From contig JAAXPZ010000032.1 of the NCBI GenBank assembly GCA_012329065.1, positions 1-44,377 on the forward strand: a stretch of 44,377 nucleotides of DNA. Reading direction: 5' to 3'. Shown in pieces: positions 1 through 44,377 of the stretch (position 1 is its first letter; every line of letters begins with the position of its first letter). This DNA comes from Sulfurovum sp. (GTDB lineage: Bacteria; Campylobacterota; Campylobacteria; Campylobacterales; Sulfurovaceae). The position numbers and the translations under genes are program-made. The notes under the pieces were generated by a model that worked only from the letters and a program-made list of their open reading frames with translations, was not told where the DNA came from and did no database searches.

Positions 1-218
1 CTATATTCTATTTCGAAAAAATTTATCAGTTGTGTCTTACCTGGAGTTGATGAGCTTTTTGCAAGGTTTTTTCTCTTGGCAAGTGTATTAATAGTAGAGC
101 TTTTTCCCACATTTGATCTACCTAAAAAAACTACTTCACTCATGCTGTCATCTAGGGAATCTGAAATACTCTGCGCAGACTTGATAAAAGTTGACTTCAC
201 GACTCGAGGTTCTGACAT
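1..218 (-). CDS. engB: Ribosome-biogenesis GTPase EngB (YsxC/YihA), N-terminal part
   Basis: The first 72 residues of an EngB/YsxC-type GTPase are visible; the rest lies beyond the left edge. Seen: the G1 P-loop GRSNVGKSS at about residues 33-41, then a switch-I segment [12 protein letters not shown], the signature of this family. EngB proteins are small Ras-like GTPases needed for assembly of the large ribosomal subunit. The ATG lies 8 nt downstream of the lptA stop, so the two genes are probably co-transcribed, an arrangement I recall from other Campylobacterota. The start is supported by the usual short N-terminal extension before the P-loop. Confidence 0.93.
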
Positions 219-226
219 TACTTGTC

Positions 227-691
227 CTATTTCATATCAAAGGTCAGTTTTGCTGCCTTTTTTCGACTGCCTTCTATAGAAAAAGCCCCTGTCATACTAT
301 TAATCTCTATTCTGCTAGCCGTTATCTCTCTCTTGTTATACACATCTATGACCTTTATGTTTCCTATCAGGATATATTTTTTCTTTTTAGGAAGATATTC
401 CATGCTGTCACAACTGCCCTTATAGTTTGTTTTTGTTTTTTTGATATGAAATCTTACTCTACCTGTTGCTCTATACATCTTGGTAGTATTGTTCTCATCA
501 AAATAAAGTATGATTTGAGGTGCTTTTACTGTAGTAGATCCTTGGACAATCTTAGCATTTCCAATAAAGCTAACTTTTTTATCTGCATCTTTTGCTGTAA
601 ACTTATCAGCAGTGATCTCTAGCTTTTCTGCATGAAGAGATAAAATACATACAAAAAATAAAATAAAAAATCTCTTCAAAGTCCACTTCAT
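227..691 (-). CDS. lptA: LPS-transport periplasmic protein LptA (OstA-like)
   Basis: This 154-residue secreted protein matches the short LptA/OstA-N family, whose members bridge inner and outer membrane and carry lipopolysaccharide through the periplasm. A signal peptide is visible ([18 protein letters not shown], cleavage near residue 22). It is followed by beta-strand-rich sequence with the family segments [24 protein letters not shown] and the late [14 protein letters not shown]. The length fits the family, and engB follows 8 nt downstream. A GGGAA Shine-Dalgarno-like site lies ahead of the ATG. Sequence identity within the family is low, so the call rests on pattern, length and neighbour. 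Confidence 0.85.
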
Positions 692-734
692 GCTAAATTC
701 CCAAGTTCTAATTTAAAAGATATTATATCTTGTT

Positions 735-1664
735 TTATCTAACGATTGGACAACGAACGAGCATCTCTTCTAGCGTTACTACGACATTTTTACCCAAAGC
801 ATCAACATCATACCCTCCCTCTAGAAAAAATACAAATGGAACATCGCTACTATTTAATATCAACCGAACTATTTCTCTAATTCCATCTGTAGTCACATTT
901 AATTGAGCCAAAGGATCACTCTCGTGCAAATCATATCCTGCTGATACCAATACGATATCTGGTCCAAAAAATGCAACACTCCTAGAAAGCTCCACTGTGT
1001 ATATCTCCAGCAACTGATTGTCTCCACTATCTGGCATCACAAGATGATTGACCGTATATCCTTCCCCTACTCCCTTACCTATGTGGCTCTCCATGCCAGT
1101 ACCTGGATAGGCAAATGCCTGATGGGATGAAAAATAAAATACGCTATCATCCTCATAAAAAGTGTCTTGTGTGCCATTACCATGGTGCACATCAAAATCT
1201 ATGATCATTACCTTTTTATAACCTAGCTTCTGAGCATATCTGGCCGCTATGGCAACATTATTAAAGAAACAAAAGCCCATCGCCTGAGTAGGAGTAGCAT
1301 GATGACCTGGTGGTCTGACAGCACAAAATGCTCGTCCAAATTCTAAAGACTTAATCCCGTCTAGTGCCGCAATACCAGCACCCACAGCCGTACATGCAGC
1401 TTCGTAAGACCTATCACTACACAGTGTATCTGCATCTATTTGACCCTTGTGTCTAGACACATCCAACACATTGTGTATATGTTCAGAAGTATGAACTAAT
1501 CCAAGTATCTCATCTGATGCCAAAACAGGCTTCTTGAGTATCATATCATTCATCATAGGCTCGACTGCATTGTTGATTGAAACCAGTCTCTGTGATGACT
1601 CTGGATGCCCCACGCCAGTGTTATGCTCCAAATAAATATTATCCGTAATATATGCTACTTTCAT
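735..1664 (-). CDS. Histone-deacetylase-fold hydrolase (AcuC/acetylpolyamine amidohydrolase class)
   Basis: This 309-residue protein has the full arginase/deacetylase-superfamily motif set: GHPESSQR near the N-terminus, RPPGHHA (tandem catalytic histidines), [26 protein letters not shown] (zinc ligands), [12 protein letters not shown] and EGGYD. These zinc enzymes remove acetyl groups from lysines or small amines. The substrate cannot be read from sequence; acs lies about 25 kb away in the same window, and acetyl-CoA synthetases are known acetylation targets, but no operon link exists here. An extended -10 box (TGTTATAAT) ends 5 nt before the ATG, leaving almost no 5' leader. Confidence 0.9.
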
Positions 1665-1678
1665 GACCTATTATAACA
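1665..1678 (-). promoter_or_regulatory. Extended -10 box abutting the deacetylase start codon
   Basis: On the minus strand TG-T-TATAAT occupies about 1670-1678, with only AGGTC between the hexamer and the ATG. Transcription would begin at or within 1-2 nt of the start codon, so the transcript may be leaderless. The 5 nt gap is one shorter than the ideal 6. Confidence 0.45.
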
Positions 1679-1704
1679 GAAAAATATCACTTGTATAGTA
1701 TGAG

Positions 1705-2346
1705 TTAATTCCATTTAACGCAACGAAACTTACCTTTCGCTTTGCAGTATCTTTTAGTACATATTATTCTACCTTCGCTAGATCTAATACAATGATTGCA
1801 GCCATCGAACCATGCAGCGCACTCTTTGGGTACTACTGAGCTCTTACGGCTATTTTTAATAGTCACGGCTTTGTTCTTGTTTTTAAAAGTTATATTTTTA
1901 ATTTTTTTGGAGACTTTATAAAAGAAAGCATGATACTTAGCTTTCTTTTTCGACTTACTTTCATCTTTGTAGATAAATACTGTTGCATTGGTCTCTTGTG
2001 AAGAGAGTGTTTTTGTAGCTAATGCTATTGGTGTCACACTAGCTGGATGTCTATAAATAAGCAAATTATCTTTTTTAAAATTAATATGTTGTTTAGCAAT
2101 CTTGATGCCGAATGTAACTTTAGTATCCCAATTCTTTTGACTATCTACGCCCCTCAGGAATGCCTTGTACTCATCATAAGAGCTGATCACTCTAGTTCTC
2201 AAATTAGAGTATCCATGATCTGATGTGGGAAGGGAAAGCTGAGAGAAAGATGTGCTACCCACAAAAAGGCTTAGCGGAGAAGTGTTGCAACCTATCAACA
2301 CAATAGATATAATAATAACTTTCAATATATACCACATAATCTTCAT
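1705..2346 (-). CDS. Predicted lipoprotein of unknown function
   Basis: This 213-residue protein is not one I recognise. A signal peptide ends in a lipobox (IVLIGC, Cys about residue 20), so it should be a lipid-anchored envelope protein. The mature part has a basic middle (SKSKKKAKYHAFF, KKIKNITFKNKNK) and a cysteine-rich C-terminus (CAAWFDGCNHCIRS, then CTKRYCKAKGKFRC) that could form disulfides. It begins 16 nt after the L,D-transpeptidase stop and is probably in the same operon. A G7 run directly precedes the first ATG. The ATG three codons later (2337) has better Shine-Dalgarno spacing and may be the real start. Confidence 0.7.
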   Translation of the reverse strand: MKIMWYILKVIIISIVLIGCNTSPLSLFVGSTSFSQLSLPTSDHGYSNLRTRVISSYDEYKAFLRGVDSQKNWDTKVTFGIKIAKQHINFKKDNLLIYRHPASVTPIALATKTLSSQETNATVFIYKDESKSKKKAKYHAFFYKVSKKIKNITFKNKNKAVTIKNSRKSSVVPKECAAWFDGCNHCIRSSEGRIICTKRYCKAKGKFRCVKWN

Positions 2347-2353
2347 CCCCCCC
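2347..2353 (-). repeat. G7 homopolymer between ribosome-binding site and start codon
   Basis: Seven consecutive G (C7 on the plus strand) form both the Shine-Dalgarno region and the bases immediately before the lipoprotein ATG. Poly-G tracts are classic slippage sites in Campylobacter. Length changes here would alter ribosome-binding spacing rather than reading frame. Confidence 0.6.
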
Positions 2354-2362
2354 TACTTTAGC

Positions 2363-3244
2363 TTAAGTCCTCATAGCCTTTAGAGGATCCACTTTAGGTG
2401 ATTTTTTCTTAGGCACTTTTTTCCATTGTTTCTTTTGGTAAGCTTTTATCTTTTTAGCTGCCTTTGGTGAAGTACTTAGCATATCCAAAGTTCTTGGTTT
2501 TTTATATATTGTTGGCTTTTTAACTTTTTTTGTATATTTTACTTTAGTTTTTTTAACTTTTTTTGTTGAAGCTACAGACTTGCTCCTTATTCTTGGTGAA
2601 GAGCTTAACATATCCAAGGCTGTAGGTTTTTTATATATTGTTGGCTTTTTAACTTTTTTTGTATATTTTACTTTAGTTTTGTTGCTCACAGCCACAGGTT
2701 TGCTTGTTACTATAGGGGACGCAGAAAATACATCTAAAGCACTTGCTTGTTTTGCGACCTCCCTTTTTTTGCGTATCTGCTTCTTGATATAACTAGTTAC
2801 ACGCTTGGGGCGATATACTCTAGCGGGCGGTGTACCGACTATACGAACCTTCATGCCTGCATGTGTCCAACCAAACATTCTCTGTGCAAAGCCATTCTCA
2901 AGCCTTATACATCCATGTGAAGCAGGATAATTTGGCACAAATCCCAAATGCATTGCAATACCGTATCTAGTCAGCCTCTGCATATAGTCCATCTTGGCTC
3001 CACCATTTGGCTTTGGCCAACTTGACGACTTATGCTTGGTCTTTTTCTGTAATATTCGAAAAGTGCCTCTAGGCGTAGGATATCTAGGTGTTCCAGTCGA
3101 TACTCGTCCACTAAATACAGGTGTTCCATCTTTATATGCTGTAGCAGTCTGTGAAGTCAAATCGATGACAACACTTTTGCCAGCAAAAGAAAAACTTAGC
3201 CATAAAAATGGCATTACAACTATTAATATTATCTTTCTAATCAT
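2363..3244 (-). CDS. L,D-transpeptidase (YkuD family) with lysine-rich repeat tail
   Basis: This 293-residue protein carries the YkuD catalytic core: a signal peptide (MIRKIILIVV to FSFAG), a strand opening SVVIDLTSQTATAYKDG, GIAMHLGF (first histidine) and the active-site motif SHGCIRLENG with the nucleophilic cysteine. Such enzymes form 3-3 peptidoglycan cross-links or attach proteins to the wall. From about residue 165 the protein is very lysine-rich and contains a 43-residue tandem repeat (KVKYTKKVKKPTIYKK then LDMLSxSP) that could bind anionic polymer. The start at 3244 is chosen because GGGAG lies 8-9 nt upstream and the signal peptide begins there; an upstream in-frame ATG at 3313 adds 23 unlikely residues. 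Confidence 0.88.
   Translation of the reverse strand: MIRKIILIVVMPFLWLSFSFAGKSVVIDLTSQTATAYKDGTPVFSGRVSTGTPRYPTPRGTFRILQKKTKHKSSSWPKPNGGAKMDYMQRLTRYGIAMHLGFVPNYPASHGCIRLENGFAQRMFGWTHAGMKVRIVGTPPARVYRPKRVTSYIKKQIRKKREVAKQASALDVFSASPIVTSKPVAVSNKTKVKYTKKVKKPTIYKKPTALDMLSSSPRIRSKSVASTKKVKKTKVKYTKKVKKPTIYKKPRTLDMLSTSPKAAKKIKAYQKKQWKKVPKKKSPKVDPLKAMRT
2496..2679. repeat. Tandem 129-bp period in the L,D-transpeptidase tail
   Basis: A 55-nt block at 2496-2550 recurs identically at 2625-2679, a period of 129 nt or 43 codons. A third, diverged unit (ALDVFSASP region) lies further 5' in the gene. The identity at DNA level suggests recent duplication and possible copy-number variation. Confidence 0.85.
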
Positions 3245-3430
3245 TGTTAAATCTCCCACATTACCAATTGATGGTAAAAAATATAGAAAATCATTGTAGC
3301 AGAAAATTATCAATATTCATATTTTTTTATTTAAAAACTCATATTTTATACTATTTTTATTATTAAAGTGTTAGTTTATCTATGATATTTATTAATATCT
3401 ACTAATTGTATTTTACTTTTCTTATACAAA

Positions 3431-3465
3431 TGTCAAAATCAAGGATTTTTTAGTACAATATCGCT
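3431..3465 (+). promoter_or_regulatory. Sigma70 promoter for a probably leaderless lipoprotein gene
   Basis: TGTCAA (3431-3436) and TACAAT (3454-3459) are separated by 17 nt. Exactly 6 nt lie between the -10 box and the ATG at 3466, so predicted +1 is the A of the start codon. No Shine-Dalgarno sequence is visible. Confidence 0.55.
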
Positions 3466-3654
3466 ATGAAAAAACTAACATTATTAGCAATCATTTTTTT
3501 AAACACTCTTCTGTTTTCTGGATGCACACAGATAGTAACTGCTCCAATCAAGTTAGCTGGTGCAGTTGTCGGCACAACTCTCGATGTTGCTGGCTCTGCT
3601 GGAGGTGCTGTGGTCAACACTGTTACAGGCGGCAGTGGTGATGAGGATGACTAA
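3466..3654 (+). CDS. Small predicted lipoprotein
   Basis: This 62-residue protein has a signal peptide and lipobox (NTLLFSGC, Cys20). The mature part is glycine/alanine/valine-rich (KLAGAVVGTTLDVAGSAGG) and ends in an acidic GSGDEDD tail. Similar tiny lipoproteins with a TAPIKLAGAVVGTT-like stretch occur in related bacteria, but their function is unknown to me. The gltX-like gene starts 2 nt after its stop, so the two may be co-transcribed. Transcription appears leaderless. Confidence 0.72.
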   Translation: MKKLTLLAIIFLNTLLFSGCTQIVTAPIKLAGAVVGTTLDVAGSAGGAVVNTVTGGSGDEDD

Positions 3655-3656
3655 AA

Positions 3657-4961
3657 TTGCTTAGGTTTGCAACTTCTTCTATCAGCGATATGCATATTGA
3701 CAATATGCATATCGCACTTATAAACTATATAATCTCGAGGCAAAGAGGTGAGCAATTTGTTGTGCGTATTGAAGATACAGACAAGAAAGACGATGTGGCA
3801 AGAAAAGATCAAGAGATGCTTGAGCTGCTCAAAAAATTTGCCCTCGAACAAGATCAACTCTTCTATCAAAGCGACAACCTAAGCAGACATCAGCAATTTG
3901 CCCTATCTCTTTTAGAGCAGAAAAAGGCATTTGCTTGTATTTGTACAGAAGAAGAGCTACAAGAAAATCGACAAAGAGCCAAACTAAACAAAGAAGTATA
4001 TCAATATAGTGGAAAATGCCTCAAGAATCAAGAAAATATTTCTCTACAAATAAAAGATAGCGAAACTCCATTTATTATCAGAATCAAAAAGCCTCAGAAT
4101 CCTATTGTTTTTATAGACAAAATCAAAGGTGAAATAAGCACAGAACCAAATGAGATAGATAACTTTGTTATACTTGAAGCTGATGGTGTACCGACACAAA
4201 CTTTTGCTATTGCTTGTGATGACATGCTTATGGATATATCCATAATTATCCGCAATGTAGATTATGCGAACAACACCCCCAAGCAGATACATATCAAAAA
4301 CTCCCTAGGCTATACTGCCCAAACTAAATATGTACATCTGCCTACCATACTGAACGAGTCAAGCAAAAAAGATGATACATACTCTATAAAATGGTTACTA
4401 GAGCAAGGTTTTCTGCCAGATACTATAATCAATTATCTCATATTCATCAGCGATGAAACACCTAAAGAGATATTCAGATTGCCTGATGCTATAGATTGGT
4501 TTAGCCTAAACAATATCTATAAAAGTCCTGCCAAGTTTGATATTGATAAGCTACGATCTATCAATAGAAAGCATCTTGGTCTCATGGAAGATATAGCACT
4601 ATCAAAAATATTTGGGTTTGCAGATGCAGACATAGGGAAGTTACTCAAAATCTACCTAGGTGAGTTAAGCACAATCAATGAACTTGACGGTAAAATACAA
4701 GCTATTTTTGCAACAAAAGCACTAGATAAGGAATGGAGTGATGAAATGAAAACTATTTCTAAACATATCCAAGAAGCTCCTATGATTGACTTGTTTGATG
4801 AGTTCAAAAGTTATATTTCATTAAAAAGTGGTTTTAAAGGAGAAAACTTTTTGATACCACTTCACCTACTAATGACAGGGGCTAACAATGGGCCAGAGCT
4901 AAGCGATATATATCCACTATTGAAGCCATACATTACAGAAGTAACGAGGATTAAAACATGA
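3657..4961 (+). CDS. gltX: Glutamyl-tRNA synthetase-like protein with degenerate catalytic motifs
   Basis: This 434-residue protein aligns along its whole length with bacterial GluRS from memory: RIEDTD (38-43), CICTEEEL, KPQNPIVFIDKIKGEIS, a DDMLMDIS block, NTPKQIHI, KSPAKFDIDKLR and a C-terminal anticodon-binding part ending GPELSDIYPLLKPY. The catalytic signatures are broken. The usual APSPTGxxHIGN reads ATSSISDMHIDN (5-16). The KKMSKRDD loop reads SSKKDD, lacking MSKR (about 235-240). The pocket motif TPTYxFA reads VPTQTFA. It is therefore probably inactive in aminoacylation, although the frame is open. The start is TTG at 3657, giving the family-typical MLRFA N-terminus. Its position before yggT and slt is the normal gltX site in Campylobacter as I recall, so this looks like the syntenic gene that has degenerated. 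Confidence 0.88.
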   Translation: MLRFATSSISDMHIDNMHIALINYIISRQRGEQFVVRIEDTDKKDDVARKDQEMLELLKKFALEQDQLFYQSDNLSRHQQFALSLLEQKKAFACICTEEELQENRQRAKLNKEVYQYSGKCLKNQENISLQIKDSETPFIIRIKKPQNPIVFIDKIKGEISTEPNEIDNFVILEADGVPTQTFAIACDDMLMDISIIIRNVDYANNTPKQIHIKNSLGYTAQTKYVHLPTILNESSKKDDTYSIKWLLEQGFLPDTIINYLIFISDETPKEIFRLPDAIDWFSLNNIYKSPAKFDIDKLRSINRKHLGLMEDIALSKIFGFADADIGKLLKIYLGELSTINELDGKIQAIFATKALDKEWSDEMKTISKHIQEAPMIDLFDEFKSYISLKSGFKGENFLIPLHLLMTGANNGPELSDIYPLLKPYITEVTRIKT

Positions 4962-5218
4962 TAGAACTATTTTGCTGGGTACTGAATGCTGTGGTATCAA
5001 TATATATATGGATACTGATTATTGCCGTACTTATGACATACTTCCATCCCAATCCATACAATCAAGCTGTACAGTTTATCTATCGCATTACAGAACCAGT
5101 TTTTAGATATGCTAGAAGATATCTATCTTTTCTTATTATAAACGGCATAGATTTTTCACCTATTGCTGTGATCCTAGCATTGCAGTTCGTTCCTCGGATT
5201 GTCTGTTCTGTATTCTAG
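4958..5218 (+). CDS. YggT family membrane protein
   Basis: This 86-residue protein has two hydrophobic stretches (about 5-28 and 60-84) around the family motif NPYNQAVQFIYRITEPVFRY, matching the YggT/YlmG family. Members are small inner-membrane proteins linked to osmotic tolerance and, in some lineages, to division or photosystem assembly; the biochemical role is unknown. The ATG overlaps the upstream gltX-like stop (ATGA), indicating translational coupling. Confidence 0.87.
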   Translation: MIELFCWVLNAVVSIYIWILIIAVLMTYFHPNPYNQAVQFIYRITEPVFRYARRYLSFLIINGIDFSPIAVILALQFVPRIVCSVF

Positions 5219-5225
5219 GGTTATC

Positions 5226-6770
5226 ATGAAGCTTATTCTAATTGCTATATTACTATCAGTCACACTATTGCAAGTTCAGGCCAAAAACTTCAGCTATGAG
5301 CAAATAGCAGAGATGCCTAAAAGTATAGAAAAAGATTATTATATCTGGAGACTACTCAAACAAAAAAATACCAGTAAAAAAGAAGCTCAAAAAATACTCA
5401 AGGATGTAAAACACATCAGTGTAAAAATCAAAAAAGCTTACAAAAAAAAGGTTGGTAAAAATCCACCTCCTCCAAAAGGCTGGTATATCATACATGTAAG
5501 TCCAGAGATAAAAGCAAAACGAAAAAAAAGAAAAGCTAAAGTAAAGGCTATAACAAAAAGTAAGAATCCCTTTGACAGATGGATGAAGCTCAGCAACTCA
5601 GATAAAATATATGTTTTCAATAATGCTGGCAAAGATGGCAGAAAACTTTTTGATCGTCCTGTCTCAAAAGAGTTATGGCAGAAACTATCTCTCTATTCAA
5701 AATTTGATAAATGTATCAAAAAAATAAACAAAGAAAACTTGAAAAAGCTAAAAAAATCTTTCATTTACCCTCCTCTGGAGAAAAGTGGGTTAGACTATCA
5801 AGCACTATCTATATTGGCTTTTTATACACTTAGAAGAGATGAAGAACAAACAGCCATGAAATACTTTAAATTGGCTCTAAAAAAAGCTAAGAGCAGAGAA
5901 AGTATCGACAAGATACTATTTTGGCAGTACATGATAAGTAAAGACAAAAAATATCTGAAAAAAATTGTTACTAGCTACGATGTCAATATATATACGCTAC
6001 TTGCTAGAGATTTTCTAAAATTAGAATATCCAGAATACATTACTCCAGCACTGCCAAAAGTCAAACTCTTAAGCGAAGATAAGATAAGCAGCCCTATCTA
6101 CTGGGCAAAGCTCAAAAAAAAGATATTCTCAAAGTCAACCAATCTTGATAAATTAACAGAAAAATATAACTCATATGGTACCGTGGGTTTCTATAGCTAT
6201 ATCAAATCAAAACAGAGTAGATACAAAGAGCACTATTTCCCCATGCCATATCGCGATCTACTCTCAAAACTTCCAAAAACCCGCCAAGCGATCATGTATG
6301 CTATAGCTAGACAAGAGAGTAGATTTATCCCTGCTTCGGTCTCAAGCTCTTATGCACTCGGGATGATGCAAATCATGCCATTTTTGGTAGATCATTTAGC
6401 AAAACAGAGAAAAGAGGAGATAGATTATGATGATATGTTCAATCCTCGCACCTCGCTCATATACGCCAATGAACATATGAACTATCTGACCAAATGGCTA
6501 CAGCATCCTCTATATATAGCTTACGCATACAATGCTGGCATAGGTTTTACTAGCAAAATGCTACGCAAAAAAGATCTCTTTGTTCACAACAAGGGGTATG
6601 AGCCATATCTCAGTATAGAGAAACTACCAAATTCTCAAGCCAATAAATATGGCAAGCATGTGCTTGTTAATTATGTAATATATATGAATAAGCTGGGAGT
6701 CCAATTGCGAATGATTGATCTGCTGTCTACTCTACACATCCCATCAAAAACAGATAAGTTTAGAAAATAA
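5226..6770 (+). CDS. slt: Soluble lytic murein transglycosylase (Slt type)
   Basis: This 514-residue secreted protein has a signal peptide (MKLILIAILLSVTLLQVQA), a long lysine-rich helical middle resembling the alpha-superhelix of Slt70, and a C-terminal SLT catalytic domain. Domain motifs seen: AIARQESRF (catalytic Glu), ALGMMQIMP and AYNAGIGF. It cleaves the MurNAc-GlcNAc bond forming 1,6-anhydromuropeptides during wall remodelling. An upstream in-frame ATG at 5199 lies inside yggT and would put nine residues before the signal peptide, so 5226 is preferred. Its place after gltX/yggT matches Campylobacter gene order as I recall. Confidence 0.92.
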   Translation: MKLILIAILLSVTLLQVQAKNFSYEQIAEMPKSIEKDYYIWRLLKQKNTSKKEAQKILKDVKHISVKIKKAYKKKVGKNPPPPKGWYIIHVSPEIKAKRKKRKAKVKAITKSKNPFDRWMKLSNSDKIYVFNNAGKDGRKLFDRPVSKELWQKLSLYSKFDKCIKKINKENLKKLKKSFIYPPLEKSGLDYQALSILAFYTLRRDEEQTAMKYFKLALKKAKSRESIDKILFWQYMISKDKKYLKKIVTSYDVNIYTLLARDFLKLEYPEYITPALPKVKLLSEDKISSPIYWAKLKKKIFSKSTNLDKLTEKYNSYGTVGFYSYIKSKQSRYKEHYFPMPYRDLLSKLPKTRQAIMYAIARQESRFIPASVSSSYALGMMQIMPFLVDHLAKQRKEEIDYDDMFNPRTSLIYANEHMNYLTKWLQHPLYIAYAYNAGIGFTSKMLRKKDLFVHNKGYEPYLSIEKLPNSQANKYGKHVLVNYVIYMNKLGVQLRMIDLLSTLHIPSKTDKFRK

Positions 6771-6779
6771 GGAGATATT

Positions 6780-7274
6780 TTGCAACAAAGAGCAGTTGCC
6801 TTTACGGGACCATCAGGTAGTGGTAAAACAACAACAATTGAAAAAATAGCAAAGAAGCTAACTCAAGATAGAAAAGTAGTCATCATCAAACATGATCCAT
6901 CAGACAAGGCAAAATTCGATACAGATGGTAAAGATAGTCATAAATTTTTCAATACAGGTGCTGATGTGGCCGTGGTCTCCCCCACTCGAACTACACTCTT
7001 TTCACATACAAACAGAGAGGTTGTTGAGATAGCTGAGATGTTTGGTGATTTCGATCTACTCATAGTCGAAGGACTCAAGTATCTCCTCCTTCCTAGAATA
7101 GGTATCTTTAGAGGTGAGATTATAGAAAGCTATCTGCCAGTAGTCAAAGCACTTGCTGTTGATCATACAATTGATTTAAATAAATATAAGATATCTGAAG
7201 ATATAAAAATACTGGATTTAAATGATATTGATGCTATTATCACATGGATAGATCAAAACAGCGTGGAGATATAA
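6780..7274 (+). CDS. mobB: Molybdopterin-guanine dinucleotide biosynthesis protein MobB
   Basis: This 164-residue P-loop protein has Walker A GPSGSGKTTTIEK near residue 10, then VVIIKHDPSDKAKFDTDGKDS and the SHKFFNTGADVAVVSP segment typical of MobB. It binds GTP and assists attachment of GMP to molybdopterin, the cofactor of oxidoreductases such as nitrate or polysulfide/thiosulfate reductases. The start is TTG, supported by an AAGGAGAT Shine-Dalgarno 6 nt upstream. The gene abuts fbp with no spacing. Functional link to fbp is not obvious; the pairing seems to be inherited synteny. Confidence 0.92.
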   Translation: MQQRAVAFTGPSGSGKTTTIEKIAKKLTQDRKVVIIKHDPSDKAKFDTDGKDSHKFFNTGADVAVVSPTRTTLFSHTNREVVEIAEMFGDFDLLIVEGLKYLLLPRIGIFRGEIIESYLPVVKALAVDHTIDLNKYKISEDIKILDLNDIDAIITWIDQNSVEI

Positions 7275-8123
7275 ATGCAGCAGATATTTGAGATGATAAA
7301 AACTATAGCTATAGAGATAGGTGACCTCATAATCAATCAAGAGATGGGATACACAGATGACACCAACACTACAGGTGATCAGCAACTCAAGTTGGATATT
7401 GCATGTGATTTACTCATAGAGAAGAGGCTTAAAGAGACAGAGATAGTCAAAGCAATCATATCTGAAGAAAAAGAAGGGGTCATTCCTTGCAATCAAGATG
7501 GAGAATTCACCGTCTGCTATGACCCACTTGACGGCTCAAGTATAGTTGATGCCAACCTTGCAGTCGGATCTATCTTTGGCATCTATAAAGGTGAGCCAAA
7601 AGGAGAAAGCCTTGTAGCCTCTGCTTATATAGTTTTTGGTCCTCGCATAGAGCTTGTAACTATTATAAGAGGAGAGAAGCCATACAGGTATAGACTAGTA
7701 GGTAGTTCATGGCAGCAACTAGGGGCTATGAGTATCAAAGACAAGGGTAAGTTAAATGCCTCTGGCGGTACACAAAAATACTGGTATCCTAAGCACAAAA
7801 AGTTTATCTACTCTCTATTTGACGAGGGGTATCGACTCAGATACAGTGGAGGCATGGTGCCAGACCTGCACCAGATACTTGTCAAAGAAGGTGGACTATT
7901 TAGCTATCCTGGAACCGAAGACTCCTCAAAAGGAAAGCTTAGGATGTTATTTGAAGTATTTCCTTATGCTCTTGTGTTTGAGGCTGCTGGTGGATATGCT
8001 ATAGATGAGAATGGAAAAAGATTACTTGAACTCGTGCCAGAACATCCGCACGACAAAACGCCTTGCTTTTTTGGCTCAAACTATGAGATAAATAGACTCA
8101 AAGAGGCATACGGAGTACTATAA
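7275..8123 (+). CDS. fbp: Class I fructose-1,6-bisphosphatase
   Basis: This 282-residue protein shows class I FBPase motifs: the metal-site glutamate in ISEEKEG, then the signature [18 protein letters not shown], and the sugar-phosphate region [13 protein letters not shown] with SYPGT. It hydrolyses fructose-1,6-bisphosphate in gluconeogenesis. It is shorter than the typical 320-340 residues, as in other Campylobacterota where the regulatory AMP site is poorly conserved. The TAA stop overlaps the next ATG (TAATG). Confidence 0.94.
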
Positions 8124-8323
8124 TGGAGCAAACAAAAGAATTGGACAAGTGGGAAAAGACTCTACTTGAAAAAAAAGCAGAACTTGAAGCACACTTTAAA
8201 GAACTAGGCATATCAAGCGTCATGGACTGCCCTGATTTTCCAAACTGCCCTATACACGAAGCCTACATAAGAGCAGTATACGAAAGTATGAGTAAGGGTC
8301 ATGGCGGAGGTTTTGAGTTTTAA
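8123..8323 (+). CDS. Small conserved-looking protein after fbp
   Basis: This 66-residue soluble protein is not assignable to a family I can name. The N-terminal half is a charged helix (WEKTLLEKKAELEAHFKEL) that could form a coiled coil. The middle has two cysteines in MDCPDFPNCPIHEAYI (Cys36, Cys42), and the tail is glycine-rich (GHGGGFEF). It is translationally coupled to fbp through TAATG. The cysteine spacing suggests a metal or redox site, which is only inference. Confidence 0.75.
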   Translation: MEQTKELDKWEKTLLEKKAELEAHFKELGISSVMDCPDFPNCPIHEAYIRAVYESMSKGHGGGFEF

Positions 8324-8366
8324 TACCAAGTTGTGGTCTCATAATTCATAATTAAACAGATTTAGA

Positions 8367-8372
8367 TATAAT
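8367..8372 (+). promoter_or_regulatory. -10 box upstream of gyrA
   Basis: TATAAT occurs 46 nt before the gyrA ATG in a 95-nt intergenic region. No good -35 is visible, which is common in this phylum. AGGGAGAA just before the ATG is the ribosome-binding site. Confidence 0.55.
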
Positions 8373-8418
8373 ATCTCTTATATTTTAATCGGCTAAAGCT
8401 GGTTATTTAGGGAGAATT

Positions 8419-10920
8419 ATGAGCGATTTATTTGATGACGATAGCAATGTAGGTGAGGTGTTAATAGAGGATAGTATAAGAGCTAGCTATCTGGACTACT
8501 CTATGAGCGTTATCATAGGACGTGCACTGCCAGATGCTAGGGATGGACTAAAGCCAGTTCATAGACGAATACTATATGCCATGAATGAACTTCATTTATC
8601 ACATCGTGCTGCTTATAAAAAGTCTGCTCGTATCGTAGGTGATGTAATCGGCAAGTATCATCCACATGGAGACAACTCTGTATATGATGCTTTGGTGCGT
8701 ATGGCACAGGACTTCTCTTTGCGTGCTCCACTCGTAGATGGTCAAGGAAACTTTGGTTCTGTAGATGGTGACAATGCAGCCGCTATGAGATATACTGAAG
8801 CCAGAATGACCAAGATAGCAGAACAGCTTTTGCAAGATCTTGAGAAAGATACTGTAGATTATGTCTCCAACTATGACGATAGTTTAAGTGAGCCAGATGT
8901 ACTACCAAGCCGTATCCCAAACCTACTACTCAACGGCTCATCAGGTATCGCTGTTGGTATGGCAACCAATATTCCTCCACATAGACTGGATGAAATTATT
9001 GATGCCTTGTTGATTCGTATAGACAACGAAGATGCTACCATAGAAGATCTCATGACTATGGTCAAAGGACCAGACTTCCCTACTGGTGGAGTAATCTTCG
9101 GACGCAAGGGCATCACTGATGCATACACTACAGGTCGAGGCAGGATAAAAGTAAGAGCCAAAACACATATAGAGCAAAAAGCCAATAGAGAGGTGATTGT
9201 TGTAGATGAACTTCCTTTTCAGGTAAACAAATCCCGCCTTATAGAAAATATTGCTCAACTGGTTCGAGATAAGCACATAGAGGGTATCTCAGAGATTCGA
9301 GACGAGTCGGACAGGGATGGTATCCGTGTAGTCATGGAGCTAAAAAGAGATGCCATGTCTGAGATAGTACTCAACAACCTCTTCAAATCCACACAGATGC
9401 AAACGACATTTGGTATCATCATGCTAGCTATTGTCAACAAAGAGCCAAAAGTATTTAACTTGATGGAACTTATAGAGCTATTCTTAAATCACAGAAAAAC
9501 AGTTATTATCCGTAGAACTATATTTGACCTAGAAAAGGCTAGAGCTAGAGCCCATATACTTGAGGGTCTCAAGATTGCTGTAGACAATATAGATGAAGTA
9601 ATCAAGATCATTCGTGCAAGCAATGATGATGTAGATGCCAGAGAAAACCTAATGCTGAGATTCTCTCTCTCAGAGATACAAGCTAAAGCTATACTTGAAA
9701 TGAGGCTTAGACGGTTGACAGGTCTAGAGATTGAGAAGATTGAAAATGAGTTACAAGAGCTACTTAAAACTATAGCCAAATTAGAATCCCTACTCAAAAG
9801 TGAGAAAAAAATCGTAGTCATTATTCGAGAGGAGCTAATAGAAGTCAAAGAAATGTTCTCTCAGGATAGACGCACAGAGATTGTGGATGATTATGATGAT
9901 ATAGATATCGAGGACTTGATACCTAATGAACCTATGGTGGTGACAATTACCCACAGAGGATATATCAAGCGTGTCGCAGTCAAGCAGTATGAGAAGCAGA
10001 GACGAGGAGGCAAAGGCAAGATAGCTGTAACCACCTACGAGGATGATTTTATAGAGAGATTCTTTGTCTCCAACACACATGACACTCTGATGTTTGTCAC
10101 AGATAGAGGTCAACTATATTGGCTCAAGGTATATCGTATCCCAGAGGGCTCAAGGGCGGCCAAAGGAAAAGCTGTAGTAAACTTGGTAAATCTTCAGCCT
10201 GACGAGAAGATAATGTCCATCATCCCAACCTCTGATTTTGATGAAGATAAAGGTCTAGTGTTCTTTACAAAAAAAGGTATCGTTAAGCGAAGCAATCTAA
10301 AGGAATATTCAAATATCAGATCTAACGGTGTAAGAGCTATCAACCTTGACGAAGATGATGAGATTATCGAAGCTCGCATAGTCAAGCCTGAAGCAAAATG
10401 GCTTTTTGTCGCTACAAAGATGGGTCAGTGCATTAGATTCAAAGTAGGAGACGCTAGAGAAATAGGCAGAGTTGCGAGAGGTGTTACTGCCATTAAGTTT
10501 AAGATTAAAGATGACTATGTAACTGGATCAGCTGTCATAGAAAATGAAAATGATGAGATACTTATAGTGAGTGAAAAAGGTCTGAGTAAACGAACCTCTG
10601 CTAGTGAATACAGAGAGCAGAGCCGTGCAGGCAAAGGTGTCTTATCTATGAAAATCACGCCAAAGACGGGCAATGTTGTGGGTGTTGTGTTTGTGGAAGA
10701 AGACAAAGATCTGATGTGCCTAACAAGTATTGGCAAAATGATTAGAGTTGATATGCAGTCGATCAGAAAAGCTGGCAGAAATACATCTGGAGTCAAGACA
10801 GTCAATGTTGAAGCAAAAGACATAGTAGTAAGTATAGCAAAATGTCCAAAAGAAGAGGTTGAGCAACCTGATATATTAGATTATAGCGGTGAAAATGATT
10901 TAGATTTAGGATTGGAATAA
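8419..10920 (+). CDS. gyrA: DNA gyrase subunit A
   Basis: This 833-residue protein is a complete Gyr[21 protein letters not shown] at the start, catalytic tyrosine Tyr125 in AAMRYTEAR, and the GyrA-box QRRGGKG (527-533) followed by beta-pinwheel repeats and an acidic tail. The GyrA-box marks it as gyrase rather than topoisomerase IV. In the quinolone-determining region the sequence [10 protein letters not shown] places Asn86 where Campylobacter has Thr86 and E. coli Ser83; Asp90 is kept. It introduces negative supercoils together with GyrB, which is not in this window. asd starts 5 nt after its stop. Confidence 0.97.
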
Positions 10921-10925
10921 ATAGA

Positions 10926-11966
10926 ATGAGTAGAAAATATAACATAGCAGTCATAGGTGCATCTGGTGCTGTTGGCGAAGAGCTGTTTTATGTGCTAGGA
11001 GATCTGAATTTTCCTATAGCAAATGTTTTGCCGCTGGCTAGTGCAAACAGTGCAGGAAAGGTCATTGAGTGCCAAGGCAAAGAATACAAGATAGAAGAAC
11101 TCACAGAAGAGGTATTTGAGGGACGAGATATCGATATAGCTTTCTTTTCAGCAGGTGGGAACATCTCGGAAACATATGCCAAGTATGCCATAGAAGCAGG
11201 TGCTGTAGTCATAGACAACACTTCTCACTTCAGAATGGATGAAAATGTACCTCTTGTGGTGCCTGAAGTCAACCCAGAGGACATCAAGTCTTGGAGAGAA
11301 ACAGGCATCATAGCCAACCCCAATTGCTCTACTATCCAGATGGTGCAAGCATTGAAGCCACTACATGATATGTATGGTATCAAACGAGTAGATGTCAGCA
11401 CATATCAGGCAGTCTCTGGTGCTGGTAAGCCTGGTGCAGAAGAGCTAGTGCAGCAAATGCAAGACTTCTTTGCATTTAAACTAAATGAAAGCGAATGCAA
11501 AGCATTTATGCACCAGATAGCACTCAATGTCATTCCACACATAGATACACCCCAAGCAAATGACTACACAAAAGAGGAGATGAAGATGGTCAATGAAACC
11601 AATAAGATCATGCACTCGAACTTTGCAGTATCTGCTACTTGTGTGAGGGTTCCTGTGCTGAGGAGTCACTCCGAAGCCATCACAATAACATTTGACGAAA
11701 GCGTAGATATCAATGTAGAGAGAGTAAGACTGGCACTGAATGATTTTGAAAATGTGGAGGTGATGGATAATATTCATGAGGGACTCTACCCTATGCCGAC
11801 AACTGCTACAGATACAGACATAACTTTTGTTGGTCGTATCAGAAAAGATAACTTTGCTGACAATATTCTACATATTTGGGTAGTAGCTGATCAGCTTAGA
11901 GTAGGAGCTGCGACCAACTCTATAAGAATTGCACAGAAATGGGTAGAGCTAGAGGAAAATGCTTGA
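10926..11966 (+). CDS. asd: Aspartate-semialdehyde dehydrogenase
   Basis: This 346-residue protein has an N-terminal NADP-binding GASGAVGEE motif, the catalytic-cysteine segment NPNCSTIQM, and QAVSGAGKPGAEEL; HSEAITI lies in the substrate half. It reduces aspartyl phosphate to aspartate semialdehyde, the branch point to lysine/diaminopimelate, threonine and methionine. It is probably co-transcribed with gyrA (5-nt gap), and its TGA overlaps the next ATG. Confidence 0.96.
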   Translation: MSRKYNIAVIGASGAVGEELFYVLGDLNFPIANVLPLASANSAGKVIECQGKEYKIEELTEEVFEGRDIDIAFFSAGGNISETYAKYAIEAGAVVIDNTSHFRMDENVPLVVPEVNPEDIKSWRETGIIANPNCSTIQMVQALKPLHDMYGIKRVDVSTYQAVSGAGKPGAEELVQQMQDFFAFKLNESECKAFMHQIALNVIPHIDTPQANDYTKEEMKMVNETNKIMHSNFAVSATCVRVPVLRSHSEAITITFDESVDINVERVRLALNDFENVEVMDNIHEGLYPMPTTATDTDITFVGRIRKDNFADNILHIWVVADQLRVGAATNSIRIAQKWVELEENA

Positions 11967-12472
11967 TGCTAGAGAGATTATTTGAGGGTGCCATCTGGAG
12001 AAGTAGGTTTATCGTCCTGTTGGCAGTTATTTTTGGATTACTTGGTGCTATTGTGCTTTTCATAGTGGCATCTATGGATATTTGGGAAATTACCTCTTAT
12101 ACTTTTAATACTATTATGTCGGGTGGACATCCTGCGAAGTATCATGAGAAGATAGTCTCAAACATCATTGGAGCGGTGGACTTGTATCTTATAGCTGTGG
12201 TAATGTTTATATTTTCTTTTGGTATTTATGAACTTTTTATCTCAAACATAGATGAAGCAGCTGGTAAAAATGGTAGCACACTGCTTTCCATTACTTCACT
12301 AGACCAGCTCAAAGATAAGATAGCAAAAGTCATTGTGATGGTTTTGGTGGTGAACTTTTTTCAAAAAGTACTCTATACAAATTTCACGACACCTTTGGAT
12401 CTTTTATATTTTGCAGGTTCTATTACTTTATTAGCAGTAGGATTATATTTTTTAGGTAAGGTAGGTAAATAA
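11966..12472 (+). CDS. YqhA/UPF0114 family membrane protein
   Basis: This 168-residue protein has four hydrophobic segments (about 15-37, 60-90, 107-130, 140-160) and the family opening MLERLFEGAIWRSRF with VLLAVIFGLLGAIVLF. Function of the family is not established; a transporter or accessory role has been suggested. The start is set at the ATG overlapping the asd stop (TGATG); an in-frame ATG at 11939 would lie inside asd. Confidence 0.87.
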   Translation: MLERLFEGAIWRSRFIVLLAVIFGLLGAIVLFIVASMDIWEITSYTFNTIMSGGHPAKYHEKIVSNIIGAVDLYLIAVVMFIFSFGIYELFISNIDEAAGKNGSTLLSITSLDQLKDKIAKVIVMVLVVNFFQKVLYTNFTTPLDLLYFAGSITLLAVGLYFLGKVGK

Positions 12473-12511
12473 TGTCTATAAGTATTAAAATACAATGCAG
12501 GGAGGTACTAA

Positions 12512-13567
12512 ATGCCGAGTCGTAAAATATTTGTAGATGCCTGTTTAGGCAAGGAGACCCCATACACACCCGTATGGATGATGAGACAAGCAGGTAGATA
12601 TCTGCCAGAATATATGGCAGTACGAGCTGAAGCTGGAGATTTCCTTAGTCTTTGTCATGCTCCTGAAAAAGCAGCAGAAGTCACCATACAGCCATTAAAT
12701 ATCGTAGGTGTAGATGCGGCTATACTCTTCTCAGACATCTTGGTCATCCCTGATGAAATGGGGATGGATCTAAGTTTTGCTAAGGGCGAAGGCCCTAAGT
12801 TTTCTGACCCCGTAAGAACAAAAGAAGATATAGATAGACTAATCGGAGGCTCAGAAGCAGCCGACAAGCTCACATATGTTTATGACACCATCAAGCTCCT
12901 CAGACAGCAACTTGACGAAAGAGGTGACGAGATAGCCCTCATAGGCTTCACAGGAGCTCCTTGGACATTAGCAACTTACATGATAGAAGGGCAAGGTACA
13001 AAGACCTACAACATCTGTAAAAAGATGATGTACTCTAACCCTGAGTTACTACACAATATATTAAGAAAAGTCACAGAAGTAGTCAAACTCTACATGGAAA
13101 AGCAGATAGAAGCAGGCATAGATGTAGTACAAATCTTCGACTCATGGGCAGCAGCGATAGAGCCAGGTAAGTATGATGAGTTTTCATGGAAGTACATGGT
13201 AGAGATAGCAGACTACTTGAAATCTAAGTACCCAAATACGCCTATCATCATGTTCCCTAAAGGTGTTGCATCGTTCATCGAGCGTGGGCAAGTCTATGGT
13301 AACTTCGATGTCTTCGGTGTAGACTGGGGAACCCCTATGGCAATGGCAAAAGAAAAACTAGGAGACAAGTATGTACTCCAAGGAAACATGGAACCATGTC
13401 GTCTTTACTCTAAAGAGGCCACTACAGCTTGTGTAGAAGCTATACAAGAAGTAATGGGTGGTAAACGTCACGTCTTTAACCTAGGGCACGGCATACTCCC
13501 AGATGTACCTGTAGAAAATGCGAAGCACTTTGTGTCTGAGTGTCAGAGGGTTTCTGCTAAGAAGTAA
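12512..13567 (+). CDS. hemE: Uroporphyrinogen decarboxylase
   Basis: This 351-residue protein has the UroD signature [15 protein letters not shown] near the N-terminus, [12 protein letters not shown] (catalytic Asp region) and [16 protein letters not shown]. It removes four carboxyl groups from uroporphyrinogen III to give coproporphyrinogen III in heme synthesis. GGAGG lies about 7 nt before the ATG. Length is normal for the family. Confidence 0.96.
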
Positions 13568-13586
13568 GTGATTTTTTCTCATAGGA

Positions 13587-13603
13587 AATGCTTATCAAGC
13601 ATT
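13587..13603 (+). terminator. Short hairpin after hemE
   Basis: AATGCTT-ATC-AAGCATT forms a 7-bp stem with a 3-nt loop 20 nt after the hemE stop. There is no U-run after it, and the right arm overlaps the -35 of the next promoter, so a terminator role is uncertain. Confidence 0.35.
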
Positions 13604-13630
13604 GCCTAAAATGAGTAATTATGCTATACT
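13602..13630 (+). promoter_or_regulatory. Sigma70 promoter of the antitoxin-fic module
   Basis: TTGCCT (13602-13607) and TATACT (13625-13630) are 17 nt apart, 25 nt before the antitoxin ATG. GAAAGG is the ribosome-binding site. Confidence 0.6.
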
Positions 13631-13654
13631 TGTTGTATAAAACATGAAAGGTTT

Positions 13655-13852
13655 ATGATGGTAGAAAATGATACTACACATGTTTCTGATGTCAATGTAG
13701 CGTATGGGAAAACACCATTACTTTCAGAAGAAGAGATAGAAGTGATTGTGACAAATTCACAAGCTATAGAGGGCTATAAACCTACTTCAAAAGAGTATGA
13801 AAATGAAGTCGAAGCTTTTATGAAAAAACACAATGTCAAAGTATCGGCTTAG
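13655..13852 (+). CDS. VbhA-like Fic antitoxin
   Basis: This 65-residue protein contains LSEEEIEVIVTNSQAIEGYKP. The segment S35-QAI-E39-G40 fits the class I Fic inhibition motif (S/T)xxxE(G/N), in which the Glu pairs with the Fic-motif arginine and blocks ATP positioning. Position immediately upstream of and overlapping fic by 20 nt is typical. The antitoxin frame is intact while the toxin frame is broken. The protein may start at the second ATG (13658). Confidence 0.8.
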   Translation: MMVENDTTHVSDVNVAYGKTPLLSEEEIEVIVTNSQAIEGYKPTSKEYENEVEAFMKKHNVKVSA

Positions 13853-14445
13853 TCAAAGCTCCATCTATATAGATGGAACATCTGTACCCAAAAATAAATT
13901 GAATAACAGTGATGCAAAATTCATCTCCACTATAGAAAAAAACTTCTACTCAATACATATGACAAATATAGTGAAGAACTAAACTCAAAAACAATTCTCG
14001 ATGAAATTTACTTCATCAGCCTCCATAAAAAAACTTTTGAATCACTCTATGACTTTGCAGGTGTTTATAGAGATGTCAGTATATCTAAGGGTGAGTCTCA
14101 ATTTTGTTTGGCTCAGTATCTACACTCAGAGTCCAAGCGTATCTTTGATGAACTAGCCAAAGATAATTATTTACAAGATGCATCATCAGATAAAACTACC
14201 TTTGCTAAAAAGCTAGCATACTACCAAGGTGAACTCATTGCACTACATCCTTTTTATGAACTCAATGGACGCATTACTCGTTTGTATATTGATATGTTAG
14301 CCATGTATAATGGTTATAAGCCTATAGATTATAGTGGTGCTGTTGATAATGGAGCATATATAGAGCAGCTTCGATTGCGTGTGTGCAGTATGCTAATACT
14401 TCTTTGCTAGAGAAAATTATATTTGATGGATTGATACTCCTTTAA
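13833..14445 (+). pseudogene. fic: Fic-domain AMP-transferase toxin, broken by two frameshifts
   Basis: The zero frame starts MSKYRLSQSSIYIDGT within the antitoxin gene and stops early after EKNFYSIHMTNIVKN. Homology continues in the -1 frame (LLLNTYDKYSEEL, then SLYDFAGVYRDVSISKG and the Fic motif HPFYELNGRITR). A second shift at about 14366-14371 moves the true C-terminus (SIACVQYANTSLLEKIIFDG) to another frame ending at 14445. The first lesion lies at GA7C (13935-13943), one base short of the reading needed. The Fic motif has Leu where HPFxxGNGR proteins have the first Gly; I recall related Campylobacterota proteins with the same ELNGR. Fic enzymes transfer AMP to target proteins such as gyrase and topoisomerase IV. 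Confidence 0.85.
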
Positions 14446-14456
14446 GTTCACTTCTG

Positions 14457-14489
14457 ATACTATATGTATAGATATTATACATATAGTAT
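14457..14489. promoter_or_regulatory. Perfect 14-bp inverted repeat, likely operator of the RHH/PIN pair
   Basis: Arms at 14457-14470 and 14476-14489 are exact reverse complements separated by 5 nt, ending 13 nt before the antitoxin ATG. An AGGAG ribosome-binding site follows directly. RHH antitoxins bind such palindromes to repress their own operon. Confidence 0.75.
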
Positions 14490-14502
14490 ATAGGAGTATG
14501 AA

Positions 14503-14775
14503 ATGAATGCAGTAAAAGTACGTAAAAACTTCATCTTAGACAAAGAAGTTGTCGAAAAAGCACAAGATATTTTAAAATCACAACACAAAAACTTTACAGA
14601 GGTGATAAACCTTTACTTCAAAGCCATCGTGAAAGACCCTTCCATTTTAAAAACCATAGAAAAGTCTGCTAATAAGCGTACAGGTTCGTTTATAGGGTTG
14701 CTTGATGGACAAGTCGGAGATGCTGACTACAAAGAGATGAAAAAAGAGTATATCACTAAGACAGAGAAGCACTAG
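14503..14775 (+). CDS. Ribbon-helix-helix type antitoxin (DUF6364-like)
   Basis: This 90-residue protein has an N-terminal pattern of strand then two helices (VRKNFILDKEVVEKAQDIL, then FTEVINLYFKAIV) fitting RHH DNA-binding proteins, and a basic/acidic C-terminal tail that would wrap the toxin. It is followed with a 1-nt overlap (TAGTG) by a PIN-domain toxin. The perfect palindrome just upstream supports an autoregulator role. Family assignment is by pattern only. Confidence 0.75.
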   Translation: MNAVKVRKNFILDKEVVEKAQDILKSQHKNFTEVINLYFKAIVKDPSILKTIEKSANKRTGSFIGLLDGQVGDADYKEMKKEYITKTEKH

Positions 14776-15191
14776 TGAAGGTTTTTTTAGATGCCAATAT
14801 TTGCCTAGATTTGTTAGATACTACTAGACCCACTTCGTCACGTTCTGTCACGTGGTACATGAAACATAAAGACGACAGTGCTTTGAGCTTTTACTTTTCT
14901 GGAGACTTCATAACAACATTTTACTATGTGTTAAGTGAAAGACGCAAGATAGACAAACAAAAGGTAGTCACTGCCATAGATGCCCTATGCTTTGAGATAG
15001 AACCTTTTTACATTAATCATAATGATTTTCTAGAAGCTAAAGATGCCTTTGTCAATCATAAGTTAGACGATTTTGAAGATTTGCTCATACTGCATTCTGC
15101 TGTGCGTTGTGGGTGTGATAGTTTCTTGACTAGCGACATTGAGATTTTGGCGTTAAAGTCGTTTGAGACTATGCAGATAGAGGGAGTGTAG
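14775..15191 (+). CDS. PIN-domain RNase toxin (VapC-like)
   Basis: This 138-residue protein has the PIN acidic residues in order: Asp6 in VFLDANICLDLL, Glu55 in LSERRK, the DDFEDLLI cluster (98-102) and Asp121 in TSDIEIL. PIN toxins are Mg-dependent ribonucleases cutting tRNA or rRNA. The start is GTG overlapping the antitoxin TAG, which gives coupled, lower toxin translation. The catalytic set looks complete, so this module should be active, unlike the fic module beside it. Confidence 0.85.
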   Translation: MKVFLDANICLDLLDTTRPTSSRSVTWYMKHKDDSALSFYFSGDFITTFYYVLSERRKIDKQKVVTAIDALCFEIEPFYINHNDFLEAKDAFVNHKLDDFEDLLILHSAVRCGCDSFLTSDIEILALKSFETMQIEGV

Positions 15192-15192
15192 T

Positions 15193-15297
15193 TTGGAGCT
15201 GGTATATCTATGGGTAGAGGATTATAAAAACATCAAAAAGCAGGGTTTTAATTTCTCTTTAAAATATTACAATATATTGGGATATAGTCATGAATGA
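15193..15297 (+). pseudogene. 5' stub of an AAA-family ATPase gene
   Basis: A TTG-started 34-codon frame reads LELVYLWVEDYKNIKKQGFNFS before diverging and stopping. This matches the N-terminus (MELVYLWVE-KNI-QGFNFSPRF) that I recall from large AAA ATPases of defence-type loci in Campylobacterota. Everything after about 22 residues is missing. It begins 2 nt after the PIN toxin stop. It overlaps the next stub. Confidence 0.6.
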
Positions 15298-15409
15298 ACA
15301 TATAGAAGAAAATTTAAAACATTATATAAGTATTGAAAACCCAGAGTATGCAGTATTATTATCAGGTAAATGGGGTAGTGGTAAAACAATAGAATTGGGG
15401 TTGGTGTAA
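15290..15409 (+). pseudogene. 5' stub of a KAP-type P-loop NTPase gene
   Basis: The 39-residue frame MNEHIEENLKHYIS continues to YAVLLSGKWGSGKT, a full Walker A motif of KAP-like P-loop NTPases, then ends in a few unrelated residues and TAA. Intact relatives are several hundred residues long and often belong to phage-defence loci. The truncation falls right after the P-loop. Its TAA overlaps the next ATG (TAATG). Confidence 0.65.
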
Positions 15410-15504
15410 TGCAAAAATATGACAATTTGCCATCTTTTTTAGTACAGTCATTTTATAATGATATTCTTTCTAAAAAGAAAGGAGGCAATGTATGCATAAA
15501 GTGA
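15409..15504 (+). pseudogene. 5' stub resembling a bacterial sugar-transferase gene
   Basis: The 31-residue frame reads MQKYDNLPSFLVQ then YNDILSKKKGGN and stops. The opening resembles the N-terminus of undecaprenyl-phosphate sugar transferases of this phylum (MQKYxxLPSFL followed by YYxxLxKKK), with a short gap and no catalytic domain. The assignment is from memory of short sequence and is tentative. It contains the AAAGGAGG ribosome-binding site used by the KilA-N gene. Confidence 0.45.
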
Positions 15505-16298
15505 TAGTGCAAGAACAAGAGGTGAGTATTTCGAAAAACGATTATATTTCATTAACAGACATAGCTAAAAGTAAAAATAGTCATGAGCCTAAAGATGTGG
15601 TCAAAAACTGGTTACGAAATAAAAATACAATAGAATTTTTAGGGTTGTGGGAACAGATAAATAACTCAGATTTTAAAGGGGTCGAATTCGACACCTTTAA
15701 AAATGAAGCAGGGTTAAATAGTTTTACTCTCTCTCCTAGCAAGTGGGCAGAAAAAACAAATGCAATAGGCATAGTAACAAAAGCAGGACGATATGGAGGC
15801 ACATATGCTCATAAAGATATAGCTTTTGAATTTGCTTCTTGGATTAGTGCAGAGTTCAAACTTTTTCTTATAAAAGAGTTTCAACGCCTTAAAGAAGATG
15901 AGATAGAAAAACAACAGCTAGGCTGGGATATTAAGCGTACTATTGTCAAGATGAATTATCATATTCATACAGATGCTATAAAACATCATCTCATACCTCA
16001 TAATATTTCAAAAAATCATAAAAATTTTGTCTATGCAAACGAAGCAGATTTGTTAAATGTAGCACTTTTTGGTAGAACAGCAAAAGAGTGGGAAGACATT
16101 AATTCTGATAAAATAGGAAATATGAGGGATTATGCTAGCGTTGAACAACTTGTTGTTCTTGCCAATTTAGAATCACTTAACGCAGAGTTTATTAAACAGA
16201 AGGTTTCCCCTATTGAACGCCTAAAAAGGTTAAATGAAATTACCATTGAGCAGTTGGAGTTACTTTTAAAATATAATAGAAAAAAAGTATTAAAATAA
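15492..16298 (+). CDS. KilA-N domain protein, phage-derived
   Basis: This 268-residue protein has an N-terminal KilA-N domain: DYISLTDIAKSKN, VVKNWLRNKNTIEFLGLWE, then AGRYGGTYAHKDIAFEFASW and EFKLFLIKEFQRLK. KilA-N domains bind DNA and are found in phage and nucleocytoplasmic DNA virus proteins and in bacterial islands. The C-terminal half is helical with FVYANEADLLNVALFGRTAKEW, a segment common in cellular copies. A strong AAAGGAGG site precedes the ATG. No phage structural or integrase genes accompany it. Confidence 0.85.
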   Translation: MHKVIVQEQEVSISKNDYISLTDIAKSKNSHEPKDVVKNWLRNKNTIEFLGLWEQINNSDFKGVEFDTFKNEAGLNSFTLSPSKWAEKTNAIGIVTKAGRYGGTYAHKDIAFEFASWISAEFKLFLIKEFQRLKEDEIEKQQLGWDIKRTIVKMNYHIHTDAIKHHLIPHNISKNHKNFVYANEADLLNVALFGRTAKEWEDINSDKIGNMRDYASVEQLVVLANLESLNAEFIKQKVSPIERLKRLNEITIEQLELLLKYNRKKVLK

Positions 16299-16308
16299 AG
16301 GAAACCCC

Positions 16309-17223
16309 ATGAGCAACATCATCTTCGGTCCCATACACTCCCGTCGTTTTGGTAAGTCACTGGGCGTTGACTTAAGCCCAGGGCTAAAGCAGTGTAACTT
16401 TGACTGTCTGTACTGTGAGCTTGCACCTGCCAAGACAGTAGATAGTTATGATGAAGTCATAAGCGTCCAAGAGATAGTATCGGCTATCAGGTCGGCACTT
16501 ATGGAGTATGGGGATATCGATGTGCTGACCATCACTGCCAATGGGGAGCCTACGCTCTACCCTCACTTAGACAAGCTAATGGATGAAATAGATAAATTCA
16601 AAGAGAAGACAAAAACTCTCATACTATCAAATGCTTCCACGATCAGCGATACTGGCATCAGAAAGACATTGCTAAAATTTGATCAAGTTAAGCTATCTCT
16701 TGATTGTGTGTCACAAAAATGCCTCAAAAAACTTGACAGATCACATAGTGATATAGACATAGAAGACATCAAAAAAGGACTGCTTGATTTTGCAAAACTA
16801 TACAATCAAGCACTCATCATAGAAGTACTTTTTGTGAAAAAACTAAACGACTCTGATACTGAAATAAAAGGATTGAACAATTTCTTATTGAAACTCTCGC
16901 CTGCTCGCATAGATATAGGAACGATAGACAGACCTCCAGCATACAATGTTAAGCCCTTGAACTATAGAGAACTTCTAGAGATCAGTCACAAGTTTGATCC
17001 AGACCTACCTGTCTATATTGCATTAAGGAAAAAACTAGACGCAAAAACCTCCAGCTATACCACAAATCAAATACTAGATACCCTAGCCAAAAGACCTCTG
17101 ACAAAGAGCGATATTGATATGCTCTTCGACAAAGATAGCAAAAAAAGACTAACCAAGATGCTCTCTGAGCGTAAAATCAAAGAGACAGATAATCACGGTG
17201 TGATTTTTTATACAATTTCGTAA
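16309..17223 (+). CDS. Radical SAM protein (COG0731, wyosine-type)
   Basis: This 304-residue protein binds a 4Fe-4S cluster through Cys29, Cys33 and Cys36 in CNFDCLYCE. It has the SAM-binding TITANGEPTLYP motif and the family opening IIFGPIHSRRFGKSLGVDL. The C-terminus resembles a winged helix (LAKRPLTKSDID). Members of COG0731 are related to the tRNA wyosine enzyme TYW1, but bacteria lack wyosine and the substrate is unknown. It follows the KilA-N gene after 10 nt with an AAGGAA ribosome-binding site. Confidence 0.88.
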   Translation: MSNIIFGPIHSRRFGKSLGVDLSPGLKQCNFDCLYCELAPAKTVDSYDEVISVQEIVSAIRSALMEYGDIDVLTITANGEPTLYPHLDKLMDEIDKFKEKTKTLILSNASTISDTGIRKTLLKFDQVKLSLDCVSQKCLKKLDRSHSDIDIEDIKKGLLDFAKLYNQALIIEVLFVKKLNDSDTEIKGLNNFLLKLSPARIDIGTIDRPPAYNVKPLNYRELLEISHKFDPDLPVYIALRKKLDAKTSSYTTNQILDTLAKRPLTKSDIDMLFDKDSKKRLTKMLSERKIKETDNHGVIFYTIS

Positions 17224-17240
17224 ATATAGACTAAAAATCA

Positions 17241-17269
17241 TTGACATTCAAGCACTTTTTGACTATAAT
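17241..17269 (+). promoter_or_regulatory. Perfect consensus sigma70 promoter of tRNA-Asn
   Basis: TTGACA (17241-17246), a 17-nt spacer and TATAAT (17264-17269) lie 36 nt before the mature tRNA 5' end. Both hexamers match consensus exactly, unusual where -35 boxes are usually weak. Confidence 0.85.
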
Positions 17270-17305
17270 CCCTTTCACATTTTAAGTCTGACTTAAATTT
17301 TCTAT

Positions 17306-17380
<75 letters not shown>

Positions 17381-17696
17381 TAACTTACCTCACATGAAAC
17401 AAGTCATCCAAACAAATCATCCAAAAATTTTTCTATTTGATTTTGGGAACTATGTTTTAGCTCCATTTATCTGCATCCTTTTAAGTATTTGTATGAAAAT
17501 ATAATCAATTTTGATAAATTTATGATTGATTCAGGTTATACAGATATTTTACAGCTATAATAATTGTGAAGAAAGATGAGGTGTGGTTTCATCTTTAGTG
17601 TGCGAAGTGTTATTGAACTTCTGTTCTGCGCTAGACTCCTGAAGACTCCTCCTATTTTGATTCCACAATATGTGATTTATATAAAAAGGCTATAAC
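17381..17696 (+). promoter_or_regulatory. Intergenic region with -10 box and structured leader of the cold-shock gene
   Basis: This 316-nt region holds no gene I can support. A TATAAT at 17556-17561 would start a transcript near 17568, giving a leader of about 130 nt. The leader opens with a perfect 8-bp hairpin (AAAGATGA at 17572-17579, TCATCTTT at 17589-17596, 9-nt loop) and contains a repeated GACTCCT. Long structured leaders are typical of cspA mRNAs, where they control cold-dependent stability and translation. Confidence 0.5.
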
Positions 17697-17915
17697 ATGG
17701 CAGAAGTAGTAAACGGAACAGTAAAATGGTTCAATGATGAGAAGGGTTATGGATTTATCCAGCCTGACAACGGTGGGAGTGATGTATTTGTTCACTTCAG
17801 ACAAGTAAATAACCCAGATGGTGGTCGTGTATCACTAGCTGAAGGTCAAGCGGTTTCTTTTGAAGTTGGTGAAGGTCAAAAAGGCCCACAAGCAGAGAAT
17901 GTAACACCTCTCTAG
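17697..17915 (+). CDS. Cold-shock domain protein (CspA family)
   Basis: This 72-residue protein is a single cold-shock domain with RNP1 KGYGFI and RNP2 VFVHF plus the [11 protein letters not shown] opening. Such proteins bind single-stranded RNA/DNA and melt secondary structure; not all are cold-induced. The long structured leader is consistent with post-transcriptional control. A hairpin follows the stop. Confidence 0.95.
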
Positions 17916-17924
17916 TCTAATACA

Positions 17925-17950
17925 GCAGGTCATCTGACCTGCAACTCTTT
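17925..17950 (+). terminator. Hairpin terminator after the cold-shock gene
   Basis: GCAGGTCA (17925-17932) and TGACCTGC (17935-17942) form a strong GC stem with a tiny loop, followed by AACTCTTTT. It sits between the convergent cold-shock and arginine kinase genes and may serve both. Confidence 0.65.
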
Positions 17951-17978
17951 TGCTCTACCTAGTCTCCAGCAAGTAATT

Positions 17979-19151
17979 CTACAATTTATCCTCTTCACTA
18001 GACAAGAAATTAGCACAATTAATCATATCTTCAACTAGCTCATATTCTGGAAAACCGATGCGTCTCCAGTTGCTGACATCAATACGATCAAGCACTTTTG
18101 AGTGTTCTCCTGTGCTGCCTCTAGCTTGGCAATTACGCTCACGACATAGACGATCAATCTCATCAAACCCGACGGCTTCTATTAGTTTAGGTACCATGAT
18201 ATGAACTGATCCACGCATACCTGTACCGATATTGGATGGACAACAAGTAACAGCACCAAATTTTGGATGCATCATAAACACATCATCCTCAGCAGAAATT
18301 TCTCGTACAGCATCCTCAATCAGCTTAGCTCCAGCACTAAGACGGGAAAAAACTGCCTTGACATCTCCACCCATCTCCATGGATATGATACGCAAATGGT
18401 CACCTTCGTTGACCCAGTTGATAAATGTTTTGTCTTTGTTTAGATAAACACCTCGTCCATGTGGCCAATACTCATGATATCCGCTAGCAGCTTGCATCTT
18501 ATCTTTTCCGCGAAATAAAAAATGTCCGTCTACAAGAGCTTGTCTTTCGTCATTTGACATTTTAGAATGAAGATAAAAATCACCAGCCAAGTCAGAATCG
18601 GTATCAATTTGTTTATAAACTTTAGCCATCAAGCCTACTACTTCTTCTCGACTTTCCCTTGTGCCTCCAGGGTTAAGCGGAAACATTGACAAATTGCGTG
18701 CAATGCGAATGCGAGTTGAGACAATTTTGCTTTGAGCACTATCACTCAGCTCAACAGAAATCCTAGAAGGATCCATTCTCTGTGAAGGTGTACCTTTGAG
18801 TAAGCTTCCCTCTTTCATAGAAAAGCCTTTATGATATGCCTCTATGACTGGGTGAAAAAAATCAGCAAAATCATCATAAGACTCTTTATCTCCCGCATGA
18901 CAACCCACAAAACTTTCAGGGTATAATACCCCTGTATTTATCGCTCTTGCCAATGTCCATTTTGCAGGACCAGAGCTTTCGATATCTTTATATTTTTCCC
19001 AAACCTCTGGCGTACACACTTGAGCACATAGTGAAGTATGCTCGCTTGTTCTGGCAGTCTCTAGTTTTTTTACTGGATATTCATTCTTGGCTAATGATTC
19101 CTCTATCTTTAAATCATAGTACGGATCAAATCCATCTTTTTTTCCAAACAT
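17979..19151 (-). CDS. ATP:guanido phosphotransferase (arginine-kinase-type phosphagen kinase)
   Basis: This 390-residue protein spans a complete phosphagen kinase. The N-terminal domain has FVGCHAGDKESYDDFADFFHP (82-101), the arginine-kinase-like substrate loop and D-E-SY block. The catalytic domain has STRIRIARNLSMFPL (145-159), NEGDHLRIISME (248-259), CPSNIGT with the reactive cysteine Cys304, and RGSTGEH with Glu349. The enzyme reversibly moves phosphate from ATP to a guanidino compound, buffering ATP. It is not McsB, which lacks the N-terminal domain. The second Glu of the animal NEEDH motif is Gly here. The family is rare and patchy in bacteria, consistent with horizontal acquisition. 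A sodium-channel gene lies 41 nt upstream on the same strand. Confidence 0.94.
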   Translation of the reverse strand: MFGKKDGFDPYYDLKIEESLAKNEYPVKKLETARTSEHTSLCAQVCTPEVWEKYKDIESSGPAKWTLARAINTGVLYPESFVGCHAGDKESYDDFADFFHPVIEAYHKGFSMKEGSLLKGTPSQRMDPSRISVELSDSAQSKIVSTRIRIARNLSMFPLNPGGTRESREEVVGLMAKVYKQIDTDSDLAGDFYLHSKMSNDERQALVDGHFLFRGKDKMQAASGYHEYWPHGRGVYLNKDKTFINWVNEGDHLRIISMEMGGDVKAVFSRLSAGAKLIEDAVREISAEDDVFMMHPKFGAVTCCPSNIGTGMRGSVHIMVPKLIEAVGFDEIDRLCRERNCQARGSTGEHSKVLDRIDVSNWRRIGFPEYELVEDMINCANFLSSEEDKL

Positions 19152-19192
19152 TTTTTTCCTTTATTTTCTACTTTGGTCTTGTATAAGTATAG

Positions 19193-19987
19193 CTACTTTA
19201 CTGTCAATATTCTTTTAAGTTCTCTTATATCATCCCTTAGAGAGCTTATCTCTGCTTGTAGCGTATCATCTCCGCTATGTATCTCATCTATCACATGATC
19301 TTCTTTATCTGAATTTAACTCACCCATGGCATCTACTACCAAGGCTATAATCAAATTGACGATGATAAAGGTTGTCAAGAATATAAATGGCACAAAGTAT
19401 ATCCAAGCCAGTGGGTATATCTCCATGACAGGACGCACAATACCCATAGACCATGACTCCAGTGTCATAATCTGAAACAGACTAAAAAAGGACTCTCCAA
19501 GAGTACCAAACCACTGCGGAAAATCTTCGCCAAATAGCTGTGTGGATATGATGGCAAATATATAGAAAAAGAGCGTAAGCAAAGCTCCTATAGAGATTAT
19601 GCCTGGTATCACACTCAATAGTGCAGCTATTATTTTTCGCATTTGTGGCACTATGGTCACTAGCCTAAACAACCTAAGCACTCTCAATACTCTAAAGATC
19701 TCAAACCCTGCACCTGTGGGGACTAGAGAAATGGCTACTATTGTAAAATCAAACAATGACCACGGATCTTTGAAAAAGGATATTCTGTAAGTGTATATTC
19801 TCAAAATTATCTCTATTGTAAACATACTGATGACAAATAGATTGAATGCATCAAAAAGCCATTGATAGCTTATTGAAAGTTCTCTTGATGTATCAAGCCC
19901 CATTGTAATGCCGTTGATGATTATCAATGCGGTGATAAAGTATTGGAAATATAGATTTTCTACTAGATTTTTTATGATACTATACAT
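19193..19987 (-). CDS. Voltage-gated sodium channel, NaChBac/NavAb type
   Basis: This 264-residue protein has six membrane segments. The voltage sensor S4 is [13 protein letters not shown] with Arg99, 102, 105 and 108 at every third position. The pore selectivity filter is TLESWS (175-180), the same as I recall for NavAb, with pore helices before and after. S6 is [21 protein letters not shown], and the C-terminus forms a helical bundle ([19 protein letters not shown]) suited to a tetrameric coiled coil. It should form a homotetrameric Na+ channel in the inner membrane. AGGAGA precedes the ATG. The arginine kinase gene follows in the same direction. Confidence 0.95.
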
Positions 19988-20060
19988 GAATGTCTCCTAT
20001 AAATTGCGATTTCGGCAGGATTATAGCAGAAAAAAATCAACCAATCTTAGCTTTTGTCAG

Positions 20061-20699
20061 CTATGCGATATTTTCTAACAACACACCCTTTAGCTCATCA
20101 ACGCTACTTATCTTTTCTCTATCTTTTGCGTGCTCTGTAAAGCCCCAATCAACCATGAGGTAGTCCATAGGAGTGGACTTGGCTGCATTTTCATCTCTAG
20201 ATCCATCTCCGACAAATATGGATTTTTGACTATGTGTATCAAGCTCATGGAGTACCTTGTGCAACATATCAGGAAACGGCTTGCTCCTCTCAACATCGTC
20301 TGCACAAGCTATAGCATCAAAGAAATGATAAATATTTAGATGTGTTAGTGACTCCAATGTGGAGACTCTGTATGCATTGGTTGCTAGAGCAACACCTATC
20401 TCCATACTTTTGAGAAGTCCCAATAACTCGTAAATACCATCATATAGTACAAGCTCTTGGTCATGGTTTTGACTATAATACTCTGTAAACCACTGCTCAT
20501 GCATAGGCTCATAAGTGTCAATGCCATAAAAGTACTTTGCTGGATTGATAGTATGATCATTTATCTTAGAGATAATGTCATGATTGGGCATTGCATTTAG
20601 TCCGATATTTGCCCTTACATGATTTATGGAGTTTGCTATAGTATGGGAGCTATCAACAAGTGTTCCATCCATATCAAATATTATCAGTGATTTTTTCAT
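20061..20699 (-). CDS. HAD-family phosphatase (phosphoglycolate-phosphatase-like)
   Basis: This 212-residue HAD hydrolase has motif I IFDMDGTLVDSS (Asp9, Asp11), a cap region, motif II ALATNAYR, and motif III/IV KPFPDM with FVGDGSRDENAAK. These enzymes dephosphorylate small metabolites through an aspartyl phosphate. The substrate cannot be read. The start overlaps the psd stop by 4 nt, so it is in the psd operon. Confidence 0.9.
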   Translation of the reverse strand: MKKSLIIFDMDGTLVDSSHTIANSINHVRANIGLNAMPNHDIISKINDHTINPAKYFYGIDTYEPMHEQWFTEYYSQNHDQELVLYDGIYELLGLLKSMEIGVALATNAYRVSTLESLTHLNIYHFFDAIACADDVERSKPFPDMLHKVLHELDTHSQKSIFVGDGSRDENAAKSTPMDYLMVDWGFTEHAKDREKISSVDELKGVLLENIA

Positions 20700-21517
20700 A
20701 TCTTTTTCTTGCCTATAGGTTCGCCAAATGATACTTTTTTTCCTGCACTTACACTATAACTAACAGAATTTTTTTGGCTAAACATAAGTATCGTTGATCC
20801 CATCTCGAACCATCCAAAAAGTTCTGCTATTTGGAGTTTTATTGGCTCAGCATATGAGTAAAATGATCTTTGTCTGAGTTTTGTATTTGTTTTTATCCTC
20901 TCATCAAATGTCAAAACCATCTTTCCGACATTTAATGCACCGACTAACACTATAAAGTGTCTGATGCCATCACTATCTATGCATTCTATGACAACTCTCT
21001 CGTTTTCGATAAATAGATTCAGCTTATATTTTAGTAGTGGCATATTTACAGGATAAAGCTTACCGGGAATGTGCAACACACTAATCACATCTAGATCAAA
21101 AGGGGCATGATATCTATGATAATCTCTTGGGGATAAGTAAAGATTTATATATTCTCCACCCTCAAATAAATCTAAGTATTTAGCATACTTCCCACTCAGC
21201 AGACCTGCAAGGTCATATTCCATGCCTTTAATTTGCATTGCCATTGCACCCTCTACTTTGCCACATTCGGTAACCAAGGCATCACATGGTGAGATAATAT
21301 CGCCCTGCTCTACGGCTTGTTTGGGAGTTATTTGGAAAGCTCTAGTGAAAAGTGCATTTAGGCTTGTATAGTTCTCTGGTTTACCAAAGTTCGACATATC
21401 TAGACGCATGAGCTTTACATAGCTTTTGTTGATAAATCTCTGTATCTTTGGAGAAAATTCCCTACTGGCAAACTTGCCAAACATATGAGATATGAATGAA
21501 CTGTAATGTCTAGCCAT
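20696..21517 (-). CDS. psd: Phosphatidylserine decarboxylase proenzyme
   Basis: This 273-residue protein has the PSD catalytic set: SPCDA (Asp79), YLSPRDYHRYHAPFD with catalytic histidines, and the self-cleavage motif GST in FEMGSTILMF (Ser241 becomes the pyruvoyl group). It makes phosphatidylethanolamine at the inner membrane. It overlaps the upstream 279-residue gene by 8 nt and the downstream HAD gene by 4 nt. The cleavage site reads MGST rather than the more usual LGST. Confidence 0.95.
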   Translation of the reverse strand: MARHYSSFISHMFGKFASREFSPKIQRFINKSYVKLMRLDMSNFGKPENYTSLNALFTRAFQITPKQAVEQGDIISPCDALVTECGKVEGAMAMQIKGMEYDLAGLLSGKYAKYLDLFEGGEYINLYLSPRDYHRYHAPFDLDVISVLHIPGKLYPVNMPLLKYKLNLFIENERVVIECIDSDGIRHFIVLVGALNVGKMVLTFDERIKTNTKLRQRSFYSYAEPIKLQIAELFGWFEMGSTILMFSQKNSVSYSVSAGKKVSFGEPIGKKKI

Positions 21518-22349
21518 ATATTACCTCTTGGGATTTATAGTACTCAAGTGCTTCTGTCATCAAAGATATATGGTAATCCTCTTGCAGGTTAATAAAATCA
21601 AAAAATGTTGCAAGCTCTTTGCTGTCTTTTGCTACAACCTCCGACAATCCTCTGCACATCTCTTTGGCAGCCTTCTCTTCTTCTATACCATCTTTTAGAA
21701 ATTGCTTGACATCGTCTATCTCGTAGAGGTCTTTATGTATCACTCTAGGCACACCCAAGATTCCCATTTCGCTCATCATCTGCCCAAAGCTTCGTAAGTG
21801 AAACTGGCTCTCATCAATCATAATCTGAAAAATCCTATTTAAAAAAGCGTCACTACTGTGTGCTTGAAGGTAGTTGTATATCATTATCAACTCATACTCT
21901 TTATAGCTCTCCTCAAAAAGAAAAAGCGTTAATGCATCTATAGCTTCACTACTTAGCTCTATACCATTGAGTCTTCTTCTTGTGTCAAATGCTCTGATTT
22001 TTTCATCAGGCATTTTGGAAACAACTGTCATCATATACTTCAAGTCGCTACTGATTCGATTTGCTAGGCTTTTGTCTGGACAAGCAATAATTTGAAGCTC
22101 TAATTCGGAAATTTTCCCAGCAATACTGTCCAAAATACTGCCTATCCTCTCTACTTTGATAGGAATATTATCTCTGTTGTAGTCGTACTCTTCATCACTG
22201 ACAATCAAATGATGCTCAAGCCACCTAAAGTGGCGAAATATTATGTCGGAAAAATCATAAAGCTTTGCTCTGTTTTCACCGTTGCTCATAAAGCCAGCCA
22301 TTAGCGTCTCAAGCCACAACTCATGTGTTTTTATCAGTAAGTTCTTCAT
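21510..22349 (-). CDS. All-helical protein of unknown function upstream of psd
   Basis: This 279-residue protein is not one I can name. It is predicted helical and acidic with no signal peptide. Glu/His-containing helices (FEESYKEYELIMIYNY, MIDESQFHLRSFG, LQEDYHISLMTEA) resemble the diiron helices of ferritin-like proteins, and I suspect such a fold, but the ligand spacing is not canonical. It sits between the IscU-like gene (4-nt overlap, ATGA) and psd (8-nt overlap), a coupled operon suggesting iron or Fe-S related function. Confidence 0.6.
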   Translation of the reverse strand: MKNLLIKTHELWLETLMAGFMSNGENRAKLYDFSDIIFRHFRWLEHHLIVSDEEYDYNRDNIPIKVERIGSILDSIAGKISELELQIIACPDKSLANRISSDLKYMMTVVSKMPDEKIRAFDTRRRLNGIELSSEAIDALTLFLFEESYKEYELIMIYNYLQAHSSDAFLNRIFQIMIDESQFHLRSFGQMMSEMGILGVPRVIHKDLYEIDDVKQFLKDGIEEEKAAKEMCRGLSEVVAKDSKELATFFDFINLQEDYHISLMTEALEYYKSQEVIYG

Positions 22350-22791
22350 CTCTTCTCCTCTGCTACGCAGCTATTTTCTGTTTTATATGTGATTGTACCA
22401 AAATTTGGCTCTTTTTGTTTGTACCTATATGTGTCCATAGCTGCCCTAAGAGAGAGCACTACCATCTCGGTACAGACTGCTTCCTCTGCTGGCACAGCAT
22501 CAAGCATCCCAAGGCAGCAGAGACAAGTTGCTCCGCCGTAGAGAATGTAAGACCTTTGGCCTCTCCAGTAATCACCGAACCAGCTACTACTGTAGTCATG
22601 CAACCAATAGCCTGAAATTTGATGTCTATTATCCTTAGTGATTCACTTTCTCTTGATACTCTAAGAGTGATAATCACTTTTTCATCATTTTCAGGATTTT
22701 CACCTATACCCATGGCATCTGGATTTTCTAATGCACCATAGTTTTGAGGGTTTGACATATGTTCTATCAGCTCTTCATCTACTTTTGTCAT
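22346..22791 (-). pseudogene. IscU/NifU-N-like Fe-S scaffold gene with a frameshift
   Basis: Two frames together give a protein of about 148 residues. The first (22791 down to about 22514) reads HMSNPQNYGALENPDAMG, then IKFQAIGCMTTVVAGSVITG and ends off-frame. The second, from about 22513 to 22346, reads LGMLDAVPAEEAVCTEMVVLSL and GTITYKTENSC. One base is missing near 22514. The last codons of the second frame overlap the next gene's ATG (ATGA), so operon coupling is kept. Of the three scaffold cysteines of IscU, the first is absent (NPEND in place of ACGD); the others are present. Either a recent indel, a sequencing error or, less likely, recoding. Confidence 0.8.
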
Positions 22792-22830
22792 TTTATGCCT
22801 ATCTGTTTTTCTTTATAAATTATATCAAAA

Positions 22831-22860
22831 ATAAGTACATTAGAGTATAATTGTACTTAT
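22831..22860. promoter_or_regulatory. Inverted repeat overlapping the yebC -10 box
   Basis: ATAAGTACA (22831-22839) and TGTACTTAT (22852-22860) are perfect 9-bp arms around 12 nt that contain TATAAT (22846-22851). This lies between the divergent IscU-like gene and yebC. A repressor bound here would cover the -10 box. Confidence 0.5.
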
Positions 22861-22886
22861 AAATTAAGTTATCAAGGGATTTATGT

Positions 22887-23624
22887 ATGGGTCGAGCATT
22901 TGAATATCGAAAAGCAGCCAAGATGAAGAGATGGGGAACCATGTCAAGAGTATTCCCAAAACTGGGCAAGATTATAACAATGGCAGCCAAAGACGGCGGG
23001 CAAGACCCCGAGATGAACCCCAAACTCCGCACAGCAATACTTAATGCCAAAGCACAAAATATGCCAAAGGACAATATCGAGGCGGCCATCAAACGAGCCT
23101 CCGCCAAAGATGTAGCAGATATCAAAGAAATCACCTATGATGTAAAAGCATCTCATGGAGTACAGATGATAGTAGAGTGTGCTACCGACAATAATACTCG
23201 CACAGTTGCCAATGTCAAGGCTATACTCAGCCGTAATGGAGCTGAGATGCTTACATCTGGATCACTCAACTTCATGTTTACCAGAAAAGCTGTATTTGTG
23301 GTAGACAAGATTCTAGATATGGATGTCGAAGAGTTGGAGTTGGAGCTTATAGATTATGGGCTAGAGGAGATAGAAGAGGATGTTGAGCCTCAAGACAATG
23401 ACGAGGATAGACCAATCCTTCGTATTTACGGAGAGTTTGTATCATTTGGGAACCTAAGCAAAGCTTTTGAAGAACGAAGCATAGAGCCAAGGAAATCCAC
23501 CCTAGAGTATATAGCCAATTCTCCTATGGAATTCAGCGATGAGCATCTTGAGGAGATAGAAGCACTCATAGACAAACTTGAAGATGATGAGGATGTGCAA
23601 ATGGTTTATACCAATATTAGCTAA
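22887..23624 (+). CDS. yebC: YebC/TACO1 family protein
   Basis: This 245-residue protein opens [16 protein letters not shown] and has [42 protein letters not shown] and [15 protein letters not shown], all family landmarks. YebC proteins were described as transcription regulators; recent work on the family supports a role at the ribosome in easing translation of difficult sequences. AAGGGA lies upstream of the ATG. It converges with the next gene with only 17 nt between stops. Confidence 0.93.
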
Positions 23625-23641
23625 AGAACTATTGACAAAAA

Positions 23642-24379
23642 TCACTTTTTGATAATCCTAACATCTCCAAATAAAACTAAGTCTTTTAGGATAGCTTTTT
23701 GCATAAGCCCGTCTTTGTCTATGCGGATATTCATCTCTCCTTTTTTACTGCCGTATATTTGACGGTGTAGTGTGACTTTGCCGTACCAGTCTTTGTTGCT
23801 TGATGTGCCTAGTAGCTTTTTGAGCTTTGGCATAGATTTTTTGTTTGGGATTTTGAAATCCACACGACCGTTCTTGTTGTCAGCGCCTATGACTTGGAAT
23901 TGATAATTCTTTGAGTAAGTCTTTTGTTTGATATGTTCATGTAGGTTTAAAAAAAATGTGAGTAGGTCATCTCTACCGTAGTAGCCGAGCACTCTCTTTT
24001 TATCTGTTATTTTTTTTCCTTTGACCCACTTTTTATATTGTCTTCTTATTCTCTTTTTTTTGTGATCCACCTGATAAATAGAGGTGCTTGTGAACTTATC
24101 AGTATAAGTGATTATCTGAAACATATCAGTAATTAGTAATCCATTTGAGATATGACCTTTGGAAATATGTTGTTCTCGGAGGTTGTTGCTCATGGACTTG
24201 GCGATACTATGTGTGACAGAAAGATTGACTTCAAGCACATAGGAGTGTCTTTTTTTGCTTAGCGTAGCTTTAGTATGAGCAATCTCACCAAACATACCAA
24301 ATTCTATACTATAGTCAAGAGGGATATTTTTTGCCTGCAAAAGAGTGAAAGAAAAAAGAAGAAGTGCTATGCGAAACAT
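23642..24379 (-). CDS. Secreted DUF3108-like protein
   Basis: This 245-residue protein has a signal peptide (MFRIALLLFSFTLLQAKN) and beta-rich, strongly basic mature sequence. The layout (YSIEFGMFGEIAHTKATL, then YYGRDDLLTFFLNL, IGADNKNGRVDFKIP and a C-terminal RIDKDGLMQKAILKDLVLFGDVRI) fits DUF3108 proteins, periplasmic proteins of unknown function in Campylobacterota. No catalytic residues can be inferred. Confidence 0.7.
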   Translation of the reverse strand: MFRIALLLFSFTLLQAKNIPLDYSIEFGMFGEIAHTKATLSKKRHSYVLEVNLSVTHSIAKSMSNNLREQHISKGHISNGLLITDMFQIITYTDKFTSTSIYQVDHKKKRIRRQYKKWVKGKKITDKKRVLGYYGRDDLLTFFLNLHEHIKQKTYSKNYQFQVIGADNKNGRVDFKIPNKKSMPKLKKLLGTSSNKDWYGKVTLHRQIYGSKKGEMNIRIDKDGLMQKAILKDLVLFGDVRIIKK

Positions 24380-24413
24380 TTGTGATGCCCCCTGAGTAAG
24401 ATAAATTACCTAA

Positions 24414-24713
24414 CTATATCACAACAGCTATAAATTTGTTTTGTTTTTTATCATATTGGTACGCTTCCATGGCATATTCACCTATCTGAAAAACTATCTT
24501 GCATCTCTGAAAGTCTGATTTTTTGATTGCTTGTTCAACTGTGTCAAATATATATAGTACTGTATTTATCTTCTGTGTAGTTGTTGTGCCTATGTAGGTG
24601 AATGGTTCATGCGGAACAGACATAAAGCCCTCGTCTGCCAGATACACCTCAAAGGCTTGTTTGTCTTGCAACCCAGCTATACTGACTATAAGTATAACCT
24701 CGACAGGCTTCAT
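24414..24713 (-). CDS. Small protein of unknown function
   Basis: This 99-residue protein has alternating strands and helices (VEVILIVSIAGLQDKQAFEVY, then TTTQKINTVLYIFDTVEQAI), like a small ferredoxin-like fold. No motif or family is recognised and no signal peptide is seen. Its ATG immediately follows the stop of the small lipoprotein gene, so both are probably on one transcript. Confidence 0.6.
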   Translation of the reverse strand: MKPVEVILIVSIAGLQDKQAFEVYLADEGFMSVPHEPFTYIGTTTTQKINTVLYIFDTVEQAIKKSDFQRCKIVFQIGEYAMEAYQYDKKQNKFIAVVI

Positions 24714-24860
24714 CTAGTCAGCAGTGGCATCATGAATAACACCTTTTGTTCCACGCCAAGCATTGCTACTGTCCTCCTGTATCCCATGTACAGTATTTGT
24801 ACATCCAGAAGTCCAAAATAAAAGCACTGTAAACAGCGTAAACATCATCAACTTTTTCAT
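24714..24860 (-). CDS. Entericidin-like 48-residue lipoprotein
   Basis: A short gene found by direct translation. It opens with the signal sequence MKKLMMFTLFTVLLFWTSGC, where Cys20 closes the lipobox, followed by TNTVHGIQEDSSNAW and a short polar tail ending HDATAD. The mature part after Cys resembles EcnA/EcnB entericidins (C-N-T-V-G-D-I pattern). Those are tiny membrane lipoproteins of a stress-linked toxin/antidote system; which role applies here is unknown. AGAGGATT is the ribosome-binding site. The next gene begins directly after its TAG. Confidence 0.75.
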   Translation of the reverse strand: MKKLMMFTLFTVLLFWTSGCTNTVHGIQEDSSNAWRGTKGVIHDATAD

Positions 24861-24950
24861 ATTCTAATCCTCTTTTGATTATTTTCTTATGTGATTATAT
24901 CATTTATATGTAAAAATATCAATACTCGTGATTCATCAGCAATACAACTC

Positions 24951-24966
24951 TGTAGTGCTAACTACA
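24951..24966 (-). terminator. Small hairpin downstream of dbpA
   Basis: TGTAGT-GCTA-ACTACA forms a 6-bp stem 47 nt past the dbpA stop on the minus strand. There is no clear U-run, so termination is uncertain. Confidence 0.3.
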
Positions 24967-25012
24967 AGGGCATAATAGCAATACTCTACTTATAAAGATT
25001 ACCTTTGTATTA

Positions 25013-26377
25013 CTAAAGTATCCAGACCCTAAATTTCTTGTTTTTGATTCTACTTCTTTGGATGCCATCAAGTGCCTTGGCAGAAACCGAACTGTCAACT
25101 GCAACATAAGACTTCCTATCGAATATCTCTATTTTTCCTATAACCCTACCATCAATACCTATCTCTTTACATAATGTACCGAGCATATCTCCTGCTCTTA
25201 GTTTATCTTTTTTGCCTCCATCGATACAAAGAGTTTTCATCTTTCCAGATACAGTAAAGCCCCTCTTGGTATTTGAATATGATATTTGTTCCAAAGATAC
25301 CTCTGGAGCGACCTCCTCCAGCTCAAACTTCTGATTAGGGAGATAGATAGACGCTGCTACACCTTTGGTGCCAGCCCTGCCTGTTCTACCTATACGATGG
25401 ATATATGCTTCTGGGTCATGTGGGAGATCGTAATTTACTATTAGATCTATGTCCTTGACATCCAAACCTCGCGATGCCACATCTGTTGCAACCAATACAG
25501 GCATAGTGCCATTGGCAAACATCAATAAAGCCTCGTTTCTCTCTCTTTGATTTAGGTCTCCATGCAACGCTTGTGCATCATAGTTATTTGAATACAGCCA
25601 ATTAGCCAACTCGTCAACAACTATTTTTGTATTGCAAAATATAAGTACTGATCTAGGCTTGTAGGTACTAATAATTTGCAAGAGTATCTTTTGTTTTTCG
25701 TGGGTTTCTGCCCTGTAGGCTACCTGACGAATCGTTTGCTTACTATGAGAATCTTCTATGATAATTCTTTCGGGAGTCTTGAGTATCTCTCTAGAAAGCT
25801 GCTCTATCTTATCAGGAAAAGTTGCAGAAAAAAGCATAGTCTGTCTTTTAGGCGGCAGATTGGATATGATTTTAGATATGGCATCAAAAAAGCCCATATC
25901 TAGCATCCTGTCACCTTCATCCAGCACTAGTGTGCTTATATCATACAGCGGTATCGTCTCTCTGGATAGGTGATCTTGTAGCCTACCGGGTGTACCCACT
26001 ATAATATGAGCACCCTGCTCTAGCGAATTGATTTGTGGCCTCATGGGCGTACCACCTGCCAAAGTAACGATTTTTATGTTATCTTTGTATCTTGCCAGTT
26101 TTCGTAGCTCTTTACTCACTTGTTCTGCTAGCTCTCTTGTTGGGGTCATAATCAATACTTGTGGGTCTTTTGAATATATATCGATACCCATAATAACTGG
26201 TATGCCAAACGCTGCTGTCTTTCCAGATCCTGTCTTTGCCTGAGCAATAAGATCCTTGCCTTGCAAAAGTACAGGAATGGCCTGCTCTTGCACTTTGGTC
26301 ATTTGTGTGTAATCCAAGCTGTCTAGATTGTCTATAAGTTTTTGAGGGAGTTGCTTAATGGTTTTAAAACAGGACAT
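25013..26377 (-). CDS. dbpA: ATP-dependent RNA helicase DbpA-like (DEAD-box)
   Basis: This 454-residue protein has the helicase core: Q motif, AKTGSGKT (47-54), PTRELAEQ, TPGR, motif II, SAT (184-186) and HRIGRTGRAG. The C-terminal 75 residues (RGFTVSGKMKTLCIDGGKKDKLRAGDMLG, split GKIEIFDRKSYVAV) fit the DbpA RNA-binding domain, which recognises 23S rRNA hairpin 92. Motif II reads DEGD instead of DEAD. The likely role is large-subunit ribosome assembly. Confidence 0.9.
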   Translation of the reverse strand: MSCFKTIKQLPQKLIDNLDSLDYTQMTKVQEQAIPVLLQGKDLIAQAKTGSGKTAAFGIPVIMGIDIYSKDPQVLIMTPTRELAEQVSKELRKLARYKDNIKIVTLAGGTPMRPQINSLEQGAHIIVGTPGRLQDHLSRETIPLYDISTLVLDEGDRMLDMGFFDAISKIISNLPPKRQTMLFSATFPDKIEQLSREILKTPERIIIEDSHSKQTIRQVAYRAETHEKQKILLQIISTYKPRSVLIFCNTKIVVDELANWLYSNNYDAQALHGDLNQRERNEALLMFANGTMPVLVATDVASRGLDVKDIDLIVNYDLPHDPEAYIHRIGRTGRAGTKGVAASIYLPNQKFELEEVAPEVSLEQISYSNTKRGFTVSGKMKTLCIDGGKKDKLRAGDMLGTLCKEIGIDGRVIGKIEIFDRKSYVAVDSSVSAKALDGIQRSRIKNKKFRVWIL

Positions 26378-26413
26378 AATACTCTTTTTGCGTATTATAC
26401 CCTGTTTTGGTAT

Positions 26414-28369
26414 TTATACCTTTCTGTTTATAATCTCTTCAATTGTACCTACAATAAATGGATCTTCTAGTGTGGATATGTCTTGCGTGATGGGCTCACT
26501 TTTGATGATACTTCTGAGAATTCTTCTCATAACTTTACCAGATCTTGTTTTTGGTAGATCTGGAACAAATGCCATATCGTCACACAAAGCTATCACACCA
26601 ATCTCGCCTTTGATCATGCCGTTGATTTCTTTCATGGTCTCTAGTTCATCCGCAACACCATCATCATGCTTGAGTACTACATAGGCGAATATGCCTTCTC
26701 CTTTGATCTCATGTGGCTTACCGACAACAGCTACAGATGCAACATTGTCATGCTTTTTGATCGCTGCTTCTACCTCTGCTGTGCCCATACGGTGACCTGA
26801 GACATTAATGACATCATCAGTACGACCTGTGATTGTAATATATCCACCTTCATCTATAGTGGCACCATCTCCAGAGAAATAGACAGGCTTACTATCCTTT
26901 TTACAATCTCCAAAATAAGAGCTTACATACCTCTCTTCGTCTCCCCATACATTCCTGATCATGCTTGGCCAAGGTTTTGTAATACAGAGAAATCCTTTCT
27001 CTCCTATAGGTGTAGGGTTGCCCTCTTCATCTATCACTTCCGCCATGATGCCTGGCAGAGGAAATGTGGCACAAGCTGGCTTGATTGCAGTGGCACCTGG
27101 CAGTGGCGATATCATATGCCCGCCAGTCTCTGTCTGCCACCAAGTATCAACTAATGCACAATTACTGTTACCTATCTGCTCATAATACCACTTCCATGCA
27201 GGTGGATCTATAGGTTCACCAACAGTTCCTAACACTCTCAAAGAGCTAAGATCATATTTACTTGGTTCATCTGCACCCATCTTGTGTAACATTCTAATCG
27301 CTGTGGGAGCTGTATAAAATTGATTAATCTGATACTCTTCTACCATTCTCCAGCATCTGCCTGCATCAGGATAAGTAGGTACACCCTCGAATATAATGGT
27401 AGTAGCTCCAGCTGCAAGAGGACCATAGACAATATAGGTATGTCCAGTGATCCAGCCTACATCAGCTGTACACCAGTATGTGTCATTGTCCTTGAGATCA
27501 AAGACCCACTCCATAGTCATCTGAGCCCAAAGGATATATCCAGCTGTAGAATGTTGCACTCCCTTTGGCTTGCCTGTGCTACCAGAAGTATAGAGTAAAA
27601 ATAGCGGATCTTCACTATCCATAGGTTCCGCTTCACAGATATGAGATTGTGATTTGATTAGTTCATTATAAGCATAGTCTCTGCCAGCCTCCCAGTGTAT
27701 GTCTTCGCCATTTCTCTCTACTACACAGACTGCCTTTACACATTCACAATCTTTTTCCAAAGCCTTGTCAACTGCAGGCTTAAGCATGTACGGCTTTCCT
27801 TTCCTGAAAGCTCCATCTGCTGTGACAACCAGCTTTGCCTCCGCATCAGATATTCTATCCCTAAGTGCTTCTGCTGAGAATCCGCCAAATACCACAGAGT
27901 GTATAGCACCGATTTTAGCACATGCAAGCATGGTAATGGCAGCCTCAGGTATCATCGGCATATAGAGTACTACTCTGTCACCTTTTTTTATCCCAAAATT
28001 ATTTTTGAACATATTTGCAGTTTTATTGACCTCATAAGATAGTCTTCGATAAGTCAATACCTGATGATCTCCGTTGTCTCCTTCAAATATAATCGCTGCT
28101 TTATTCTTTTTTGTCGCTAGATGCCTATCTACACACTGATGAGCTACATTTAGTTGTCCACCATTAAACCATTCATAAAACGGTGCCTTGCTCTCATCTA
28201 GTACTGTATCAAAAGGCTTGAACCAATCTATCTTACGATTTGCATATTCACCCCAAAAACCTTCATAATCCGCTTTTGCTCTACTTTGCAACTCCCAGTA
28301 TTCACCCATACCTCTAATAGCTGCATCGCTAACGATATCTGGATTTGGTTGATAAAGTTTTTTTAACAT
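26414..28369 (-). CDS. acs: Acetyl-CoA synthetase
   Basis: This 651-residue AMP-forming ligase has [15 protein letters not shown] (AMP-binding), [30 protein letters not shown] and the C-terminal [14 protein letters not shown], whose lysine is the acetylation-controlled catalytic residue. It activates acetate to acetyl-CoA. AAGGAG precedes the ATG. The 150 nt upstream are AT-rich with no gene. Length and motifs are fully normal. Confidence 0.97.
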
Positions 28370-28520
28370 ATATACTCCTTTAATGATAATTATAACTCTA
28401 GAAAAATAACTATATATACAAGAATATCAAAATAAAATAGCATAAAGATAGCATTATAAAGGATGTGTAAGCTTTAAGAACCCACTGTCCAATTTGGTAA
28501 CAATTCAGACTAAAAATATC

Positions 28521-29021
28521 CTATTTAGCCCTCATTATATTGTATACATGCGTAAGGTCATAAATTTTATATCTAGCAGGCTCTGCTCTGCCTTCTCCAG
28601 CATAGCTCATTATCAAACCAAGCCTTTTGGCATAATTTATCCATCCTATAAACATGCCACTATGCTCAATGTTATGATAGGAGTGATTTATGTAGTATAG
28701 CCAATCACCTATTCGTATCTTGCTAGATTTGACATATGGACCACTTTTTCTGCCTTTATGAACAACTGCTCTTTTGCCCTTAGGATAGCCTGCTTTTGTA
28801 AAAGCTCTATTGAGATAATCCCAGCATGCACCCCTTATCACTACTCTGTTTTCAACCATGCGGCGGATAGTCTGCATTACATTTCTAGCGGGAGTTGTAG
28901 CTTTTGCTTCAGCCTTGAGTATAAACTTTTGATACTTTTTATAACTCTTTGTTTGAGAAGATGCTTCAAGCCAATTTCCGAAAAATAGGGTAAGACAAAG
29001 GAGTAAGATAGTTTTTTGCAT
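28521..29021 (-). CDS. Secreted NlpC/P60- or CHAP-like cysteine hydrolase candidate
   Basis: This 166-residue protein has a signal peptide (ILLLCLTLFFGNWLEA). A putative catalytic Cys66 lies in IRGACWDYLNRAF, then KIRIGDWLYYIN and His120 in EHSGMFIGW, an order and spacing that fit the papain-like NlpC/P60 or CHAP peptidoglycan amidases. The third catalytic residue is not clear. The basic central segment (KGKRAVVHKGRKSG) is consistent with wall binding. No family name can be fixed. Confidence 0.6.
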   Translation of the reverse strand: MQKTILLLCLTLFFGNWLEASSQTKSYKKYQKFILKAEAKATTPARNVMQTIRRMVENRVVIRGACWDYLNRAFTKAGYPKGKRAVVHKGRKSGPYVKSSKIRIGDWLYYINHSYHNIEHSGMFIGWINYAKRLGLIMSYAGEGRAEPARYKIYDLTHVYNIMRAK

Positions 29022-29115
29022 ATTTAATGACCTTTTTATAAAAATGGTATCTTTTTTATCTTGGATTAAACTTCTTCCTGATATATTCCATAGTATCTAT
29101 ATACTAGGAACAGCA

Positions 29116-29403
29116 ATGATACCTTTTTCTGATGAAGAGCTTGCACATGCAGTAGCAAATTATCTACCAAAAATCTCAGAGTATGTCGCATCTCATGATG
29201 GTACTATGGATTTTGCTGGTGTAAAAGACAGTGTTAGTTATGTCGTACTTGGTGGTACATGCAATGGATGCTCTATGAGTACAGCAACCACTAAAATGGT
29301 TATTCAAAAGAAACTAAGAGAACTAATCCATCCTGAGATAGTAGTAGAAAGTATATTTCCTGACCAACAAGATATGCTGCCAGAAGGGCTAACGAGGGCT
29401 TAA
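29116..29403 (+). CDS. Nfu-type Fe-S carrier (NifU C-terminal domain)
   Basis: This 95-residue protein is a lone NifU C-terminal domain with the cluster-binding CxxC in GGTCNGCSMSTATTKM. Nfu proteins carry Fe-S clusters from the scaffold to target enzymes. The start at 29116 is chosen because AGGAA lies upstream and homology begins there. Its TAA overlaps by 3 nt, in a palindrome, with the stop of the convergent ogt. Confidence 0.85.
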   Translation: MIPFSDEELAHAVANYLPKISEYVASHDGTMDFAGVKDSVSYVVLGGTCNGCSMSTATTKMVIQKKLRELIHPEIVVESIFPDQQDMLPEGLTRA

Positions 29404-29708
29404 AAGCCCCAAAAAATATTTTCAAAATCTATTATTTTGCCATCTTTTGTTGCAACGCCCTCTTGTGACAATAGTTTAATTTTTGTTGACACACCATCAC
29501 CTCCACTATACTTTCCTATTTTACCGCTAGCGAGTACTACGCGATGACAAGGAACCTCTGGTGCATCGGGATTTTTACCTACTGCACTACCCACAGCTCT
29601 GACTGCCTTTGATTCCAAGTGATCCGCTATCGCAGCATAGCTTGTTACTTGTCCTTTGGGTATCAATGTCAATGCTCTCCATACTGATTGTTGAAAATTC
29701 GTCGCCAC
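29400..29708 (-). CDS. ogt: Methylated-DNA-protein cysteine methyltransferase, minimal form
   Basis: This 102-residue protein is only the MGMT DNA-binding/catalytic domain: FQQSVWRALTLIPKGQVTSY, RAVGSAVGKNP and PCHRVV with the acceptor cysteine, then KIGKYSGG. It would remove alkyl groups from O6 of guanine by suicide transfer. The N-terminal domain of Ada/Ogt is missing, as in short MGMT and alkyltransferase-like proteins; keeping PCHR argues for real transferase activity. Confidence 0.88.
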   Translation of the reverse strand: MATNFQQSVWRALTLIPKGQVTSYAAIADHLESKAVRAVGSAVGKNPDAPEVPCHRVVLASGKIGKYSGGDGVSTKIKLLSQEGVATKDGKIIDFENIFWGF

Positions 29709-29776
29709 CTACATCTCCTTAAACGAGTTTCTGCTAAAATCATAGCAAAATAATCCAAAAATAAGGCAAAGCGTTA

Positions 29777-30151
29777 ATGATACAGAAAAACAAACTTATA
29801 ATATCTATGATAATAATGGTTGCTATGCTTATAGGACTAAGCGGATGTGTGTCAACCACTCCAAGATGTACTAGCAATACAAATGCAAGTGCTTACTTTT
29901 GTTACCAAGGATATAACTTTGGGGAAAATAAAACTACTCAATATAGGCTAGGTGTAAAAGATGGATGCAAAACAGCAAACGGACGCTTCACAAAAAACTA
30001 CAAACTCTCTGGAAGCTCTACGGACTATGTTAAAGGCTGGGACAAAGGCAGAGCTACCTGCAAGCTTATCAGACCAAAAGATGCAGAACCTGGCACAATG
30101 AGAACAGAGTATCAGCAAAGCATAGACGAACGAGTCTACTACGGAAATTAA
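29777..30151 (+). CDS. Predicted lipoprotein
   Basis: This 124-residue protein has a long signal peptide ending in the lipobox LIGLSGC (Cys about 24). The mature part has conserved-looking aromatic and cysteine residues (ASAYFCYQGYNFG, VKDGCKTANGRFTK, VKGWDKGRATCK), possibly forming disulfides. No family recognised. It precedes ybeY by 5 nt and may share its transcript. Confidence 0.7.
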   Translation: MIQKNKLIISMIIMVAMLIGLSGCVSTTPRCTSNTNASAYFCYQGYNFGENKTTQYRLGVKDGCKTANGRFTKNYKLSGSSTDYVKGWDKGRATCKLIRPKDAEPGTMRTEYQQSIDERVYYGN

Positions 30152-30156
30152 ATAAT

Positions 30157-30582
30157 ATGATACAGATGGAAAACCTAACCGATTTTCAAGTCTCTACTGA
30201 ACTATTGGAAAAGATTGCAAAATATCTGACAGACAGGGATGTGGAACTGATACTGTGTGATAATGATTTTATACAGACTATCAATAGTAAATATCGTAGA
30301 AAAGATGACCCTACAGATGTACTAAGTTTCCCAATACGAGGAGGCAGAGAGCATGAACCAGTGGGATCCATAGTTGTCTCTATGGATCAAGTGATAGAAA
30401 AATCTGAAGAACTCTCTCACTCACCTCAAGATGAACTAGCTTTACTTTTTACTCATGGGTTACTGCATCTACTAGGATTTAACCACGAAAAAGATCAAGG
30501 TGAAATGAGAGAGAAAGAAGAAAAGGTGATATGGCGCTTTGGCTTGCCAGCAAGCTTAATAGTTAGATCTGAGGGAAATTGA
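30157..30582 (+). CDS. ybeY: Endoribonuclease YbeY
   Basis: This 141-residue protein has the zinc motif HGLLHLLGFNHE (HxxxHxxGxxH) and the upstream YRRKDDPTDVLSFP block that define YbeY. It takes part in 16S rRNA 3' maturation and ribosome quality control. The start could be 30157 or the ATG at 30166. Its TGA overlaps the next ATG (TGATG). Confidence 0.93.
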   Translation: MIQMENLTDFQVSTELLEKIAKYLTDRDVELILCDNDFIQTINSKYRRKDDPTDVLSFPIRGGREHEPVGSIVVSMDQVIEKSEELSHSPQDELALLFTHGLLHLLGFNHEKDQGEMREKEEKVIWRFGLPASLIVRSEGN

Positions 30583-31520
30583 TGGACTTTTTAGTATTTT
30601 TTATTGCTCTTTCTCTGCTGATATGGGGTTCTGATATCCTCATAAGCCAGAGTGAAAAAATCGCTCTAAGGTTTAATATATCAGAATATGTCATAGGAGC
30701 TACACTTGTAGCCGTAGGAACAAGCCTACCAGAAATGGCAGCCTCTATAGCGGCTAGTGCTGCAAACAAGCCAGAGATAGCTGTAGCCAATGTCATAGGA
30801 AGCAATATCTTCAATATCACACTTGTCCTTGCAGCTGTATTTATTATAGCAAAAAAGGTTAATCCGCATAGAGATTTCTTTGCCAAAGATAGTAGCTGGG
30901 CACTTTTCCCTGTTCTTATATTTATCCTTATGGTGCTCGATGGTTCTTTCTCTAGATTTGATGGACTACTACTGATATTCTTAATGTTTGCCTATATTCT
31001 CTTTTTGTTCCGTACTGGCAAAGATATTCTACTTGGTGACAATAGCGAAGAAAAAGAAGATTTAGCATCATTTAGCTGGATAAAAGTTATTCTACTCACT
31101 CTGCTTGGCTTTGTTTTTGTTATAGGTGGTGCTGGCTATACCATAGAGAGTGCATCTATCATCGCTAAAAGTTTTGGGGTTAGTGACTGGATTATAGGTA
31201 TTATTATGATCTCTCTTGGAACATCTATGCCTGAACTTATGGTATCCATAACAGCCGCACTCAAAGGCAAGGCAGACATGGCAATAGGTGCTATCATAGG
31301 CTCCAATATGGCAAACACCACCATAGTGCTAGGATCTGCAGCTCTAGTCAGAGAAATACATATTAGTCCTATCGACTATATGTTTGATATCTCTACTATG
31401 TTTGTAGCAACTCTGATGCTAGTATTTATCTCCGCAAATAGACTCTACAACAAACCTGCGGGTATCAGTCTTTTGATAGTTTTAGCACTATTTTTGCAAA
31501 ATATGCTTGCCTCTATATAA
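30582..31520 (+). CDS. Calcium/sodium:cation antiporter (CaCA family, YrbG-like)
   Basis: This 312-residue membrane protein has about ten hydrophobic segments and the two inverted alpha-repeats: GATLVAVGTSLPEMAASI with IGSNIFNI, and GIIMISLGTSMPELMVSI with IGSNMANT. The GTS-PE motifs line the ion path. It should exchange Ca2+ (or K+) for Na+ or H+ across the inner membrane. The start is the ATG overlapping the ybeY stop, with GAGGGAA upstream. Confidence 0.92.
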   Translation: MDFLVFFIALSLLIWGSDILISQSEKIALRFNISEYVIGATLVAVGTSLPEMAASIAASAANKPEIAVANVIGSNIFNITLVLAAVFIIAKKVNPHRDFFAKDSSWALFPVLIFILMVLDGSFSRFDGLLLIFLMFAYILFLFRTGKDILLGDNSEEKEDLASFSWIKVILLTLLGFVFVIGGAGYTIESASIIAKSFGVSDWIIGIIMISLGTSMPELMVSITAALKGKADMAIGAIIGSNMANTTIVLGSAALVREIHISPIDYMFDISTMFVATLMLVFISANRLYNKPAGISLLIVLALFLQNMLASI

Positions 31521-31605
31521 CGGCTACATGAGAGGACTAATGCTTAAGTAATATTTTTTATATATAATATCTATGATCAAAATAATAAATCGAAGGGGAA
31601 AGATA

Positions 31606-33006
31606 ATGTTAAAGATCAAATATTCAAGTTTGTTGCTGGGGATTTTATTGCCTACAGCAAGCCTATACGCCGAAAGTGTGCCGCTTACGCCACCTGATGC
31701 CAAGCCTGGTGAGTGCTATGCAAAAGTAGTTTTACCTGCAGAGTACGAAGATATCGAAGAGCAAGTAATGGTCAAAGAACCTTCTGAGTCGATCTCAATC
31801 ATACCAGCTGAGTATGACACTGTCAAGTCAGAGATAGAGGTCATTCCTGAAACCAAAAAGCTCACACCTGTAGTAGCAACATACAAAGAAGTTGTAGAAA
31901 CTATTGAGATCAAGCCAGCATTTAAAATCTGGAAAAACTCATTAGATGAAGATGCCTTGCCAGTTAGTCCGATTATACTATCTGCCATAGAGTCTGCAGG
32001 AGTAGATATAAAAAATGCCCAGACAGGAGACTGCTATAGGGAGTATTTTGTTCCAAGAAAGTTTGCGAAGAACTCCGAAGAGATACTTGTGCAGTCTGAG
32101 AGCAATGAGACAGAGGTGCTGCCACCAGAGTTTGAAATAGTTGAAAAAACAGTTACTATCAAGCCTGCATCCAAGGAGCTAGTAGAGGTTGCAGCAGTAT
32201 ACGAAGAGATAGAGGAGCAAATACTTATAGCCCCTGAAAAGACCATATGGAAAAAGGGTCAAAATCCAGCACAAAAAGTCTCTGGTGCCACAGGAGAGAT
32301 TATGTGTCTAGTAACAGTGCCTGCCAAATATAAAACTCTAAAAAAGAAAATACTAAAAGAGCCTGCAACTACAAGTGTGGTAGATACGCCACCTGAGACA
32401 AAAATCATAGAGACCAAAAAACTCCTAACTGACTATCAAGTCAAATACACATCTGTTGATGCTGTATATATTTCAGTTGAAAAAACAGCACTGGAACAAG
32501 AGGCTCAGTTTGCGTGGTATAGCAACAAAAATAAAGTAGATGATAAGTTAAAATTTTCAGGACAACAGGCATGCCTGATCGAAGAGCCAGCAGAAAATAT
32601 CGAAGTTACCAAAATGGTACTAGATACCCCTGCTAGAATTGATACAGAAGTGATACCTGCAACCTTTGAAATGGCAGAGACTCAAGAACTAATCGCTGAG
32701 GCTAAAGTAGTCAAAACTCCTATTGAAGCAGACTTCAAGACTATCGCAAAGAAAAAGAGGGTTACTGACGAGCAAATTGGATGGAAGAGAATACTTTGCC
32801 AAACCAATATGAGTCAAGATGTGATCGCAAATATCCAAAAAACACTAAACGACAAAGGATATGAGGCAGGCGAACCAGATGGTCTACTCGGCAGAGGAAC
32901 CAAAAATGCCATTGATCAGTTCCAGAGAGAAAATAACCTAGCTACTGGTGGCATTACCTACGACACACTAGGTGCACTAGGCATCAAGCTAAGTCATCAA
33001 CAATAA
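31606..33006 (+). CDS. Secreted four-repeat protein with C-terminal peptidoglycan-binding domain
   Basis: This 466-residue protein has a signal peptide (LLLGILLPTASLYAES) followed by four diverged repeats of about 75-95 residues. Each contains a cysteine near its start, paired Val/Glu-rich strands of the type VVLPAEYEDIEEQVMV, and a tryptophan near its end (FKIWKNS, KTIWKKG, FAWYSN, IGWKRI). The last 65 residues form a PG_binding_1 domain (IQKTLNDKGYEAGEPDGLLG, AIDQFQRENNL). The architecture suggests a wall-anchored periplasmic scaffold. AAGGGG lies before the ATG at 31606; the in-frame ATG at 31573 is less likely. Confidence 0.82.
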   Translation: MLKIKYSSLLLGILLPTASLYAESVPLTPPDAKPGECYAKVVLPAEYEDIEEQVMVKEPSESISIIPAEYDTVKSEIEVIPETKKLTPVVATYKEVVETIEIKPAFKIWKNSLDEDALPVSPIILSAIESAGVDIKNAQTGDCYREYFVPRKFAKNSEEILVQSESNETEVLPPEFEIVEKTVTIKPASKELVEVAAVYEEIEEQILIAPEKTIWKKGQNPAQKVSGATGEIMCLVTVPAKYKTLKKKILKEPATTSVVDTPPETKIIETKKLLTDYQVKYTSVDAVYISVEKTALEQEAQFAWYSNKNKVDDKLKFSGQQACLIEEPAENIEVTKMVLDTPARIDTEVIPATFEMAETQELIAEAKVVKTPIEADFKTIAKKKRVTDEQIGWKRILCQTNMSQDVIANIQKTLNDKGYEAGEPDGLLGRGTKNAIDQFQRENNLATGGITYDTLGALGIKLSHQQ

Positions 33007-33019
33007 AACTTACCGTAGA

Positions 33020-33051
33020 GCAAAGATGAGATACCAATAACTCATCTTTGC
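33020..33051. terminator. Bidirectional hairpin between convergent genes
   Basis: GCAAAGATGAG (33020-33030) and CTCATCTTTGC (33041-33051) form a perfect 11-bp stem with a 10-nt loop, placed midway between the stops of the repeat protein and dat. No long U-run follows on either strand. Confidence 0.6.
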
Positions 33052-33062
33052 ATAGATAGCCT

Positions 33063-33917
33063 CTAGGGCATCACTAGCTTTAATGCCTCTTCTAAATATA
33101 TGGCTCTAAGTTTCATGGCTATACCACCAACTTTTCCATCTCCTATCTGTTTCCCATCTATCTCTATGATGGAATAAATCAGTGTAGTAGCACTAGATAG
33201 AAATGCCTCATCTGCTTCGTATGCCTCATCTATAGTAAAGTTTCTCTGCTCAACTCTGATGCCAAGCTTGGGTGCCAACTCAAGTATGAGCTTTCTTCTG
33301 ATCCCTGAGAGTATAGAGTTGGAAAGTGGGCGCGTGATCACTACGCCATCTTTTACTATGTATGCGGAAGATGATGTGCCTTCTGTAACATATCCGTCTT
33401 CAACCATCCAGCCCTCATATGCTCCAGCTTCTTTGGCTTCATTTTTGGCGATACATTGCCCAAGAAGAGATATGGACTTTATGTCTCGTCTCTTCCATCT
33501 GATGTCATTTACAGTCACTACCTTGACACCATCTTTGACCTCTTTGCTGTCTATAATATCTTTGTGAAATCCAAATGCCATACATGTAGGTTTCAAATCT
33601 TTTGGAAATTCAAATACTCTTGCTGCCACTCCGCGAGTGACCTGTGTGTATACTCCGCCCTCTTGGATATCATTTCTATCAACCATTTCTACGAGCATAG
33701 CTAGGTAGTCATTTTGGGGCATGGGCCACTCTAGAGATATTTCCCGTAAACTTCTATCAAATCTCTCCAAAAATGGTTCTACATCTATTATTTTTCCAGC
33801 AAGCACAGGTACAACTTCATATACACCATCAGCAAGCAAAAATCCTCTATCAAATATAGAAACTTTTGCTTTATCCTCAGGAAGAAATTCGCCATTTAAA
33901 AAAACTATCTTTTGCAT
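33063..33917 (-). CDS. dat: D-amino-acid aminotransferase
   Basis: This 284-residue class IV PLP enzyme opens FLNGEFLPEDKAKVSIFDRGFLL and has the PLP lysine in DIKSISLLGQCIAKNEAKEAG and EGTSSSAYIV. These features fit D-alanine transaminase rather than BCAT or ADC lyase. It interconverts D-alanine and D-glutamate for peptidoglycan. AAGGAG precedes the ATG; it follows the DUF389 gene by 25 nt on the same strand. Distinction from branched-chain enzymes by eye is fairly safe but not absolute. Confidence 0.86.
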   Translation of the reverse strand: MQKIVFLNGEFLPEDKAKVSIFDRGFLLADGVYEVVPVLAGKIIDVEPFLERFDRSLREISLEWPMPQNDYLAMLVEMVDRNDIQEGGVYTQVTRGVAARVFEFPKDLKPTCMAFGFHKDIIDSKEVKDGVKVVTVNDIRWKRRDIKSISLLGQCIAKNEAKEAGAYEGWMVEDGYVTEGTSSSAYIVKDGVVITRPLSNSILSGIRRKLILELAPKLGIRVEQRNFTIDEAYEADEAFLSSATTLIYSIIEIDGKQIGDGKVGGIAMKLRAIYLEEALKLVMP

Positions 33918-33942
33918 AAATACTCCTTGTGTTTATAATTGA

Positions 33943-35850
33943 TTATAACCTATATCTAAATGTGGCGATAATCTCCACTTCTTTACCAATACTTTTGGTG
34001 ATTATATTTTTTAAATATGCCTTGTCTGTATCTGTCAGAACACCGCTAGAAATTACTTCACATCGTATCTCAGGTTTGCCTTTGTGACGAAGTATCTCGA
34101 TATGTGCAAGCTCAAGTCTTTTTTCGTCCACGATATAGTGAGTATTTGTAAGAATATTTCTGATTCTGACATTCTCTTGCATATGCTTAAAAGACCCATA
34201 TAAAGGTATGGCAACCAGCATAACTATCAAAAGCCATGTTGCTATACCCTTGCGTGCTATTTTTATAGGAGAATAGCCCATGATCATAAAAGTCATGGAC
34301 GCTGCCAATACTATGCCTACAAGGTTGGTAATGAAAAGTAAGAATGCTGAAGAGAACATTGCCCACTTTGCCCAACCTAACCCTACTCCTGCTACTGCCA
34401 ACGGTGGTACTAGTGCTACAGCAATAGCCACTCCAGCCAGAGAGCTTAGTATTTTTTCATTATTTTTTGCATAAGCAGCAGCGACACCTGAAGCTATAGC
34501 GACAAAGAGGTCTAGGAGTGTAGGGGAGAGCCTGCTCGACATCTCACTGGTCAATCTCTCTATAGGTACAAATAGCGATATCACTGTGGCAGTCATCACA
34601 ACAGCGAATACTCCAATGGCTATAGTCTTTATAGCATTTGACTGCATTGAACTGTCCTGTCTAAGCACAGCCATACTAAGACTCACAATAGGCTGCATCA
34701 GTGGTGCCAAAAGCATTGCCCCTATGATCACAGAACTTGAATTAATAAAAAGACCTAGTGTAGCTATAGTGGAAGCAAGTATAAGTAGCACCATAAATAC
34801 TGACGAGAGAACCGCATCTCCTCTGAGACTAGTAAAGAGTGATGTATACTGCTCTTTGGATGCATGCTGAAAAAGAGGCAATCCTTTTGCAAGATACTCC
34901 ATACTCTCCTCATCTTGCGGTACATTATCAAGTCTAATACTATTTCTTTCGCTTCTTCCATTTGCTTTGTCACTTGCCCAAAATTCATCTCCTGTGCTTA
35001 GCTTGAGTATCGCCTCTTCTGTTCTTAGCCTAATAGGCATTTGTGCCAACTCTTTGTCATCTATAAGTACTTCGGGTAACTCATGGCACTCAATAGCTAT
35101 CTCTGAACTTTTCACAAACCCAAGAGACCTAGGAAGCTTCTGTTTCTTGCTGTTGCCAAACAAAAGGACAAGAGGTTGTGCAACATAAAACTGAAAAAGA
35201 GACACAGGAGACAGTATCACTAACATATGTTGTCCGTCGACCAATCCTAAGTGCGACTTCAACACAGATGCTACCCAGCTACCATTATCACAATCAATCC
35301 CTATGAGTCCCACAGCAGAAAAGCTCTTTTCAGCATCCTTGTCTGTTTTGACTGTAAATCTATAGTGCTTTAAAGGCTCTTTTTGCCTCCAGCTCTCCCA
35401 AAAATGCCTCATTCTCACCCATATAGATTCACTCATGTAATCGTACTCAAACTCTTTTAGTATTACAGTATTTCCTATACGGACATCATTTAAAACTATC
35501 GTATCATTACAATAAAGAAGATCTATACTCTGCTCAGGCAAACTCATTGCCAACCTAAATGCATCCTCTGTCTTTTTTGGCAAAGAAAACATTTTTATCA
35601 ACTTTAACTGAGTAGATAATGGCACTATACCTATACCTATATTGTACCTTAAGGCAAGCCTGATAATCTTTTTAATCTCAACCATAGTTCCTGTGGTTAT
35701 AAGATGCTTTGCCTCACTAAGCTCAACAGATTCAAGCTCATCGTCACTGACATAACTCACAAAAGTAATGGCATCAGCCATATCAAGCTTTTTTACACTC
35801 TCGATAAACTCTTCATGCTCTTTGTTGTATAGATAAAGTATTGACTTCAT
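33943..35850 (-). CDS. DUF389 membrane protein with lipid-kinase-like N-terminal part
   Basis: This 635-residue protein has two parts. The C-terminal half is a DUF389/TIGR00341 membrane domain with several helices, including STIATLGLFINSSSVIIGAMLLAP and the next LMQPIVSLSMAVLR. The N-terminal 330 residues are soluble; the stretch with SSEIAIECHELPEVLIDDKEL resembles the C-terminal lobe of YegS/diacylglycerol-kinase-like proteins (inference). Function is unknown. The start at 35850 is preferred to 35931 because the extra 27 residues look non-coding; the ribosome-binding site is weak for either. Confidence 0.8.
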   Translation of the reverse strand: MKSILYLYNKEHEEFIESVKKLDMADAITFVSYVSDDELESVELSEAKHLITTGTMVEIKKIIRLALRYNIGIGIVPLSTQLKLIKMFSLPKKTEDAFRLAMSLPEQSIDLLYCNDTIVLNDVRIGNTVILKEFEYDYMSESIWVRMRHFWESWRQKEPLKHYRFTVKTDKDAEKSFSAVGLIGIDCDNGSWVASVLKSHLGLVDGQHMLVILSPVSLFQFYVAQPLVLLFGNSKKQKLPRSLGFVKSSEIAIECHELPEVLIDDKELAQMPIRLRTEEAILKLSTGDEFWASDKANGRSERNSIRLDNVPQDEESMEYLAKGLPLFQHASKEQYTSLFTSLRGDAVLSSVFMVLLILASTIATLGLFINSSSVIIGAMLLAPLMQPIVSLSMAVLRQDSSMQSNAIKTIAIGVFAVVMTATVISLFVPIERLTSEMSSRLSPTLLDLFVAIASGVAAAYAKNNEKILSSLAGVAIAVALVPPLAVAGVGLGWAKWAMFSSAFLLFITNLVGIVLAASMTFMIMGYSPIKIARKGIATWLLIVMLVAIPLYGSFKHMQENVRIRNILTNTHYIVDEKRLELAHIEILRHKGKPEIRCEVISSGVLTDTDKAYLKNIITKSIGKEVEIIATFRYRL

Positions 35851-35949
35851 GGATATTTGACTACCTTTTGTATTGTGGCGATATGACAATAGTATAATTA
35901 TATCAGAATATGGTACAATTGATACATTCAAAATACAGGGAGAAATAAA

Positions 35950-36459
35950 ATGAAATTAAAACTACTACTTAGTGTTGCTATGATAAGCATGCTTTTTGTT
36001 GGATGTACACCAGCTACAAAACGCTACTCACCCATTACTGATACTCAGATCAAAAAGAATGTTGTTGGGACATGGTATCGCAAGAGTAACTCCACTACAA
36101 GAGATGGCATTAGAATATATACATCGCGATCAGAAACATTTTATAAAAGTGGACTGCTAAAAAGTAAATCTTATGTTTCTTTTATTAATAGAAAAGGGAA
36201 AGTAGTTGGGAAATTTACGCTGGATAGGCGATTTAGATGGTATGTGAGAGGCAATAGGATTTCTACCAAATTCATAAGTTGTAAAATGAGGGTTCGGAAA
36301 AAACCAAGAGGCATACAAGCAGAACTATTTACAGATATCATGAAACTTGGTTGTAGATACGCAAACAAAGGACTGAAGAAAAGAGTTCGCAGCAAAACAG
36401 TTAGCTATATCAGCCGAAATATGCTCATTGTAGCTGGTCGAGTATTTAGAAAAAAATAG
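35950..36459 (+). CDS. Predicted lipoprotein, basic
   Basis: This 169-residue protein has a lipobox (SMLFVGC, Cys19) and a strongly basic, beta-rich mature part with VGTWYRKSN and TFYKSGLLKSKSYVSF, reminiscent of small lipocalin-like or heat-shock-type lipoproteins, but no family is assigned. AGGGAGAAA is the ribosome-binding site. A strong hairpin follows its stop. Confidence 0.7.
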   Translation: MKLKLLLSVAMISMLFVGCTPATKRYSPITDTQIKKNVVGTWYRKSNSTTRDGIRIYTSRSETFYKSGLLKSKSYVSFINRKGKVVGKFTLDRRFRWYVRGNRISTKFISCKMRVRKKPRGIQAELFTDIMKLGCRYANKGLKKRVRSKTVSYISRNMLIVAGRVFRKK

Positions 36460-36502
36460 ATTATTATGGGAGTATTCCCTTATAAGAATACTCCCAATAA
36501 TA
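36451..36502 (-). terminator. Rho-independent terminator of purL
   Basis: GGGAGTATTC (36468-36477) pairs with GAATACTCCC (36486-36495) across an 8-nt loop, extended by 6 more pairs with one bulge. On the minus strand a T-rich run (TATTTTTT) follows, so it terminates purL; it also lies just past the convergent lipoprotein gene. Confidence 0.8.
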
Positions 36503-36512
36503 CCAAACTTCC

Positions 36513-38738
36513 TTACAAGTCCTGCTCAATCACCTCTGCAAAACGATTAAAATAAATATTCTTTATATCCTCAAGAGCTAGCTCTACGCTGCTAACTTTG
36601 ACCTTTTCTCCACCTACTTTGCCTATGATATCTGTAGGTACACCTAGCTCATCAGCTATCACTTTAAAGTCATCCCAGTTATCCTTGCCTATCTCTATGA
36701 TTGCTCTATGTTGAGACTCATCAAATATATCCCTGCTGTCTGATGATTTGATGCTAGCTACCACACCCATACTGGATAGTGCTGCCATTTTGGATAGTGC
36801 GATCGCTATACCGCCTAGATTGACATCTTTGGCAGACTCCAGTAGTCCCTTGGTATTGGCATCTATGATAAGTTTCCACAGATTTAACTCAGCCCTATAG
36901 TCTATATCTGCCAATGAGCCCGTTGTTTCACCATGAAGCTTCTTGATATACAGTGAGCCCCCAAACTGACCTGTTGTTTTACCAAGAAGCACAACAAGGC
37001 TACCTTCTTTCTGCAATGAACTAGGAAGCACTTTGTTCTCGTCATCGTTAATACCTACCATAACTATAGCAGGAGTAGGAAATACGCTTTTGCCATTTGT
37101 CTCGTTGTACAGGGAAACATTGCCGCTGACTACAGGAGTGGAGAGTTCAGCACAAGCCTCCTTGATACCTCCACATGCCTCTGCAAACTGCCACATGACT
37201 TCTGGATTCTCTGGGTTTCCAAAATTCAGGCAGTCCGTGATTGCCTTGGGTACTGCTCCACTCATAGCAACATTTCGCCCACTCTCCATCACGGCCAATG
37301 CAGCACCCTTGTATGGGTCGATATAACAGTATCTAGGATTGCAGTCCGCACTCATCGCCAACGCTTTGCCAGTCTCCTTAATTCTAATGCAACTAGCATC
37401 TAGGCTACCTGGGTGCTTGACAGTATTTGTCTGCACCATAGAATCATACTGCTCGTATACCCATGCTTTATCCACAATCTCCAGCGAAGTAAGTAGCTTC
37501 TCAAATGCCACTTGGTCTGATATGGATGAATAATCATCAACAGTGATACCATTTATTTCATTGAGATACTCAGGTCTACTGACTGGGCGATCAAGTACAG
37601 GTGCTTCTTCACTGACAGGTGCTATAGGCATATCACAAGCAAGATCTCCATGCCAAAAAAGCTCCATGCATCCCGTATCTGTGACTTCTCCGATGATCGC
37701 AACATCCAAGTCCCACTTTTCAAATATATCGATCACCTCTTGCTCTCTACCTTTTTTGATACAGACTAACATTCGCTCTTGAGACTCGGAGAGCATAAAG
37801 TCATACGGTGTCATGCCCTCCTCTCTCGCTGGTACCTTGTCTAGATTCATTCGCATGCCCGCAGCACTCTTGCCAGCCATCTCAAAGGCAGAGCTAGTCA
37901 ATCCTGCTGCACCCATATCTTGGATACCGACGACGATCTCTTTTTTAGTCTTAAATAACTCCAAACACGCTTCTAGCAATAGCTTTTCAGTAAATGGGTC
38001 ACCAACCTGTACTGTAGGTCTGAGCGATTTACTCTCTTCTGTAAAACTATCTGAACTCATCACCGCCCCACCAAGTCCATCACGACCAGTTTTGGAACCA
38101 ACATACATTACTGAGTTGCCTATACCCTCTGCAATGCCAAGAAATATCTCATCAGTTTTTACCAGTCCTAGTGCAAATGCATTGACAAGTATATTGCCAT
38201 TGTAGCTCTCATCAAAACTCACTTCTCCACCAATAGTCGGAACACCCATACAGTTACCATAGCTACCTATGCCATCGACAACACCACGAACAAGATGCCT
38301 CTGATATTTATTGATATCACTGTTCCCATCTATAGATCCGAATCGCAAGGCATTCATATTGGCAATAGGTCTAGCACCCATAGTGAAAACATCTCTGAGG
38401 ATCCCCCCTACTCCAGTAGCAGCACCTTGAAATGGCTCTATAAAGCTTGGATGATTGTGGCTTTCCATCTTGAATACTGCCGCGTATCCACCACCTATAT
38501 CTATCACACCCGCATTTTCCCCAGGACCCTGTATGACCCATGGTGCTTTTGTCGGAAAACCTCTGAGATATTTAGTACTGGACTTGTATGAACAATGCTC
38601 TGACCACATAGCAGAAAAAATACCAAGTTCTACTAGATTAGGCTCTCTTTCCAGTATCTGTTTTATATGCTGATAATCTTCATCGCTGAGCTTATGAGAT
38701 TTTAATAATCCTTCGATATTTTCTAGAGGTTTTGACAT
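36513..38738 (-). CDS. purL: Phosphoribosylformylglycinamidine synthase subunit PurL
   Basis: This 741-residue protein is the small-type PurL, working with separate PurS and PurQ. Seen: [16 protein letters not shown] near the N-terminus, [35 protein letters not shown] and two AIR-synthase-like halves. It makes FGAM in purine synthesis. The start at 38738 ([15 protein letters not shown]) is preferred over 38756, whose six extra residues are atypical. A U-tailed hairpin ends the gene. Confidence 0.96.
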
Positions 38739-38810
38739 GAGAAAGCATCCTTGCATAAAGTTGTGATATTCTACACAAATGCTGCTAAAAAGTGTGTTAA
38801 GTGCAATATA

Positions 38811-39215
38811 TCAATATCTGTATCTACAATCTAAACATTTCTTATACACTCGTCTACCTCTGGAGACATTTGCTCCAAGTGATACAGCTACAATAGCATG
38901 AATAGTATATTTTAAATGCTCTGTATAGTCATGTTTTAAATTAACAGAACCACAATTGCTACATTTTGGGTGATTCTCTATCTTAAGGTTATTAAAATAT
39001 GATTCAACAACAGGATCTGCTTTTTCTTTTTTCATGAGAGGAATATGAAGCTTTATGCCACCCATTGCAACAGTATATGCAGGAGTTAGAGAAGCAAAGC
39101 CTTCATTAAATATAAATACTTCTATATCTTCTGTCTCAAGTAATCCTCTCAAAATATGAGCGTCACTAGATGTAGAAAGCTCTGCTATGCAAATATATTG
39201 GTTGCTTTTTTTCAT
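38811..39215 (-). CDS. DUF2007-like protein with zinc ribbon
   Basis: This 134-residue protein starts with a domain resembling DUF2007 (AELSTSSDAHILRGLLETEDIEVFIFNE, i.e. a small strand-helix-strand unit) and ends with a zinc ribbon (CSNCGSVNLK and CLDCRYRY). The role of such proteins is unknown; signalling has been proposed. An extended -10 box ends 6 nt before the ATG and no ribosome-binding site is present, so the mRNA is probably leaderless. Confidence 0.68.
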   Translation of the reverse strand: MKKSNQYICIAELSTSSDAHILRGLLETEDIEVFIFNEGFASLTPAYTVAMGGIKLHIPLMKKEKADPVVESYFNNLKIENHPKCSNCGSVNLKHDYTEHLKYTIHAIVAVSLGANVSRGRRVYKKCLDCRYRY

Positions 39216-39230
39216 CTGCTTATTATACCA
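39216..39230 (-). promoter_or_regulatory. Extended -10 promoter of a probably leaderless gene
   Basis: On the minus strand TG-G-TATAAT (39222-39230) is followed by exactly 6 nt (AAGCAG) and then the ATG. Predicted +1 is the A of the start codon. Confidence 0.6.
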
Positions 39231-39312
39231 GACTTTTGAGTTTTGATGTGAAAATGACAGAGCTCATAACAATCATCACTAACTACTAAAAGTGTTATTA
39301 AGCTACAATCTG

Positions 39313-39726
39313 ATGATGAAAAATCTATTTCTACTAGCTCTACTCTTTTGTATTGGATGTGAAGATAAAGCAATGGTAAATATCTATCATAAAGATATCA
39401 TCAAATCACCTGTTCCTTGTCTTAAACTCAAAGTTACCCCATATGAAAAAGAGTTTGCAAATGTGCTCAAAAAGTTATATCATTTTCAAGATAATTGTAC
39501 TCTAGTGCTTGAAGTGTCTCACAAAAATGATATCCAGTGCAACAGTAGCCACAACACTGCCAAAAATACTCCCAATACTTTCCCTAATAGCTATCTCAGG
39601 ATGGAGCTTCGCAGAGGATTGGATTTGCAGTATAGCTACTATATTGATCTACATAAGAAAGCAGATGAAAAAAATGTGATAGAAGGCTGGGAAAGGATAG
39701 ATAGAGACTTGATGATTGCAAGGTAG
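39313..39726 (+). CDS. Predicted lipoprotein
   Basis: This 137-residue protein has a lipobox (LLFCIGC, Cys about 17) and a mature part with several cysteines (VPCLKLKVTPYEKEF, FQDNCTLVLEV, IQCNSSHN). No family recognised. The start is one of two adjacent ATGs (39313, 39316); an upstream in-frame start at 39292 would spoil the signal peptide. Confidence 0.65.
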   Translation: MMKNLFLLALLFCIGCEDKAMVNIYHKDIIKSPVPCLKLKVTPYEKEFANVLKKLYHFQDNCTLVLEVSHKNDIQCNSSHNTAKNTPNTFPNSYLRMELRRGLDLQYSYYIDLHKKADEKNVIEGWERIDRDLMIAR

Positions 39727-39780
39727 AAGTAATACACGGAGAAAATCAACTGTCTACAGATAAAGAACTATACTCCGCTG

Positions 39781-39808
39781 GGTGGATTAAATATAGGATT
39801 TATCCACC
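39781..39808. terminator. Hairpin between convergent lipoprotein and cyclophilin genes
   Basis: GGTGGATTAAAT pairs with ATTTATCCACC (one bulge) around a 5-nt loop. It lies between two converging stops; no U-run is seen, so efficiency is uncertain. Confidence 0.5.
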
Positions 39809-39822
39809 GATACCACACTGAC

Positions 39823-40338
39823 CTATAAAGACTCTACAATTTTGATAGAGTTTATATCGTCATTCTGATCTAGCGTATCAAGTACCTTGAAGCTCTCTAT
39901 ATCATCTTCTTCGATACCGCCAAATACAGTATGTACACCATCTAGATGAGGAGTATCTGCAAATGTTATGAAAAACTGACTACCGCCTGTATCTTTACCT
40001 GCATGAGCCATAGAAAATACACCTCTGCGATGATTTATGCCATTGTCTGCTTCACACTTGATATTCCAGTCAGGACCACCTGTGCCTGCCATAGGTGGAT
40101 TGTCTTTAGAATGTGGACAGCCGCCTTGAGCCATGAAACCTGGGATTACCCTATGAAACTTTAGACCGTCGTAAAAACCATCATTTGCCAACTCTGCCAT
40201 ATTTGACACTGCGATAGGAGCATCTTTTGGATACATTTTCAAGGTGATCTTACCCTTACTAGTATCCACTATTGCATACTGCAATTTCGAAAGTTCGTCC
40301 TCACTTAATTTGTACTCTTTTAGATTTTTTCCAAACAT
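39823..40338 (-). CDS. Cyclophilin-type peptidyl-prolyl cis-trans isomerase
   Basis: This 171-residue cytoplasmic protein has the cyclophilin landmarks GLKFHRVIPGFMAQGG, GVFSMAHAGKDTGGSQFFIT and LDGVHTVFGG. It lacks a signal peptide. It speeds proline isomerisation in protein folding. AAGGAT precedes the ATG. The pyrF gene diverges from it across a 58-nt region. Confidence 0.94.
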   Translation of the reverse strand: MFGKNLKEYKLSEDELSKLQYAIVDTSKGKITLKMYPKDAPIAVSNMAELANDGFYDGLKFHRVIPGFMAQGGCPHSKDNPPMAGTGGPDWNIKCEADNGINHRRGVFSMAHAGKDTGGSQFFITFADTPHLDGVHTVFGGIEEDDIESFKVLDTLDQNDDINSIKIVESL

Positions 40339-40362
40339 CTTAATCCTTCTAGTTTATTTTGG

Positions 40363-40372
40363 TAGAATTATA
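40363..40372. promoter_or_regulatory. Overlapping divergent -10 boxes
   Basis: TAGAAT on the plus strand (40363-40368, toward pyrF) overlaps TATAAT on the minus strand (40367-40372, toward the cyclophilin gene). They lie within an imperfect palindrome TTGGTA-GAATTA-TACCAA. The two promoters may compete. Confidence 0.45.
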
Positions 40373-40396
40373 CCAATAAATACTAAGGAAAACTAA

Positions 40397-41080
40397 ATGC
40401 AACTATGTATAGCACTCGACTTGCCCTCTGCAAAAGAAAATCTTCATCTTGCGGAACTACTGGCCAAGCACAATATTTGGATAAAAGTAGGCTTTAGAAG
40501 CTATATACGAGACGGCAAAGAATTTCTACAAAATCTAAAGAATATAAACCCTGAATTTAAAATATTTCTAGATCTCAAGTTATATGATATCCCCAACACT
40601 ATGGCTGATGCAGCAGAAGAAATCACTGCACTTGGAGTTGATATGTTTAATATCCATGCTTCAGCAGGCGAAAAAGCCATGCAGACAGTCATGGACAGAC
40701 TCAGTAAACTCGAAAATAGACCGCTGGTGCTAGCAGTGACTGCTTTGACCTCATTTAATGAGCAGGGTTTTCAAAGTATATATGAAAAAAGTATCGGACA
40801 AAAGGCAGAGCAGTTTGCTAAAATGAGTTTTGAGAGTGGACTTGATGGTGTGGTCTGTTCTGCATTTGAAAGCAGAGCCATCAAGGAGGTAACAAACAGT
40901 ACCTTTTTGACATTATGTCCAGGCATCAGACCTTTTGGTGAAGATAGCGGAGACCAGCAAAGAGTTGGCACGCTAGAACTGGCAAAAAAAGAATTGGTAG
41001 ATTTTCCAGTCATCGGTCGCCCTATCTATCAGGATAAAAATCCTAAAGAAAAACTAGAGGATATTTTAAAACTTCTTTAG
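40397..41080 (+). CDS. pyrF: Orotidine-5'-phosphate decarboxylase
   Basis: This 227-residue TIM-barrel protein has the catalytic DLKLYDIPNTMADA motif (Asp-Lys-Asp), an N-terminal ALDLPS, and C-terminal LCPGIRPFG and IGRPIYQ phosphate-binding segments. It forms UMP in pyrimidine synthesis. AAGGAAA precedes the ATG. Length is normal. Confidence 0.96.
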   Translation: MQLCIALDLPSAKENLHLAELLAKHNIWIKVGFRSYIRDGKEFLQNLKNINPEFKIFLDLKLYDIPNTMADAAEEITALGVDMFNIHASAGEKAMQTVMDRLSKLENRPLVLAVTALTSFNEQGFQSIYEKSIGQKAEQFAKMSFESGLDGVVCSAFESRAIKEVTNSTFLTLCPGIRPFGEDSGDQQRVGTLELAKKELVDFPVIGRPIYQDKNPKEKLEDILKLL

Positions 41081-41104
41081 GATGCCTATCATTAGAGACA
41101 CCCT

Positions 41105-41233
41105 TTAGTTGCTAGCTTGCTCTACTTTTGCAGGCTTTGCAAGCTCTGTTGCTTGGTTCATCCCTTGTATCATAAAGTAAGTGCCTATTGCAAACATAGC
41201 AAGTATAATGAGTGGTGTATATTTCTTAAACAT
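41105..41233 (-). CDS. 42-residue single-pass membrane protein
   Basis: A short gene found by direct translation. It starts MFKKYTPLIILAMFAIGTYF, one hydrophobic helix after a positive N-terminus, followed by MIQGMNQATELAKPAKVEQASN. AAAGG lies about 8 nt upstream of the ATG. No family is recognised. It converges with pyrF across 24 nt. Confidence 0.55.
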   Translation of the reverse strand: MFKKYTPLIILAMFAIGTYFMIQGMNQATELAKPAKVEQASN

Positions 41234-41318
41234 TTTAGGCCTTTTAAACTAATTATTGCATTGTATCCAATTTTTCTTTTTTTAACTGTAATTCAACAAA
41301 TTTTTAACTTAAATCCCC

Positions 41319-41324
41319 TATAAT
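41319..41324 (+). promoter_or_regulatory. -10 box of tRNA-Ser
   Basis: TATAAT lies 16 nt before the mature tRNA-Ser 5' end. No convincing -35 at the normal spacing. Confidence 0.55.
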
Positions 41325-41340
41325 GCCACTCCACAAATAC

Positions 41341-41431
41341 GGACAGTTGGGTGAGTTGGCTGAAACCACACCCCTGCTAAGGGTGCGTGCTCGAAAGGGT
41401 ACCGAGGGTTCGAATCCCTCACTGTCCGCCA
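41341..41431 (+). tRNA. tRNA-Ser (anticodon GCU)
   Basis: Acceptor GGACAGT pairs with ACTGTCC, discriminator G, encoded CCA. The anticodon loop CTGCTAA has GCT at 41376-41378. A long variable arm identifies a class II serine tRNA. The 3' end faces the decayed restriction/AbiE region, a usual island insertion position, but no repeated 3' end of the tRNA was seen inside the window. Confidence 0.95.
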
Positions 41432-41495
41432 TCAGATATATTTCCTTTTTTTATTGCTATGCCTAAAGGATACACCCAAAGTTTAAATTTTGGCA

Positions 41496-43257
41496 TTATC
41501 TTGCTAGTTCCTCTGTTATCATCTCCGCCTGTTTCAACACAGTCTCTGTTGCCAATTTCTGCATATCAGGTGGATACCCAAACTGTCGCAAAGTTCGCTT
41601 TACGATGACTTTCAGCTTAGCCCTAACGCTCTCTTTTATGGTCCAATCTATAGAAGCATTGGCTCTTACTCTTTGGGTTAAAACAATAGCAAGTTCGCGA
41701 AGCACCTCTTTTTCCATCACCTCTTTAGCATTATTATTATTGGCAATAGCACTATAAAAAGCATACTCAAAATCACTCAAAATCATCTCTTTTGGTTCTT
41801 CATCTTGTCTTTGGATATCTTTACTTATGGCAATAAGCTCTTCTATAACTTCAGCCGCAGTTATGATATTTTTTGATCGAATTTTCTAGCATCTCCATAA
41901 GAGATTTGCTTTGTACTAGATTTGTTTTAGCTCTGATTTTTATCTCATCATTCAAAAGTTTTTTGAGTACTTCCATGGCAATGTTTTTGTGCTTCATCCC
42001 TTGCACTTCCATCAAGAACTCTTCAGAGAGTATGGATATATCAGGCTTCTTAATCCCTGATGCATCAAAGATGTCTATCACCTCTTCAGTCACCAAAGCT
42101 TTGTCTATCACTTGCCGTATGGTTGTGTCCATCTCCTCATCACTTCTTCCTGAACCTGTACTATCAAACTTTACTAGTCTTGCCTTCACAGCTTGAAAAA
42201 ATGATACTTCATCTTTAACATCCATTGCTTCCTCGTGAGGTACAGCTATAGCAAATGCCTGTGAAAGTGCCGTTACTTCATCTATATACCTTTTCTTCCC
42301 ATCTTCAAGACCTAAAATATGCTCTTCTGCTTCAAGAATGAGAGAAAGTTTTCTTCTTGTGTCTGCTTCAAAGTACGCTTCGTATGCAAACCCAAAATAC
42401 ATCTGAGACACCACTTCTAGTTTTTCAATCATGAGTGCTACTGCCTGCTCCTGTGCCAATGCAGGGTCGCCCTTCCCCCCACTATCACTATAGAAAGAGA
42501 GTGCTTTCTTTAAATCACTAGCAATCCCCAGATAATCTACTACCAATCCATCCGGTTTATCTTTATACACTCTATTGACTCTTGTTATAGCCTGCATTAG
42601 GTTATGCCCTTTCATAGGCTTGTCAATGTAAAGGGTATGCATAGAAGGCGCATCAAATCCCGTCAGCCACATATCACGAACAATGACCAATTTCAGTTCA
42701 TCATTCACATCTTTCATTCTATTGGCAAGGTCATGTCTTTACTGCTTGGTCGTATGGTGTTTTGCCATAAGCGGACCATCACTCGAACTGGCTGTCATAA
42801 CTACTTTTATCACGCCCTTGGTCAAGTCATCACTATGCCACTCAGGTTTTAGCTTTATGATCTCCTCATAAAGATTTGCTGTAATCCTTCTACTCATAGC
42901 AACAATCATCCCTTTTCCCTTAAAGACCTCTTGCCGACTTTAAAAGTGTGTAACAATGTCTTTGGCTACCTCTTTGACTCTGTTTTCAGAGCCTATGAGT
43001 GCTTCTAGTTGTGTCCATTTGGCTTTGGCTTTTTGTGTTTCGCTTAAATCATCATTTTAAAGCTCATAGTCCAGCGTAGGGTTTATCTTCACAAGAGCAT
43101 TTTGTATTCTCTCTTTTAAGACCACATCTTTAAAAGAGTCTCGCATAGGGGTATCACTGTCGGGTGCAATGTCTGGCGCATAAATGTATTCAAATCCCTG
43201 CTTCTCTAAAAGGTCTATAGCAAACAGTTCTATCTCGTTTTCTGTGATTTTCTCCAT
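41496..43257 (-). pseudogene. hsdR: Type I restriction enzyme R subunit, decayed remnant
   Basis: The first about 60 residues (MEKITENEIELFAIDLLEKQ, then YAPDIAPDSDTP) are intact and in frame. They join directly, after INPTL, to the second helicase half (NDDLSETQKAKAKWTQLEAL), so the nuclease and first RecA domain are deleted. In-frame TAA stops interrupt at 43057-43059, 42940-42942 and 42739-42741. Conserved sequence continues through [16 protein letters not shown] and the [14 protein letters not shown] segment. Near 41860-41870 a further deletion shifts frame into [15 protein letters not shown] and the C-terminal FEYAFYSAIANNNNAKEV. Intact relatives are about 1000 residues. The gene begins immediately after the AbiEii stop. 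Confidence 0.9.
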
Positions 43258-44253
43258 CTATACATCCCCTTCTATCGCATTAATCTCATCTTCTAAAACT
43301 TGCAAGGTCTCCATTATGTCTTCAAAAGACAAGTGTTTATCAAAAATCATATGCTCCATTGCCTTATAATCTTTTGCAAGAGCATCTATCCTATACACTT
43401 CAGGAAATAGCTTGAGTGTTCCCGGTGTTGCCTCATCGAACTTTGCCCATGCAGCAGGATAAAACTTCTTTTTAAATGCCACTACTTGTTTGAGCAGTTC
43501 CCTATCTGCCAATGCTTCCTCTTTCACGCTTGCCTTTGCCATAATCGCCAAATCATAATAATGTCTTGAGTATCTCGGAGGCAATGCTTTTCCTGCCACT
43601 CGATGAAACTCTTGGTGCAGAATGGTTGCTTTCTCCCAAAAAGTTCTTTTTGCTACGATAGCGTTCACCTTACAACGCGTCTTCTCAAACAAGTGAGGAA
43701 ACTTTTGTGCAGCATAAGCACTTATCTCAAAACTATCAGAAGGAAGCCAAGATGCCAGAGGTCCAATCTCTAACAGTATCTTAGGTCGCAGATATGCATC
43801 ATCAAAGGAGGCAGTGTATGTAATATTGATATTGTATGCATCTTTCTCATCTATAGTACAATAGCAAAATGGTGCCACTATCTCAGAGACAATAGGAAGA
43901 AGCACCTCTCCAATATATTTTTTTGCATCTTCATTAACCTGCTCATTGAACTTCACCTGTTTACTCTTTGAGGCTCTTTGGGCTTCAGGGTTTTCTTTGG
44001 TGACTTCACGCCAATCAAGTATCAGGTCGATGTCTTCAGAAAACCTGCCTATAAGATCAAACACTTTAGAGAGCGATGTTCCGCCTTTAAACATGAGTAT
44101 TTTGTTGAGCCTGTCATCTGCAAATATCTTTTCAAGTGTCCACACTACCCAAAAGTCTTTTTCTATGATGGCAGGGGTTGTATTCATTTGCCTTGCTGTT
44201 TCTGTAAAGAGTTTTCGTCTTTCACTTTCTGCTAAACATGCAACTTTATCCAT
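43258..44253 (-). CDS. AbiEii-type nucleotidyltransferase toxin
   Basis: This 331-residue protein has the AbiEii/AbiGii nucleotidyltransferase motifs: FKGGTSLSKVF (57-63 core) and SEDIDLIL (acidic pair) early, then EKATILHQE and HYYDLAIMAK. AbiEii toxins add nucleotides to RNA ends such as tRNA acceptor stems, stopping growth, and work as phage-defence type IV toxin-antitoxin modules. The gene lies 3 nt after the DUF6088 antitoxin gene and abuts hsdR. Unlike hsdR it is full length. Confidence 0.9.
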   Translation of the reverse strand: MDKVACLAESERRKLFTETARQMNTTPAIIEKDFWVVWTLEKIFADDRLNKILMFKGGTSLSKVFDLIGRFSEDIDLILDWREVTKENPEAQRASKSKQVKFNEQVNEDAKKYIGEVLLPIVSEIVAPFCYCTIDEKDAYNINITYTASFDDAYLRPKILLEIGPLASWLPSDSFEISAYAAQKFPHLFEKTRCKVNAIVAKRTFWEKATILHQEFHRVAGKALPPRYSRHYYDLAIMAKASVKEEALADRELLKQVVAFKKKFYPAAWAKFDEATPGTLKLFPEVYRIDALAKDYKAMEHMIFDKHLSFEDIMETLQVLEDEINAIEGDV

Positions 44254-44256
44254 ACC

Positions 44257-44377
44257 TTACCCCTCTCTACATGTCTGCTTAATAGCATCATAGATCCAAA
44301 TCGTGGTCGTCCGTGTATCATTTAGTATTTGCTTGTACATTTTTGGGTCTATGTGACTTCTGACTTTGTCTATCACC
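44257..44377 (-). CDS. DUF6088/AbiEi-type antitoxin, C-terminal part
   Basis: Only the last 39 residues are in the window; the rest lies beyond the right edge. The segment VRSHIDPKMYKQIL followed by NDTRTTTIWIYDAIKQTCRE matches, from memory, the C-terminal end of DUF6088 proteins (KDTRTATGWVYEAIRxICRE) that precede AbiEii toxins. The stop lies 3 nt before the AbiEii ATG. It probably neutralises or represses the toxin. Confidence 0.72.
   Translation of the reverse strand, partial: VIDKVRSHIDPKMYKQILNDTRTTTIWIYDAIKQTCREG

Follow-up and report, generated by a model that had tools for sequence, protein, structure and literature searches.

Organization of the gltX2 locus

The window, meaning the whole 44,377-nucleotide stretch of Sulfurovum sp. 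contig JAAXPZ010000032.1 analysed here, carries on its forward strand gltX2, a gene of the glutamyl-tRNA synthetase (GluRS) family found between a small lipoprotein-like gene and the pair yggT-slt (Table 1). Its 434 codons are free of internal stops and its TTG start codon coincides with the ATG of most relatives.

Table 1. Features of the gltX2 locus in window coordinates
Feature	Position	Strand	Evidence or remark
Small lipoprotein-like gene (DUF6726), stop 2 nt before gltX2 TTG	3466..3654	+	
gltX2, GluRS2 type with dead active site	3657..4961	+	ORF, family match, AlphaFold fold
Former HIGH motif, ATSSISDMHIDN (intact: APSPTGDMHIGN)	3669..3704	+	alignment
Zinc-binding region, Cys94, Cys96, Cys121	3936..4019	+	kept in this copy and in 93-95% of dead ones
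Former TPTYNF glutamate/ATP pocket motif, VPTQTF	4188..4205	+	alignment
Former RGEDH motif, RNVDY	4251..4265	+	alignment
KMSKS loop remnant SSKKDD, four residues deleted	4359..4376	+	alignment, model
Anticodon-binding-domain helices, residues 297-354	4545..4718	+	most constrained part of dead copies
C-terminal helix, residues 415-429, near-invariant Tyr419, Tyr425, Glu428	4899..4943	+	
yggT, ATG overlapping gltX2 stop (ATGA)	4958..5218	+	PF02325
Soluble lytic transglycosylase (slt), conserved next gene	5226..6770	+	PF01464

A GluRS2 without its catalytic motifs

The gltX2 product matches nearly the whole NCBIfam model TIGR00464 gltX_bact (318.8 bits, cut-off 289.95) and Pfam tRNA-synt_1c (9e-55). 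Its AlphaFold model has the full GluRS fold (pLDDT 94.4, pTM 0.89) and matches GluRS structures along its full length (Z about 35), which bears out a sequence-only reading of the gene as a full-length, recognisable GluRS. The same reading reported altered class I signatures in an open frame, and alignment with 36 orthologues confirms them. The HIGH motif, near-uniformly APSPTGDMHIGN in the orthologues, is ATSSISDMHIDN in the window protein, TPTYNF has become VPTQTF, and the KMSKS loop, xxKKMSKRDD in orthologues, is reduced by a four-residue deletion to SSKKDD, the lowest-confidence loop of the model. RGEDH, whose loss had been overlooked, reads RNVDY. HIGH has lost its Gly, TPTY its Tyr, RGEDH most of its residues and KKMSKR its KKM part; RIEDT(D), DDM and KSPAKFDIDKLR are retained. 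The protein passes the gltX_bact cut-off despite the absence of HIGH, KMSKS and the glutamate-binding Tyr/Arg. The lesions are not alignment artefacts: they lie inside well-aligned flanks, and three other genomes of the genus encode full-length copies (420-428 aa, 45-48% identity) that bear different lesions in the same motifs. The persistence of Arg3, Asp40 and the overall fold, together with a few intact copies in GlnRS-containing genomes of the order (see below), would suit a GltX2 that has stayed an active synthetase despite its unusual motifs. The residues missing from the window copy and the deletion of the KMSKS loop in about 70% of dead copies make this reading hardly credible.

HIGN is the GluRS2 type of the motif and HVGG the GluRS1 type (PMC3927822). 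Intact relatives of the window protein carry HIGN and the other GluRS of its genome carries HVGG; the window gene is therefore assigned as GltX2. It groups with HIGN-type GluRS2 apart from GluRS1, lies at the yggT-slt locus, and its product is 41-57% identical to the Campylobacterota GltX2 loci L011-L046 and 33% identical to its own GluRS1. These sequence relations make it the orthologue of the GluRS2 of epsilonproteobacteria, which is the GluRS specific to tRNA-Gln in the indirect Gln-tRNA pathway. The orthologous GluRS2 of Helicobacter pylori (PMC3927822) shares its fold, zinc cysteines, length and, in the intact relatives, HIGN; the window protein differs by its destroyed catalytic and substrate motifs and by the co-occurrence of GlnRS. 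The catalytic-domain fold also matches that of GluQRS (YadB; Z 28), likewise derived from GluRS. However, GluQRS is catalytic and lacks the anticodon domain that the window protein possesses, and the GluQRS profile gives 142.5 bits, below its cut-off of 276.7.

Other enzymes for Glu-, Gln- and Asn-tRNA in the genome

GlnRS makes Gln-tRNA directly, in which case GatCAB remains for Asn-tRNA and a tRNA-Gln-specific GluRS2 is left without catalytic duty. The window genome (1.94 Mb in 82 contigs, 100% complete) encodes an intact GluRS1 with HVGG and KLSKR (contig C62), a GlnRS of 751 residues (contig C24) that carries PHIGH and VMSKR and whose C-terminal extension is of the kind seen in YqeY fusions, and GatB. 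No AsnRS exceeds the cut-off in any of the 28 genomes tested (this one and 27 relatives). The sequence-only reading had proposed takeover by a second GluRS. A second, intact gltX does exist on C62, but it is the ordinary GluRS1 and not the taker. There is strong support for a takeover followed by loss of catalysis, with a horizontally acquired GlnRS-YqeY as the taker.

The role of dead GltX2 may be linked to GatCAB. Four assemblies (G018, G022, G056 and G122) in which GatB falls below the cut-off were considered as cases of dead GltX2 retained where GatCAB had been lost and were rejected; they probably reflect assembly gaps because AsnRS is absent from 28 of 28 genomes.

Motif loss follows GlnRS across the Campylobacterales

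The search covered about 500 Campylobacterales genomes. In the family of the window genome (f1), GlnRS scores over the cut-off in 117 of 175 genomes and GltX2 scores descend gradually from 831 to 297 bits with internal stops absent. All 133 copies first fetched from this family are single uninterrupted ORFs in which motif loss tracks GlnRS. An order-wide sample of 398 genomes revealed GlnRS also in families f3, f5, f7, f8, f9, f15 and f18. When 80 genomes with GlnRS are set against 80 without, the former have degraded GltX2 copies while those of GlnRS-lacking members of the same genera are perfect, a same-genus contrast seen in f3, f7, f9 and f15. The GlnRS-lacking loci fetched were the best-scoring ones, a bias toward intact copies; the remaining GlnRS-lacking genomes are also high-scoring, except for a few split, cut or missing genes.

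The motif state, judged at the tested catalytic residues, was counted in 241 GltX2 copies of at least 350 aa each. Those accompanied by GlnRS (n=169) comprise 145 dead, 13 partial and 11 intact copies, while those without detected GlnRS (n=72) comprise 58 intact, 13 dead and 1 partial (Fisher p about 7e-31, relatedness ignored). The 14 non-intact copies without detected GlnRS are found mostly in MAGs of 70-86% completeness, and four of these 14 cases hold GlnRS fragments; the 11 intact copies beside GlnRS would represent recent GlnRS gains. Among 39 single-contig genomes, 28 dead and 2 partial copies all coexist with GlnRS and 9 intact copies are all found where it is lacking. The dead proteins are nearly always stop-free and span 380-435 codons.

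Takeover by GlnRS with death of the GltX2 active site is close to certain. The GlnRS-YqeY gene was acquired horizontally in many Campylobacterales lineages, and the dead GltX2 state, as called from motifs, extends across at least five families and well over a hundred species. No paper describing a dead GluRS2 in Campylobacterota was found among the open-access papers searched.

Independent losses of the active site

A GltX2 tree was built without the motif columns. Families f1, f3 and f18 are each monophyletic in this tree, and f7 and f15 each form one clade that includes one extra reference; dead and intact copies are mixed within all of them. For 55 of the 58 dead copies that lie outside f1, the nearest intact copy is a member of the same family. 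Dead copies of f7 often retain the final Y of TPTYNY, as do the intact copies of that family. Since families hold together with dead and intact members mixed, loss of the active site is convergent. Horizontal transfer of a cassette of glnS and dead gltX2 was rejected as a shared cause because families stay together in the motif-free tree. At least five independent origins of dead GltX2 follow; f5 and f9 would raise the number to seven, but intact copies of these families are missing from the tree.

The acquired glnS often adjoins gltX2 in f1, f15 and f18 (e.g. L117 and L125 in f1, L232 in f15, L308 in f18), mostly in divergent orientation in f1 and f15 and upstream on the same strand in f18, as if insertion of glnS at the gltX2 locus were favoured.

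Purifying selection on dead copies

Codon maximum likelihood, run on 18 copies of each state that come mostly from one genus, gives omega values of 0.159 for dead and 0.063 for intact copies, a 2.5-fold difference. Omega is 0.10-0.25 between sister copies whose dead motifs were inherited in common. Twenty non-overlapping dead pairs give 0.21 for the columns outside the motifs and 0.14 for reference residues 301-350. Motif columns fixed a priori, as columns picked for variability would be circular, reach 0.25 as compared to 0.21 for the rest; the idea that the motifs evolve more freely than the remainder after the first losses was thus set aside for lack of a visible difference in these pairs. 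Pairwise values over the whole set are higher (dead median 0.28, range 0.10-0.72; intact 0.11) and include poorly aligned and saturated pairs, so that the codon maximum likelihood values are preferred.

Neutral simulation at 0.1 substitutions per site introduces 5.4 stops on average and leaves less than 1% of runs stop-free. Together with the low omega this indicates that the frames are held by selection on the protein. Dead GltX2 is, by its codon substitution pattern, under purifying selection that is relaxed relative to the enzyme. The stops, frameshifts and neutral codon evolution of a pseudogene are not found in gltX2.

A GltX2 that became useless after GlnRS gain, its open frames just awaiting decay, would account for the 2.5-fold higher omega of dead copies and for the clean losses and truncations observed in f8 and f18. 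Such slow pseudogenisation conflicts with the 133 uninterrupted copies of f1, although identity within a genus is down to 45-48%, with the constraint between close sister pairs sharing inherited dead motifs and with the rarity of stop-free frames in the simulation; it is very unlikely. The early decay initially suggested for the window gene is likewise contradicted by the full-length copies of the same genus at this divergence, by omega values of 0.10-0.25 and by the presence of the dead state in more than 100 species.

Conserved and lost residues

The 158 dead copies have a mean pairwise identity of 46%, and 27 sites are at least 97% conserved among them after family weighting. These include Arg3, Asp40, Cys94, Cys96, Cys121, Asp189, Asn303, Ser316, Thr339, Tyr425 and Glu428. 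The lost columns fall largely into the binding motifs for ATP, glutamate and the tRNA 3' end. Among conserved columns outside the motifs, Lys/Arg positions were lost more often (11 of 23) than others (23 of 125; p = 0.005), and the Lys/Arg equivalent to residues 384, 394 and 396 of the window protein, in the C-terminal domain, are lost in most dead copies. The median net charge is -17 in dead and -7 in intact copies. Taken together, the conserved and lost residues speak against normal tRNA binding and for a kept fold and a kept interaction surface.

Reuse of the protein as a tRNA-binding pseudo-synthetase had been offered as the other explanation of the broken motifs. The reuse part fits better than decay; tRNA binding is weakened by the loss of conserved Lys/Arg and the acidity of the protein. 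A chaperone, sensor or competitor for tRNA-Gln or tRNA-Glu, which is a sub-case of a retained function, agrees with the anticodon-domain helices being the most constrained part and with the kept zinc cysteines, whose E. coli GluRS counterparts are in the domain that positions the acceptor arm (PMC4381286). The charge data make it doubtful. Overall, dead GltX2 probably has a retained non-catalytic function, as a protein scaffold or a tRNA binder. Its role seems more likely to be protein-binding than tRNA-binding, and a protein scaffold is our tentative choice, given a little less than even weight. The weaker constraint in dead than in intact copies is evidence against a retained function. A newly gained function was rejected, as conservation is higher in dead copies than in intact ones matched by family at just three sites; the unmatched comparison had hinted at more such sites and the matched one was used.

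Near the zinc cysteines, 44 of 158 dead copies and 0 of 69 intact ones have Cys in place of the Tyr117-equivalent (nt 4005-4007), which yields a four-cysteine site.

Possible coupling to yggT and slt, and loss of gltX2

The main rival explanation is that the gltX2 frame is kept by translational coupling to yggT and slt, on which stops or frameshifts in gltX2 would be polar, the product merely folding harmlessly without function. In every family and at almost all loci, whether the copy is dead or intact, the gltX2 stop codon either overlaps the start of yggT or lies very close to it, and yggT is present in most genomes with clean gltX2 loss. Both slt and a YGGT-family gene are among the fitness determinants found by Tn-seq in C. 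jejuni (PMC5438104). Dead copies keep core residues and lose Lys/Arg, and a kept core with lost ligand residues is a pattern that selection for foldability alone also gives. Coupling alone, however, predicts omega near 1 away from stops, whereas 0.16-0.21 is observed. It also leaves aside the near-invariant polar or charged residues that persist (Arg3, Asp40, the zinc Cys, Asp189, Asn303, Thr339 and Glu428), and evolution could delete gltX2 in frame but rarely does. We consider this explanation improbable, if less so than decay.

Clean gltX2 deletions occur mainly in two families: yggT without gltX2 is found in f8 and in the f18 genomes G276, G309, G354, G364 and G369, with glnS directly upstream of yggT in G309. 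Two further copies (G205, G291) are truncated in their C-terminal half. The dead gene is therefore dispensable in some backgrounds, a point against a retained function. Apparent total loss in G028, G156 and G208 was not counted as yggT is absent too and the locus is maybe unassembled.

In G329 (f18, 100% complete) yggT is present, and a search for GltX2 and GlnRS found neither. In the single-contig, GlnRS-lacking genome G206, GltX2 is split over two overlapping frames (C1:1540348-1541633), either a sequencing error or a real frameshift. In the complete genome of Candidatus Thiovulum stygium (CP091137.1, L044) the GltX2 match at 4001-5292 spans a number of nucleotides not divisible by three and the frame breaks ahead of the KMSKS region.

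A proposed retained function exposed by GlnRS

The retained function favoured above suggests the following course. An ancestor would have acquired GlnRS-YqeY and, assuming that this GlnRS is active, charged tRNA-Gln directly; as AsnRS was not found, GatCAB would remain for Asn-tRNA. The ATP/glutamate/3'-end pocket of GluRS2 would then have been released from selection, with drift of HIGH, TPTY and RGEDH and frequent deletion of the KMSKS loop. GltX2 would still be made in the cell and kept folded, full-length and with its zinc cysteines under purifying selection for a non-catalytic, presumably mainly protein-binding role of the residue 297-354 and C-terminal helix regions. Because retention is independent in at least five families, this role most likely predates GlnRS and is common to competent GluRS2. 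Whether a second, non-catalytic GluRS2 function as old as the Campylobacterales is exposed where GlnRS relieves the protein of catalysis is a question on which we are evenly divided; if so, the GluRS2 of Helicobacter and Campylobacter would carry the same hidden function.

Relation to known systems

Bacterial synthetase relatives kept without aminoacylation are represented by HisZ, the HisRS paralogue that regulates HisG (PMC9437257), and the insect mitochondrial SerRS-like protein SLIMP is likewise kept for a role outside aminoacylation (PMC9437257). Dead GltX2 shares with them synthetase descent, loss of catalytic motifs and purifying selection. HisZ, however, is related to class II synthetases, has a known partner enzyme and arose via duplication, and SLIMP is an animal SerRS paralogue, whereas GltX2 is a class I orthologue that died repeatedly in place at its own locus.

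Thermotoga maritima has a non-functional GluRS2 that fails to charge either tRNA-Glu or tRNA-Gln (PMC3927822). This protein is reported to be a duplicated GluRS1 catalytic domain of the HphiGG type (PMC3927822), in contrast to the window protein whose ancestor was a functional HIGN-type GluRS2: the intact orthologues carry HIGN, and HVGG is found in the GluRS1 of the genome.

A survey from 2014 pointed to the coexistence of GlnRS and GluRS2 in epsilonproteobacteria and proposed that GlnRS may be non-functional as GluRS2 is obligatory (PMC3927822). The motif data reverse this inference (PMC3927822): GluRS2 is dead in most such genomes, so GlnRS must work in them. In well over a hundred species the name "glutamate--tRNA ligase", which the family model will assign to dead GltX2, is probably incorrect. 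Lineages have repeatedly and independently retained a dead housekeeping enzyme, a natural experiment that sets the catalytic role of a synthetase apart from any second one, and moonlighting of a bacterial synthetase becomes directly testable in dead-GltX2 lineages.

Other genes in the window

Phosphagen kinases are unusual in bacteria. The window encodes an arginine/creatine kinase-like protein of this kind (17979-19151, minus strand; PF00217 5.5e-58, PF02807 2.2e-18), adjoined by a gene for a single-domain voltage-gated-type ion channel (19193-19987, minus strand; PF00520), as in NavBac. A histone-deacetylase-fold protein is coded at 735-1664 on the minus strand (PF00850, 6e-81). An AbiEii-type nucleotidyltransferase near the contig end (43258-44253, minus strand) and a PIN-domain protein (14775-15191, plus strand) are possible toxin-antitoxin or defence parts.
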